Positions 1 to 55,882 of a stretch of DNA of 55,882 nucleotides are shown one piece after another. Under the pieces are notes generated by a model, which did no database searches, was not told the DNA's origin, and was given only the letters and a program-made list of their open reading frames with translations. The stretch is from Lysobacteraceae bacterium (GTDB lineage Bacteria > Pseudomonadota > Gammaproteobacteria > Xanthomonadales > Rhodanobacteraceae). Position 1 is the first letter of the stretch, and every line of letters begins with the position of its first letter. A program made the translations under genes and the position numbers. Location: the NCBI GenBank assembly GCA_028866435.1, contig JAGWIC010000007.1, positions 1-55,882 on the forward strand. Reading direction: 5' to 3'.

Positions 1-108
1 ACCCTTCCTCGCAAGACGTCCACACAATTCACCTGCGCACACTGTCAAAGATCAACCACTTGCAACCAATCGCTTGATTGCCCCTCAAGACGTTTCGTCC
101 TGGGTGAG
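1..108 (-). other. Leader of an rRNA operon (partial, runs off left edge)
   Basis: Read on the minus strand, the segment downstream of the promoter at 115-142 contains TGATCTTTGACAG at 42-54. This closely matches the antitermination boxA consensus (TGCTCTTTAACA) found in leaders of rRNA operons. No ORF is credible here. The 16S gene itself would start beyond position 1 and is not in the window. A rrn operon directly after a KMSKS-type tyrosyl-tRNA synthetase is also the arrangement known next to tyrZ in Pseudomonas aeruginosa, which supports the reading. A leader of a tRNA operon is the alternative. Confidence 0.65.
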
Positions 109-114
109 CCGCCC

Positions 115-142
115 ATTCTACATCGCTTTTCCCGACCGTCAA
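115..142 (-). promoter_or_regulatory. Proximal rRNA-type promoter (P2)
   Basis: On the minus strand a -35 TTGACG (137-142) and a -10 TAGAAT (115-120) are separated by 16 bp. The stretch after the -10 begins GGGCGGC, a GC-rich discriminator of the kind tied to stringent control of stable-RNA promoters. A short A-tract (CAAAAAAG) lies just upstream of the -35. The predicted start is near 108, about 55 nt before the boxA. Confidence 0.65.
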
Positions 143-213
143 CACCTTCGTTCGAACTTTTTTGAAGGTCCCCGCGGTCCGTCTTGCGACGTCTGGGCGA
201 CTGCGGGCCGCGA

Positions 214-241
214 ATAATACGATTCCTGCGGCTTTTGGCAA
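214..241 (-). promoter_or_regulatory. Distal rRNA-type promoter (P1)
   Basis: On the minus strand TTGCCA (236-241) and TATTAT (214-219) are separated by 16 bp and followed by a GC-rich discriminator. Its predicted start is near 207. Together with the promoter at 115-142 it gives the tandem P1/P2 arrangement common for rRNA operons. The AT-rich palindrome at 250-276 falls at about -43 to -69 relative to this start, where UP elements and Fis sites usually sit. Confidence 0.55.
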
Positions 242-249
242 GCACTTCC

Positions 250-276
250 TGAGATAAATTTCCTGAATTTATCTCA
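250..276. repeat. Perfect AT-rich inverted repeat upstream of P1
   Basis: TGAGATAAATT (250-260) and AATTTATCTCA (266-276) are exact reverse complements around a 5-nt spacer TCCTG. The element is strikingly AT-rich for this genome. It lies between the end of tyrS and the distal rRNA promoter, with no T-tract after it in either direction. It may be an UP element or a regulator site; it could also be a weak tyrS transcript-end hairpin. Confidence 0.6.
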
Positions 277-357
277 ACCCCATGACATGGAAGGAATTGT
301 CGCCCGGGCCGATGGCGCGAGAACTCGCTGCAGAGTGCCCGGATGGCAGCACCAGGC

Positions 358-1569
358 TCAGGCCAGCACCAGTCTGACCCTGGAGAAGTTTCGCTTGCCG
401 ACCTGCAACACTCCTGCAAAGCCCGCCGTGAACACGCGCTGTGCATCCTCGACCACCGCGCCATCGATACGGACTGCGCGCTCCTTCAACTTCCTGCCCG
501 CTTCGGAATTGCTCGCGGCCAGCCCTGCAAGCGTGAGCAGGGCCGCCAGTCGCACGCCCTCGGCGGGCACGGTGATCTCGGCCAGCGGCAGCAGGGCGGT
601 GTCGCCTTCCCCGCGGACCACGGCATGCCAGCCGGCGATCGCGAGGTCGGCCGCGGCGGCGCCATGGAACCGGACAGCCAGCTCCCGCGCGAGGCGCAGC
701 TTGGCGTCGCGCGGGTTGAGCTCGCCACTGGCGATCTGTCGCTTCATGACCGCCATCTCTTCCAGCGAAACCTCGAAGCTGAGCAGCTCGAACCAGCGCC
801 ACATCAATTCGTCGCCGATCTTCATGGTCTTGGTCACCATGTCGATGGCAGGCTCGTCGATACCGATGTAGTTGCCCAGCGACTTGGACATCTTGTTGAC
901 GCCGTCGAGGCCCTCGAGCAACGGCATGGTCAACACGATCTGCGGCGCCTGGCCGTGATGCTCCTGCAGGGCGCGGCCCATCAGGAGGTTGAATTTCTGG
1001 TCGGTGCCGCCCAGCTCGACATCCGCCTTCAACGCCACCGAGTCGTAACCCTGCACCAGCGGATAGAGGAACTCATGGATGGCGATCGGCTGCTGCGCGG
1101 CATAGCGCTTGCTGAAGTCGTCGCGCTCAAGCATGCGCGCCACGGTGTGCTGGCCGGCCAGCCGGATCATGTCGGCGGCGGACATCGGACCGAACCATTC
1201 GGAGTTGAAACGCAGTTCGGTGCGCTCGCGATCGAGCACCTTGTAAACCTGCGCGGCATAGGTCTGCGCATTGGCCAGCACGTCTTCGCGCGTGAGTGGC
1301 TTGCGGGTGACGTTCTTGCCGGTGGGGTCGCCGATCATGCCGGTGAAGTCGCCGATCAGGAAGATCACCTGATGGCCCAGGTCCTGGAACTGGCGCATCT
1401 TGTTGAGCAGCACCGTGTGCCCGATATGCAGGTCCGGCGCGGTGGGGTCGAAGCCGGCCTTGATCCGCAGCGGGCGGCCCAGTTTCAGGCGCTCGACGAG
1501 TTCCTCCCGCTTGATGATTTCGTCGGCCCCACGCGCAATGGTGGCCAGCGCCCGGTCGAACTCGCTCAT
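358..1569 (-). CDS. tyrS: Tyrosyl-tRNA synthetase, KMSKS (TyrZ) type
   Basis: Class I aminoacyl-tRNA synthetase that charges tRNA-Tyr with tyrosine in the cytoplasm. The 403-aa product has the HIGH signature at residues 48-51 (DLHIGH) and an exact KMSKS at 226-230. The C-terminal 70 or so residues form an S4-type RNA-binding domain ending [11 protein letters not shown]. The KMSKS form marks the TyrZ subtype; E. coli TyrS has KFGKT instead. The ATG is preceded by AGAGAG. It reads toward the rRNA promoter pair at 115-241, and its divergent neighbour is an M23 peptidase. This is the same neighbourhood as P. aeruginosa tyrZ. Confidence 0.97.
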
Positions 1570-1687
1570 GCATTTCTCTCTAACTTAAGAAGTGTGGACA
1601 AGGCGGATGCCGCCAGCCCGGCCTGCGGCAGGGACGTTAATTGTGCGTTAACCGGGATTGGATCGCAAACCATTGATAAAAAAGGCA

Positions 1688-1717
1688 TTGACGCGCTTTG
1701 CAACGGACCGCTATGGT
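1688..1717 (+). promoter_or_regulatory. Putative promoter of the M23 peptidase gene
   Basis: TTGACG (1688-1693) and TATGGT (1712-1717) are separated by 18 bp. The predicted transcription start near 1724 leaves almost no leader for a GTG at 1729 but a normal leader for the ATG at 1759, which favours the latter as the start codon of the peptidase. Confidence 0.45.
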
Positions 1718-1758
1718 GAGCGGGGTTTGTGACTTTTACAGTGTGGGGCGGGTACGGC

Positions 1759-3195
1759 ATGGCAGACGAACATTTGGGTGCACATCAGGCCCGCAAGCAA
1801 GCCATCTGCCGCAAGGCGCAACGCCGCCACTCCCGCTTCTACGAACGCTGTGCCCACTGGTCATTCAATCGCTCAGCCGAAGTCGAACCCATCCACTGGC
1901 ACCGTGAGCACTGGGTACTTGCCGGTACGGCGGTGCTGATCACGCTGCTGTCGGGTCTCATCATGCCAGCCTGGGCCAGCGCGATGCGGCCCGATCCGGT
2001 ACCGGAAGTTCGCACCCTGCTTCCGCTTGCGCTGCCCAAGATGACCACCACTGCGGCACCAGCCGTCGACAATTGGCTGGTCACGCGCGTGGAACCCGGC
2101 CAGACGCTGTCGAACCTGTTCGACAGCCACGGCCTCGGCATGGCCGACGTGCAGAAGGTGCTGGATGCCGCCGGCAGCGCCCGGAGCGCATTGCAGAACA
2201 TCCACCCGGGCGACGAATTCGACTTCCTCCTCGACCGCGACGGAAATCTTCAGGCCCTGCGCTTCGACAAGGACGACACGACCCGCGCCACCGTGCGCCT
2301 CGACTCCGGCAAGCCGGCGTTGACCCTGCACGCACGTACCGTCGTGACGCGCGTGCACATCGCCCATGCGGTGATCGAGAGCTCGCTCTTCGGCGCCGGC
2401 GCCAAGGCCGGCCTGGACGAAGGAATGATCGTCAAGCTTGCCGACGTATTCAAATACGACATCGACTTCCTCAAGGATATCCGCCGCGGCGACAGCTTCA
2501 CCGTGGTCTACGACGATGTCTATCACGACGGTGTCTACGATCACTCCGGCGACATCATTGCCGCCGAGTTCCTCAATCATGGGCAACGCTACACGGCCTA
2601 CCGATTCAAGGAACCCGACGGCAGCTACAACTACTACAGCGAGGACGGGCGCCCGTTGCGCAAATCGCTGCTGCGCACGCCGGTGGCGTTTACCCGCATC
2701 TCGTCCCGCTTCAGCATGGCGCGGAAACACCCCATCCTCGGTTTTACGCGTGCCCACAAGGGCGTCGACTACGCCGCACCCGCCGGCACGCCGATCCACG
2801 CCGCCGGCGACGGCGTGATCGCGTACCGCGGCTGGGAACGCGGTTTCGGCAACTTCGTGCTGATCAAGCACAACGCCGAGTACTCCACCGCTTACGCGCA
2901 CATGTCGCGTTTCGAACCCGGTGAACGCGTCGGCACGCATGTGCACCAGGGGCAGGTGATCGGTTTCGTCGGCATGACCGGTTTGGCGACGGGCCCCCAC
3001 CTTCATTACGAAGTGCGTGTCTACGGCAAGCAGGAAAACCCGCTCACCGTCACCATGCCCAAGCCGCAGCCGCTGCCGCCGAAGCTGCTGGCCCAATTCA
3101 AGCAGCAGATACAGCCGATGCTGGCCCGGCTCAAGGCGGCCAATGCCAGCCTGCAGCTGGCAAGTCGCGACGATGCGGCCAGCCACCGCGAATGA
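1759..3195 (+). CDS. M23 family murein endopeptidase with OapA/LysM-like N-terminal domain
   Basis: Predicted zinc metallopeptidase that cleaves peptidoglycan cross-bridges in the periplasm. The 478-aa product has a basic cytoplasmic N-terminus, one membrane segment around residues 56-75 (ending IMPAWASA), an OapA-like/LysM-like segment (VEPGQTLSNLFDSHGLG), and a C-terminal LytM domain. Zinc ligands are visible as HKGVD (His333, Asp337) and HLH (414-416). The start was taken at ATG 1759, preceded by GGGGCGGG; an in-frame GTG at 1729 would add ten residues. It is followed 15 bp later by anmK, so the two are probably cotranscribed. The family resembles E. coli MepM and the P. aeruginosa protein beside tyrZ. 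Confidence 0.92.
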   Translation: MADEHLGAHQARKQAICRKAQRRHSRFYERCAHWSFNRSAEVEPIHWHREHWVLAGTAVLITLLSGLIMPAWASAMRPDPVPEVRTLLPLALPKMTTTAAPAVDNWLVTRVEPGQTLSNLFDSHGLGMADVQKVLDAAGSARSALQNIHPGDEFDFLLDRDGNLQALRFDKDDTTRATVRLDSGKPALTLHARTVVTRVHIAHAVIESSLFGAGAKAGLDEGMIVKLADVFKYDIDFLKDIRRGDSFTVVYDDVYHDGVYDHSGDIIAAEFLNHGQRYTAYRFKEPDGSYNYYSEDGRPLRKSLLRTPVAFTRISSRFSMARKHPILGFTRAHKGVDYAAPAGTPIHAAGDGVIAYRGWERGFGNFVLIKHNAEYSTAYAHMSRFEPGERVGTHVHQGQVIGFVGMTGLATGPHLHYEVRVYGKQENPLTVTMPKPQPLPPKLLAQFKQQIQPMLARLKAANASLQLASRDDAASHRE

Positions 3196-3210
3196 ATCGT
3201 GGTCCCGTCC

Positions 3211-4332
3211 ATGGCTGACGAGCTCTACCTGGGGCTGATCTCCGGCACCAGCGTGGACAGCATCGATGCCGTGCTGGTCGGCTTCGGCGGCGACATGCCC
3301 CGCTTGCTGGCGCACCATGCGCACCCGTGGCCGTCTTCGTTGCGCCAGCGCATGCTGGCGCTGGCGCAGAGCGAATCGGCGCTGGACATGGATGCCATGG
3401 GCCGGCTGGACGTCGAGATCGGCCATCAATTCGCCAACGCGGCGCTGCAGTTGCTGGCGGACAGCGGCACCCCTGCCGGCGCCGTGCGCGCGATCGGCTC
3501 GCACGGCCAGACCCTGCGCCACCGCCCGACCGGCGAATTTCCGTTCACCACGCAGCTGGGCGATCCCAGCGTCATCGCCGAGCGCTGCGGTATCGACGTG
3601 GTGGCCGACTTCCGCCGCGCGGATGTCGCGGCCGGCGGGCAGGGCGCGCCGCTGCTGCCCGCCCTGCACGCCATGCTGCTGCGCCGGCCCGGGCATTCGC
3701 GGGTCGTCCTCAACCTCGGCGGCATCGCCAACGTCACCATCCTCGGTGCGGCCGGTGAGGTGCGCGGTTTCGATACCGGCCCGGCCAATGGCCTGCTCGA
3801 TGCGTGGTGCCAGCGCCATCGCGGCGAGGCTTTCGATCGTGACGGCACGTTCGCGGCATCCGGCCAGGTCGACCCGGCCCTGCTCGAAGCCATGCTCGGC
3901 GACAGCTATTTCGCCCTGCCGCCACCGAAAAGCACCGGGCGCGAGCATTTCCACCTGGAATGGCTGGCCAGGCAGCTGCCGCCCACCGCGCCGAGCCCGG
4001 CGGATGTGCAGGCAACCCTGCTCGAACTGACCGCGCGCAGCGTCGCCCAGGCCATCGCGGAGCAGGCGCCGGAAGCCGGGGAAGTCTTCGCCTGCGGGGG
4101 CGGCGTGCACAACGGCGCACTGATGCGTCGACTGGCCCGGCTGCTTGCGCCTCGCCTGCTGCACAGCACCGCGGCGCTGGGCATCGACCCGGATTTTCTG
4201 GAGGCGACCGCGTTCGCCTGGCTGGCGCGACAACGCCTGCTCGGCCTGCCGGGCAACCTGCCGGAGGTCACCGGCGCGCGCGGGCCGAGGGTCTTGGGGG
4301 CGGTCTATCGCGCGCCTGCCGGCAGCCCCTGA
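3211..4332 (+). CDS. anmK: Anhydro-N-acetylmuramic acid kinase
   Basis: Converts 1,6-anhydro-MurNAc released by lytic transglycosylases into MurNAc 6-phosphate, using ATP, in the cytoplasmic murein recycling pathway. The 373-aa length fits the family. Seen: N-terminal ATP-binding motif SGTSVDSIDAVL, central FDTGPANGLLDAW and C-terminal FACGGGVHNGALMRRL, all typical of AnmK and the wider ASKHA fold. The start is taken at ATG 3211 (MADELYLGLISGTS); GTG at 3199 is possible. It sits right behind the M23 peptidase and is convergent with ampG, the importer of its substrate's precursor. Confidence 0.95.
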   Translation: MADELYLGLISGTSVDSIDAVLVGFGGDMPRLLAHHAHPWPSSLRQRMLALAQSESALDMDAMGRLDVEIGHQFANAALQLLADSGTPAGAVRAIGSHGQTLRHRPTGEFPFTTQLGDPSVIAERCGIDVVADFRRADVAAGGQGAPLLPALHAMLLRRPGHSRVVLNLGGIANVTILGAAGEVRGFDTGPANGLLDAWCQRHRGEAFDRDGTFAASGQVDPALLEAMLGDSYFALPPPKSTGREHFHLEWLARQLPPTAPSPADVQATLLELTARSVAQAIAEQAPEAGEVFACGGGVHNGALMRRLARLLAPRLLHSTAALGIDPDFLEATAFAWLARQRLLGLPGNLPEVTGARGPRVLGAVYRAPAGSP

Positions 4333-4349
4333 AAGCCGCGCTTTCGGGG
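4326..4349. terminator. Hairpin at the end of anmK
   Basis: CCCC and GAAAG (4326-4335, with one bulged T) pair with CTTTC and GGGG (4341-4349) around a 5-nt loop. The hairpin overlaps the anmK stop codon, and no T-run follows, so intrinsic termination is doubtful. It lies in the gap between convergent anmK and ampG. Confidence 0.3.
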
Positions 4350-4463
4350 TGCGGGCCGCGCGCCTTTGCCTGGTTCCCGGCCTTTGTCTCGCCAATGACG
4401 CCCCGCCACCGCGACGGCAGGGTCGGTCATGCGCAATCGGCGAGGGCAGGTTGCCACCGCCGC

Positions 4464-5717
4464 TCAGTGCGGGCGGGCCAACTCGGCACGATGGATCGCC
4501 TGGCGCAAGCCGATCACCAGCAGCAACCCCGGCACCGCCGACAGCGCGGTAATCCCGAAGAAGTTCGACCAGCCCACCTGCGGCACCAGCCACGCCGCCA
4601 GCGGGCCGAGGAACACTCGCCCCACCGCCGCCAGCGATGACAGCAGCGCGTACTGGGTGGCGGAGAAACGCACATTGCACAATGCCGTCACCAGCACCAC
4701 GAAGGCGGTGCTGCCCAGCCCGCTGAAGAAATTCTCCATGCCGACCACGGTGGCCAGCACGTAGAGATCCGGCCCGCTGTGGACCAGCCAGATGTAACCC
4801 AGATTCACCAGCGCCTGCGCCGTGCCCAGCACCAGCAACGCCGGAAACAGCCGCATGCGCGTCACCACCCAGCCACCGGCCAGGGCGCCGAGCAGGCCGG
4901 CGAGCAGGCCGAAGGTCTTGTTGATCGCGCCCAGCTCGGTCAGGGTGAAGTGCGGCACCCGCAGCAGGAAGGTGGTGGACAGCGACAACGCAAAGGCGTC
5001 GCACAGTTTGTACAACACCATCAGCGCCAACCAGCCCAGCGCCAGCCTGCCGTAGCGCTGGAAGAAGTCCGTGAACGGCTGCACCACCGCCTCGGCGAAG
5101 CTGCGCGCCGGCCGTTCGTCCGGCGCCTCCGGCGAGGCGGCCGTGACCAGCATCGCCGCCAGCATCAGGACGCCCATCAACCGATACACCCAGGCCCATC
5201 CCACGTGATCGGCGAGGATCAGCGCCAACGCGCCGGACACCAGCATCGCCGCGCGGTAGCCGCCCTGCATGAACGCGGTGCCCCAGCCGCGCTCCTGCGG
5301 ACGCAGCAGGTCGGTGCGGTGCGCGTCATAGGCGATGTCCTGCGTCGCCGAGGCAAACGCCAGCAGCACGCCGAGGAAGGCGAGCGTGCCGGCCGCGCCC
5401 TGCGGCGTGTAGAAGCTCATGCCGATCAGCGCCGCGCCGCACAGCAGCTGCATCGTCAGGATCCAGCCGCGGCGGCGACCGAGGAAGGGCAGCGGCAGCC
5501 GATCGAGCAGCGGTGCCCACAGAAACTTGAACACGTAGGCCTGGCCGATCAGGGTGATCCAGCCGATGTCGCGCAGGCTCATGTTCGCGGTGGTGAACCA
5601 CGCCTGCAGCGCGCTGCCGGACAACGCCAGCGGCAGGCCGGAAGCGAAGCCGAGCAGACCGATGCTGATGATGCGCCAGTTGCGCCCCGTCGCGGCGACG
5701 GCCGGTTCAGTCGACAT
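4464..5717 (-). CDS. ampG: Muropeptide permease AmpG (MFS)
   Basis: Inner-membrane transporter importing GlcNAc-anhydroMurNAc-peptides from the periplasm for cell-wall recycling; in many gammaproteobacteria it also supplies the inducer of ampC beta-lactamase. The 417-aa hydrophobic protein carries stretches almost identical in pattern to E. coli Amp[44 protein letters not shown] and [17 protein letters not shown]. The chosen ATG (5717) overlaps the end of the exonuclease III gene by 11 bp; 18 further upstream codons are open but lack family similarity. Convergent anmK encodes the kinase acting downstream of it. Confidence 0.93.
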
Positions 5718-6477
5718 AGTCGACGGTATACGGCGCGTGGTCGGAGAAACGTTGGTCACGATAGATCGCACAGGAACGGAGGCGCTCGCGCAACGACGGC
5801 GTCACCACCTGGTAGTCGATGCGCCAACCCACGTCGTTGGCGCGCGCCTGGCCGCGATTGGACCACCAGGTGTATTCGACCGCGTCCGGCTTCAGCGCGC
5901 GGAAGCTGTCGACCCAGCCGCGCTGCTGGAACAGCAGGTCCAGCCACGCGCGCTCCTGCGGCAGGCAGCCGGAATTCTTCTGGTTGGACGACCAGTTCTT
6001 GATGTCGTTCTTGGTGTGCACGATGTTCCAGTCGCCGCAGATCACGTAGTCGCGGCCGCTGGCGAGCCAGCGGTCGAAGATCGGCGTGATCCATTCCATC
6101 GCCCTGAACTTGAACTGCTGGCGCTCGTCGCCGGACGAGCCGGAAGGAAAATACAGCGAGACCACCGACAGGTTGCCGAAGCGCGCCTCGATGTAACGGC
6201 CCTCGTCGTCGAATTCGTCCCAGCCCAGCGTGGTGAGCACCTGATCCGGCTCGCGTTTCGCATAGATCGCCACGCCGCTGTAACCCTTCTTGCTGGTCGC
6301 ATCGCGATAGAAGCAATGATGCCCATCCGGGCGGAACATCGGATCGTTCAGTTGATGCTCCTGCGCCTTGGTTTCCTGCAGGCAGACCACGTCGGCATCC
6401 TGCCGCCGCAACCAGTCGAACAGACCCTTGGTGGCAGCCGAGCGGATGCCGTTGGCATTCAGGCTGATGATGCGCAT
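5707..6477 (-). CDS. xthA: Exodeoxyribonuclease III (Xth/ExoA family, Crc-locus homolog)
   Basis: AP endonuclease/3'-5' exonuclease of base-excision repair. The 256-aa protein keeps every catalytic residue of the family: Asn7 (LNANG), Glu35 (QETK), Tyr109, Asp149/Asn151 (GDWN), Asp221, and Asp246/His247 (SDHAP). It lies divergent from pyrE, exactly where pseudomonads carry crc. Crc is a family member that has lost these residues and acts as a Hfq-dependent catabolite-repression factor. The intact active site argues for a true nuclease here. The start is ATG 6477 ([10 protein letters not shown]); longer open frame upstream is not family-like. ampG begins within its last codons, suggesting one transcript. 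Confidence 0.93.
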
Positions 6478-6639
6478 GCCGTTTCTCGATCGGATGGAAC
6501 GGCGATCATAACAACCCGTGCCGGCGCCGGCGTGGCGCGGGTTCCGCACCGTACCGCGCTACCATGTGCGACGTACCCGACCGCTGCCGCGGCCGCCGCG
6601 TCGGCCCACGGCAACCATCCACCCGCTGCGAGACGACCC

Positions 6640-7287
6640 GTGCACGATTACCAACGCGACTTCATCAGGCTGACCTTGCAACGCGAGGTGCTTCGCTTCG
6701 GCGATTTCACCCTGAAATCCGGTCGCCAGAGTCCTTATTTCTTCAACATGGGGCGGATCGATTCCGGCGCCGCGCTGGCCCAGCTCGGTCGTGCCTACGC
6801 GGCGGCGATGATCAACGCCGGCGTCGAGGTGGACATGCTGTTCGGTCCCGCCTACAAGGGCATTGCACTGGCTGCGGCCACCGCGATCGCGCTGGCCGAG
6901 CAACACGGGCGCGACCTGCCCTGGGCCTACAACCGCAAGGAGGCCAAGGAGCACGGCGAGGGCGGCGTGCTGGTGGGTGCACCGCTGCAGGGACGCGTGC
7001 TGGTCGTCGACGACGTGATGACGGCGGGTACGGCGGTGCGCGAGTCGCTGGCGTTGATCCGTGCGCACGGCGCCAGCCCGGCCGGCGTGCTGATTGCCCT
7101 GGATCGGCAGGAACGCGGCAGCGGGGAACGCTCCGCCGCCCAGGAAGTGGCGGCCGACCATGGCATTCCGGTGATCGCCATCACCGGGCTGGACGACTTG
7201 CTGGGCTATGCCGCGGAACAGCCGCAACTGGCCGCCGAGCACGCGCGGCTGCTGGCCTACCGTGCGCGCTACGGGGTCCAGGCTTGA
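6640..7287 (+). CDS. pyrE: Orotate phosphoribosyltransferase
   Basis: Transfers phosphoribose from PRPP to orotate, forming OMP in de novo pyrimidine synthesis. The 215-aa length and the sequence fit the family: [15 protein letters not shown] near the N-terminus, [10 protein letters not shown] around residues 68-77, and the PRPP-binding loop [13 protein letters not shown] near residue 120. It starts with GTG (VHDYQRDFI), preceded only by a weak GCGAGAC. The frame stays open far upstream, but that part is a shadow of the opposite-strand exonuclease gene. It is divergent from xthA with a 162-bp gap. Confidence 0.96.
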
Positions 7288-7412
7288 GTTCATGCCCGGC
7301 CCGACAGCGGCGGACCAATGCCGTCACAATGGCGGCCATTGCCGCCGGCCACCCGGCAGGACCAGGAAGCACCATGGCAAAGGCTATACTTCGCAAGGGT
7401 TCGGGAGGAGTC

Positions 7413-8066
7413 ATGCGCAAATCACTGCTCGCCATCGCCGCCGTCATGCTGGTCGCAGGCCTGTCGGCGCAGGCATCGGCGCAGGACAGGACCGGCAACA
7501 ACCTCCGCTACAAATGGCAGGACGGACAGGGGCTGACACATTTCAGTGACAGCCTCACCAGCGAGGCGATGAAGTACGGCTATGACCTGGTCAACGACCA
7601 TGGACTGGTGGTGCACCACGTACCGCGCGAACTGACTCCCGAGGAACGCGCTGCCGCCAACAAGCTGGCCGCCGAGCAGGCGGCCAGGGAGCGCGCAGCG
7701 CAGGCGCTCGCCGATGCCGACGCGCAGATGCTGTCAGCCTACCCGGACGAAGACTCGTACAAGATTTCCCTGCAGCAAGCCGTGGACACGATCGATCAGC
7801 AGATCCACACCACCAAGATCAACCTGCGCAGCCAGGAAAAGGCGCTCACCGACCTGCTGGCGCGGGCCGCGGACCTGCAGGCCGCCAAGGAGCCGGTACC
7901 GGGCTTCGTGACCAAGGATATTGCCAGCCAACGTACCGTGGTGACCCAGCAACGCGACACGCTGAAGCGCCAGCAGGCGCTGCGCGCGCAGACCGTGCAG
8001 GACCAGGTGCAGCAGCTGGCGCACTATCGCAAGGTGAAGGCGGCCGAGGACCGGTCCTCGCCCTGA
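7413..8066 (+). CDS. Secreted DUF4124-domain protein
   Basis: Exported protein of unknown function, 217 aa. It begins with a clear signal peptide (MRKSLLAIAAVMLVAGLSAQ, cleavage after QASA). Next comes a DUF4124-type segment, LRYKWQDGQGLTHFSDSLTS, which is usually written as a Y-K-W-x-D-x-x-G-x-x-H-F-S-D pattern. The remaining 150 residues are rich in Ala, Gln, Arg and Glu and look like a long coiled coil. A strong ribosome-binding site GGGAGGAG sits 2 bases before the ATG. A -10-like TATACT is at 7385-7390, without a clear -35. It is convergent with the algC-type gene. Confidence 0.85.
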   Translation: MRKSLLAIAAVMLVAGLSAQASAQDRTGNNLRYKWQDGQGLTHFSDSLTSEAMKYGYDLVNDHGLVVHHVPRELTPEERAAANKLAAEQAARERAAQALADADAQMLSAYPDEDSYKISLQQAVDTIDQQIHTTKINLRSQEKALTDLLARAADLQAAKEPVPGFVTKDIASQRTVVTQQRDTLKRQQALRAQTVQDQVQQLAHYRKVKAAEDRSSP

Positions 8067-8163
8067 ATGGGCCTGGCGGGTGGCGGTTTGCCACAAGCTC
8101 GCGGGTGCTCCCGCGGCGGAGGGACGACGGCCTGTCCCGCCATCGCCGGGGCGTGCCGCGCCC

Positions 8164-10485
8164 TCAGAATGGCAGCTTCAACTTGAAATCGATGGCCAGC
8201 AGCTGCTTGCGGAACACCTGCTGGATCCGGTTCAGCGCCGCCGCGCTTTCCGCCTCGAAACGCAGCACCAGGGTCGGCGTGGTGTTGGACGCACGCACCA
8301 GCCCCCAGCCATCCGGCCAGTCGGCGCGCAAACCGTCGATGGTGATCAACGTCGCCTCGTCGAAACTGGCCCGTTCGCGCAGCTGGTCCATGAACTGGTA
8401 GTGCTCGCCTTCGGCCAGTTCGACCTTCAGCTCCGGCGTGGAGATCGCCTTGGGCAAGGTGGCGAAGATCTCCTGCGGGCTGCGCCCCTGCTGGTCGCCG
8501 GCGAGAATTTCCAGCAACCGCGCCGCCGCGTAAATGCCGTCGTCGAAGCCGTACCAGCGCTCCTTGAAGAAGAAGTGGCCACTCATTTCGCCAGCCAGCT
8601 CGGCACCGGTCTCGCGCATCTTGGCCTTGATCAGCGAATGACCGGTTCGCCACATCAGCGGGCTGCCGCCGGCATCGAGCACCTGACCCTTGAGGTGGCT
8701 GGTGCACTTGACGTCGTAAATCACCGTGGCGCCGGGCTGGCGCGACAGCACGTCACGGGCGAACAGCATCAGCAGCCGGTCCGGGTAGATGATTTCGCCG
8801 GACTGGCTGACCACGCCCAGGCGGTCGCCGTCGCCATCGAAGGCGATGCCCAGATCCGCGCCCGTCTGCCGGACCGCCAGCGTCAGGTCCTCGAGGTTGT
8901 GCGGGTCCGACGGGTCCGGGTGGTGGTTGGGGAAGCTGCCGTCCACGTCGCAGTACAGGGGGATCACCTCGCAACCCACGCCCTCGAGCACCTGCGGGGC
9001 AATCGCCCCGGCAATGCCGTTGCCGCTGTCGACCACGATCTTCAGCTGGCGCTCGGCGAGCACGTCCGAAACGATTTTCTCGATGTAGTCGGGCGCGACA
9101 TCGACCTCGCGCAGGCTGCCGCGACCGTCGTCGATCAACGCACCGCTGGCGATGCGCTGGTACAGGTCCTGGATGGCGCCCTCCGACAGGGTTTCGCCAC
9201 CCACCACGATCTTGAAGCCGTTGTAGTCGGGCGGGTTGTGGCTGCCGGTCACCGACACGCCACAGCCGGTGTTGAAGCGATACGCGGCGTAGTACAGCAC
9301 CGGCGTCGGCACCGCGCCGACGTCGATCACGTCGATGCCCGCGGCGCGCAGGCCATCAGACAGGCCGGCGGACAACTCCGGGCCGGACAGGCGGCCATCC
9401 CGGCCCACCACGATCTCACGCAAGCCCTTTTCGCCCATCAGGGTACCGATGGCCTGGCCAAGCGCATGCGCCACCTGCCTGTCCAGCGTCTTGCCAACCA
9501 CGCCACGCACGTCATAGGCGCGAAAAATGCTCGGATCCAGCGCCAGGGCGGCGACGGGCGCGGGTTGCGCCACCGGGCGTGCAGCTGCAGGCGCCGCTGC
9601 GGGCGGTGCGGCGACGGGCGGCGCGACCTCCTCAAACCAGGCCGGTTCGACCGGTGCCGGCCGGCCCATGCGTACACGCAACCAGAACAGGAACATCGCC
9701 ACGGCCAGTGCCAGCAGGGTGAACATCGCGCACAACAGCAACGAATGCGGCAGCACGATGAAGGCGCCCGGGAGCGCCGCGCCGATGCTGAACGCGCTGC
9801 CCGCGATCGGCTTGCCGGTGGTCTCCAGCTCGGCCGATGAACTGCCATGGGAGAGCAGCTGGATGCTGCCCATGTCGTCGCCCTGGCGCAGCTCCAGCCG
9901 CCCGCCCGCGGGCGAGATCGCCTCGAAGCGCTTTTTCAGCGGCGCAAACGGCAGTTCGACCCAGGCCCATGCCGCGGTCTGCTGGGGCAGGCCCAGCGAA
10001 ATGACCAGGCTCAGGCGACGGTCCCCGTTCCCGTAGGAGACGCTTTGCACCAGGGGCGTCCCTTCGGCGGTTTGCGCGGCCATCAGCTGCGCCGCCTTGG
10101 CGTAGCCGAACTCGCGGTAATTCGCATGCAGCACTTCGTTCAGATCGCCGCTGTACAGTTCCAGCTTGCTCGCCTCGGGCAGCTTCTGGCGCAGGGCGGC
10201 GGCCGACTGCGCCGGATCGGTCATGATCGTGGCCGGATCGACCGAGTCGAGCACGCGCAGGACCTTGGCGCGCTGCTGCGAAATCTCGTCGGCTATCGCC
10301 CGCACGGCCGCATCCTGGGCCTGGTGTACCCGGTCGATGGCATGCCCTTCGTCGGCGACCAGCCAGGACTGCCAGCCGCAGAAGATGCCCAGCAGCAGGA
10401 ACAGCGTGCCGCCGGCCAGCGGCAGCAGCGCCGACCAATCGATCTGCCGTTGCCGCTTCGATCCTTTTGCGTTGTTCAACGCCAT
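8164..10485 (-). CDS. algC: Phosphomannomutase/phosphoglucomutase with membrane-anchored N-terminal domain
   Basis: Interconverts mannose or glucose 1- and 6-phosphates, feeding LPS, exopolysaccharide and dTDP-sugar synthesis. The C-terminal 450 or so residues are a complete hexose phosphomutase: phosphoserine loop TGSHNPPDYNGFK (about residue 414), metal loop DGDGDR (about 548), and sugar loop GEMSGHFFFK. Ahead of it lie a membrane segment (about 20-45), about 200 predicted periplasmic residues, a second membrane segment (about 225-250) and a Pro/Ala-rich linker. The 773-aa length matches the long AlgC form of pseudomonads. The start is taken at MALNNAK (10485); 13 more upstream codons are open. 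It is downstream of dut and coaBC. Confidence 0.93.
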   Translation of the reverse strand: MALNNAKGSKRQRQIDWSALLPLAGGTLFLLLGIFCGWQSWLVADEGHAIDRVHQAQDAAVRAIADEISQQRAKVLRVLDSVDPATIMTDPAQSAAALRQKLPEASKLELYSGDLNEVLHANYREFGYAKAAQLMAAQTAEGTPLVQSVSYGNGDRRLSLVISLGLPQQTAAWAWVELPFAPLKKRFEAISPAGGRLELRQGDDMGSIQLLSHGSSSAELETTGKPIAGSAFSIGAALPGAFIVLPHSLLLCAMFTLLALAVAMFLFWLRVRMGRPAPVEPAWFEEVAPPVAAPPAAAPAAARPVAQPAPVAALALDPSIFRAYDVRGVVGKTLDRQVAHALGQAIGTLMGEKGLREIVVGRDGRLSGPELSAGLSDGLRAAGIDVIDVGAVPTPVLYYAAYRFNTGCGVSVTGSHNPPDYNGFKIVVGGETLSEGAIQDLYQRIASGALIDDGRGSLREVDVAPDYIEKIVSDVLAERQLKIVVDSGNGIAGAIAPQVLEGVGCEVIPLYCDVDGSFPNHHPDPSDPHNLEDLTLAVRQTGADLGIAFDGDGDRLGVVSQSGEIIYPDRLLMLFARDVLSRQPGATVIYDVKCTSHLKGQVLDAGGSPLMWRTGHSLIKAKMRETGAELAGEMSGHFFFKERWYGFDDGIYAAARLLEILAGDQQGRSPQEIFATLPKAISTPELKVELAEGEHYQFMDQLRERASFDEATLITIDGLRADWPDGWGLVRASNTTPTLVLRFEAESAAALNRIQQVFRKQLLAIDFKLKLPF

Positions 10486-10546
10486 GCCAAGCGCCCCCGT
10501 GGATGTACCTGCAAGCCGACCCACGCAGGGCGGGCCGCCCGCTGAT

Positions 10547-11017
10547 CTATTGCTTACCGGTCGAGCCGAAACCCTTGCCGCCGCGCTCGCTTGGCGCGAA
10601 GTCGGCGACGATATTCAGTCGCGCCTGCGCCACCGGCACCAGCAGCAACTGCGCAATGCGGTCGCCCACCTCGATGGTGTACGAGTATGAGCCGCGATTC
10701 CAGCATGAAATCATCAGCGGACCCTGGTAGTCGGCATCGATCACCCCGACCAGGTTACCCATGACCAGGCCATGCTTGTGCCCCAGCCCCGAACGCGGCA
10801 CGACCAGCGCGCACCAAGCCGGGTCGCCGATGTGCATGGCCATGCCGGTAGGCACCAGCGCGCTCTCGCCCGGCGCCAGGGTCAGTGGCTGCTCCAGCGC
10901 CGCGCGCAGATCCATGCCGGCGCTGCCGGCGGTGGCCACCTGCGGCAAGGGAATGCTGTCGCCGAGGCGGCGGTCGAGAATCTTCAGCTCGACGTCGATG
11001 ATCGCCCGTGCATTCAT
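10547..11017 (-). CDS. dut: Deoxyuridine 5'-triphosphate nucleotidohydrolase
   Basis: Hydrolyses dUTP to dUMP and pyrophosphate, keeping uracil out of DNA and feeding thymidylate synthesis. The 156-aa trimeric-type dUTPase shows all five motifs in order: [39 protein letters not shown] and the C-terminal [10 protein letters not shown]. Its ATG overlaps the coaBC stop by 4 bp (ATGA), so translation is likely coupled. algC follows after 61 bp on the same strand. Confidence 0.98.
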
Positions 11018-12219
11018 GGACGCGCCGCCCGGTAGCGCTCCGCCACGCGGGAAATCAGCTCACGAGCCAGCTCCGGCTTGGCGGTCCGCGGCAACTCGCA
11101 TTCACCACCCGCCCAGTAAAGGGTCAGTGCATTGTCAGGTGCCTCGAAACCGAGACCGTCCCCCACCTGGTTCGCCGCGATCATGTCCAGGCCCTTGCGT
11201 TCCAGCTTGCCCCGCGCGTAACCCGCCACATCGTGGGTCTCCGCGGCGAACCCCACCAGGAACGGGTGCGCGGGCTGCGCGGACAGGCTGGCAAGAATGT
11301 CCGGATTCTCGTCCAGCTTCAGGGACAGGGGTGTACCCGCGCGCTTCTTCAGCTTCAGCGTCGACACTTCCAGCGGCCGGTAGTCACCCACCGCCGCGGC
11401 GCCGACATAGATGTCCGCCTCGCGGGCGGCGGCGAGCACCGCCGCATGCATCTGGGCTGCGCTGCGCACATCGATCCGCTGCGTCACGCCGGTCGGCGTG
11501 GGCAGGCTCACCGGGCCGGCCACCAGGGTCACCGTGGCGCCAGCCCGCACCGCCGCTTCGGCCACCGCGAAGCCCATGCGGCCCGAACTGCGGTTGCCGA
11601 TGAAGCGCACCGGGTCGATATCCTCATAGGTCGGCCCGGCACTGACCAGCACGCGCAACCCGGCCAGGGCACCGGTACCGAACGATGCCAGCAGGATGTC
11701 GCGCAGGGCCCCGGGCTCCAGCATCCGTCCGCTGCCCACGTCGCCACAGGCCTGCTCGCCCGCGGCGGGACCGAGCAGTTGCACGCCGCGCTGGCGCAGG
11801 CACGCCACATTGGCCTGTACCGCCGGATGCGCCCACATCTGCTGATTCATCGCCGGCGCCAGATACAGCGGCGCCGCGCTGGCCAGGCAGACCGTGGTCA
11901 GCAGGTCATCGGCCATGCCATGCGCCAGCCGCGCCAGCAAATCCGCGCTGGCCGGCGCCACCACGATCCGTTCGGCCCAGCGCGCCAGCTCGATGTGACC
12001 CATCGCGGCCTCGGCCTGGGCGTCCCACAGGCTGACCCGCACCGGCTGGCCGGACAGGGCCTGGAAGGTGGTCGGGCTGACGAAATGGGTGGCAGCCTCG
12101 GTCATCACCACGCGCACCTCGGCGGCGAGATCACGCAGGCGGCGAACCAGCTCGCAGGACTTGTAGGCGGCAATGCCGCCGGACACTCCCAGCAGGATGC
12201 GGCGTTGGGCAAGACTCAT
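11014..12219 (-). CDS. coaBC: Bifunctional phosphopantothenoylcysteine decarboxylase / synthetase
   Basis: Makes 4'-phosphopantetheine for coenzyme A: CoaB ligates cysteine to phosphopantothenate (CTP-dependent) and CoaC decarboxylates the product. The 401-aa protein has the FMN-dependent CoaC half first ([31 protein letters not shown] with the active-site Cys). The CoaB half begins at [20 protein letters not shown] and includes NRSSGRMG and the LKLKKR loop. It is divergent from radC with 96 bp between starts and overlaps dut downstream. Confidence 0.97.
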
Positions 12220-12315
12220 GTGGGGCGGGCCTTACAATCGGGCAGGGGCCTAGCTTACCGGATTCATTCGCCCGCACTGCTGCGACGGATGGATCGAATC
12301 GACGAAGTTTGCGGC

Positions 12316-12987
12316 ATGAGTATCCGCGACTGGCCCGAAGGCGAACGTCCCCGCGAAAAACTGCTGGCCCGCGGCTGCGCCGCGCTGTCCGACGCCGAGC
12401 TGCTGGCGCTGCTGCTGGGCAGCGGCAGCCGCGGCAAGGACGCGGTCGCGCTCGGCCGCGAACTGCTCGCCAATGCCGGCAGTCTGGGCGGGTTGCTGGG
12501 CCAGCCCGAGCAGCAGCTTCGCGCCAACGGACTGGGGCCGGCCAAACGGGCACGCATCGTCGCCGCGCTGGAGCTGGCGCGGCGCAGCCTGGCCGAGGAA
12601 CTGCAGCAGCGAGCCAGCCTGGGCAATCCCCGCGACAGCGGCGACTATCTCCGCGCCCGCCTGCGCCATCTTCCCTATGAGGTGTTCGGTTGCCTCTACC
12701 TCGACAATCGCCATCGCGTGCTGGCCTTCGAGGAACTGTTCCGCGGCACCGTCGACGGTGCCAGCGTGCATCCCCGCGAGGTGGTGCGCGCCTGCCTGCG
12801 GCACAACGCCTGCGCGGTGATCTTCGCCCACAACCATCCCTCCGGCGTCGCCGAACCCAGCACCGCGGATCGGGCGATCACCGAGGCATTGCGCGGCGCC
12901 CTGCAATTGGTCGGCGTCCGCGTGCTGGATCACCTGGTGATCGGCAGCGGCGAGCCGGTGTCGATGGCCGCGCGCGGCCTGCTGTGA
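12316..12987 (+). CDS. radC: RadC family (UPF0758) JAB-domain protein
   Basis: Conserved protein with an N-terminal helix-hairpin-helix part and a C-terminal JAMM/MPN+ metalloprotease-like domain; its molecular function is unsettled despite the historical DNA-repair name. The 223-aa product begins MSIRDWPEGERPREKLL, the family's usual start. The HNHPSG...EPS...D metal signature is intact (FAHNHPSGVAEPSTADRAIT). An in-frame ATG at 12289 would add nine residues. Its place beside coaBC is widely conserved in gammaproteobacteria. Confidence 0.94.
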   Translation: MSIRDWPEGERPREKLLARGCAALSDAELLALLLGSGSRGKDAVALGRELLANAGSLGGLLGQPEQQLRANGLGPAKRARIVAALELARRSLAEELQQRASLGNPRDSGDYLRARLRHLPYEVFGCLYLDNRHRVLAFEELFRGTVDGASVHPREVVRACLRHNACAVIFAHNHPSGVAEPSTADRAITEALRGALQLVGVRVLDHLVIGSGEPVSMAARGLL

Positions 12988-13003
12988 CCGCTTTTCCCGC
13001 GCC

Positions 13004-13035
13004 AAAAAAAACGGCGTGGCAATGAACCACGCCGT
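13004..13035 (-). terminator. Strong leftward Rho-independent terminator
   Basis: Arms 13011-13019 and 13027-13035 (ACGGCGTGG / CCACGCCGT) pair perfectly over 9 bp around a 7-nt loop. On the minus strand the stem is followed by eight T residues (13011-13004). Read rightward, the A-run precedes the hairpin, so it would not terminate radC. No annotated leftward gene ends here. Confidence 0.75.
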
Positions 13036-13251
13036 GGGGCCGATTGTGGGAGCACACAGGAGAGAGCGGCATCTCCAAAGCACCGCGTCATGGAGGGGAG
13101 TCATGTCGGTACGCGGCTATTGTCGCAATGCCGCATGACAGGACGATGACCCTGGCCGGCCTGAAAAAGCAGCGCCAAGTCATCGAAACTTATGCACAAA
13201 ACCGATAAACCCGCACTTACGGGCATCATCCCCTGTTTAACAACAGGTTCG
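13004..13251 (-). ncRNA. Candidate small RNA between radC and argS
   Basis: A leftward promoter-like pair (13258-13285) and the leftward terminator at 13004-13035 bracket about 248 nt with no plausible reading frame on that strand. The predicted transcript begins with two small hairpins (CCTGTT/AACAGG at 13232-13247 and CCCG/CGGG at 13210-13223). It later contains a composite stem (GTCATG 13100-13105 with CATGAC 13134-13139, CGGC 13114-13117 with GCCG 13130-13133). I recognise no known family: it does not look like 6S, tmRNA, SRP RNA or RNase P. The call rests on promoter, structure and terminator only. Confidence 0.4.
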
Positions 13252-13362
13252 CATTACATCATATTGAATAAATTGAATTTTTCAAATTTCTCGCCCCATT
13301 CCGCGTGCCATGGGCTTTGGCCGATCCGCGACCGGCTGGTTTTTCCCACAGAGTTATCCACA
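13190..13362 (+). promoter_or_regulatory. Two DnaA-box matches flanking an AT-rich patch upstream of argS
   Basis: TTATGCACA at 13190-13198 (one difference from consensus) and TTATCCACA at 13354-13362 (exact consensus) lie in the same orientation, 164 bp apart. An AT-rich stretch lies between them at about 13250-13290. The rest of the 515-bp gene-free interval 12988-13502 holds the leftward terminator, the candidate small RNA and its promoter, and no supportable ORF. dnaA, dnaN and gyrB are not nearby, so this is not presented as the replication origin. Confidence 0.4.
13258..13285 (-). promoter_or_regulatory. Leftward sigma-70-type promoter for the candidate small RNA
   Basis: On the minus strand -35 TTGAAA (13280-13285) and -10 TATGAT (13258-13263) are separated by 16 bp, one mismatch each from consensus, inside an unusually AT-rich patch (about 13250-13290). 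The predicted start is near 13251. Confidence 0.5.
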
Positions 13363-13502
13363 GGCTGTCTCGCCGCGGTGCATCACGGGTGGCGGCTCTT
13401 TCCAGGCGACTGGAAGCGGGGGCGGCGGCCGGACCGCAGGTCGCTGCGCCGGCATGGCGGTCTGCTAGGATTGCCGGTTCCATCTTGAAACCGATCCCGC
13501 CC

Positions 13503-15191
13503 GTGAAAGAACAGTTGCGCGACTTGGTGCTGCAGGCCATCCAGTCCCTGCAAGACAGCGCCACCCTGCCCACCGAATTGAGCCTGCCCGGTTTCGTGAT
13601 CGAGCGTGCGCGCAGTCGCGAACACGGGGATTTCGCCTGCAACGTGGCGATGCTGCTGGCCAAACCGGCGCGCGCCAAACCGCGCGAGCTGGCCGAGAAG
13701 CTGGTGGCCGCGCTGCCGGCCAACACGCTGGTGGCCAAGGTCGAGATCGCCGGCCCCGGGTTCATCAACTTCTTCCTCGCGCCTGGCGCCTACCATGCCG
13801 AACTGCGCCGGATCATGGCCGAAGGCGATGCCTACGGGCGCAGCGCCACCGGCCGCGGCAAGACGGTGGGCGTGGAATTCGTCTCGGCCAACCCGACCGG
13901 CCCGCTGCACGTGGGCCATGGCCGCGCCGCGGCGATCGGCGACTGCCTGAGCCGCCTGCTCGACGCCAGCGGCTGGAACGTGAAGCGCGAGTTCTACTAC
14001 AACGACGCCGGCGTGCAGATCGCTAACCTGGCGATCTCGGTGCAGGCGCGCGCACGCGGCATCACCCCGGACGACAGCAACTGGCCGGAGAACGGCTACC
14101 GCGGCGACTACATCGCCGACGTGGCCCGCGCCTACCTCGACCGCGAGTCGGTGATGGCCGACGGCGAGACGGTGACCGGCGCCGGCGAGGTGGACGACCT
14201 CGAGGCGATCCGCCATTTCGCCGTGGCCTACCTGCGCCACGAGCAGGACCTGGACCTGCAGGCGTTCGGCGTGGGCTTCGACACCTACTTCCTGGAATCC
14301 TCGCTATACGGCGACGGCAAGGTGGAGGAGACCGTGCGCGAACTGGTCGCCCACGGCCACACCTACGAGGAAGGCGGCGCGCTGTGGCTGCGCACCACCG
14401 ATTTCGGTGACGACAAGGACCGCGTGATGCGCAAGTCCGACGGCACCTACACCTACTTCCTGCCCGACGTGGCCTACCACCTCAGCAAGTGGCAGCGCGG
14501 CTACGAACGCGCGATCACCGAGCTGGGCTCGGACCACCACGGCTCGCTGGCGCGGGTGAAGGCCGGTCTGCAGGCGCTCGACTGCGGCATCCCCAAGGGT
14601 TGGCCGGAATACGTGCTGCACCAGATGGTGACGGTGATGAAGGGCGGCGAGGAGGTGAAGATCTCCAAGCGCGCCGGCAGCTACGTCACCCTGCGCGACC
14701 TGATCGACGAGGTCGGCAAGGACGCCACGCGCTACTTCCTGATCTCGCGCAAGAGCGACTCGCAGCTGGTGTTCGACATCGACCTGGCGCGTTCGCAGTC
14801 GAACGACAACCCGGTCTACTACATCCAGTACGCGCACGCGCGCGTCTGCAGTGTGTTGCGCCAGGCGCCGGAAAAGGGTTTCGGCTTCGACCTGGCCGAC
14901 GGCCTGGCCCAGCTGGCGCGACTGGACAACGAGCACGAGCAGATCCTGCTGACCGAGCTGTCGAAGTATCCCGAGCAGGTCGAGGCCGCCGCGGCCAACC
15001 TCGAACCGCACCTGGTCGCCGGCTGGCTGCGCGAGCTGGCCAACGCGTTCCACGCCTACTACAACTCGCACCAGTTCCTGGTCGAGGACGAAGCGCTGCG
15101 CCACGCGCGCCTGGCACTGGTGGTGGCGACGCGCCAGGTGTTGAAGAATGGGCTGAACCTGTTGGGCCTCGACGCCCCGGAGAAGATGTAA
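13503..15191 (+). CDS. argS: Arginyl-tRNA synthetase
   Basis: Class I synthetase charging tRNA-Arg. The 562-aa protein has the N-terminal ArgS additional domain, the HIGH-type motif in [15 protein letters not shown], the ArgS signature region [10 protein letters not shown]-like ([16 protein letters not shown]), a KMSKS-like KISKRAGSY, and a C-terminal DALR anticodon-binding domain. The start is taken at GTG 13503 ([13 protein letters not shown]), the position matching related ArgS proteins; a TTG six codons earlier is possible. The SPOR gene follows with a 1-bp overlap. Confidence 0.97.
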
Positions 15192-15895
15192 TGGCAGCAC
15201 GCAAGGGCAAGGGCCGCCAGGCCGTACGCAACAACAGCGGCGGCTTTCCGGGCTGGGGCTACATCGCGATCGGCCTGGTGATCGGCGCCATCCTGATGGC
15301 GATGATGATGCACGGCAGCCTGCTCACCAGCCTGCGCAAGAACGCCGGCCCGCAGGCAAACCCGCAGGCCGTCGCGCCACGCGGCAGCGCCCCTGGCGTG
15401 CTGGAGTCCTCCAGTGCCGGCAGCACGCCGAAGAAGCCGCAGTTCGATTTCTATTCGGTGCTGTCGGAGAAGGAAGTGCGCATCCCCGACGCCGAGATCA
15501 GCGCGCAGGCGCGTATCGAGCAACAGCAGAAGCAGCAGGCCCAGGCGCAGGCACAGCCGGTGGCAGCGCCGGCGGCGGGTGCTCCGGCCGACCTGCCCAA
15601 CACGCCCAGGCAGGACATCGCCGCCGCGCCCGCCGCTGCCGTACCGCTGCCGGCCGCCGGCAGCGGCTACCTGCTGCAGGTGGGCGCATTCCCGAATGCG
15701 GCCGATGCGGAAACGTTGAAGGCCAGGCTCGCCCTGCAGGGTTTCGTCGCCAACGTGCAGTCCGTCACCGTCGGCGGCCAGACCTATCACCGCGTCCGGC
15801 TGGGGCCGTTCCGCTCGGCCACCCAGCTGGAATCGACCAAGCAGCGGCTGGCCAGCGCCGGGATCAACGCGATCGCGCTGAAGGAAGGCCGTTGA
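15191..15895 (+). CDS. SPOR-domain membrane protein (FtsN-like)
   Basis: Bitopic inner-membrane protein predicted to bind glycan strands at the division septum. The 234-aa product has a short basic cytoplasmic tail and one membrane helix (about residues 21-40, GWGYIAIGLVIGAILMAM). A long periplasmic linker rich in Gln, Ala and Pro follows. The C-terminal SPOR domain (about 158-230) begins GYLLQVGAFPNAADAETLKA and contains the repeated V-x-L-G-P-F pattern (HRVRLGPFRSA). The ATG overlaps the argS stop by one base, implying coupling; argS followed by a SPOR gene is a common gammaproteobacterial arrangement. Confidence 0.92.
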   Translation: MAARKGKGRQAVRNNSGGFPGWGYIAIGLVIGAILMAMMMHGSLLTSLRKNAGPQANPQAVAPRGSAPGVLESSSAGSTPKKPQFDFYSVLSEKEVRIPDAEISAQARIEQQQKQQAQAQAQPVAAPAAGAPADLPNTPRQDIAAAPAAAVPLPAAGSGYLLQVGAFPNAADAETLKARLALQGFVANVQSVTVGGQTYHRVRLGPFRSATQLESTKQRLASAGINAIALKEGR

Positions 15896-15926
15896 ACCAC
15901 CCGCATCCCCCACCGGATTTGTGCCC

Positions 15927-16679
15927 ATGACGACCAAGACCGCCTGGATCACCGGCGCCACCTCCGGGTTCGGCGCCGCCGCCGTGGAACGCTTCGTGGC
16001 TGGCGGCTGGCGGGTGATCGCCAGCGGCCGTCGCATGGAACGGCTGCAACAGCTGGTGGCGCGGTACGGCGCCGAACACGTGCATCCCACGGCGTTCGAC
16101 ATGCGCGACGAAGCGGCGATGCGCGCGGCGCACGCGAGCCTGCCGCCCGCGTTCGCCGGCATCGACCTGCTGGTCAACAACGCCGGCCTGGCGCTGGGCA
16201 CCGCACCGGCGCAGCAGGCGAGTCTTGAGCAGTGGAAGCAGATGATCGACACCAACGTCACCGCGCTGGTGACGCTGACCCACCTGCTGCTGCCACAGCT
16301 GATCGCGCGCCGCGGCGCGATCATCAACATCAGCTCGATCGCGGGCAGCTACGCCTACCGCGGCGGCAACGTGTACGGCGGCACCAAGGCCTTCGTCACC
16401 CAGTTCTCGCAGAACCTGCGCAGTGACCTGCACGGCACCGGCGTGCGGGTGACCTCGGTGGAGCCGGGCATGGCCGAGACCGAGTTCACCCTGGTGCGCA
16501 CCGGCGGCAACCAGGCCGCGTCGGCGCAGCTCTACGCCGGAGTCCAGCCGATCACCGCCGGCGACATCGCCGACACCCTCTGGTGGATCGCCAACCTGCC
16601 GCCGCACCTCAACATCAACCGCCTCGAGGTGATGCCGGTCAACCAGTCGGCGGCCGGGCTGCAGGTACACCGCGACTGA
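15927..16679 (+). CDS. ydfG: NADP-dependent 3-hydroxy acid dehydrogenase, YdfG type (SDR)
   Basis: Classical short-chain dehydrogenase; E. coli YdfG oxidises L-allo-threonine, serine and 3-hydroxy acids and reduces malonic semialdehyde. The 250-aa protein has TGATSGFG, NNAG, a catalytic Ser (NISSIAGS) and YGGTK with Tyr and Lys. Long stretches match YdfG: NNAGLALG, GGNVYG, the DLHGTGVRVTSVEPGMAETEF region and an ending ...NQSAAGLQVHRD. The start is taken at ATG 15927; an in-frame GTG lies two codons earlier. The substrate remains inferred from family resemblance. Confidence 0.9.
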   Translation: MTTKTAWITGATSGFGAAAVERFVAGGWRVIASGRRMERLQQLVARYGAEHVHPTAFDMRDEAAMRAAHASLPPAFAGIDLLVNNAGLALGTAPAQQASLEQWKQMIDTNVTALVTLTHLLLPQLIARRGAIINISSIAGSYAYRGGNVYGGTKAFVTQFSQNLRSDLHGTGVRVTSVEPGMAETEFTLVRTGGNQAASAQLYAGVQPITAGDIADTLWWIANLPPHLNINRLEVMPVNQSAAGLQVHRD

Positions 16680-16749
16680 GCGACTTCGGCGGCCACCCGG
16701 CGCGAAGGGCGGCGACAGAACCGCCGGGACGGCCAGGCCTTCGGTGAGT

Positions 16750-16768
16750 CCCCCGGCAACCCCGGGGG
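16750..16768. terminator. GC-rich hairpin between convergent ydfG and patatin genes
   Basis: CCCCCGG (16750-16756) pairs with CCGGGGG (16762-16768) around a 5-nt loop, midway in the 122-bp gap between two convergent genes. It has no T-run, so it may be a transcript-end hairpin rather than a full intrinsic terminator. Confidence 0.35.
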
Positions 16769-16801
16769 CTTACCCGCAACGCTCCCGCACCGCCGCGGTG
16801 G

Positions 16802-18016
16802 TCATGAGGTTCCGCGGCGATGCACATCGTGCGTCACGAAGGGATGCGCGGGGTCGGGGGCGTCCAGCCAGTGCGGATGGGACAGCGTGTTGCGCATGTC
16901 GTCCATGCCCGAGTTCCAGTGCCGGCGCATGCTGTTGGCACTGAACTCGAAGTCCTTGTAGTGCCCTTCGTACGGCTTGTCGCGGTAGATCAGGTGGATC
17001 AGGTTGGTCAGTGCGCCGGACGAGCGCGTTTCGGCGCGAAGATAGGCCGGATCGCCACGCCGCGATTCGGGTACCAGCGCCATCACCTCATGCAGCAGCC
17101 GCTGGTGCTCGTGCTCGCGTTGCATGTATTCGGTGACCAGCCGCGTGCGGCTGGAATACTGGATGTCCTTGCTGCGCGCGGCCACCTGCGCCAGGTCGTG
17201 CGGCGGCTCGCCCGCCGCGCTCCACAGGTCGACCTGGAAGATCAGCGCATCGTGGCTGGGTCGATCCAGCAGCACCTGGTACAGCGGGGTATTGGAGACC
17301 ATGCCGCCGTCCCAGTAGAACTCGCCATCGATTTCCACCGCCGGGAAACCCGGCGGCAGCGCGCCGGAGGCCATGAAATGCTCGGCACGCAGGGTCTGCC
17401 GGGTGCTGTCGAAGTATTCGAAGTTGCCGCTGCGCACGTTGACCGCGCCGACCGACACGCGGATCGTGCGCGGGTCATTGACGCGGTCGAAATCGACCAG
17501 GCGCTCCAGCGTGCTGCGCAGCGGCGTCGTGTCGTACCAGCTGGCCATGACCGGGCCGGCGCGCCACGGTGCGAACGGCGGCGCGGGTACGCGCGGCAGG
17601 AAGAAGCCGGCCTGACCCTCGAACATGGCCCGCATGGCCGCCACGCCGCTCAGCCCATGGCGCAACGGCAGCGGCCACGGCAGGTCGTCGAACTGCGGCG
17701 ACGCCAGCGGCGCGGGCATGAATGGCGGCTTGCAGATGGTGTCCCAGAACTCGCGCAACTTCGCCACCCGGTGCGCGGGGGCATTGCCCGCGATGATCGC
17801 CGCGTTGAGCGCGCCGATGGAGATGCCGGCGACCCAGTTCGGCAGTCGCCCGGCCTCGTGCAGGGCCTCGTACACGCCGGCCTGGTACGAGCCGAGCGCG
17901 CCGCCGCCCTGCAGCACCAGGGCCACGGTGGGGTAGCTGCGCGGCGTCGGCCCGGCCGTGTCGCGGGGAGCGGCGGCGGGCTTGCGGGTCCGGCTTTTCG
18001 ATGCGGGCTTGTTCAT
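16802..18016 (-). CDS. Patatin-like hydrolase (possible polyhydroxybutyrate depolymerase or lipase)
   Basis: Patatin-fold serine hydrolase with a Ser-Asp dyad. The 404-aa protein shows oxyanion loop GGGALGSYQAG (about 38-48), nucleophile elbow GISIGAL (Ser66) and DGG (Asp236). The C-terminal part ends with DUF3734-like sequence. The N-terminal 25 residues are basic, rich in Lys, Ala and Pro, with no signal peptide, so it is probably cytoplasmic. Of two adjacent ATGs, 18016 is better spaced from GAGGGAGA. It lies 10 bp after the acetoacetate decarboxylase gene, so the three-gene cluster is probably an operon. A role in mobilising polyhydroxybutyrate is inference from that context; phospholipase activity is equally possible. 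Confidence 0.85.
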   Translation of the reverse strand: MNKPASKSRTRKPAAAPRDTAGPTPRSYPTVALVLQGGGALGSYQAGVYEALHEAGRLPNWVAGISIGALNAAIIAGNAPAHRVAKLREFWDTICKPPFMPAPLASPQFDDLPWPLPLRHGLSGVAAMRAMFEGQAGFFLPRVPAPPFAPWRAGPVMASWYDTTPLRSTLERLVDFDRVNDPRTIRVSVGAVNVRSGNFEYFDSTRQTLRAEHFMASGALPPGFPAVEIDGEFYWDGGMVSNTPLYQVLLDRPSHDALIFQVDLWSAAGEPPHDLAQVAARSKDIQYSSRTRLVTEYMQREHEHQRLLHEVMALVPESRRGDPAYLRAETRSSGALTNLIHLIYRDKPYEGHYKDFEFSANSMRRHWNSGMDDMRNTLSHPHWLDAPDPAHPFVTHDVHRRGTS

Positions 18017-18026
18017 CATGTCTCCC

Positions 18027-18776
18027 TCATGCGGCCGGCGCGGCCAGGTAGTCGTACACCACTTCGCCCAGTTCGAGGGTGAGGTCGGTGACGAAATGCA
18101 GCGCCGACTCCACCTTCAGCACCGGCAGCTCGGCCACGGGTGCCAGCGCGTGCTGGTGCAGTTCCAGCGAGGCCGGCCCGCTCCATGCGCCCTTCAGCGT
18201 GATGTTGCTGGTGAAATAGCGCACCAGCTCGCAGATGCGCGGCGTGCCGTCCACGTGCGGGATGATCTTGAGCAGGAAGTTCGGCGCCTGCAGCCCGGCG
18301 AGCACGGCGGCATGGTCGGCGGCGCGGTGCTTGAAGCCCATGGTGGCCTTGGCCACGCGCACCTTGCCGTAATCCAGGGTGCCGACCAAGGTGTCGATTT
18401 CGGTTTCCAGCAGCGGGCTGGCCAGCTTCTTGGGGAAGCCCCACAGTTCGCGGCCGCCGGCGATCGGCGGGTGGTCATTGAGGTACATCGAGTGCACATA
18501 GCCGCCGCGCACCCCCTGGAAGCTCACCGGTATCACCTGGCCGGATTCGGTGTAGTCGCCAAACCCGGTGGAATCGGGCATGCGGATGAACTCGTACTTG
18601 ACCAGCGGCTCGGTGACCTCGAGCGGCTCGGGCACCACTGCGCGCAGCGCGTCCAGGTCGGTACGATAGGTGACGACCAGAAATTCGCGATTGACGAAGC
18701 GGTACGGCCCCGGCGGAAACGCGGGGCTGGTCAGCGGCATGGCGAAGGCTTGGGCCTTGACGTCGGCGATCTTCAC
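18027..18776 (-). CDS. adc: Acetoacetate decarboxylase
   Basis: Decarboxylates acetoacetate to acetone and CO2 through a lysine Schiff base. The 249-aa protein has [14 protein letters not shown] with Lys116 and Lys117, aligned with the catalytic Lys115/Lys116 pair of the clostridial enzyme. The family glutamate region ([14 protein letters not shown]) is also present. It starts with GTG behind a clean AGGAG 8 bases upstream. Upstream lies 3-hydroxybutyrate dehydrogenase, whose product is its substrate. The gene is complete and codon use is like its neighbours. Confidence 0.93.
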
Positions 18777-18855
18777 GGGACAACTCCTTTGCTGAGAGGC
18801 GCGCGCCGCCGGGTCGCGGCCCGGCGCCGTGGCGGCATGGCTGGTGCGGATGTCC

Positions 18856-18884
18856 GGCGGCGCGGGGCAGGGCCGCGCGCCGCC
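18856..18884 (-). terminator. 9-bp GC hairpin just after the bdhA stop codon
   Basis: GGCGGCGCG (18856-18864) pairs perfectly with CGCGCCGCC (18876-18884) across an 11-nt loop. On the minus strand it begins 8 bases after the TAA of the dehydrogenase gene and lies before acetoacetate decarboxylase. No T-run follows, so it may slow transcription or protect the 3' end of the upstream message instead of terminating. Confidence 0.4.
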
Positions 18885-18892
18885 GCAGGTCC

Positions 18893-19693
18893 TTACTGCA
18901 TGTACCAGCCGTGGCTGACCACGAACGACTGGCCGGTGAGCGCCGCCGACGGAAAGGTGGCCAGGAACAGCGCCGTCTCGGCGATATCCTCGACCGTGGT
19001 GAAGACGCCGTCGACGGTGTCCTTCAACATCACGTTCTTGACCACGTCGGCCTCGCTGATGCCCAGCTCCTTCGCCTGCTCGGGGATCTGCTTCTCGACC
19101 AGCGGCGTGCGCACGAAACCGGGACAGATCACGTGCGAACGCACGTTGTGCGGCGCGCCCTCCTTGGCCAGGGTGCGGGCCAGGCCGAGCAGGCCGTGCT
19201 TGGCCGCGACGTAGGCGGACTTCAGCTTGGAGGCCTCATGGGAGTGCACCGAGCCCATGTAGATCACCACCCCGCCGCGGCTCTTGCCGGTACCGTCGTC
19301 CTTGTACATGTGCTGCAGGGCCGCCTTGGTGGTGAGGAAGCCGCCGTCGAGGTGGATCGCCAGCATCTTCTTCCAGTCGGCGAAGGCGAACTGCTCGATC
19401 GGATTGATGATCTGCACGCCGGCGTTGGAGATCAGGATGTCCAGCTGACCGAACTGCGCCACCAGTTTTTCGGTGCCCGCGTTGACCTCGGCCTCGTCGG
19501 TGACGTCCATCGCGATGCCGATGGCCTTGCCGCCCGCGGCGACGATTTCCGCCGCGGCCGCATCGGCGGCCTGCTGGTTGATGTCGGCGATGCCGATGGC
19601 CGCGCCATGCCTTGCGTACAGCTGGGCAATTTCCTTGCCGATACCGCTGGCCGCACCGGTAATCAGTGCGACCTTGCCGTCCAGACCTGCCAT
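18893..19693 (-). CDS. bdhA: 3-hydroxybutyrate dehydrogenase
   Basis: SDR enzyme interconverting (R)-3-hydroxybutyrate and acetoacetate with NAD, the step after polyhydroxybutyrate depolymerisation. The 266-aa protein has the cofactor loop TGAASGIG (12-19), SNAG, and a catalytic triad in [21 protein letters not shown]. The family's C-terminal pattern includes [19 protein letters not shown] and a SHGW ending. ATG 19693 follows AGGAG with 7-base spacing. Its neighbours adc and the patatin gene read in the same direction; speA lies upstream across 85 bp. Confidence 0.94.
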
Positions 19694-19778
19694 GGGAATC
19701 TCCTGAAGTCGATGGGGGGGTATTGCAGCGCACCATTCTGGACCGGGCCGGTCTCCGGGAAAAGAGCCGGCCAGGCCA

Positions 19779-21668
19779 TCAGCGCGATTTTTCCGCCAGA
19801 TAGGTGTAGGCGGTGAGGCCGGCGTCCAGCCAGTCATAGAGCCGCCCGGCCTCGCCAGCTGTGACCCCGGCGGCGGCGATCCGTTCCCGGTAACTGCGGC
19901 GCAGCTCGGCCAGGTCGTAGCCGACATAGTCCAGCATCAGGTCGGTGGTGTCGCCGCGACGCACGTGGGCGAAGGTGTAGCCCTCGCCGTCGACGCGCAC
20001 ATTGACCGCGTCGGTATCGCCGAACAGGTTGTGGATGTCGCCCAGGGTCTCCTGGTACGCGCCCACCATGAAGATGCCCAGGCAGTAGTTCTCGCCCTCG
20101 TGCAGTGCATGCAGCGGCAGGCTGACGTCGACGCCGTCGGCGTCGACGTAGTGGTCGATGCGGCCATCCGAATCGCAGGTGAGGTCGACGATCACGCCGC
20201 GCCGGGTCGGCCGTTCGTCCAGCCGCGCGATCGGCACGATCGGGAAGATCTGTTCGATCGCCCAGATGTCGGGCACCGATTCGAACACCGAGAAGTTGGC
20301 GAAATACTTGTCCACCAGCTTCTCGTCCAGCTCGTCCAGCGCCTGGCGGTGCGCGCGCTCGGACGGCAGCAGGCGACCGCGCACGGCATTGGCGATGGCG
20401 TAGAACATCTCGTCCAGCCGCGCACGGTCGGCCAGCGACAGCTGGCCCAGCGCGTACAGCGACTGCCCCTCGGCCAGGTGGTGCTGGGCCTCGTGGAACA
20501 GCTCCAGCGGCGGGCGCTCGTCCAGCGCCGCATGCACCTCGCGCAGGTGCCGCAGCACGCCGGGCTCCTCGAGTTTCAGCGGCGCCATGCGGCCGGCAGG
20601 CACCTGTTCCACCTCGGTCACGTTGATCACCATCACCGCATGGTGCGCGGTCATCGCGCGGCCTGCCTCGGTGAGGATGTGCGGCGCGGCCAGCCCCTCG
20701 GCGGCCACCGCCTCGGCCAGCGACTGCACGATGGTGGCGGCATATTGCTGGATCGAGTAGTTGATCGAGTTGTGGCTGCGCGAACGGGTGCCCTCGTAGT
20801 CCACGCCCAGGCCACCGCCGACGTCGACGATCTCCAGCGGCACGCCGAGCCGGGTCAGCTCGATGAAATAGCGGGTGGCCTCGCGCATGCCGTTGGCGAT
20901 GTCGCGCACGTTGGAGATCTGCGAGCCCATGTGGAAGTGTTGCAGCTTGAGCGTGTGCTTGAGGCCGGCGCCGTCGAGCCGCTCGATCAGGGTCAGCACC
21001 TGGCTCGGCGACAGCCCGAACTTGCCCTTGTCGCCGCCGGTGTTCTGCCACTTGCCGGCGCCGATCGAGGCCAGCCGCACGCGCACGCCGAGCAGCGGCT
21101 CGACATCCAGCGCCTTCGCCTCGGCGAGCACGTGATCGAGCTCGGACAGTTTCTCGATCACGATGTGCACGCGCAGGCCGAGCTTGCGCCCGATCAGCGC
21201 CAGACGCACGTATTCGCGATCCTTGTAGCCGTTGCAGATGACGATGGAGCCCGCGCGCGCCATCGCCAGCACCGCCATCAGCTCGGGCTTGGAGCCGGCC
21301 TCCAGGCCAAAACCGTGCGTGCCGGCGGCGACCAGTTCCCCGGCCACGCCGCGCTGCTGGTTGACCTTGATCGGGTAGATCGCGGTGTAGCCACCGGCGT
21401 AGTCGTTGTCTACGATCGCGTTGGCGAATGCCTCCTGCAGGCGCGCCAGGCGGTCGGCCAGGATGTCGGGGAAACGCACCAGCAGCGGCAGGCGCAAGCC
21501 CTCGGCGCGGGCCTGCGCGACGATGCCGGGCAGGGACAGCGCCGGACCGCGGGCGCCGCGCGGGCGCATCACGATATGGCCGGCGTCGTCGACGTCGACA
21601 TAACCGTCGCCCCAATGGGCGGTGGCATAGGTGTGGCGGGCGGTATCAATGGTCCAGGACTTGGACAT
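19779..21668 (-). CDS. speA: Biosynthetic arginine decarboxylase
   Basis: PLP enzyme converting arginine to agmatine, the first step of one route to putrescine and spermidine. The 629-aa protein fits the fold III biosynthetic type: PLP lysine in YPIKVNQQR (Lys101), the glycine-rich phosphate site [12 protein letters not shown], and conserved [10 protein letters not shown] and [19 protein letters not shown]. The ATG follows AAGGAAAG. It is divergent from speE, with 268 bp between starts; that gap contains the imperfect palindrome GTCATCCATGAC (21837-21848), which could be an operator. Confidence 0.97.
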
Positions 21669-21936
21669 GGGCTTTCCTTGTGAAAAAGGATCCTCTGTCG
21701 CAGCGGCGAGCCTTGACGATCATGCTCCGTGAGCGGAAAGCCGGCCGGCCGGAAGCCTCGCACGCCGCGGGGCCGGATGGGCTTGCTCGGTCGCCGTCGT
21801 GCCATGGCCACGGCCGGCCGAGCGGCCATTGTAATGGTCATCCATGACAATGCATGCGGCAACCGCAGAGGACGTCGCCCGCGGTTGCCGCTACACTTCG
21901 CGTCCTTGTATTTCACGTTGGCACGGGAACACCGTC

Positions 21937-22791
21937 ATGTCGCAGCAACCCAGCTGGTACACCGAAGCACACCAGGCCTCCGGCTCCTCCATCGGATTCC
22001 GCACCGAGCAGATGCTGCACGCGGAAAAGACGCCGTTCCAGACCATCGAGATCCACCAGACCACCGACTGGGGCAACCTGATGGTGATCGACGGCTGCGT
22101 GATGCTGACCACGCGCGACAATTTCCTCTACCACGAGATGATGACCCACCCGGCGCTGTTCACCCATGCGCGCGCCAAGCGCGTGGTGATCATCGGCGGT
22201 GGCGACTGCGGCACCCTGCGCGAGGTGCTCAAGCACGAGGAAGTGGAGTCGGCGGTGCAGGTGGAGATCGACGAGCGCGTGACCCGCCTGGCCGAAAAGT
22301 ACTTTCCGGAGCTGTGCGAGGCCAACGGCGACCCGCGCGCGCAATTGCTGTTCATCGACGGCATCAGGTACATGGCCGAATGCGAGCCGGAGTCGCTGGA
22401 CCTGGTCATCGTCGACTCGACCGACCCGGTCGGCCCGGCCGAAGGCCTGTTCAACGCCGCGTTCTACGCCAGCTGCTACAAGGCGCTGCGCCACGGCGGC
22501 ATCCTGGTGCAGCAGAGCGAGTCGCCGCTGGCGCACCTGGAACTGATCAAGTCGATGCGCTCGGCCATGCGCACCAGCGGCTTCAGCGCCGTGCGCACGC
22601 TGCCGTTTCCGCAGCCCTGCTACCCGACCGGCTGGTGGAGCTGCACCATGGCGCGCAAGGGCGGCGACCTGTCGGGTTTCCGCGAGCGCGGCGCGCTGAG
22701 CAAGAATTTCCCCACCCGCTATTACAACGCCGACATCCACAAGGGCGCCCTGGCGCAGCCGGAGTTCATGCGCGAGGCCTTCGGCGAATAG
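21937..22791 (+). CDS. speE: Spermidine synthase
   Basis: Transfers an aminopropyl group from decarboxylated S-adenosylmethionine to putrescine. The 284-aa protein begins WYTEAHQASGSSIGFRTEQM, typical of SpeE, and has the nucleoside-binding loop GGGDCGTLREVLKH and the DSTDPVGPAEGLF active-site region. The loop has Cys where most members have Gly (GGGDGG). The start is taken at MSQQPSWYTE; 31 upstream codons are open but do not resemble the family. No gene for S-adenosylmethionine decarboxylase is in the window. Confidence 0.96.
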   Translation: MSQQPSWYTEAHQASGSSIGFRTEQMLHAEKTPFQTIEIHQTTDWGNLMVIDGCVMLTTRDNFLYHEMMTHPALFTHARAKRVVIIGGGDCGTLREVLKHEEVESAVQVEIDERVTRLAEKYFPELCEANGDPRAQLLFIDGIRYMAECEPESLDLVIVDSTDPVGPAEGLFNAAFYASCYKALRHGGILVQQSESPLAHLELIKSMRSAMRTSGFSAVRTLPFPQPCYPTGWWSCTMARKGGDLSGFRERGALSKNFPTRYYNADIHKGALAQPEFMREAFGE

Positions 22792-22793
22792 GC

Positions 22794-22845
22794 CGGGATT
22801 CGGGATTCGGGATTCGGGATTCGGGATTCGGGATTCGGGATTCGG
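22794..22845. repeat. Heptanucleotide tandem array (7 x CGGGATT)
   Basis: Seven exact copies of CGGGATT run from 22794 to 22842, followed by a partial CGG. They start 3 bases after the speE stop codon. A 12-bp sequence at 22869-22880 (CCCGAATCCCGG) is the exact reverse complement of 22793-22804, so the array can fold back into a long hairpin ahead of the convergent small gene. Similar GGGATTC heptamers are familiar in Xanthomonadaceae intergenic regions. Copy number may vary between strains. Confidence 0.95.
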
Positions 22846-22883
22846 TAAAGCATTGCGGCTCGCGGAAACCCGAATCCCGGCAC

Positions 22884-23078
22884 TCAAAACATCTTCGAGC
22901 GCACCTTGGGCAGCAGCACCAGCAGCAAGGTGGCTACCGGGCCCAGCGGCAGCGACAGCAGAAACCAGATCAGGCCGCTGCGGTTCTTGCCCTGGGCCAG
23001 GGCGGCGTTGATCAGCGCCAGCGTGCCCCAGCCCACGAACCACGGCGCGCCATCGGCGAATCTCGACAATTGTTGCAC
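22884..23078 (-). CDS. Small membrane protein of unknown function
   Basis: A 64-aa hydrophobic protein with two likely membrane segments, around WFVGWGTLALINAALAQ and SGLIWFLLSLPLGPVATLLLVLLP, separated by a basic GKNRSG turn. It ends in a basic tail. It starts at GTG 23078 behind GGGAGAG with good spacing; a longer ATG-initiated frame (23117) lacks such a site. I do not recognise a family beyond the general pattern of short two-helix bacterial membrane proteins. It is convergent with speE across the heptamer array. Confidence 0.65.
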   Translation of the reverse strand: MQQLSRFADGAPWFVGWGTLALINAALAQGKNRSGLIWFLLSLPLGPVATLLLVLLPKVRSKMF

Positions 23079-23229
23079 TGGTCTCTCCCGTGGTGGTGGA
23101 CGCACCCCCGCGCCCAATCGCCAATGCTAGCAAGCTCGCCGGCCCTCTGCTCGCATCAAAGCGGCCTTGAATCAGCCACGCTTAATCCGCGCAGGTTAAG
23201 CTGACCGCTTTGCTTGCGGACCGAATCCC

Positions 23230-24261
23230 ATGATGCGTGCCATGCGCTACTTCATGCTGAGCTGCGCCCTGTCCCTGCTGGCCAGCCCGGCGATCGCCGC
23301 CAAGGCACCGGCCGGCGCGAAAGCCGGCGAATCGGCGAAGGTGCTCAAGGCGCGCGACAAGGCCCAACTCGCCTTCCAGCGCGACCTGGTCAGCGTGCTG
23401 GCGCCCCGCGCCGACGCCGCACCCCTGCTGGGCGCGGCGCTGCTGGCCCGACCGCTGGTGAACCAGCCGCCTAGCAACAGCTTTCACGCCCTGATCGCGC
23501 GCGCGGCCCAGGCTGATGGCGCTGGCGCGGCGGTGTCCTGGGTGCGGCTGGCCGATTGCGACCGGGCCGCGGACAACTGCCCGAACCAGGCCGCGCTGCA
23601 GCAATTGCTGGTGCAGGCGCCGGACAACGCAGCGGTATGGCTGCTCAAGCTGGGCGTGGACGCACGCGACATGAAGCGGGACGCGGTGCGCGAGGACCTG
23701 CGCAAGGCCGCCGCAGCCAAGATGTATGACGACTACACCGGCAGCAGCCTGCAGGCGCTGGCGGACGTGGTCGGGGTGCTGCCGCCGCCGGCCGCCAGCT
23801 ACAACCCGGCCCGCAAGGGTGGGGCGGTCGGCATGCAGACCGTGCTGGTGTTCGGCATCGGCGGTACCCAGCCGCAGCCCGGCCTGCCGATGATCGCCAA
23901 GCTCTGCGACAACGCCGGCAAGGACGCTTCCATCAAGAGCGACTGCCAGCAGCTGGGCAAGCTGCTCGAATGGGGCTCCAGCCCGCTCGCCCGCTCGCTC
24001 GGCCTGCACCTGCGCGAAGTCCTCGACAATGACCCGGCCCAGCGGCAGGGCGCCAGGGACGAGCGCCGCAACCTGATCTGGCAGGTACAGAATTTCGAGC
24101 TGCTGCTGGCGCGGGCGCTCGACGATGCGGAGGTGGCCCAGCGCCTGCTCGCGCTGGCCCGCAACGGCGGCAGCGCGATGAGCCTGGAACTGGCCGCCCT
24201 GCGTGACAGCGGCATTCCCGTCGAGGCCCCGGCGGGCTGGCAGCCGCGCCGCGCGGAGTGA
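23230..24261 (+). CDS. Exported hypothetical protein
   Basis: A 343-aa protein I do not recognise. The N-terminus is a signal peptide (YFMLSCALSLLASPAIAA, cleavage after AIAA), so it is probably periplasmic. The body is rich in Ala and Leu with helical character and resembles a degenerate tetratricopeptide-type solenoid (for example NAAVWLLKLGVDARDMKRD), but no canonical repeat can be counted. Four cysteines are visible in two pairs (DCDRAADNC, LCDNAGKDASIKSDC), perhaps disulfides. The exact start among ATGs at 23230, 23233 and 23242 is uncertain. A gene for a ParA ATPase follows 77 bp later. Confidence 0.8.
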   Translation: MMRAMRYFMLSCALSLLASPAIAAKAPAGAKAGESAKVLKARDKAQLAFQRDLVSVLAPRADAAPLLGAALLARPLVNQPPSNSFHALIARAAQADGAGAAVSWVRLADCDRAADNCPNQAALQQLLVQAPDNAAVWLLKLGVDARDMKRDAVREDLRKAAAAKMYDDYTGSSLQALADVVGVLPPPAASYNPARKGGAVGMQTVLVFGIGGTQPQPGLPMIAKLCDNAGKDASIKSDCQQLGKLLEWGSSPLARSLGLHLREVLDNDPAQRQGARDERRNLIWQVQNFELLLARALDDAEVAQRLLALARNGGSAMSLELAALRDSGIPVEAPAGWQPRRAE

Positions 24262-24338
24262 ACTTCGCCGGCGCGACGCTTTGCGGCGCATCCGCAGCCG
24301 TGTAGGCTTGGCCCACCTTCCGCAGCAAGGATCAGTCG

Positions 24339-24971
24339 ATGTTTACGACGCTGGTGGCGAGCAGCAAGGGCGGTTGTGGCAAGAGCACGCTGGTTACCCA
24401 GCTCGCTTCGCACTGGGCACAGGCCGGACAACGCACGGTCATCGTGGACGGCGACCGGCAGGGTTCCAGCTTTCGCTGGGCCTCCCTGCGGCCGGAGCAT
24501 GTCCCCGGCGTGCTGGCCTTCGAGGGCGGCCGCAAGGCATTGAAGAAGCTGCCACCGGACACCCAGCAGCTGCTGATCGACACCGCCGCCGGTTCCGGCG
24601 AGCGCGAGCTCGAACCCTACCTGGAACACGCCAACGTGCTGCTGGTGCCGGTACTGCCGTCCTCGTTCGACCTGCATGCGACGCTGGGCTTCCTCGACGA
24701 GCTGCAGTCGGTCAATCGCATCCACCGCGGCAAACTGCCGGTGGCGCTGGTCGGCAACCGGCTCAAGCCCTGGACCCATGCGAGCCAGGATGCGCTGGCG
24801 CAGCTGGCCGAGCAGGCGCCCTTTCCGGTCGTCGCGCAACTGCGCGACAGCCAGGCGTACGTGCTGCTGAACGCGCTGGGCAAGGGGATCTTCGACTACC
24901 AGTCCGAGCAGGTGCGCAGCCACCAGCAGGACTGGAAAGCCCTGCTGCGCTGGATCCGCCGCCAGCCGTGA
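24339..24971 (+). CDS. Orphan ParA/MinD-family ATPase
   Basis: Deviant Walker ATPase of the kind that positions DNA or protein cargo. The 210-aa protein has Walker A KGGCGKST (10-17) with the signature lysine, an A' aspartate in VIVDGDRQGSS, and a Walker B-like LLIDTAAG. It lacks an N-terminal DNA-binding extension, and no parB or parS-like partner is adjacent, so it is not the chromosome partition ParA. AAGGA precedes the ATG. The flanking genes are an unknown exported protein and sixA, and give no clear cargo. Confidence 0.88.
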   Translation: MFTTLVASSKGGCGKSTLVTQLASHWAQAGQRTVIVDGDRQGSSFRWASLRPEHVPGVLAFEGGRKALKKLPPDTQQLLIDTAAGSGERELEPYLEHANVLLVPVLPSSFDLHATLGFLDELQSVNRIHRGKLPVALVGNRLKPWTHASQDALAQLAEQAPFPVVAQLRDSQAYVLLNALGKGIFDYQSEQVRSHQQDWKALLRWIRRQP

Positions 24972-25023
24972 CCCGAACCATTCCACCGCGCAGTCGCGCC
25001 CCTCACCACCGCTGGAGTCCTCC

Positions 25024-25497
25024 ATGCACGAATTGATCCTGTTGCGGCACGCCGAAGCCGTACCGATAGAGTCCACCGGCGACGACCCGGCGCGACCGCT
25101 GAGTTCCCGCGGCGAGCAGGAAGCGCAGGCGGCCGGGCGCTGGCTTGCCGCGCACGGTCTGCGCCCGGAGCGGGTGCTGTGCTCGCCCACGCGACGCACC
25201 GACGAGACCACCCAGTGGGCGCTGGCCGCGATCGACACCCCGCCGGTGCCGCAGATGGCCGCGGAAATCTACAACGCCTCGCCCGGCGAACTGCTGGCCC
25301 TGCTCGACCAGCACGGCGACGCCGGCACGGTGATGCTGGTGGGACACAATCCGGGCATCGAGCGCCTGGTTGCCTTGCTGGTGGAAGGCCGCTCCGACGA
25401 CTTCCGCGGCATGCCCCCGGGCGCCATGGCGGTGCTGCACCTGGATGGCGCGCTGGAACCGGGCCATGCGCGGCTCGATGCCTTCTGGTCGCCCTGA
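25024..25497 (+). CDS. sixA: SixA-type phosphohistidine phosphatase
   Basis: Small histidine phosphatase; E. coli SixA acts on phosphohistidines of ArcB and the nitrogen phosphotransferase system. The 157-aa protein has the catalytic RHA (Arg8-His9), a second histidine in LVGHNPGIE (His108), and an SPTRRTDET motif. Only the phosphatase core is present, with no signal peptide. GGAGTCCTCC precedes the ATG. The physiological substrate cannot be told from the sequence. Confidence 0.9.
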   Translation: MHELILLRHAEAVPIESTGDDPARPLSSRGEQEAQAAGRWLAAHGLRPERVLCSPTRRTDETTQWALAAIDTPPVPQMAAEIYNASPGELLALLDQHGDAGTVMLVGHNPGIERLVALLVEGRSDDFRGMPPGAMAVLHLDGALEPGHARLDAFWSP

Positions 25498-25605
25498 CGC
25501 CGCCCGCTCCACTCCCTAACCGCCCGCCCGGCCCACCGCCCGAACGCTTGCCCGAGAGCACGCCGCGGTGCCGGTCGGCGGATGCGCCGCCCTTATCATC
25601 CGCCG

Positions 25606-27489
25606 ATGTCCCTCACCCCAGGTCGAACCTCCGCCCCGCTGCTGCTCCTGCTGCTCCTGCTGCTGCAGGGCTGCGCGCCTTCGCGGCAGGAGATCCGCCG
25701 CGCCAATGCCGTGGTCGCGGCCACCGTCGACACCACCGTCTCCTGTACCCGGGCCGACCACTGCGCCACCCCGTCGCCCCTGCTCGAAGCTGCCGACCAG
25801 GCGCTGGCCCGGTCGACGGCCGCCAAGCCGGTGCATGTGGTGACCCTGCTGGCGGACAGCGACCCGGCGCTGGTTGCCCGCATCAACCTGATCCGCGCGG
25901 CACGGCAGAGCATCGACGTGCAAGCCTATATCTGGGACCAGGACGACGTCGGCAAGCTGGTACTGAACGAACTGGTGCGCGCGGCGCGGCGCGGGGTGCG
26001 GGTGCGCATCCTCGCCGACCAGCTGTTTTCCTTCGGCAGTCTCGATCTGCTCGACCGCCTGTCGCGGGCCAGTTCACACCTGCAGGTACGCCTGTACAAC
26101 CCCACCCTGCACAAGGCGCGGACGCCACCGCTGGATTTCGCCGCCGGCCTCCTGTGCTGCTTCATGCAGTTCAACCAGCGCATGCACAACAAGCTGCTGC
26201 TGGTCGACGACAGCATAGGCATCACCGGCGGACGCAATTACCAGAACCGCTACTTCAACTGGAACGGCAGCTTCGATTACGTCGATCGCGACGTGATGAT
26301 CGGCGGCCCCGCCGCGAAGGAGATGGCGGCCAGTTTCGCGCTGTTCTGGAACCATCCGCGGGCGGTGCCGCTGACCCACCTGCGCGACGTCAACCAGCGC
26401 ATCCTGTCCGACCGCGTTGCGCCCGGGTGGCCGACACCGCAGTACAGCGACCCCGCCCGGGTGGCCCGGGTGGAACAGGCCGCCGAGGATCCGCAATGGC
26501 TGCACACCTGGCTGGTCGCGCCCTCGCTGCAGGTCGGCAAGGTGGACTATTTCAGCGACCTGCCGGCCAAGACCGACGAGCCGGACCGCAAACGCGCCAC
26601 CGAATTCACCCGCCACATCATGGCGATGATCAGCGCCGCAAAGAGCGAGGTGCTGCTGCAAACGCCCTACCTGGTGATGAGCCGCAAGGCGCAAGGCATC
26701 TTTCGTTGGCTGCACCGCCGTGCCGACCCGCCACGCATCATCGTCTCGACCAACTCGCTGGCTTCGACCGACGCGTTCGCCGTGTATGCGATGTCGTACA
26801 AGCACCGCAAGCGCTACCTGAAGAAGTTCGGCTTCGAGATCCACGAACTGAAGCCCCACGCCCCCGCCGCCGCGGTCGACTACACGCTGGCCAACCTCGA
26901 CCTGGGAGCGGATGACGAGGTGCCGTTGCCGTCCGATGCCCGTCCCGGGCGGACGCACACGCACTTCCTGCTGCTGGGCAGCCGCCACAGCAACAACCGG
27001 CCGGCGCCGCTGAAGAGCGAAGGCCTGCGCTTCGGCCTGCACGCCAAGTCGATCGTGATCGACGACGACGTCGCCATGGTCGGCTCGCACAACTTCGACC
27101 CGCGCTCGGACCACTACAACACCGAGGCCGGCGTGATCGTCTACGACCACGCGTTCGCCGCCCAGCTGCGCCGCAACATCATGCGCTACACCCAGCCGGA
27201 GAATGCGTGGGTGATCGCGCCACGGCAGCCCGCGGTGCCGGTGCTGACCGACATCAACCAGGCCATCGGTGCGATCTCGGAGCAACTGCCGCTGTTCGAC
27301 CTGTGGCCCTTCCGCTACGCCACCAGCTTCGACCTCAAGCCGGGCTGCAAACCCATGCGCGCCAGCCAGCCCGGTTTCTACGCCTGCTACAGGCCGGTCG
27401 GCGACTTTCCGGACGTGGCGCTTTCACCCAAGCTGATCATCACGCGCCTGATCACCGCCTTCGGCGTGGGGGCCAAGGGCATCCTGTGA
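25606..27489 (+). CDS. Phospholipase D-family lipoprotein, cardiolipin synthase C-like
   Basis: Envelope phospholipase D superfamily enzyme with two HKD motifs: MHNKLLLVDD in the first half and LHAKSIVIDD in the second, each followed by the usual GGRN / GSHNFDPRS segments. The 627-aa protein starts with a short basic stretch, a run of leucines and a lipobox LQGC, so it is probably lipid-anchored. Architecture and length resemble ClsC-type cardiolipin/phosphatidylglycerol transferases, but substrate is not certain. The start is chosen at ATG 25606; an upstream ATG at 25582 would lengthen the signal by eight residues. Confidence 0.88.
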   Translation: MSLTPGRTSAPLLLLLLLLLQGCAPSRQEIRRANAVVAATVDTTVSCTRADHCATPSPLLEAADQALARSTAAKPVHVVTLLADSDPALVARINLIRAARQSIDVQAYIWDQDDVGKLVLNELVRAARRGVRVRILADQLFSFGSLDLLDRLSRASSHLQVRLYNPTLHKARTPPLDFAAGLLCCFMQFNQRMHNKLLLVDDSIGITGGRNYQNRYFNWNGSFDYVDRDVMIGGPAAKEMAASFALFWNHPRAVPLTHLRDVNQRILSDRVAPGWPTPQYSDPARVARVEQAAEDPQWLHTWLVAPSLQVGKVDYFSDLPAKTDEPDRKRATEFTRHIMAMISAAKSEVLLQTPYLVMSRKAQGIFRWLHRRADPPRIIVSTNSLASTDAFAVYAMSYKHRKRYLKKFGFEIHELKPHAPAAAVDYTLANLDLGADDEVPLPSDARPGRTHTHFLLLGSRHSNNRPAPLKSEGLRFGLHAKSIVIDDDVAMVGSHNFDPRSDHYNTEAGVIVYDHAFAAQLRRNIMRYTQPENAWVIAPRQPAVPVLTDINQAIGAISEQLPLFDLWPFRYATSFDLKPGCKPMRASQPGFYACYRPVGDFPDVALSPKLIITRLITAFGVGAKGIL

Positions 27490-27635
27490 GTTCTGCGCCG
27501 CCGCGGGTGCTGCTTCGCGGAAATTGTCGCCTGCTTTTTTGAAGCGGAAGCGAACAGCTTCCGGGCGCCGACGGCGCACGAAAGCTGTTGCCTTGAAAGC
27601 GCTTCGCTGCGAACACGGAGACAAACCAGAGCATC

Positions 27636-27657
27636 GCCCGCGAGCGGGCTCCTACAG
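27636..27657 (+). repeat. REP-like hairpin element
   Basis: GCCCGC (27636-27641) and GCGGGC (27644-27649) form a tight stem followed by TCCTACAG. The pattern matches the short intergenic REP elements (GCGGG-stem plus CTCCTACA tail) common in Pseudomonas and Xanthomonadales. It lies in the 250-bp gap between the phospholipase D gene and the convergent TonB-like gene, and no gene is supportable in that gap. Confidence 0.6.
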
Positions 27658-27739
27658 AGGGTACGCAAAGAGAGAGGCAACTCGGCTGGCGCACGCTCTT
27701 GCTCTTGCGCCACCGGCGTCATGGCGGCCAAACAAAAAC

Positions 27740-28291
27740 CTACGGCAGCTTCGCGATGCCGTCGCCGCGCGAGGAAAAGCGCATCGGCAACTCGCCGCTG
27801 AAGCCGTCGGGGCGATCCGGCGGCACGGCGAAGCGCCAGCCGCGCACGCTGCGCAAGGCGTGAGTGTCGAGAATCGGGTCGCCGCTGGATTCGACGAGGC
27901 TGGCGGCGCTGACCCGGCCGCTGGCGTCGACTTCCACGTGCAGCAGCACGCGGCCGTCCAGGTGGCCGCGCAACTCGTCCCACGATTGCGAGGTGTCGCT
28001 GGGCGTGGCTAGAGGCACCAATTCCGGCGGTGGCTTTGGCACGCTGGCACGCGCCGCGTCGCCGGCGATCGCCACGGACGTGCGATGCCCCGCCGGCGCC
28101 ACCCGCAGGGGAACATGCGCGCGCCGCGGCAAGGACAGGGTGCGCGGCGAGGGCACCGCGCCTGCAGCGCCGGCGAACCGCGCGGGCGGGCCGGGCCAGA
28201 CGGCGGTCAGCGTACTCAGCCAGCCGGTACCGGCGACGCCGATCGCCAGCGCCAGCAGACTCAGTCCGGTGGTGGTGCGCAGGCGCAGCAT
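27740..28291 (-). CDS. TonB C-terminal domain protein
   Basis: A 183-aa protein with an N-terminal signal anchor (about residues 8-28), a Pro/Arg/Ala-rich middle, and a TonB-C-like end. That end includes GRVLLHVEVDASGRVSAASLVESSGDPILDTHALRSV followed by RGWRFAVP (both segments seen directly, about residues 112-158). Classical TonB energises outer-membrane receptors with ExbB and ExbD, which are not adjacent. The middle lacks the long Pro-Lys/Pro-Glu repeats of canonical TonB, so it may be a paralogue. It starts 16 bp after the thiolase gene on the same strand. Confidence 0.75.
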   Translation of the reverse strand: MLRLRTTTGLSLLALAIGVAGTGWLSTLTAVWPGPPARFAGAAGAVPSPRTLSLPRRAHVPLRVAPAGHRTSVAIAGDAARASVPKPPPELVPLATPSDTSQSWDELRGHLDGRVLLHVEVDASGRVSAASLVESSGDPILDTHALRSVRGWRFAVPPDRPDGFSGELPMRFSSRGDGIAKLP

Positions 28292-28307
28292 GGTCAGCCG
28301 GCCGCGT

Positions 28308-29594
28308 TCACGGCCGTTCGAGGATGGCGGTGACGCCCATGCCGCCGGCGGTGCAGATCGAGATCAGGCCGCGGCCGGAACCCTTCTGCTCCAGCAGCTT
28401 CGCCAGCGTGGCGACGAGGCGCGCGCCGGTGGCGGCAAACGGATGGCCGACGGCGAGGCTGGAGCCGTGCACGTTGAGCCGGGCCGGGTCGATCGCGCCG
28501 AGCGGCGCGTCCAGGCCGAGCCGGTTCCTGCAGTAGTCGGCGGACTCCCACGCGCGCAGCGTGCACAGCACCTGCGCCGCGAACGCCTCGTGGATCTCGT
28601 AGTAGTCGAAGTCCTGCAGGCGCAGGCCGTGGCGCGCCAGCAGGCGCGGCACGGCGACGGTCGGCGCCATCAGCAGGCCCTCGCCGTGCACGAAGTCCAC
28701 CGCGGCGACCTCGGCATCGAGCAGGTAGGCCTGCACCGCCAGCCCGCGCCGGGCAGCCCATGCCTCGCTGCCCAGCAGCACCGCCGCCGCGCCGTCGGAC
28801 AGGCCGGTGGAATTGCCGGCGGTCAGGGTGCCGTGGCCGGAGCGCTTGTCGAACGCCGGCGACAGCGAGGCCAGCTTGGCCATGCTCGCATCCGGGCGCA
28901 GGAAACCATCGCGCCGCAGGCCGCGAAATGGCACCACCAGCCCGTCGAAGAAGCCCGTCTCGTACGCCGCCGCCAGCTTGTGGTGGCTCTCCAGCGCCAG
29001 CTGGTCCTGCGCCAGCCGGTCGATCCGCCACTCCTTCGCCATCAGCTCGCAGTGTTCGCCCATCGACTTGCCGGTGCGCGGCTCGGCCACCGCGGGGAAC
29101 GACGGCCGCAATTCGCGCAGGGAGAAGCCGTGCACCGCCGCCTTCAGCTTGTCCGGCAGGCGGCGGGCCCGGTTCACCGCCAGCAGCCGCTGGCGCAGGC
29201 GCTTGCCGTAGACGATAGGTACGTCCGAGGTGGTGTCCGAACCTCCCGCCACACCGGCCTCGATCTGGCCGGCGGCGATCTTGTTGGCGATGGCGACGGC
29301 GTTGTCCAGCGAGGTACCGCAGGCGCGCGCGGTGGTGATGCCCGGCGTGGTCGGCGCCAGCCCGGAGGAGAGCAGCGCCTCGCGCGCCAGGTTCCAGTCC
29401 GAGGCGTGCCTGATCACCGCGCCCATCGCCACCTCGCCCAGCTCCACGCCATGCAGCGAGAACCGCTCGACGAGGGCGCCGAGCACCTTGACCGACATGC
29501 CGAAGTTACCGACATCGGCATAGGCCGTGTTATTGCGACAGAACGGGATGCGCACGCCGCCGATCACCGCGACGCGCCTTTGCGACTTGTCCAT
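28308..29594 (-). CDS. Acetyl-CoA C-acyltransferase (thiolase, FadI-like)
   Basis: Thiolase that cleaves 3-ketoacyl-CoA or condenses acetyl-CoA units. The 428-aa protein contains the acyl-binding Cys92 in TTARACGTSLDN, the histidine of GHPFAATGAR and the second active-site Cys in CTAGGMGV. The protein is somewhat longer than degradative FadA, closer to FadI/trifunctional beta subunits. The start is taken at MDKSQRRVAVIGG; upstream codons are open but look non-coding. No fadJ-like partner is adjacent; instead a TonB-C gene follows. Whether it is catabolic or supplies acetoacetyl-CoA cannot be decided. Confidence 0.92.
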   Translation of the reverse strand: MDKSQRRVAVIGGVRIPFCRNNTAYADVGNFGMSVKVLGALVERFSLHGVELGEVAMGAVIRHASDWNLAREALLSSGLAPTTPGITTARACGTSLDNAVAIANKIAAGQIEAGVAGGSDTTSDVPIVYGKRLRQRLLAVNRARRLPDKLKAAVHGFSLRELRPSFPAVAEPRTGKSMGEHCELMAKEWRIDRLAQDQLALESHHKLAAAYETGFFDGLVVPFRGLRRDGFLRPDASMAKLASLSPAFDKRSGHGTLTAGNSTGLSDGAAAVLLGSEAWAARRGLAVQAYLLDAEVAAVDFVHGEGLLMAPTVAVPRLLARHGLRLQDFDYYEIHEAFAAQVLCTLRAWESADYCRNRLGLDAPLGAIDPARLNVHGSSLAVGHPFAATGARLVATLAKLLEQKGSGRGLISICTAGGMGVTAILERP

Positions 29595-29717
29595 GCTCAA
29601 AAACGATCCACCAACCAAGTCCGCCAAGGCTAACCCGCCATGCCGCGCGGCGAAAGCCCGGCCGCGCGGCATGGGTTCGTGCGTCGTGCCGCGCGACCGG
29701 GTCGGCAGCCATGGCGC

Positions 29718-29726
29718 TGGTAGAAT
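29718..29726 (+). promoter_or_regulatory. Extended -10 promoter element
   Basis: TGGTAGAAT has a TG one base ahead of the -10 hexamer TAGAAT (29721-29726). No convincing -35 is present, as is usual for extended -10 promoters. The predicted start near 29733 gives a leader of under 30 nt for the GTG at 29760. Confidence 0.4.
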
Positions 29727-29759
29727 GCCGCTTCTTTAGTCGTCGGGAATGCTCGCCTC

Positions 29760-30899
29760 GTGGAAGCGCAAACGTTGCTCGCCCTGCCGGTGCTGCTGGC
29801 ACTGGAACCCGTCGCGGGCGACCACCCCGCGCGGATGACCCTCAGCCGCGACGAAGCCGCCGAACTGGCCGCCCTGGTGGCCGCCGACCTGCATGCCCTG
29901 GTGCCGCGGGTGGAGGCCGCGCGACTGGCGCTGGCCGGCGCCCTGTTCGATCCGGTCGAGCTGCTGCGCCCGGGCTTCCCGGTCTGGTCGACACTGGACG
30001 AACTGGCCCGACGCGTGCCCCGCGGCCAGCTGGAAAACGTGGTGGCCTTCGGCAGCCACGAGGGCCAGATGCCGGCGCCGGCGTTGCAGCCGTCGGCGCA
30101 GTTCGCCGACGGCCCGATGCGCCTGCTGGCGCTGAGCCTGCTGGCGCCGGCGGCACTGGCGCGGGAGCTGTCCGAGCAGCTCGAAATCCATCTGGTCGGC
30201 CGCGGCGAGGCCGGCGTGCTGACGGCCGACTGGCTGATGCGCACGCTCGGCCTGCGCCTGGAACACGTGCGCTACCTGAGCCGCAACGACCTGCTGGCGC
30301 TCACCTGCGTGCAATACGAACACGTCAACCTGGCACCGCTGTGGGCGCTGCTGGAAGCGGCCCTGCTCAGCCCCGGCCGCGAAGAGACCTGCCTCAGCGC
30401 ACGCGGACTGGCGCTGCGCTACAGCGACGGCAAGGTATTGGCGCAATCGCCGGCGCAATGGCTGGCCGCGCAACCGGCCGGGCTGACCGATGCCGCCCAT
30501 GCGCTGGCCGGCATCGCGTTCGAATTGCGCCAGTACGGCGCCTTGCTCGACGCGCACGGATTGTCCCTGCAGCTGGAGCCGGCGGCCGGGCAGGCGGTGG
30601 AGGCCGGGCACGGCTATCTGCTGGAAACACTGCAGGCGGCCGAGGCGGGCATGGATCCACCCGCGCTGTTTGCCCACGAAGCCCCCGGCCTGGGGATCGT
30701 GGTGGTCAGCGTGGCGCAGCGTGGCCTCGGCGGCCCGCGCATGCTGGCGCATGGCTATCCGTTGCAACCCGGTGCGCTGGGACCGCTGCTGGCGATGCTG
30801 GCCGACCGCTATGGCATCGCCGCCGAACTGCACGCGCTGGGCCGGATCCTGCTGGACGACAACCGGCAGCTGACCGCGCCGCTGGCCACCGCCCACTGA
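29760..30899 (+). CDS. Conserved-looking hypothetical protein
   Basis: A 379-aa protein I do not recognise. It is acidic, Ala- and Leu-rich, without signal peptide or membrane segment, so probably cytoplasmic. It seems to have two halves. The first contains LARRVPRGQLENVVAFGSHEGQ and the second starts near LAGIAFELRQYG and ends with GYPLQPGALGPLLAML. The start is GTG 29760, since no in-frame ATG fits the promoter at 29718-29726. A PAS-GGDEF-EAL gene follows at once on the same strand, so a regulatory role is possible but unproven. Confidence 0.75.
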   Translation: MEAQTLLALPVLLALEPVAGDHPARMTLSRDEAAELAALVAADLHALVPRVEAARLALAGALFDPVELLRPGFPVWSTLDELARRVPRGQLENVVAFGSHEGQMPAPALQPSAQFADGPMRLLALSLLAPAALARELSEQLEIHLVGRGEAGVLTADWLMRTLGLRLEHVRYLSRNDLLALTCVQYEHVNLAPLWALLEAALLSPGREETCLSARGLALRYSDGKVLAQSPAQWLAAQPAGLTDAAHALAGIAFELRQYGALLDAHGLSLQLEPAAGQAVEAGHGYLLETLQAAEAGMDPPALFAHEAPGLGIVVVSVAQRGLGGPRMLAHGYPLQPGALGPLLAMLADRYGIAAELHALGRILLDDNRQLTAPLATAH

Positions 30900-30985
30900 A
30901 TCGAAGGCAACAGTTGTGCGCCGGCGAAATGTCGGCGCATGATGGTGCCACGCCCGGAGTGGGCGTGTCCGGGGACCAAACGCGC

Positions 30986-33496
30986 ATGCGGTCGCACAAG
31001 CCCGTCGAGGAGTCGCCTTCGTCCGCTGACGGGGCACACTGGTCAGACCGGGTGCTGCGCGCGGCGCCCGTGCTGCTTACCTATCTCGATCTCGAACAGC
31101 GCATCCGCTACGCCAACCACGCCCATCTGCGCTGGCTCGGCAACGACCCGCACCGCATCGTCGGCAAACGCCTGATCGAGGTGATCGGCGAGCGCAACCA
31201 CCGGCTTGCCAGTGCGGCGCTGGCGCGCGCCTACGGCGGTCACCACGCCAGCTACGAGGGCGAGTCGTACCGGGGCGACGAGCTGCGTTACGTCCACGGC
31301 AACTTCCAGCCGGAGTTCGACGCCGACGGCAAGGTCTGTGGCGTGGTCAGCGCGTTGATGGACATCACCGAGCGGCACACCCTCGACCTGCAGTTGCTGG
31401 AAAGCGAGCGTCGCTTCTTCAGCGCCTTCCAGCATGCCGCCATCGGCATGACGCTGAGCCATCCCGACGGGCATTTTCTGCGCGTCAACGCAGCGGTATG
31501 CCAGATGCTCGGCTATGCCAAACGGGAAATGCTGGCGCTGGACATCGCGGCCATCACCCACCCGGACGACCTGGCCGCCGAGATGGAGCTGCGGCAGCAG
31601 TTGCTGGCCGGTGAGCGCGAGTCCTACCAGCTGGAGAAGCGCAGCCTGCACAAGGATGGCCATGTCGTGCACACCCAGCTCACGGTCTCGCTGGTGCCCG
31701 ACGCGCAGGGCCAGCCGCTGTACTGTGTTTCGCAGGTGCAGGACATCAGTCAGCGCAAGGCCTTCGAGGACGCACTGTACCGGGAACGCGAGCTGGCCGA
31801 GGTCACCCTGCGCTCGATCGGCGATGCGGTGATCACCACCGATACCCTGCTGAACATCACCTCGCTCAACCCGATCGCCGAGGCGATGACCGGTTGGAGC
31901 AACCACGAGGCACGCGGACGGCCGATCGACGAGATTTTCCAACTGCATGACATCGCCCAGGGGCTGCCGGTGGCCAACCCGCTGCGCGCCGCGATCCAGC
32001 ACAACAGCATCGTCGACCTCGCCGGCAAGACCCAGCTGCGGCACCGGCACGGCTTCGACACGCCGATCGAGGATTCCTCCGCCCCCATCCACGACCATGC
32101 CGGCAACGTGATCGGCGGCGTGCTGGTGTTCCACGACGTCAGCGAAAGCCGCTCGCTGGCGCTGAAGATGATCCACCTCAACCAGCACGACACGCTGACC
32201 GGCCTGCCCAACCGCAACCAGTTGCACGAGCAGGTCGAGCAGGCGCTGGACAGCGCCAGCCGGCACCAGCAACGCGCCGCCCTGCTGTACATCGACATCG
32301 ACCAGTTCAAGCTGGTCAACGACCTGCACGGCCAGGCCATCGGCGACCGCGTGTTGCGCTCGTTCGCCGCGCAGCTGCAGCACAACCTGCCCGCCGACGC
32401 GCTGCTCAGCCGCCACGGCGGCGACGAGTTCGTGGTGGTGCTGCCGCACCTGGACAGCGCGGGCGAAGCGGCCAGCCTGAGCCAGAACCTGATCAACCAG
32501 GCCGAACAGATCCGCGTCGAGGGGGTCGCCGAGCTGCGGCTGCACGCCAGCATCGGCATCAGCATCTACCCGGACAACGGCACCGACGTGGAGAACCTGC
32601 TGCAGCACGCGCAAACCGCGCTGACCGCGGTGAAGGCGCAGGGGCGGCACGGCTTCCGCTTCTTCACCGCCTCGATGAAGGAACGCGAGCGGGCCCGGCG
32701 CGAGATCGAAACCGCGCTCCGCCGCGCGCTGCCGCAGCATGAACTGAGCCTCCACTATCAACCCAAGGTCTCCGCCGTGGATGGCCGCATCGTCGGTGCC
32801 GAGGCGTTGTTGCGCTGGCTTGTGGACGGGCAGGTGCTGCACAGCCCCGACCAGTTCATCCCGGTCGCCGAGGACAGCTGGCTGATCCTGCCGATCGGCG
32901 CCTGGGTGCTGCGCCAGGCCTTCCGGCAGGCCAGGGCGTGGCAGCAGGCCGGCCACGCCATACCGATCTCGGTCAACGTGTCGCCGCGGCAGTTCCAGCA
33001 CCCGGAGTTCTATGGCTGGCTGGACGAGGTGCTGCAGGAGACCGGCCTCGACGCCGGCCTGCTCGAGCTGGAGTTGACCGAGCGCATGGTGATGGCCGGC
33101 GGCGAAACCACCACCGGCCTGTTGCGGCGGATCAAGCAGCGCGGCATAAGCCTGTCGCTGGACGACTTCGGCACCGGCTACTGCAGCCTGTCCTACCTCA
33201 AGCACTTCCCCATCGACGCACTGAAGATCGACCGCGTCTTCGTGCGCGACCTGCCCACCGATCCCGATACGGCCACGATCACCCGCTCCATCGTCGCGAT
33301 GGCCTTGAGCCTCAACAAGCTGGTGATCGCCGAAGGGGTGGAAACCGAGGAGCAGGCCCGGTTCCTGCGCGAGGCCGGCTGTACCCAGCTGCAGGGTTAC
33401 CTGTTCGGCAAGGCGATGCCCGCCGACGAACTGCAGCTCAGGCTGACCGCCAGCGACCGAACCGGCCAGGAGTCTGGCGGTGCTGCAAACGTCTGA
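30986..33496 (+). CDS. PAS-GGDEF-EAL cyclic-di-GMP signalling protein
   Basis: Predicted dual-domain enzyme controlling cyclic-di-GMP. The roughly 836-aa protein has three PAS domains (about 20-140, 145-265 and 270-395). A GGDEF domain follows with intact RHGGDEF (about residue 477) and then an EAL domain with GAEALLRW (about 605) and DDFGTGYCSLSYL. Both catalytic signatures look complete, so synthesis and hydrolysis are both possible. There is no membrane segment or signal peptide, so sensing is cytoplasmic. Start choice is uncertain: ATG 30986, GTG 30965 (good GGAG) and ATG 30929 are all in frame. Confidence 0.92.
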   Translation: MRSHKPVEESPSSADGAHWSDRVLRAAPVLLTYLDLEQRIRYANHAHLRWLGNDPHRIVGKRLIEVIGERNHRLASAALARAYGGHHASYEGESYRGDELRYVHGNFQPEFDADGKVCGVVSALMDITERHTLDLQLLESERRFFSAFQHAAIGMTLSHPDGHFLRVNAAVCQMLGYAKREMLALDIAAITHPDDLAAEMELRQQLLAGERESYQLEKRSLHKDGHVVHTQLTVSLVPDAQGQPLYCVSQVQDISQRKAFEDALYRERELAEVTLRSIGDAVITTDTLLNITSLNPIAEAMTGWSNHEARGRPIDEIFQLHDIAQGLPVANPLRAAIQHNSIVDLAGKTQLRHRHGFDTPIEDSSAPIHDHAGNVIGGVLVFHDVSESRSLALKMIHLNQHDTLTGLPNRNQLHEQVEQALDSASRHQQRAALLYIDIDQFKLVNDLHGQAIGDRVLRSFAAQLQHNLPADALLSRHGGDEFVVVLPHLDSAGEAASLSQNLINQAEQIRVEGVAELRLHASIGISIYPDNGTDVENLLQHAQTALTAVKAQGRHGFRFFTASMKERERARREIETALRRALPQHELSLHYQPKVSAVDGRIVGAEALLRWLVDGQVLHSPDQFIPVAEDSWLILPIGAWVLRQAFRQARAWQQAGHAIPISVNVSPRQFQHPEFYGWLDEVLQETGLDAGLLELELTERMVMAGGETTTGLLRRIKQRGISLSLDDFGTGYCSLSYLKHFPIDALKIDRVFVRDLPTDPDTATITRSIVAMALSLNKLVIAEGVETEEQARFLREAGCTQLQGYLFGKAMPADELQLRLTASDRTGQESGGAANV

Positions 33497-33526
33497 GGCG
33501 AACAGCCATTCCCGCCGGCCACGCAG

Positions 33527-34000
33527 CTAGCTCTCGCCGGCATCCTTGCCGGCGAGCATCGCCTCGTACATGAAATAGTGGCAACGCTGCATGCCGAGCC
33601 CGGCGTAGGTCGCCTGGGCATGCCGGTTTTCGGTCTCCACGTACAGTCGCAGGCCGACCGCGCCGGCCTCGGCCGCGCGCTGCGCCACGGCGCCATGGAG
33701 CGCGCGGAACACCCCCTTGCGGCGAGCCTCGGGCGTCACGTAGACACTCTGGATCCACCAGAAGTCGCCGTCGCGCCAGTCGCTCCATTCGTAGGTGACG
33801 AGCAGGCTGCCCGCGGGAACGCCATCGCGTTCGGCGACCAGGTAGAAACCGCGCGCCGGCTGTTCGAACACAGCCGCCATGCCCCGCCGCAAGGTGTCCG
33901 GATCGAGCCGCTTGTGCTCGGTTTCCCAGGCCATCGCCGCGTTCCAGGCCACCAGGTCGGCCAGGTCGGTATGGCGGGCGGGACGAATCTGGACAGGCAT
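33527..34000 (-). CDS. GNAT family N-acetyltransferase
   Basis: Acetyl-CoA-dependent acetyltransferase of unknown substrate. The 157-aa protein shows the GNAT core: IRPARHTDLADLVAWN at the start, SVYVTPEARRKGVFRALH (motif A, with R-R-K-G-V-F in place of the more usual R-G-x-G) and LRLYVETENRHAQATYAGLGM. ATG 34000 follows AAGGAG with 7-base spacing. It is convergent with the GGDEF-EAL gene and divergent from the glucan synthase gene. Confidence 0.9.
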   Translation of the reverse strand: MPVQIRPARHTDLADLVAWNAAMAWETEHKRLDPDTLRRGMAAVFEQPARGFYLVAERDGVPAGSLLVTYEWSDWRDGDFWWIQSVYVTPEARRKGVFRALHGAVAQRAAEAGAVGLRLYVETENRHAQATYAGLGMQRCHYFMYEAMLAGKDAGES

Positions 34001-34269
34001 GATGAAGCTCCTTCGGGGCGGTGGGTTTTTCGCGGTACTGGCGGCGTGATGGGCACAAGGTTCGCAGATTCCCGCGCGCGGCGCAGCGGCAGGGCGGCCA
34101 CCCCGGGCTGGACGCGAGCAGGGCGCCACCCGCGGCGCATCCGCATCCCGGCGCGCGATCTTCACATCCATGGCAGTAGGGTCGATCGCGTGGTCGCGCA
34201 CGGCGGCGGCCAGGGCTGAGGAACCCGGCGGCGGGGCCTGCATCGGCGGCCGCCGCTGCGCCACGATTG

Positions 34270-37200
34270 ATGGGATCGCCACGCGTGAACACTGGCCATC
34301 TGCTCGAACTGCTCAAGCTGCGCCGGCTGCGCGCGTTTCGGCGCCGCCGCGCCGCCGCCCGCACCCGGCCCGAGCAGGAGCCGGCGCTGCGCGCGGAGCT
34401 GTTCAGCGCCGAACAGATGGAACGCCATGGCCACGTGCTGGCCGCGCAACACCGGCTGCGCCGACGCCCGAGCGCCGACTTGCTGCTGGGCCGGTTGGCC
34501 GACAACGAGGCGGTGATCGCGCACACCTGCGAACGCCTGACCCAGGCCACCCGGCGCAAGCGCCGCATCACCCCCGCCGGCGAGTGGTTGCTGGACAATT
34601 TCTACCTGATCGAGGAGCAGATCCGGATCACCCTGCGTCACCTGCCCAAGGGCTACAGCCGCGAACTGCCGCAATTGGCGAGCGGCCCCTCGGCCGGATT
34701 GCCGCGGGTCTACGACATCGCGCTGGAAGTCATCGCCCATGGCGACGGCCGCATCGACACCGGCAGCCTGCGCCGTTTCATCGACGCATACCAGGAAGTG
34801 ACCCCGCTGAAGCTGGGCGAGCTGTGGGCGATCCCGATCATGCTGCGGCTGGCCCTGATCGAAAACCTGCGCCGGGTCGCCGCGCGGGTGATCGCCGACT
34901 GGCGTTTCCGCGGCAAGGCCGTGCGCTGGGCCGATGCGATGACCGCCACCGCCGCGCGCGACCCCAACAGCGTGGTGCTGGTGGTGGCCGACATGGCGCG
35001 CTCGCACCCGCCGATGAACGGCCCGTTCGTGGCCGAGATGGCGCGCCGGCTGCAGGGGCAGAGCCCGGCGCTGGCGCTGCCGCTGAGCTGGATCGAGCAG
35101 CGGCTGGCCGAATCGGGGCAAAGCATCGAGCACCTGATCCAGCTGGAGGCCCGGCAACAGGCCGCCGCCCAGGTATCGGTGGGCAACAGCATCGGCAGCC
35201 TGCGCGCCGCGTCGGCGATCGACTGGCGCGAATTCGTCGAGCGCTCCAGCCTGGTCGAGCGGCAGCTGCGCGATGACCCCGCGCGGGTCTACCCGGCGAT
35301 GGATTTCGCCACTCGCGACCACTACCGCCACGTGGTGGAGATGCTGGCGCGGCGGCACCGGATCGGCGAAATCGGCATCGCCGAGGCGGCACTGGGACTG
35401 GCCCATGCCGCCGCCGGCTCGCTCGCCGAATCGGGCCTGCCGCAGCACGTCGGCTTCTACCTGATCGACCGCGGCCTGCCGCAACTGGAGCAGCGACTCG
35501 GCATCCGCCCCCGGCTGGGCACCCGCCTGCACCGCTGTTTCGAGCGCGCGCCGGTCACGGTTTACCTCGGCCTGCTGGCGCTGTTCACCGCTGCCTTCGC
35601 GCAACCGCTGGTGCGGGCGGCGGCCGACTGCCTGTCGCCCTGGGCAGTGGCGGCGATCGCGGTGCCGGCGGTGATCCTGGCCAGCCAGCTGGGCAGCAGC
35701 CTGCTCAACTGGATGGCGACGCTGACCGTGCCGCCGCAGCCGCTGCCGCGGATGGACTATTCCGACGAGATCCCGACCGGCGCGCGCACGATGGTGGCGA
35801 TTCCCAGCCTGATCGGCAGCACGCAGGAGGTGGAGGCGCTGGTCGAGGCGCTGGAGGTGCGCTTCCTCGGCAACCGCAACGAACGCCTGCATTTCGCCCT
35901 GCTCACCGATTTCACCGATGCCGACCGCGAACACCTGCCCACCGACGACGCGCTGCTGCGGCTGGCGCGGCGGCGCATCGAGGCACTCAACGAGCGCTAC
36001 GCCAGTGCCGGGGTCGACCGCTTTTTCCTGTTCCACCGGCCCCGCCGCTGGAACAGCAGCGAACAGGCGTGGATCGGCCACGAACGCAAGCGCGGCAAGC
36101 TGGCCGACCTCAATGCCCTGCTGCGCGGCAATGGCCACGACCGCTTCATGCTGATCGTCGGCGACATCGCGGCGCTGCCGCGGGTGCAGTACGTGATCAC
36201 CCTGGACACCGATACCGAGCTGCCGCGCGATTCGGCGCAGGCTTTTGTCGGCAGCATCGACCACCCGCTCAATCGCGCGGTCTACGACCCGCGGAAGCGG
36301 CGCGTGGTCGGCGGCTACGCGATCCTGCAGCCGCGCGTCGGCATCAGCCTGCCCAGCACCGCGCGCTCGCGCTACGCCCAGCTGTACGGCGCCGACGCCG
36401 GCATCGACCCGTATACCCGGACAGTGTCGGACGTCTACCAGGACGTCTTCCACGAGGGCTCGTTCATCGGCAAGGGCATCTACGCGATCGACGCGTTCGA
36501 ACGCACGCTGGACGGCCGCTTCCCGCCGAACCGCATCCTCAGCCACGACCTGGTCGAAGGCTGCCACGCCCGCTGCGGCCTGCTCAGCGACGTGCAGCTG
36601 TTCGAGCAGTACCCGGCCCGTTACGGCGCCGACGTGAAGCGGCGGCACCGCTGGATTCGCGGCGACTGGCAACTGCTGCCGTGGCTGCTGCCGTGGGCGC
36701 CGACCGCGCGCGACGGCTGGCGCCGCAACGCGCTCACCGCGCTGTCGCGCTGGAAGATCCTCGACAACCTGCGCCGCAGCCTGGTGCCAAGCTCGCTGCT
36801 GGCGCTGCTGGTGACCGGCTGGCTGGTGATCTCGCCGGTGCTGTCGTGGACCCTCGCGGTGCTGGCGATGGTGCTGGTGCCGCCGCTGCTGGCGGCCCTG
36901 CTCGAGCTGGCGCAGAAACCGCGCGAGGTGCAGCTCGACCAGCACCTGCGGGCCGGCTTCCTGACCGGCATGCAGCATTTCGCGCGCATGCTGCTGGCGC
37001 TGGCCTGGCTGCCGCACGAGGTGCTGTACAGCCTCGATGCGATCGTGCGCACGCTGTGGCGCGTCGCGATCAGCCACCGCCACCTGTTGCAATGGCAAAC
37101 CTCGATCGAGGCCCAGCGGTGCGACGACCGCGCACCGTTGGCGCTGTGGCGAATGATGTGGATCGGCCCCGCCGTGGCCGTGCTGCTCGGCGCGGTCCTG

Positions 37201-40200
37201 GTCGTGGCACGGCCGGCCATGCTGCCGCTGGCCGCCCCGCTGTTGCTGCTGTGGCTGCTGTCGCCGCAGATCGCCTGGTGGATCAGCCAGCCACGGCGCG
37301 ACGAGGCCTTCGCACCGACGGCGGCGCAAACCCGCTTCCTGCGCGGCCTGGCGCGCCGGACCTGGGCGTTCTTCGAGAGCCACGTCGGGCCGGCCGAACA
37401 CTGGCTGCCACCGGACAACCTGCAGGAGCATCCGGGCCCGGCGATCGCCCATCGCACCTCGCCGACCAATATCGGCCTGGCCTTGCTGGCCAACCTGGCC
37501 GCCTACGACTTCGGCTTCATCAGTGCCGGGCGGCTACTCGATCGCAGCGCCCGAACCATCGCCACCATGCGGCAGATGGCACGCTACCGCGGCCACTTCT
37601 ACAACTGGTACGACACGCTCAGCCTGCAGCCGCTGGCGCCGCTGTACATCTCGGCGGTGGACAGCGGCAACCTGGCCGGCCACCTGCTGACCCTGCGCCC
37701 CGGCCTGCTGGAACTGCTCGACGCGCCGGTGTTTGCGCCGCGCGTGCTGCAGGGCCTGCTCGACACGCTGCAGCTGCTGCACGACGCCCTAGAGCCGGGC
37801 GACGGCGCCCGCATGGAACCGTTGCAGCAGGCGCTGCGGCAGGCCATGCAACACCCGCCCGCCACCACCGGCGCCGCGTCGAGCGCATTGCAAGGGCTGC
37901 TCGACCAGGCGCATGTGCTGGCCACCTCGCTGCAGCCCGAGCCCGGCGGCGATGCCGAATTCTGGCTGGCCGCGCTGCTGGAGCAGGTCAGCGAGCTGTG
38001 CGACGAGAGCGCCCGCTTCCAGCTGGACCCGGCCGATGACGACGACAACAGCTTCCAGGGCGTACCCAGCCTGCGCCAGCTGGCCCGCATCGAGCCGCTG
38101 TGCTGGCCTTCGCACTGCAACGCCGAGCTGGTCCGCGAGCGGGCCCACCAGCGCATCGAGGCGATCGAAAAGCTGGCGCACGAGGTCGGCGAGCTGGCCG
38201 CGATGGATTACCGCTTCCTGTACGACAACGCCCGCGACCTGCTGGCGATCGGCTACAACGTCGACCAGCGCCGGCTCGACCCCGGCTACTATGACCTGCT
38301 CGCCTCGGAGGCGCGGCTGGCCAGCTTCGTCGCCATCGCGCAGGGCCAGCTGCCGCAGGAGAACTGGTTCTCGCTGGGCCGCCTGCTGACCACCAGCGGC
38401 GGGCGGCCGGTACTGCTGTCGTGGACCGGCTCGATGTTCGAGTACCTGATGCCGAACCTGGTGATGCCAAGCTACCCCGGCACCCTGCTGGAGCAGACCT
38501 GCCAGGCGGCGGTGGCGCGGCAGATCGAATACGGCCACCAGCTGAACCTGCCCTGGGGCGTGTCCGAGTCGGGCTACCACACGGTGGACGCGCACCTGAC
38601 CTACCAGTACCGCGCCTTCGGCGTGCCCGGCCTCGGCCTCAAGCGCGGGCTCGGCGACGACGTGGTGATCGCGCCCTACGCCAGCGTGCTGGCGATGACG
38701 GTGGCAGCGGCGGCGGCGACCAGGAACCTGCAGCGGCTCGCCGGCGCGGGTGCGCAGGGTCGCTACGGCATGTACGAGGCGATCGACTACACCCCGGCAC
38801 GCCTGCCGGTGGGCCAGGACTCGGCCCTGGTGCAATCGTTCATGGCCCATCACCAGGGCATGAGCCTGCTGGCGCTGGACTACGCCCTGCTCGACCAGCC
38901 GATGCAGCGGCGCTTTGCCTCCGAGCCGCCGTTCCAGGCCACCAGCCTGCTGCTGCAGGAGCGCATTCCCCGCACCGCCGCCGAATACCTGCATGCCTCC
39001 GGTTTCCCCGACGGCAATGGCGGCGCACCGGCCAGCGAGGCGCGGCTGCGCATCTTCAGCAACCCCGACCGGCCGCGCCCGGCGCTGCAGCTGCTGTCCA
39101 ACGGCCGCTACCACGTGATGCTGAGCAGCGCCGGCGGCGGCTACAGCCGCCGTGGCGAGCTGGCCGTGACGCGCTGGCGCGAGGACGTCACCCGCGACCA
39201 CTGGGGCATGTTCTGCTACCTGCGCGACGTCGCCAGCGGCGACTACTGGTCCACCGCCTACCAACCGACGCGGCGCAAGACCGAACTGTTCGAGGCGATC
39301 TTCTCCGAGGCGCGCGCCGAGTTCCGCGTGCGCGAGCGCGAATTCGACAGCCACACCGAGATCGTGGTGTCGCCCGAAGACGACATCGAGCTGCGCCGCA
39401 CCCGCATCACCAACCGCAGCCGCCAGCGCCGCAGCATCGAGCTGACCAGCTACGCCGAGGTGGTGCTGGCGCCGGCGGTCGCCGATGCGGCCCACCCGGC
39501 CTTCAGCAAGCTGTTCGTGCAGACCGAACTGCTGCCCGAGCTGCAGGCCATCCTGTGCAGCCGCCGCCCGCGCTCGCGCGAGGAGTCGGTGCCGTGGATG
39601 TGCCACCTGCTGGCGGTGCACGATGCCGATATCGACGCCATCTCCTACGAGACCGACCGCGCCCGCTTCATCGGCCGTGGCCGCAGCACGGCGCAGCCGC
39701 AGCTGCTCGACCGCGAACAGGCCGCGCTGTCCAACAGCGCCGGCTCGGTGCTCGATCCGATCGTGGCCATCCGCTGCCGCATCACGCTGGAGCCGGAGCA
39801 GTCGGCCACGGTCGATTTCGTCACCGGCCTGGCCGAGCAGCGGGACGGCTGCCTGCGGCTGATCGGCAAGTACCGCGACCGGCACCTGGCCGACCGCGTG
39901 TTCGACCTGGCCTGGACCCACAGCCAGGTGCTGCTGCGCCAGCTCAACGCCAGCCTCGCCGACGCGCAGCTGTACGAGCACATGGCCACCGCGATCGTCT
40001 ATCCCAACGCCAGCATGCGCGCGGAACCGGCGGTGCTGCGCGGCAACCGCCGCGGCCAGTCCGGGCTCTGGGGCCAGTCCATTTCCGGCGACCTGCCGAT
40101 CGTGCTGCTGCAGATCGCCGACCCGGCGCGGATCGAACTGGCGCGCCAGCTGGTGCAGGCGCATGCGTACTGGCGCCAGAAGGGGCTGGCGGTGGACCTG

Positions 40201-42963
40201 GTGATCTGGAGCGAGGACAGCGCCGGCTACCGGCAGGACCTGCAGGCCCAGATCATGGGCCTGATCACCTCCGGCAGCGAGGCCGGCCTGCTCGATCGGC
40301 CCGGCGGCATCTTCGTGCGGCCGGCACAGCAACTCTCAAGCGAGGACCGCATGCTGGTGCAGGCCTGCGCCCGCATCGTGCTGGCCGATCACCGCGGCAG
40401 CCTGGCCGAGCAGATCGTGCGGCACCCGGTGGAGACCCATGCGCCGCTGCTGGTGCCCAGCCGCAGCGAGCAGCCCGACGGCACCGCCGCGATGCCGGCC
40501 GCGCCGCCGGCGGCCCCGCCGCCGGGCAACCCGTACGGCGGCTTCAGCGCCGACGGCCGCGAGTATGTGATCCGCCTGTTGCCGGGCGAGGCGACGCCGG
40601 CGCCATGGGCCAACGTGCTGGCGAACCCGCATTTCGGCACGGTGATCTCGGAAAGCGGCGGCGCCTATACCTGGGGCGAGAACGCGCACGAGTTCCGCCT
40701 CACGCCCTGGCACAACGACCCGGTCGGCGACGGCAGTGGCGAGGCGATCTACCTGCGCGACGAGGAAACCGGCCAGCTGTGGTCGCCGACCCCGCTGCCC
40801 TGCCGCGGCAACGGCGCCTATGTCACCCGCCACGGCTTCGGCTACAGCGTGTTCGAGCACGAGGAGCAGGGCATCCGCAGCGAGCTGTGGGTGTATGTGG
40901 CGCTGGACGCCTCGGTGAAATTCTCGGTGCTGAAGCTGTCCAACCACGGCGGCCGCACCCGCAGGCTCGGCGTCACCGCCTACGTCGAATGGCTGCTCGG
41001 CGACCTGCGCGAGAAGACCGCGATGCACGTGGTCACCGCGTCGGACCCCGGCAGCGGCGCGCTGTTCGCCCGCAACAGCTACAACACCGAGTTCCCGAAC
41101 CGGGTCGCGTTCTTCGATCTCGACGACGGCGAACGGGCTGCCACCGGCGACCGCGGCGAGTTCCTCGGTCGCAACGGCAGCATGCGCTCGCCGGCGGCGC
41201 TGGCCCGCACCCAGCTGTCCGGCCGCCTCGGCCCCGGCCTCGACCCCTGCGCCGCGCTGCAGTCGCGTCTGCAGCTGGAGCACGGCGAGGAGCGCCAGCT
41301 GATCTTCCGCCTCGGCCTGGGCCGCGACCCGGCCGATGCCAGCGCGCTGGTGCACCGCTTCCGCGGCAGCGGTTCGGCCGCCGACGCGCTGGCCAGGGTG
41401 CGCGCGCACTGGGATCGCACCCTGGGCGCGGTACAGGTACGCACGCCGGAACCGGCGCTGGACCTGCTGGCCAACGGCTGGCTGCTGTACCAGACCATCG
41501 CCTGCCGCATGTGGGCGCGCAGCGGCTACTACCAGTCCGGCGGCGCATTCGGCTTCCGCGACCAGCTGCAGGATTCGATGGCGACCCTGCACGCCGCGCC
41601 CGAGCTGGCACGCGCCCAGCTGCTGCTGAGCGCGGCGCACCAGTTCGTCGAAGGCGACGTGCAGCACTGGTGGCACCCGCCGCTCGATCGCGGCGTGCGC
41701 ACCGCCTGCTCCGACGACTACCTGTGGTTGCCGCTGGCGACCAGCCGCTACGTGCTGGCCACCGGCGATCTGGCCGTGCTCGATGTGCGGGTGGGGTATG
41801 TCGAAGGCCGCCCGCTGCATCCGGGCGAGGAATCCTATTACGACCTGGCGCAGCCCTCGGGCATCGACGAAACGCTTTACCAGCACTGCGTGCGGGCGAT
41901 CGAGCACAACCTGCCGCGCGGCGCGCACGGCCTGCCGCTGATCGGCAGCGGCGACTGGAACGACGGCATGAACCGGGTCGGCGAGGGCGGCCGCGGCGAA
42001 AGCGTGTGGCTCGGCTTCTTCGCCGCCGAGGTCATGCAGCGCTTCGCCGCGGTGGCCCGCCTGCACGGCGACGACGACTTCGCGCAGCATTGCGGCAACG
42101 AGGTGGAAAAGTTGCGCGACGCGCTGGAAAGGCACGCCTGGGACGGCGCCTGGTATCGCCGTGCCTGGTTCGACGACGGCACCGCGCTGGGTGCCCATGG
42201 CAACCTGGAGTGCCGCATCGACTCGATCGCGCAGAGCTGGTCGGTGCTCTCCGGCATGGGCACCGCCGAACGGCAGCGGCAGGCGATGGACTCGCTCGAC
42301 CGGCAGCTGGTGCGGCGCGAGGCGGGGCTGATCCAGCTGCTCGACCCGCCATTCGACAAGTCGCCGATGGACCCCGGCTACATCAAGGGCTACGTGCCCG
42401 GCGTGCGCGAGAACGGCGGCCAGTACACGCATGCGGCGATCTGGGCCACGATGGCCTTTGCCCAGCTCGGCGACAGCGCCCGCGCATGGGAATTGCTGCG
42501 CATGATCAACCCGGTCAACCACGGCCTCGATGCCGCCCAGGTGGAGGTCTACAAGGTCGAGCCGTACGTGGTCAGCGCCGACGTCTACGCGGTCGAGCCG
42601 CATGTCGGCCGCGGCGGCTGGAGCTGGTACACCGGCTCGGCCGGCTGGATGTACCGGCTGATGGTCGAATCCCTGCTCGGCCTGCGGCTGGAGGCCGGCC
42701 AGCTGCGCTTCGCGCCCGTCCTGCCGGCAAGCTGGAGCGGCTACGCGATGCGCTACCGCTACGGCGAGACCTGGTACCAGATCGAGGTACGGCAGGTCGA
42801 TGCCGGCGCCGAGCCGTGGGTCGCGCTGGATGGCGCCACCCAGGCCGACGGCCGCATTCCGCTGCGCGACGACCGCGGCGAGCACCGGGTGGCGATCGAG
42901 TACCCGCGCAGCGGCCGCGGCGCAGGCGCGCCCGAACCGCGGACGGCGGCTCCAGTGCGCTGA
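34270..42963 (+). CDS. ndvB: Cyclic beta-1,2-glucan synthase (NdvB/Cgs type)
   Basis: Giant inner-membrane enzyme that builds, elongates and cyclises beta-1,2-glucan for the periplasm. The 2897-aa product fits the family. In order: N-terminal region with a membrane pair (about 430-480), a GT84-type transferase domain with LDTDTELPRD (about 645) and RRHRWIRGDW (about 790), then further membrane segments (about 840-1007). A glycoamylase-type domain (about 1350-1560) and two GT36-associated supersandwich domains follow. The GH94 phosphorylase-like domain has the catalytic Asp in GSGDWNDGM (about 2560). No frameshift is seen. ATG 34270 is taken as start although its ribosome site is weak. A GGDEF-EAL gene lies upstream and an HD-GYP gene downstream. 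Confidence 0.95.
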   Translation: MGSPRVNTGHLLELLKLRRLRAFRRRRAAARTRPEQEPALRAELFSAEQMERHGHVLAAQHRLRRRPSADLLLGRLADNEAVIAHTCERLTQATRRKRRITPAGEWLLDNFYLIEEQIRITLRHLPKGYSRELPQLASGPSAGLPRVYDIALEVIAHGDGRIDTGSLRRFIDAYQEVTPLKLGELWAIPIMLRLALIENLRRVAARVIADWRFRGKAVRWADAMTATAARDPNSVVLVVADMARSHPPMNGPFVAEMARRLQGQSPALALPLSWIEQRLAESGQSIEHLIQLEARQQAAAQVSVGNSIGSLRAASAIDWREFVERSSLVERQLRDDPARVYPAMDFATRDHYRHVVEMLARRHRIGEIGIAEAALGLAHAAAGSLAESGLPQHVGFYLIDRGLPQLEQRLGIRPRLGTRLHRCFERAPVTVYLGLLALFTAAFAQPLVRAAADCLSPWAVAAIAVPAVILASQLGSSLLNWMATLTVPPQPLPRMDYSDEIPTGARTMVAIPSLIGSTQEVEALVEALEVRFLGNRNERLHFALLTDFTDADREHLPTDDALLRLARRRIEALNERYASAGVDRFFLFHRPRRWNSSEQAWIGHERKRGKLADLNALLRGNGHDRFMLIVGDIAALPRVQYVITLDTDTELPRDSAQAFVGSIDHPLNRAVYDPRKRRVVGGYAILQPRVGISLPSTARSRYAQLYGADAGIDPYTRTVSDVYQDVFHEGSFIGKGIYAIDAFERTLDGRFPPNRILSHDLVEGCHARCGLLSDVQLFEQYPARYGADVKRRHRWIRGDWQLLPWLLPWAPTARDGWRRNALTALSRWKILDNLRRSLVPSSLLALLVTGWLVISPVLSWTLAVLAMVLVPPLLAALLELAQKPREVQLDQHLRAGFLTGMQHFARMLLALAWLPHEVLYSLDAIVRTLWRVAISHRHLLQWQTSIEAQRCDDRAPLALWRMMWIGPAVAVLLGAVLVVARPAMLPLAAPLLLLWLLSPQIAWWISQPRRDEAFAPTAAQTRFLRGLARRTWAFFESHVGPAEHWLPPDNLQEHPGPAIAHRTSPTNIGLALLANLAAYDFGFISAGRLLDRSARTIATMRQMARYRGHFYNWYDTLSLQPLAPLYISAVDSGNLAGHLLTLRPGLLELLDAPVFAPRVLQGLLDTLQLLHDALEPGDGARMEPLQQALRQAMQHPPATTGAASSALQGLLDQAHVLATSLQPEPGGDAEFWLAALLEQVSELCDESARFQLDPADDDDNSFQGVPSLRQLARIEPLCWPSHCNAELVRERAHQRIEAIEKLAHEVGELAAMDYRFLYDNARDLLAIGYNVDQRRLDPGYYDLLASEARLASFVAIAQGQLPQENWFSLGRLLTTSGGRPVLLSWTGSMFEYLMPNLVMPSYPGTLLEQTCQAAVARQIEYGHQLNLPWGVSESGYHTVDAHLTYQYRAFGVPGLGLKRGLGDDVVIAPYASVLAMTVAAAAATRNLQRLAGAGAQGRYGMYEAIDYTPARLPVGQDSALVQSFMAHHQGMSLLALDYALLDQPMQRRFASEPPFQATSLLLQERIPRTAAEYLHASGFPDGNGGAPASEARLRIFSNPDRPRPALQLLSNGRYHVMLSSAGGGYSRRGELAVTRWREDVTRDHWGMFCYLRDVASGDYWSTAYQPTRRKTELFEAIFSEARAEFRVREREFDSHTEIVVSPEDDIELRRTRITNRSRQRRSIELTSYAEVVLAPAVADAAHPAFSKLFVQTELLPELQAILCSRRPRSREESVPWMCHLLAVHDADIDAISYETDRARFIGRGRSTAQPQLLDREQAALSNSAGSVLDPIVAIRCRITLEPEQSATVDFVTGLAEQRDGCLRLIGKYRDRHLADRVFDLAWTHSQVLLRQLNASLADAQLYEHMATAIVYPNASMRAEPAVLRGNRRGQSGLWGQSISGDLPIVLLQIADPARIELARQLVQAHAYWRQKGLAVDLVIWSEDSAGYRQDLQAQIMGLITSGSEAGLLDRPGGIFVRPAQQLSSEDRMLVQACARIVLADHRGSLAEQIVRHPVETHAPLLVPSRSEQPDGTAAMPAAPPAAPPPGNPYGGFSADGREYVIRLLPGEATPAPWANVLANPHFGTVISESGGAYTWGENAHEFRLTPWHNDPVGDGSGEAIYLRDEETGQLWSPTPLPCRGNGAYVTRHGFGYSVFEHEEQGIRSELWVYVALDASVKFSVLKLSNHGGRTRRLGVTAYVEWLLGDLREKTAMHVVTASDPGSGALFARNSYNTEFPNRVAFFDLDDGERAATGDRGEFLGRNGSMRSPAALARTQLSGRLGPGLDPCAALQSRLQLEHGEERQLIFRLGLGRDPADASALVHRFRGSGSAADALARVRAHWDRTLGAVQVRTPEPALDLLANGWLLYQTIACRMWARSGYYQSGGAFGFRDQLQDSMATLHAAPELARAQLLLSAAHQFVEGDVQHWWHPPLDRGVRTACSDDYLWLPLATSRYVLATGDLAVLDVRVGYVEGRPLHPGEESYYDLAQPSGIDETLYQHCVRAIEHNLPRGAHGLPLIGSGDWNDGMNRVGEGGRGESVWLGFFAAEVMQRFAAVARLHGDDDFAQHCGNEVEKLRDALERHAWDGAWYRRAWFDDGTALGAHGNLECRIDSIAQSWSVLSGMGTAERQRQAMDSLDRQLVRREAGLIQLLDPPFDKSPMDPGYIKGYVPGVRENGGQYTHAAIWATMAFAQLGDSARAWELLRMINPVNHGLDAAQVEVYKVEPYVVSADVYAVEPHVGRGGWSWYTGSAGWMYRLMVESLLGLRLEAGQLRFAPVLPASWSGYAMRYRYGETWYQIEVRQVDAGAEPWVALDGATQADGRIPLRDDRGEHRVAIEYPRSGRGAGAPEPRTAAPVR

Positions 42964-43040
42964 ACGCCGTCCTCGGCCCGGTGCGGTGGCGGTGGTGCTA
43001 ACGTCACGCCAGACCCTTCCGTATCACCGGAGCCCGCGCC

Positions 43041-43706
43041 GTGGTGTTCGAAACCGCCCTCCGCTTCATCCCGCTGGCCTTTGCCGCGCTGCTGCCGCTG
43101 CTCAACCCGCTCGGCTCGGCGTTGATCCTGATGGGCATCGTCGGCGACGAGCCGCCCGAGGTCTATCGCCAGCTGGCCTGGCGCGTGGCGCTGGGCATGC
43201 TCGGTTTCGTGGCGGTGATCGAGCTGCTGGGGGCATGGATACTGAAGTTCTTCGGCATCAGCCTGCCGGTGCTGCAGGTCGGCGGCGGGCTGACCCTGGC
43301 CGTGATGGGCTGGAACATGCTCAATGCGCGCGATCCCCCGCCCGGCGATGCGCCCGCGGCCCGGCCCGATGTCCAGACGGTGATGAACCAGGTGTTCTAC
43401 CCGCTGACCTTTCCGCTGACGGTGGGCCCTGGCGTAATCGTGGTGGTGCTGACCCTCAGCGCGCACGCCTCCGGCCCGGACTGGCCGGCCAGCCTGCTGG
43501 CGCATGCGGCGATCTTCGTCGCCGCGATGCTGCTGGCGGTACTGGTGTACTTCAGCTACGCCTATGCGCCCCGGCTGAACCGGATGCTGCCGGTGCATGC
43601 GGTCAGCGGCGTGCAGCGGCTGATTTCCTTCATCCTGCTGTGCATCGGCGCGCAGATCGCCTGGGGCGGGGTGGCGACCCTGCTGGGTTCGCTGCCGACG
43701 CACTGA
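43041..43706 (+). CDS. MarC family integral membrane protein
   Basis: A 221-aa protein with six predicted membrane helices and the family's early L-N-P-x-G motif (PLLNPLGSALI). A second half repeats the pattern (YPLTFPLTVGPGVIVVVLTL). MarC proteins were named from the mar locus, but their function is unknown. The start is GTG 43041 after CCGGAG. It follows ndvB by 77 bp on the same strand and is convergent with the HD-GYP gene after only 19 bp. Confidence 0.92.
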   Translation: MVFETALRFIPLAFAALLPLLNPLGSALILMGIVGDEPPEVYRQLAWRVALGMLGFVAVIELLGAWILKFFGISLPVLQVGGGLTLAVMGWNMLNARDPPPGDAPAARPDVQTVMNQVFYPLTFPLTVGPGVIVVVLTLSAHASGPDWPASLLAHAAIFVAAMLLAVLVYFSYAYAPRLNRMLPVHAVSGVQRLISFILLCIGAQIAWGGVATLLGSLPTH

Positions 43707-43725
43707 GCGGCGGGCGGCGGGTCGC

Positions 43726-44931
43726 TCAGCGAAGCAGCAGGGCGGGGACGTCGATGTCCCAGTCGCGGGGATCCTCGATGCCGACGATGCTGTCGGCCGG
43801 GTCCTCCAGGTCCACCAGGACGGGCGCCAGTTCCTCGTTCGAGGGCAGCGCGCGGAACGCCCGCACGATCGGGCTGAGCGAGCTGCCGCGGCCTTGCACC
43901 AGCACCACGGCCAGCCGACCGGACGCCAGCCGCACCAGGGTGCCGGTGGGGTAGATGCCGATCATCTTGACGAAGGCATGGAACAGCTGGCGGTCGAAGT
44001 GGCCCTCCTGCCACTCGGCCATGCGGCGGATCGCCTCGGCGGGCTGCCACGCGTCCTTGTAGCAGCGTTCGGAAGTGATCGCGTCGTAGACGTCGCAGAT
44101 CGCGCCCATGCGCGCCGCGCGGCTGAGATCGTCGCCGGAGAGCTTGTCCGGGTAGCCGTTGCCGTCGACCTTTTCATGATGGTGCAGGCAGACGTCCAGC
44201 ACCACCTTGCTGGTGCCCGGCTGCTGGCACAGGATGTCCCAGCCCAGCACCGGGTGCAGGCGCACCGAGATCATCTCCAGCGGACTGAGCCGTCCCGGCT
44301 TGTTCAGTACCGCATCGGCCACACCGACCTTGCCGATATCGTGCAGCAGGCCGGCCATGCCAAGCTCCCGCAGGGGCTCGCCCTCGATGCCGAGCCGGCG
44401 CCCCAGCGCCATCATCAGGGCGGCGACGGCCACCGAATGCAGGTAGGTGTAGTCGTCCTTCTTCTTCAGCCGCAGGACGCTGAGGATCGCCTCGGGATTG
44501 CTGGTGATGGAATGACCCACCTCCTCGACGATCTCGACCGCCGCATCCATGCTCAAGGCCTTGCCCATGCGGGCATCGGCGAACAGCGACTTGACCACGC
44601 CCCTGGCGCGATCGCGGATACGCTCGGCCTGCGCCACCTCGCTGCCGAAATCGCTGCGCGGCACCGCTGCCTCAACCGGCGGAGGCTCCGGCTCCGGCGC
44701 GGCGGCGATCGGCGGCGCTGGCGCCGCGGCCACCGCGACATCCGCGCCCTTGCGCGTATCGATCCAGACTTCCTTGTCGCCCAGCGAAAGCAGGGTCTGC
44801 AGCGTCTTGTCGTCGGCCACCAGGAACGAACCCTTCCAGAACGGATGGTCCATCCAGCGGCCGGCGATCTTGCGCACGAACATGCCGCGGGTCACCTGGC
44901 TGATGGGTATCTTTTTTACGGCCTGCGGCAT
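43726..44931 (-). CDS. HD-GYP domain phosphodiesterase with DUF3391
   Basis: Predicted cyclic-di-GMP phosphodiesterase. The 401-aa protein has an N-terminal DUF3391 (about 5-60, KIPISQVTRGMFV), a Pro/Ala-rich linker (about 66-90) and the HD-GYP domain. In that domain the signatures LLHDIGK (His197-Asp198) and HHHEKVDGNGYPDKL (GYP at 259-261) are intact. There is no receiver domain, signal peptide or membrane segment. ATG 44931 is chosen (MPQAVKKIPIS); upstream extension would need a TTG. It is the second cyclic-di-GMP gene flanking ndvB. Confidence 0.93.
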   Translation of the reverse strand: MPQAVKKIPISQVTRGMFVRKIAGRWMDHPFWKGSFLVADDKTLQTLLSLGDKEVWIDTRKGADVAVAAAPAPPIAAAPEPEPPPVEAAVPRSDFGSEVAQAERIRDRARGVVKSLFADARMGKALSMDAAVEIVEEVGHSITSNPEAILSVLRLKKKDDYTYLHSVAVAALMMALGRRLGIEGEPLRELGMAGLLHDIGKVGVADAVLNKPGRLSPLEMISVRLHPVLGWDILCQQPGTSKVVLDVCLHHHEKVDGNGYPDKLSGDDLSRAARMGAICDVYDAITSERCYKDAWQPAEAIRRMAEWQEGHFDRQLFHAFVKMIGIYPTGTLVRLASGRLAVVLVQGRGSSLSPIVRAFRALPSNEELAPVLVDLEDPADSIVGIEDPRDWDIDVPALLLR

Positions 44932-45310
44932 CGTTCTGCTCAATCCATCATCGTTCAGGTGCTTGTTTGCAGCCAAGGATCATGCCGCTGCTGCTCGCAC
45001 GACCCAAGGCATGGCCGACTCCCGCGGCCCGCAGCGCCGGTGTTCGCACTGCCCGTCCATGAAGGTATCGAGCATGTTTTCGGCCGTTGCGCCGGATACT
45101 TGAGCCGCCGCCTGGCGTATTTTCATGCGCCGGCATCCGGCTTGAGCGGGCGCCCGGCGGCCGCCAGGCCATGGGCATGCCTATGCATCGACTTAACCTG
45201 TCGCCCTGCACGCTTGGCGGGCCGGCCCATGCCCGCCGTCGTAGACTCGGACTTCCTCATGCCAGCCCGCTGGCAACCTGACCACGCCGCCTGCAGGAGA
45301 TTTCCGCACC
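44932..45310. other. Divergent intergenic region between HD-GYP and zwf
   Basis: This 379-bp interval separates divergent genes and should hold both promoters. I find no supportable ORF, RNA gene or strong repeat. AGGAGA at 45295-45300 is the ribosome-binding site of zwf. I could not pick a convincing -35/-10 pair for either gene. Confidence 0.6.
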
Positions 45311-46720
45311 ATGGCCCCACCCCGCTCGGATGCACTGGTTTTTTTCGGCGCCACCGGCGACCTGGCCTACAAGAAGATCTTCCCGGCGCTGCTGGCCATG
45401 ACCCGGGACGGCGAGCTGGACATGCCGGTGATCGGCGTGGCGCACTCCGGCTGGGACCTGAAGCAGCTGCGCCAGCGTGCCCGCGACAGCGTGCGGCAGG
45501 CGGCGAAGGACAGTGGCGAAAAGTTCGACAAGTCCGGCTTCGACAAGCTCTCGGCGCGGCTGCAATACGTCGACGGCGACTACAACGAGGCGGCCACGTT
45601 CACCCGGCTGAAGCAGGCGCTGGGCAAGGCGAAACGGCCGCTGCATTACCTGGCGATCCCGCCCGGCCTGTTCGGCACCGTGGTGCAGGGGCTGCAGGCG
45701 GCCGGTTGCGCGGCCGACGCACGGGTGGTAGTGGAGAAACCGTTCGGGCACGACCTGGCCTCGGCGCAGGCGCTCAACCGCACGCTGCGCTCGGTGTTTC
45801 CCGACGATGCGATCTTTCGCATCGATCACTTCCTGGGCAAGGAAGCGATCATGAACATCCTCTACTTCCGCTTCGCCAACTCGTTCCTGGAGCCGATCTG
45901 GAACCGCAACAACGTGGCCAGCGTGGAGGTGACCCTGGCCGAGCAGTTCGGCGTGCAGGGCCGGGGGTCGTTCTACGACGGCACCGGCTGCCTGCGCGAC
46001 GTGATCCAGAACCACCTGCTGCAGATCGTGGCGCTGCTGGCGATGGAGCCGCCGGCCTACCAGGGCTTCGGCGCGGTGCATGCGGAAAAGGCCAAGGTGT
46101 TCCAGGCGATGCGCCCGCTGCAGCCGGACGACGTGGTGCGCGGCCAGTACCGCGGCTACCTGAGGGAGCCCGGGGTGGCCAGGGGCTCGGACGTGGAGAC
46201 CTATTGCGCGCTGCGGCTGTACATCGACTCCTGGCGCTGGGGTGGCGTGCCCTGGTACCTGCGTTCGGGCAAATGCCTGCCCGAGACGGTGGCCGAGATC
46301 GTGGTGGAGCTGAAGCCGCCGCCGCAGAAACTGTTCGACGACGCCGCCACCCAGGCTGGGCGTGCCAACTACGTGCGTTTCCGGCTCTCCCCCAACACCG
46401 CGGTGGCGCTGGCGGCGCGGGTCAAGCGCGCCGGCAAGGACTTCATCGGCGACCAGCGCGAGCTGTACCTGATGGAGCAGCAGAGCGGGCAGGAGTCGCC
46501 CTACGAGCGGCTGATCGGCGACGCCATCGCCGGCGACGGCGCGCTGTTCACCCGCGAGGACGCGGTGGAGGCGGCGTGGGTGGTGGTCGACCCGGTGCTG
46601 CAGAATCATCACCCGGCGATTCCCTACCGCTGCGGCAGCTGGGGCCCGCGCCAGGCGGACGCGCTGATCGCCGCCGATGGCGGCTGGCACAACCCGGTGG
46701 TGAGGGAAGGCGAGCGATGA
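45311..46720 (+). CDS. zwf: Glucose-6-phosphate 1-dehydrogenase
   Basis: First enzyme of the oxidative pentose phosphate and Entner-Doudoroff routes. The 469-aa protein has the nucleotide-binding start VFFGATGDLAYKKIFP, VVVEKPFG, and the active-site signature RIDHFLGKE (170-178). A later motif is WRWGGVPWYLRSGK. It is about 20 residues shorter than E. coli Zwf and has GATGDLAYKK where E. coli has GAKGDLARRK, so it belongs to a different subgroup. AGGAGA precedes the ATG. Its stop overlaps the HAD gene by 4 bp. Lactonase (pgl) and edd/eda are absent from the window. Confidence 0.96.
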   Translation: MAPPRSDALVFFGATGDLAYKKIFPALLAMTRDGELDMPVIGVAHSGWDLKQLRQRARDSVRQAAKDSGEKFDKSGFDKLSARLQYVDGDYNEAATFTRLKQALGKAKRPLHYLAIPPGLFGTVVQGLQAAGCAADARVVVEKPFGHDLASAQALNRTLRSVFPDDAIFRIDHFLGKEAIMNILYFRFANSFLEPIWNRNNVASVEVTLAEQFGVQGRGSFYDGTGCLRDVIQNHLLQIVALLAMEPPAYQGFGAVHAEKAKVFQAMRPLQPDDVVRGQYRGYLREPGVARGSDVETYCALRLYIDSWRWGGVPWYLRSGKCLPETVAEIVVELKPPPQKLFDDAATQAGRANYVRFRLSPNTAVALAARVKRAGKDFIGDQRELYLMEQQSGQESPYERLIGDAIAGDGALFTREDAVEAAWVVVDPVLQNHHPAIPYRCGSWGPRQADALIAADGGWHNPVVREGER

Positions 46721-47430
46721 ATGCCGCGGCGCTGGTGTTCCTGCTCGATGTCGACAATACCCTGCTCGACAACGACCGCTTCGCCGCCGACCTCGGCGAT
46801 ACCCTGGAGCAGGCCTTCGGCGCGGTCGAACGCGAACGCTACTGGTCGATCTACGGCGAGCTGCGCGACAGCCTGGGCTATGCCGACTACCTGGGTGCGC
46901 TGCAGCGGTTCCGCTTCGGCCTGGACAGCGAACCGGCGCTGCTGCAGATGTCCCGCTACCTGCTGGAGTACCCGTTCGCCGAACGCCTGTATCCGCACGC
47001 GCTGGAAACCATCGCGCACCTTCGCTCGCTGGCGCCGACGGCGATCCTCTCCGACGGCGACGTGGTGTTCCAGCCGCGCAAGATCGAGCATGCCGGGATC
47101 TGGACGGCCGCCCGCGGCGAGGTGCTGATCTACCTGCACAAGCAGCGCATGCTGGCGGCGATGCAGCAACGCTTCCCGGCCGCGCACTACGTGATGGTCG
47201 ACGACAAGCCGCAGATCCTGGCCGACATGAAACGGCACATGGGCCGCAGGCTCAGCACGGTGTTCGTGCGCCAGGGCCACTACGCCGTCGCCTCGGCCGG
47301 CGAAGCGATTGATCCGGCACCGGATTTCACCATCGCGTGCATCGGGGAACTGCGGCAGCGTAAGCTTGAGGATTTCCTGCCAGCCGCGCGTGCCATCCCG
47401 CTGGCGGCACCCCCATCCCCTTCCCCGTAA
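46717..47430 (+). CDS. HAD superfamily hydrolase within the zwf-tal-pgi operon
   Basis: A 237-aa haloacid dehalogenase-type protein. Motif I is [13 protein letters not shown] (nucleophile and acid/base Asp), motif II appears as ILSDGD, a lysine is present in the HKQRM region and motif IV as VMVDDKPQ. A helical cap lies between motifs I and II. Substrate is unknown. Its ATG overlaps the zwf stop (ATGA), and tal starts 27 bp later, so it is cotranscribed with pentose phosphate genes. A phosphatase for a sugar phosphate or for a damaged intermediate is a reasonable inference, not a demonstrated role. Confidence 0.88.
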
Positions 47431-47457
47431 ACGATTGGACCGGCATCCGGAGCAAGC

Positions 47458-48557
47458 ATGAAAGCGACCCGACAACTGCACGACCTCGGCCAGAGCCTGT
47501 GGCTGGACAACATCACCCGCACCCTGCTCGACGACGGCACGCTGGCACGCTATATCGCCGAGGACTCGGTCACCGGGCTAACCTCGAACCCGAGCATCTT
47601 CGACGCCGCGATCGGCAGCGGCGACGCCTACGACGCGGCGATCCATGCCAAGGCGCTGGCCGGGCTGGCGGGCGAGAAGCTGTTCCTCGAACTGGCCCTG
47701 GAAGACCTGCGCCGCGCCGCCGACCTGTTCGCGCCGGTGTTCCGGCGCACCGCCGGCGTCGACGGCTGGGTCTCGATGGAGGTCTCGCCGCTGCTGGCCG
47801 CGGACAGCGCCGGCTCGATCGCGGCGGCGCGGCAGATCCACGCCGCCGGCCAGCGCGACAACCTGTTCGTGAAGATTCCCGGCACGCCCGAAGGCATCCC
47901 GGCGATCGAGGAGGCGATCTTTCTCGGCATTCCGGTCAACGTGACGCTGCTGTTTTCCTGCGACCACTACCTGGCCGCCGCCGAGGCCTACATGCGCGGC
48001 ATCGAACGGCGCATCGACGCCAAGCTCGATCCCCGGGTCGGTTCGGTGGCCTCGCTGTTCATCAGCCGCTGGGACGTGGCCAGCAACAAGCAGTTGCCGC
48101 CGGCGCTGCACAACCAGCTCGGCATCGCGATCGGCCAGCAGACCTATCGCGCCTATCGGCGGTTGCTGGACTCGCCGCGCTGGCAGCGGCTCGCCGCCGC
48201 CGGTGCCCGGCCGCAGCGGCTGCTGTGGGCCAGCACCGGCAGCAAGGACCCGAACGCCCCGGACACCCTGTACGTCACCGCGCTGGCCGCGCCCAATACG
48301 GTCAACACCCTGCCGGAGAAGACCCTGCAGGCGTTCGCCGATCACGGCAAGGTCGACGGCGTGATGGCGGTCGACGGCGGCGATGTCGATGCGGTGCTGG
48401 CGCGGATCGGCCAGGCCGGCGTCGACATCGACGCGCTGGCGCAGCAGTTGCAACGCGACGGCGCGCAGGCCTTCGTCGCGTCGTGGCAACAGCTGCTGCA
48501 GCGCATCGCCGACAAGGCCAGCGCGCTGGATCACCAGGCCGGCGGGGTGGTGCGCTG

Positions 48558-48558
<1 letters not shown>
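47458..48558 (+). CDS. tal: Transaldolase (long, Tal-Pgi-fusion-related subtype)
   Basis: Transfers a dihydroxyacetone unit between sedoheptulose 7-phosphate and glyceraldehyde 3-phosphate. The 366-aa protein starts [12 protein letters not shown] and has GLTSNPSIF plus the Schiff-base lysine in [12 protein letters not shown] (Lys139). This is the longer subtype seen in actinobacteria, cyanobacteria and Tal-Pgi fusion proteins, not the 316-aa E. coli TalB type. GGAGC precedes the ATG. Its stop overlaps the pgi start by one base, so translation is probably coupled. Confidence 0.95.
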
Positions 48559-50225
<1,667 letters not shown>

Positions 50226-50233
50226 CCTTGGCC

Positions 50234-50303
50234 CTGCGGGAGCGCGCGAATGCTCCTCGACGACATCACCAAAAGGCATTCGCGCACAGGGTGCGCTCCT
50301 GCA
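50234..50303. repeat. Inverted pair of REP-like sequences in the pgi-pgm gap
   Basis: GCGCGAATGC (50244-50253) is the exact reverse complement of GCATTCGCGC (50276-50285). Outside these, TGCGGGAGCGC (50235-50245) matches the reverse complement of GCGCTCCTGCA (50293-50303) with one mismatch. The GGGAGCGC / GCGCTCC ends resemble REP tails. The pair can fold into a branched hairpin and may stabilise the pgi 3' end or partly insulate pgm. No T-run is present. Confidence 0.6.
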
Positions 50304-50350
50304 AGCAGCAAGTCCGGCCCGATATTTCCAGCAAAAGGTTTCCAGAGCGC

Positions 50351-52003
50351 ATGAGTCAGCAGATCAGCCCCCTCGCCGGCAAGCCGGCACCCGCCTCGAT
50401 CCTGGTCGACATCCCGAAACTGCTGGCCGCCTATGCCGACCTGGCACCGGACCCCGCGGTGCCGGCGCAGCGGGTGGCCTTCGGCACCTCCGGCCATCGC
50501 GGCAGCTCGCTCGACCGCAGCTTCAACCGCGCGCACATCCTGGCGATCACCCAGGCGATCTGCGAATACCGCAGGGGCAAGGGCATCGACGGCCCGCTGT
50601 TCATCGGCTGCGACACCCATGCGCTGTCGCAGCCGGCGTTCGAGGATGCGCTGGAGGTGCTGGCCGCGCACGGCGTGCAGGCGATGGTTTCGGCCGGCGG
50701 CGAGTTCACCCCGACGCCGGCGATCTCGCACGCGATCCTGGTCTACAACCGGGGCCGCCGCAGCGGCCTGGCCGACGGCATCGTGGTCACGCCCTCGCAC
50801 AACCCGCCGGACAACGGCGGCTTCAAGTACAACCCGCCCAACGGCGGCCCGGCCGACACCGACATCACCCGCTGGGTGGAGCAGCGCGCCAACGCCCTGC
50901 TCGAGGCGGGGCTGCAAGGAGTGCGACGGATGCCCTACGCGCAGGCATGCAAGGCCGCCAGCACGCATGAGCACGACTATCTCAACCACTATGTCGCCGA
51001 CCTCGCCAACGTCATCGACTTCGACGTCATCCGCAGCGCCGGCGTGCACATGGGGGTCGATCCGCTCGGCGGCGCCGGCGTGCATTACTGGGCGCCGATC
51101 GCCGATCGCTACAAGCTCGATCTCACCGTGGTCAGCGCCACGGTCGATCCCCGGTTCGCGTTCATGACGGTGGACTGGGACGGCCGGATCCGCATGGACC
51201 CCTCGTCCCGGCATGCGATGCAGCGGCTGATCGCGCTGAAGGACCAGTACGACGTCGCCTTCGCCTGCGATACCGACCACGACCGCCACGGCGTGGTCAC
51301 CCGCTCGGCCGGGCTGATGGAGCCGAACCATTATCTGTCGGTGTTGATCGACTACCTGTTTCGCCACCGGCCGCAGTGGAGCGCGGACGCGGCGGTCGGC
51401 AAGACCGTGGTCAGCACCGCCCTGATCGACCGCGTGGTGAAGCGGCTGGGGCGGCGGCTCCACGAGGTGCCGGTCGGCTTCAAGTGGTTCTCGCCGGGCC
51501 TGTTCGACGGCTCGCTCGGCTTCGGCTGCGAGGAGAGCGCCGGCGCCTCGCTGCTGCGCCGCGACGGCTCGGTGTGGACCACCGACAAGGACGGCCTGGT
51601 GCCGGCCCTGCTGTCGGCCGAAATCACCGCCCGCCAGGGCAAGGACCCCGGCCAGCTGTACGCCGAACTCACCGCCGAACTGGGCCGGCCGTTCGCCGAC
51701 CGGGTCGAGGCCGCGGCCACGCCGGCGCAGAAGGCAAGGCTGTCCAGGCTGTCGCCCGAGCAGCTGAAGACCGATCGCCTCGCCGGCGAGAAGATCGAGC
51801 AGGTGCTGAGCCATGCGCCGGGCAACGGCGCGGCGATCGGCGGGATCAAGGTGATCGCCGCCAACGGCTGGTTCGCCGCGCGCCCGTCCGGCACCGAGGC
51901 GATCTACAAGATCTATGCCGAGAGCTTCAGCACTTACAAAGATTTGCAGGGCATTCTGGCCGAGGCGCAAAAAATCGTCGACACGGCGGTCGCCCATGAC
52001 TGA
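50351..52003 (+). CDS. pgm: Phosphoglucomutase (alpha-D-glucose specific)
   Basis: Interconverts glucose 1- and 6-phosphate, linking glycogen, UDP-glucose and glucan synthesis with glycolysis. The 550-aa protein matches E. coli Pgm in size. It has the phosphoserine loop [20 protein letters not shown] (Ser149), the metal loop DTDHDRHG (about 308-315), and a C-terminal phosphate loop in [11 protein letters not shown]. It is a distinct family branch from the AlgC-type enzyme at 8164-10485. The weak AGAGCG ahead of the ATG and the REP pair upstream suggest separate control from pgi. Confidence 0.96.
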
Positions 52004-52075
52004 TGCTGCGTATCGCGGATATCGCGGACGCGGCCTCGGTCGATGCCACGCCCTTCCAACCTGCCGGGAGTAACC

Positions 52076-52618
52076 ATGTCAAGCAACGACCTGTCATCAC
52101 GCTATGCCGCGTCCAGCCGCTGGATGCACTGGACCATGTTCGCCCTGGTCCTGCTCGCCTACCTGTTCATCAACGTGTTCGACCTGTTCCCCAAGGGCAC
52201 CGCCACCCGCGTCAACTTGCTGGCCTCGCACTTCCTCGCCGGCCTGGCCGTGCTGCTGCTGGTGCTGCCGCGGCTGTGGCTGCGGCTGCGCAACGGCCAG
52301 CCGCCGATCGTCCCGCCATCGCCGCACTGGAGCGAGCTGGCGGCCAAGCTCACCCACCTGGCCTTGTACGCGTTCCTGCTGATCCAGCCGATACTCGGCG
52401 TGGTGACGCTGCAGATCGGCGGCAAGGCGGTCGCCCTGTTCGGGGTGACCGTGCTGCCGTCGTTCGTGGCGCATCCCGATCGTGCGCTGGGCCACCAGAT
52501 CGAGGAAATCCACAGCTGGATCGGCACCATCTTCTACTACGTGATCGCCCTGCATATCCTGGCCGCGCTGTGGCATCACTACCGCCGCCACGACAACACC
52601 CTGCAACGGATGCTGTGA
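52076..52618 (+). CDS. Cytochrome b561
   Basis: Four-helix di-heme b membrane protein that carries electrons at the inner membrane; YceJ/CybB-like. The 180-aa protein has its first histidine in RWMHWTM, further ones in LLASHFLAG, and two more in EEIHSWIG and ALHILAALWHH, which fit the usual axial ligands. GGGAG is 6 bases before ATG 52076 (MSSNDLSSRY). The electron donor and acceptor cannot be told from the sequence. It is inserted between pgm and a VIT-family transporter. Confidence 0.92.
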   Translation: MSSNDLSSRYAASSRWMHWTMFALVLLAYLFINVFDLFPKGTATRVNLLASHFLAGLAVLLLVLPRLWLRLRNGQPPIVPPSPHWSELAAKLTHLALYAFLLIQPILGVVTLQIGGKAVALFGVTVLPSFVAHPDRALGHQIEEIHSWIGTIFYYVIALHILAALWHHYRRHDNTLQRML

Positions 52619-52686
52619 GACAGGACCCGGCTCGGCCGGGCGCATCCGCCAGTCCCTTCACCTGAACCGTCGCCGGGAATCGCCTC

Positions 52687-53385
52687 GTGTATCGCCGCCA
52701 CCACAAAGAAAGGCATCTCACCGGGCGCATGGGCTGGCTGCGCGCCGCCGTGCTCGGCGCCAACGACGGCATCGTCTCCACCGCCAGCCTGGTGCTGGGG
52801 GTGGCGGCGGCGCAGGCACCGACCCCGGCGATCCTGCTGGCCGGCAGCGCCGGCCTGGTCGCCGGGGCGATGTCGATGGCCGCCGGTGAATACGTCTCGG
52901 TCCATTCGCAGGCGGACAGCGAGCACGCCGAGCTGGAGAAGGAACGGCTGGAACTGGAAACCGACGTGGACGGCGAGCACAAGGAGCTGGCTGCGATCTA
53001 CGTCGGCCGCGGCCTGGACAAGGCGCTGGCCGCGCAGGTCGCCAGCCAGCTGATGGCCCACGATGCGCTCGATGCGCACGCCCGCGACGAACTGGGCATC
53101 ACCGAGATCCTGCGCGCCAAGCCGCTGCAGGCCGCCGGCGCCTCGGCGCTGAGTTTCGCCATCGGCGCGGTGCTGCCGCTGCTGGTGGTGGCGGTGAGCC
53201 CCCCGGCGGTGTTGCGCTGGGCGGTGTTCCTGGCCTCGCTGGCGTGCCTGGCGCTGCTCGGCGGCCTCGCTGCCCGTACCGGCGGCGCGAAGGTCGGCAC
53301 CAGCGTGGCGCGCATCACGTTCTGGGGGGCGCTGGCGATGGCGCTCACCTCCGCCGTCGGCATGCTGTTCGGCGTGGCGGGCTGA
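52687..53385 (+). CDS. VIT1/CCC1 family iron or manganese transporter
   Basis: Membrane transporter of the vacuolar iron transporter family, likely moving Fe(II) or Mn(II). The 232-aa protein has the family start RHLTGRMGWLRAAVLGANDGIVSTASLVLG, then AGAMSMAAGEYVSV, an acidic and Glu-rich cytoplasmic hairpin (ADSEHAELEKERLELE, about 75-115), and three C-terminal helices. The start is GTG 52687, as no ATG fits. It lies between cytochrome b561 and tkt on the same strand. Confidence 0.93.
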   Translation: MYRRHHKERHLTGRMGWLRAAVLGANDGIVSTASLVLGVAAAQAPTPAILLAGSAGLVAGAMSMAAGEYVSVHSQADSEHAELEKERLELETDVDGEHKELAAIYVGRGLDKALAAQVASQLMAHDALDAHARDELGITEILRAKPLQAAGASALSFAIGAVLPLLVVAVSPPAVLRWAVFLASLACLALLGGLAARTGGAKVGTSVARITFWGALAMALTSAVGMLFGVAG

Positions 53386-53483
53386 ATCCCGGCCGTCGCC
53401 GCCCCGGCGTGACGCCGGCTTGACCCGGCAAGGGTCATCCTGCGGACACGCCATCCGCATCACGCGCTACCGAGGCCCATCCG

Positions 53484-55538
53484 ATGACCGACAGCACGCT
53501 CGACCGGCAATGCATCGACACGCTCCGCTTCCTGGCGGTGGACATGGTGCAGCAGGCCGACAGCGGTCATCCCGGCCTGCCGCTGGGCGCGGCGGCGATG
53601 GCCTATGTGCTGTGGACGAGGCACCTGAAACACCACCCGGCCGATCCGCACTGGCCCGACCGCGACCGCTTCGTGCTGTCGGCCGGGCATGGCTCGTCGC
53701 TGCTCTACAGCCTGCTGCACGTGACCGGCTACGACCTGTCGCTGGACGATCTCAAACAGTTCCGCCAATGGGGCAGCAAGACCCCGGGCCATCCGGAGTA
53801 CGGCCATACGCCGGGGGTCGAGGTCACCACCGGCCCGCTGGGCCAGGGCCTGGCGAACGCGGTCGGCATGGCGATCGGCGAGGCGCATCTGGCGGCGCGC
53901 TACAACCGCGACGGCCACGCGGTGATCGACCATCACACCTGGGCCATCGTCAGCGACGGCGACCTGATGGAGGGCGTCGCCAGCGAGGCAGCCTCGCTGG
54001 CCGGGCATCTGCAGCTGGGCAAGCTGATCTGCCTGTACGACGACAACCGCGTCACCCTGGCGGCCGGCACCGACATCACCTTTTCCGAGGATCGCGCGGC
54101 GCGCTTCGCGGCTTACGGCTGGCACACGATCACGGTGGACGACGGCAACGACGTGGCGGCGATCGACGCGGCTTTGACCGCCGCGCGTGCCGAGCGCACG
54201 CGTCCGTCGCTGGTCCTGGTGCGCACGCATATCGGCTACGGCTCGCCCGAGCAGGACTCGTTCAAGGCGCACGGTTCGCCGCTCGGCGTCGAGGACGTGC
54301 GCAGGACCAAGCAGACGCTGGGCTGGCCGCTGCAACCCGCCTTCCTGGTGCCGCCAGCCGCGCTCGCCCATTTTCGCGCGGCGCTCGGGCGCGGCGCGCG
54401 CGCGCAGCAGGCGTGGTTTGAGCGCCTGGACGGCTATGCCAGCGCCTTTCCCGAACTGGCCGCCGAACTGCGCGGCCGCCTGCGCGGCGAGCTGCCCGCC
54501 GGCTGGGATGCCGACATCCCGACCTTCCCCGCCGACGCCAGGGGCATCGCCACCCGGGTCGCCAGCGGCAAGGTGATGAATGCGCTGGCAGCGAAGCTGC
54601 CCGCCTTGTTCGGCGGTTCGGCGGACCTGGACTCCTCCACCCACACCAACCTCGTCGGCCAGGGCGATTTCAACCCGGCCGCCACGGCGCGGCAGGATAC
54701 CCAGGGCTCCGACCCCGCCGGCTGGAGCCAGGCCGGGCGCAACCTGCATGTCGGCGTGCGCGAACACGCGATGGGGGCGATCGCCAACGGGCTGGCCGTG
54801 CATGGCGGCTTCATCCCGTACGGTTCGACCTTCCTGATCTTTTCCGACTACATGCGCCCGGCGATCCGGCTGGCCGCGCTGATGGGCGTGCACGTGATCC
54901 ACGTGTTCACCCACGACAGCATCGCGCTGGGCGAGGACGGCCCCACCCACCAGCCGATCGAGCAGCTGGCCAGCCTGCGCGCGATCCCCAACCTCACCGT
55001 GATCCGCCCGGCCGACGCCAACGAGACCGCGGTGGCCTGGAAGGTGGCGCTGGCCTCGGAGCGGCAGCCGGTGCTGCTGGCGCTGACCCGGCAGAACCTG
55101 CCGATCCTCGACCGCAGCCGCTACGCCAGCGCCGAAGGCCTGCGCCGCGGCGCCTACGTGCTGGGCGACGACACGGCGGACGGCCTGCCGGCGCTGATCC
55201 TGATCGCCAGCGGCTCGGAGGTGGGGCTGATCCTGGCGGCGGCCGAGCCGTTGCGGCAGCAGGGCATCGCCGTGCGCTGCGTGTCGATGCCGAGCTGGGA
55301 GCTGTTCGACGCGCAACCGTCGCCGTACCGCGACGCGGTGCTGCCACCGCAGGTCGGCGCGCGGCTGGCGGTGGAGATGGGCGCGAGCCAGGGCTGGGCG
55401 CGCTATACCGGCGCGCACGGCGACGTGCTGGCGATCGACCGTTTCGGCGCCTCCGCCCCGGCGGCGACGCTGCTGCGCGAGTACGGCTTCACCGTCGAGC
55501 ACGTGGTGCAGCGGGCCAGGGCCCTGCTCGGTCGCTGA
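53484..55538 (+). CDS. tkt: Transketolase
   Basis: Thiamine-diphosphate enzyme moving two-carbon units in the non-oxidative pentose phosphate pathway. The 684-aa protein shows the expected domains: N-terminal [11 protein letters not shown] and [12 protein letters not shown], the GDG-x(n)-N cofactor motif ([16 protein letters not shown] followed by LICLYDDN), a pyrimidine-binding domain with [15 protein letters not shown] and [16 protein letters not shown], and a transketolase C-terminal domain. The ATG follows a 98-bp gap after the VIT gene. Together with tal, zwf and pgi it completes much of the pathway. Confidence 0.97.
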
Positions 55539-55696
55539 GCCGCCGCGGGCCGCCGAGCGGCGCGCTCGGCCGGCCCCCGCTCACCGCCCCGATGCGCCCG
55601 CTGAACGGCGGCGGCACCCGTGCCCTTCGTCATGTATATCTGAACTCATCAGTGTGGTAACGTGCCTGCCCGCCTTCTCCTGCCCAGGCCATCGCC

Positions 55697-55882
55697 TTGT
55701 CCAGCCCACTGACTGACCCGACGATTCCGCTGTCCGGGACCCGCCGCCTCGCGCCGGCGTTGCTGCTCGCGCTGGCCCTTGCCGGCTGTGCCGTGGGCCC
55801 CGACTACCATCGCCCCGACGCACCGGCGGTGGATCGCTACACGGCGCAGCCGCTGCCGGCCGCCACCGCGTCGGCCCGGGCC
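55697..55882 (+). CDS. RND efflux system outer-membrane lipoprotein, NodT family (partial)
   Basis: Only the first 62 codons are in the window. The visible part has a hydrophobic signal with lipobox ALAGC, then AVGPDYHRPDAPAVDRY, the hallmark start of OprM/NodT outer-membrane channels of tripartite efflux pumps. TTG 55697 is the only in-frame initiation codon after the stop at 55658-55660, preceded by a weak CAGG. The gap after tkt contains TGAACTCATCAGTGTGGTAA (55641-55660), which looks like promoter or operator sequence of the TetR-controlled type, but this is a guess. Confidence 0.8.
   Translation, partial: MSSPLTDPTIPLSGTRRLAPALLLALALAGCAVGPDYHRPDAPAVDRYTAQPLPAATASARA

Follow-up and report, generated by a model that had tools for sequence, protein, structure and literature searches.

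The region of interest lies between radC, which ends at position 12,987, and argS, which starts at position 13,503, in a window of 55,882 nucleotides (the whole stretch of DNA that was analysed). Both genes are on the plus strand, so that, as an earlier note on this DNA had pointed out, the terminator found on the minus strand between them is not explained by any adjacent leftward gene. ARAGORN detected no tRNA or tmRNA over the window, and an Rfam scan of the window returned no match at gathering score. In an alignment of 34 intergenic regions adjoining radC (two of which, L022 and L026, were taken at a fixed length since the start of argS was not found), two blocks can be distinguished: one, close to radC, holds the sRNA, and the other, on the argS side, contains boxes of the TTATNCACA type. 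In L022 and L026, which belong to the window's own genus (g1), the sequence beyond the sRNA resembles the window's own ArgS in no more than divergent fragments, as would be expected had another version of argS taken its place.

On the minus strand of the block near radC, a Pho box (GGTCAT-CGTCC-TGTCAT, positions 13,135 to 13,151) is followed, 10 bp past it, by a −10 element (GACAAT, 13,119 to 13,124), and then by the gene of a putative sRNA of approximately 109 nt (13,004 to 13,112), delimited by covariance model and covariation, which ends in a rho-independent terminator hairpin and T run (13,004 to 13,035) recognized by pattern and covariation. The start was placed approximately 7 nt after the −10 element, give or take a few nucleotides. 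We infer a start near 13,112 and an end at 13,004 because the ordered unit and the covariance matches agree on 32 loci. Indeed, the succession of Pho box, 10 bp, −10 element, C-rich motif and terminator was detected in 32 of 40 loci (39 and the window; the spacing between Pho box and −10 element was part of the search pattern), and the same 32 were recovered independently by a covariance search blind to the Pho box. R1, a covariance model from which the window sequence was left out, matches positions 13,119 to 13,003 at 88.7 bits. The locus thus displays what is expected of an independent intergenic sRNA gene, i.e. its own promoter (as a motif), its own terminator and no adjacent leftward gene.

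A Pho box takes the form of two TGTCAT-type half-sites 11 bp apart, approximately 10 bp ahead of a −10 element, and the promoter described here has, by sequence, this arrangement of a PhoB regulon member. The same form agrees with the query quoted in the available text of PMC2573895. With a matrix derived from 38 loci of other genera only, the Pho box of the window scores 22.3 bits, and the next best site in the window 9.8. Pattern searches retrieved the box in 32/32 own-genus sRNA loci, and it is found in 38/38 radC–argS loci from other genera, in whose upstream sequences the −10 spacing is visible by eye. A matrix built from all 70 sRNA promoters was run over 30 pstS-type loci (225,902 positions), mostly TIGR02136 matches that fall short of the curated cut-off; five of these loci together yielded 10 sites scoring 14 bits or more, versus none in 304,660 positions of radC–argS control flanks, from which sites followed by the C-rich motif had been dropped beforehand. 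Nine of these 10 pst-locus sites belong to other families of the order, and the sole own-genus site (L142) is located approximately 1.1 kb upstream of the gene, on the opposite strand. Within the own genome, which has four exact YGTCAY-N5-YGTCAY sites versus one in the control, no Pho gene was recognized by eye beside any of the four. The assignment of the sRNA promoter to the Pho box type is well supported by these comparisons, from which we infer control of the sRNA gene by PhoB.

The predicted RNA folds into two stem-loops ahead of the terminator. Stem-loop 1 (13,080 to 13,112, minus strand, with a lower and an upper helix) exhibits double-sided changes in 10/10 pairs, with 87–88% of cells paired over 62 sequences. 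Its apical loop ACUCCCCUC (13,093 to 13,101) is a C-rich candidate anti-Shine–Dalgarno seed, in which three C residues (C22–C24) are invariant among the 32 own-genus sequences, and the C-rich core of which recurs in the other genera read. Stem-loop 2 (GCCG...CGGC, 13,039 to 13,070, minus strand) encloses a CU-rich loop, and its pairs are formed in 95.9% of cells, with double-sided changes in 4/4. The terminator stem (13,035 to 13,011) was confirmed as a hairpin preceding a T run, counted here as 10 pairs and T7 or, as in the earlier reading, 9 pairs and T8; it is unremarkable by pattern alone, since terminator-like sites are no commoner than in shuffled sequences (one versus 2.5 ± 1.8). Of the elements that the earlier note expected relatives to share, this stem is the one that stands, with 100% of cells paired and double-sided changes in 6/8 pairs over the 62 sequences. 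In contrast, neither the promoter that it proposed (see below) nor its stem at 13,100 to 13,139 is kept, the latter judged by eye on alignments; this stem overlaps the Pho box, the −10 element and the 5′ end of the RNA.

Taken as a whole, the structure of the 62 family-wide sequences (chosen from loci in hand: 58 of an earlier set, and L173–L176) is paired in 93.5% of cells versus 75.3% in shuffles, with double-sided changes in 20 of 22 pairs versus 13.1, and a covariation of 0.473 versus 0.158, which none of 500 shuffles equalled and which slid structures (0.03–0.07) did not approach. Likewise, the R1 alignment is paired in 94.4% of cells versus 87.4% when shuffled, with a covariation of 0.181 versus 0.067, and the model, built from 11 sequences, recovers 32/32 own-genus loci. 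The conserved structure with compensatory changes expected of an sRNA gene is thus found on the structure-fitted alignment, which leans towards the model because it was fitted to it, and weakly on a plain one. Indeed, RNAalifold on a plain MAFFT alignment returned the terminator and three pairs only, with little covariation and double-sided changes in 2/12 pairs, and stem-loop 1 was recovered only with the structure-fitted alignment. Folded individually, most sequences form a stem-loop 1 presenting ACUCCCCUC, and many form an alternative hairpin (GGAGA/UCUCC) at stem-loop 2. A shuffled simple helix test backs stem-loop 1 (8.8 versus 5.95 pairs) and gives no support to stem-loop 2 (5.2 versus 5.8 pairs), the support for which comes from the covariation analysis of the 62 sequences.

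A DNA search of 60 genomes yielded matches in 35, i.e. 34 of the 36 genomes of g1 (own genome included) and 1 of 24 others, the latter rejected as a chance stretch of 31 nt; the matches in G001 and G007 cover the DnaA-box part only. Among the 40 loci examined, eight are devoid of the sRNA unit: two are unrelated chance matches (L037, L039), two have no sRNA (L031, L036), and four (L033, L034, L035, L038) are radC–argS regions without it in genomes that carry the sRNA elsewhere. In these last four genomes (G026, G028, G003 and G005), the whole unit, Pho box included, is located between phoR and a glycosyltransferase gene (L027, L029, L030, L032), and in both loci tested (L032 and L027) PhoR exceeded its NCBIfam cut-off. 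The best matches of the glycosyltransferase, below cut-off, are glycolipid synthases; this enzyme is possibly linked to lipid remodelling under phosphate starvation.

At the scale of the family, R1 matched 129 of 233 genomes at E 0.01, a count that includes false positives since L110 and L111, which have no Pho box and are not radC–argS loci, were rejected. These two are the exceptions among 40 places fetched from other genera, the other 38 being radC–argS loci, all with a Pho box (only argS is visible in one fetched place, L086). A second model, R2, matched 99 of 398 genomes of the order. Fourteen of its places were read: four are real (family f1) and ten are plain terminators (eight in f2, one in f10, one in g30). 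The matches in the eight f2 genomes, in the f10 genome (one of its two matches was read) and in G157 (C9:352023) were thereby discarded as ordinary terminators by eye, with neither Pho box nor radC/argS. Without filtering, R2 scores sRNA places between E 5e-8 and 0.26, and misses L410. By eye, divergent or shortened forms with a Pho box and a C-rich stretch occur in g29, g30 and g38, and closer forms in g26 and g34; no form is visible in g20, and the place found in g43 is not radC. Loci L406–L410 (g29, g30) hold a shortened or divergent sRNA with, mostly, a clear Pho box, g30 having a single C-rich stem-loop before the terminator. A scan of named sequences returned 44 stretches, comprising 38 from Rhodanobacter or Dyella, five from unclassified MAGs named no further than phylum, order or family, and one with an Acidovorax label. 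This last contig (L187, uncultured Acidovorax) exhibits the sRNA promoter and loop pattern, and is perhaps a mis-binned Rhodanobacteraceae contig.

No Rfam family accounts for this RNA. In six f2 loci, no Rfam match reached the gathering score, and nine sRNA loci gave none at E 0.05. The best match, suhB/mmgR (RF00519), was rejected at 18.0 bits (E 0.24) versus a gathering score of 41, as was isrO (RF01397), a weak structural match at 15.0 bits versus 42. The suhB/mmgR RNA of alphaproteobacteria, which belongs to another host group, shares with the present RNA a CUCCC motif followed by a strong terminator. The earlier proposal of an orphan leftward sRNA between radC and argS, outside Rfam, is thus upheld by conservation, covariation and Rfam scans, the threshold-level Rfam search that it had suggested returning no family. 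Among the titles listed in a literature search of non-subscription papers, none reports this sRNA in Rhodanobacteraceae, and none of those listed is an sRNA paper for the present bacterial group. Taken together, these sequence data indicate that this is probably a new sRNA family of soil bacteria of the Rhodanobacter/Dyella group, made under phosphate shortage.

The closest parallel, by description only, is with sX13 of Xanthomonas. According to the parts of PMC3771888 available, sX13 is 115 nt long, is encoded downstream of polA, is reported from Xanthomonas, Xylella, Stenotrophomonas and Pseudoxanthomonas only, and lowers hfq and pilH expression via C-rich loops and G-rich motifs; the word ‘phosphate’ appears 0 times in its main text. 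The two RNAs are alike in length, in C-rich apical loops and in G-rich motifs near the start of their targets or candidate targets, and the sX13 targets hfq and pilH resemble candidates found here (hfq and a PilG/PilH-like response regulator). They differ in location, the present sRNA being found between radC and argS, or between phoR and the glycosyltransferase gene, and not downstream of polA. Phosphate-related sRNAs are described in other bacteria: in Sinorhizobium, some phosphate-responsive sRNAs have predicted PhoB sites whereas others are starvation-induced without an evident site, and in Escherichia coli a PhoB-induced sRNA acts on rpoS (available portions of PMC8829014 and PMC2573895). 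These share with the present RNA, again by description only, a tie to phosphate limitation that is predicted for the latter, and they occur in different bacteria.

Candidate targets were sought among genes led by G-rich Shine–Dalgarno sequences. In the own genome, the pattern GAGGGGA-N2-10-ATG gave 30 matches versus four for the reversed pattern; two of the 30 overlap, a further one corresponds to the antisense strand of the sRNA, and 17 of the 29 distinct frames encode at least 80 amino acids. The genes concerned include hfq, a PilT-family ATPase, a response regulator, a TonB receptor and folP, identities which, Hfq excepted, come from scans of N-terminal parts scoring below curated cut-offs. 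The response regulator is taken, by eye, to be PilG/PilH-like. A second TonB-receptor-like gene also has a GAGGGGA Shine–Dalgarno sequence by eye; the candidates other than hfq are at L331, L335, L332, L312 and L316. On these grounds, type IV pilus, TonB-receptor and other genes are candidates for further targets of the sRNA. The ten-base complement GGAGGGGAGTNA has five matches in seven genomes, three of which are the antisense of the sRNA itself.

For hfq, the own leader GCGAGGGGAGAAC offers 8 nt complementary to the sRNA loop. The hfq regions were read in 70 of 87 genomes, with two starts not found (g20). A GGGG within 30 nt of the start is present in 43/43 readable genomes from 15 genera observed to carry the sRNA (one more leader, the 44th, L362, having been set aside for a mis-called start), and in 8/8 genomes of g29, g30 and g38, compared with 5/16 in g21, g22, g23, g36, g40, g42 and g43 (in most comparison genera, absence of the sRNA was judged by model searches alone). 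GGGG leaders without a detected sRNA occur in g21, in g36 and in one genome each of g22 and g23; in g22 and g23, the G-run is upstream of an ordinary Shine–Dalgarno sequence. The GGGG pattern follows phylogeny, and shared ancestry could explain it. In the 27 genomes with both sequences, the longest exact complementarity between sRNA and hfq is 5–8 nt, the match in G148 lying away from the G-run. Duplex energies average −25.4 versus −23.2 for shuffled leaders, 29% of shuffles being as good; a control with reversed leaders (−25.7) carries no information, since GAGGGGAG is unchanged by reversal. The parallel with sX13 underlies the proposal of hfq, which we regard as the leading candidate for the most likely single target.

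A model can be built from the computed features (conserved Pho box, −10 element, RNA structure, C-rich loops, terminator, lack of an Rfam family and phoR-linked units), in which transcription start, induction by PhoB, mode of action and targets are predictions. Under phosphate scarcity, PhoB would activate the leftward promoter; an RNA of approximately 109 nt would be transcribed and ended by its own terminator; its C-rich loops (ACUCCCCUC of stem-loop 1 and the CU-rich loop of stem-loop 2) would pair with Shine–Dalgarno sequences of the AGGGGAG type, and this pairing would block translation of chosen messages. On the sequences in hand, we thus consider it quite likely that the locus encodes a PhoB-activated trans-acting sRNA which masks G-rich Shine–Dalgarno sequences, with hfq as likeliest target. 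A long T-run terminator is the usual 3′ end of Hfq-type RNAs. Hence a PhoB-driven RNA acting mainly as a protein-binding RNA or a sponge (for Hfq, a translational regulator or another RNA), rather than by masking Shine–Dalgarno sequences, would fit the constancy of the C-rich loops across genera as well as duplex energies that do not discriminate; it is nonetheless unlikely, as the loop core is perfectly complementary to the enriched Shine–Dalgarno class (30 versus 4 matches) and the hfq leaders read in g42 and g43, where no sRNA was detected, carry AGGAG instead.

Far less probable is the transcript originally proposed, an RNA of approximately 248 nt, for which the Pho box would be an internal or secondary promoter. 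The minus-strand TTGAAA-16-TATGAT from which it would start does exist at 13,285 to 13,258 with 10/12 matches, promoter-like sites being seen twice in 4.5 kb versus 0.5 ± 0.8 times in shuffles, and the 249-nt stretch is structured as claimed, folding better than its shuffles (z −2.78, 1/200 as good). However, a leftward match of at least 9/12 between the DnaA boxes is found in only 5 of 34 radC–argS loci, own locus included, and at differing positions; moreover, the conserved unit begins approximately 140 nt downstream of the proposed start, behind the Pho box, and the upstream 140 nt or so correspond to a DnaA/IHF element which persists in genomes that lack the sRNA or carry it elsewhere. On present evidence, the promoter-like site (13,258 to 13,285, minus strand) thus lies inside this element and outside the sRNA gene, and the transcript would be of approximately 109 nt. 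That there is no functional RNA, the region being a radC/argS terminator of antisense or read-through type and its Pho box a decoy, would agree with terminator-like hairpins being no commoner than chance here, and is made extremely improbable by double-sided changes in 20 of 22 pairs, the constant Pho box and the four genomes in which the complete unit adjoins phoR. Finally, a small-protein gene, to which the minus-strand open reading frames crossing the region could point, is scarcely credible where relatives differ by single bases in the lengths of their loops and linkers with pairing preserved, and where no common start codon and frame were noticed by eye.

The second finding, of an interest at least equal to that of the sRNA, is the neighbouring DnaA/IHF element. 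On the plus strand, a first DnaA box (TTATGCACA, 13,190 to 13,198) and a second strong box (TTATCCACA, 13,354 to 13,362) are the only two TTATNCACA sites of the whole window (at 13,190 and 13,354, 164 bp apart), and are separated by an AT-rich stretch. A weaker DnaA-box-like repeat (TTTCCCACA, 13,342 to 13,350, plus strand) is in tandem with the second box and corresponds to conserved columns 153–161 in 59 elements. Between the boxes, an IHF-like site (13,257 to 13,269, minus strand) occupies the offset conserved in the family, with two mismatches among the nine fixed bases. Both boxes, on the same strand and 163–165 bp apart, are present in 42/42 radC–argS loci of other genera, and paired boxes were found at radC–argS in all 76 loci measured, with a gap of 155 in 59 elements, 154 in 16 and 156 in one. 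A zero-mismatch IHF consensus occurs in 24/76 elements versus 6/1520 shuffles, and an IHF site with 0–1 mismatches is found on the minus strand at offset 57/58 in 47/76 elements, versus 9/10,625 positions at other offsets. The element and the sRNA are separable, because the element stays at radC–argS where the sRNA has moved.

The paired-box pattern was detected in 113 of 398 genomes of the order, 106 of them in the own family, some matches being away from radC–argS. At class level, the DnaA–IHF–DnaA pattern was found in 1 of 369 genomes, a search which missed the own genome because its IHF site is imperfect. An origin of replication (oriC) was rejected: in G030, the GC skew reaches its minimum at the contig start, where other DnaA boxes lie, approximately 121 kb from the present element. 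Within 400 kb surrounding that contig start, five TTATNCACA-type sites were counted, of which three coincide with the minimum and two belong to the present element; the window shows no lasting skew flip at 13 kb.

The datA locus (DDAH) stimulates hydrolysis of DnaA-bound ATP. A sequence scan of E. coli datA identified two strict boxes 162 bp apart, which we take to be boxes 2 and 3, and a minus-strand IHF consensus at offset 56. The available text of PMC4585315 makes datA activity dependent on boxes 2 and 3, the IHF site and their spacings. The two systems are close in geometry: the same-direction box pair spans 162 bp in E. coli (PMC10950094, PMC4585315, as far as available) versus 163–165 here, and the opposite-strand IHF consensus lies 56 bp after the first box versus 57–58. 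They differ in that, in the parts of these sources available, datA is downstream of glyVXY, whereas the present element is upstream of argS, and has an essential box 7, no counterpart of which was identified here; the order of box types differs as well. As to further boxes, box 7 is essential and box 4 stimulatory in E. coli; in the present family, conservation extends to the weak box in tandem with the second strong one. The datA layout, in which an IHF site is set between strong DnaA boxes at a constant spacing, is found in the family, the IHF site of the window having two mismatches. The element looks like a datA-like replication-control site, at which DnaA and IHF would bind. Among the titles listed in a literature search of non-subscription papers, none reports a datA-like element in Rhodanobacteraceae.

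Considered jointly, the two features might form a two-part control hub of Rhodanobacteraceae, in which a PhoB-driven sRNA would throttle hfq, and thus other sRNA circuits, in phosphate starvation, beside a datA-type element that inactivates DnaA; we put this forward tentatively, as a doubtful though conceivable reading. In any case, the present bacterial group gains a sequence-defined sRNA family, together with covariance models for its annotation, and this putative sRNA with sX13-like loops would be tied to phosphate starvation, with hfq named as first candidate target. If active, the DnaA/IHF element would extend datA-type control of replication beyond enterics, into a second lineage.
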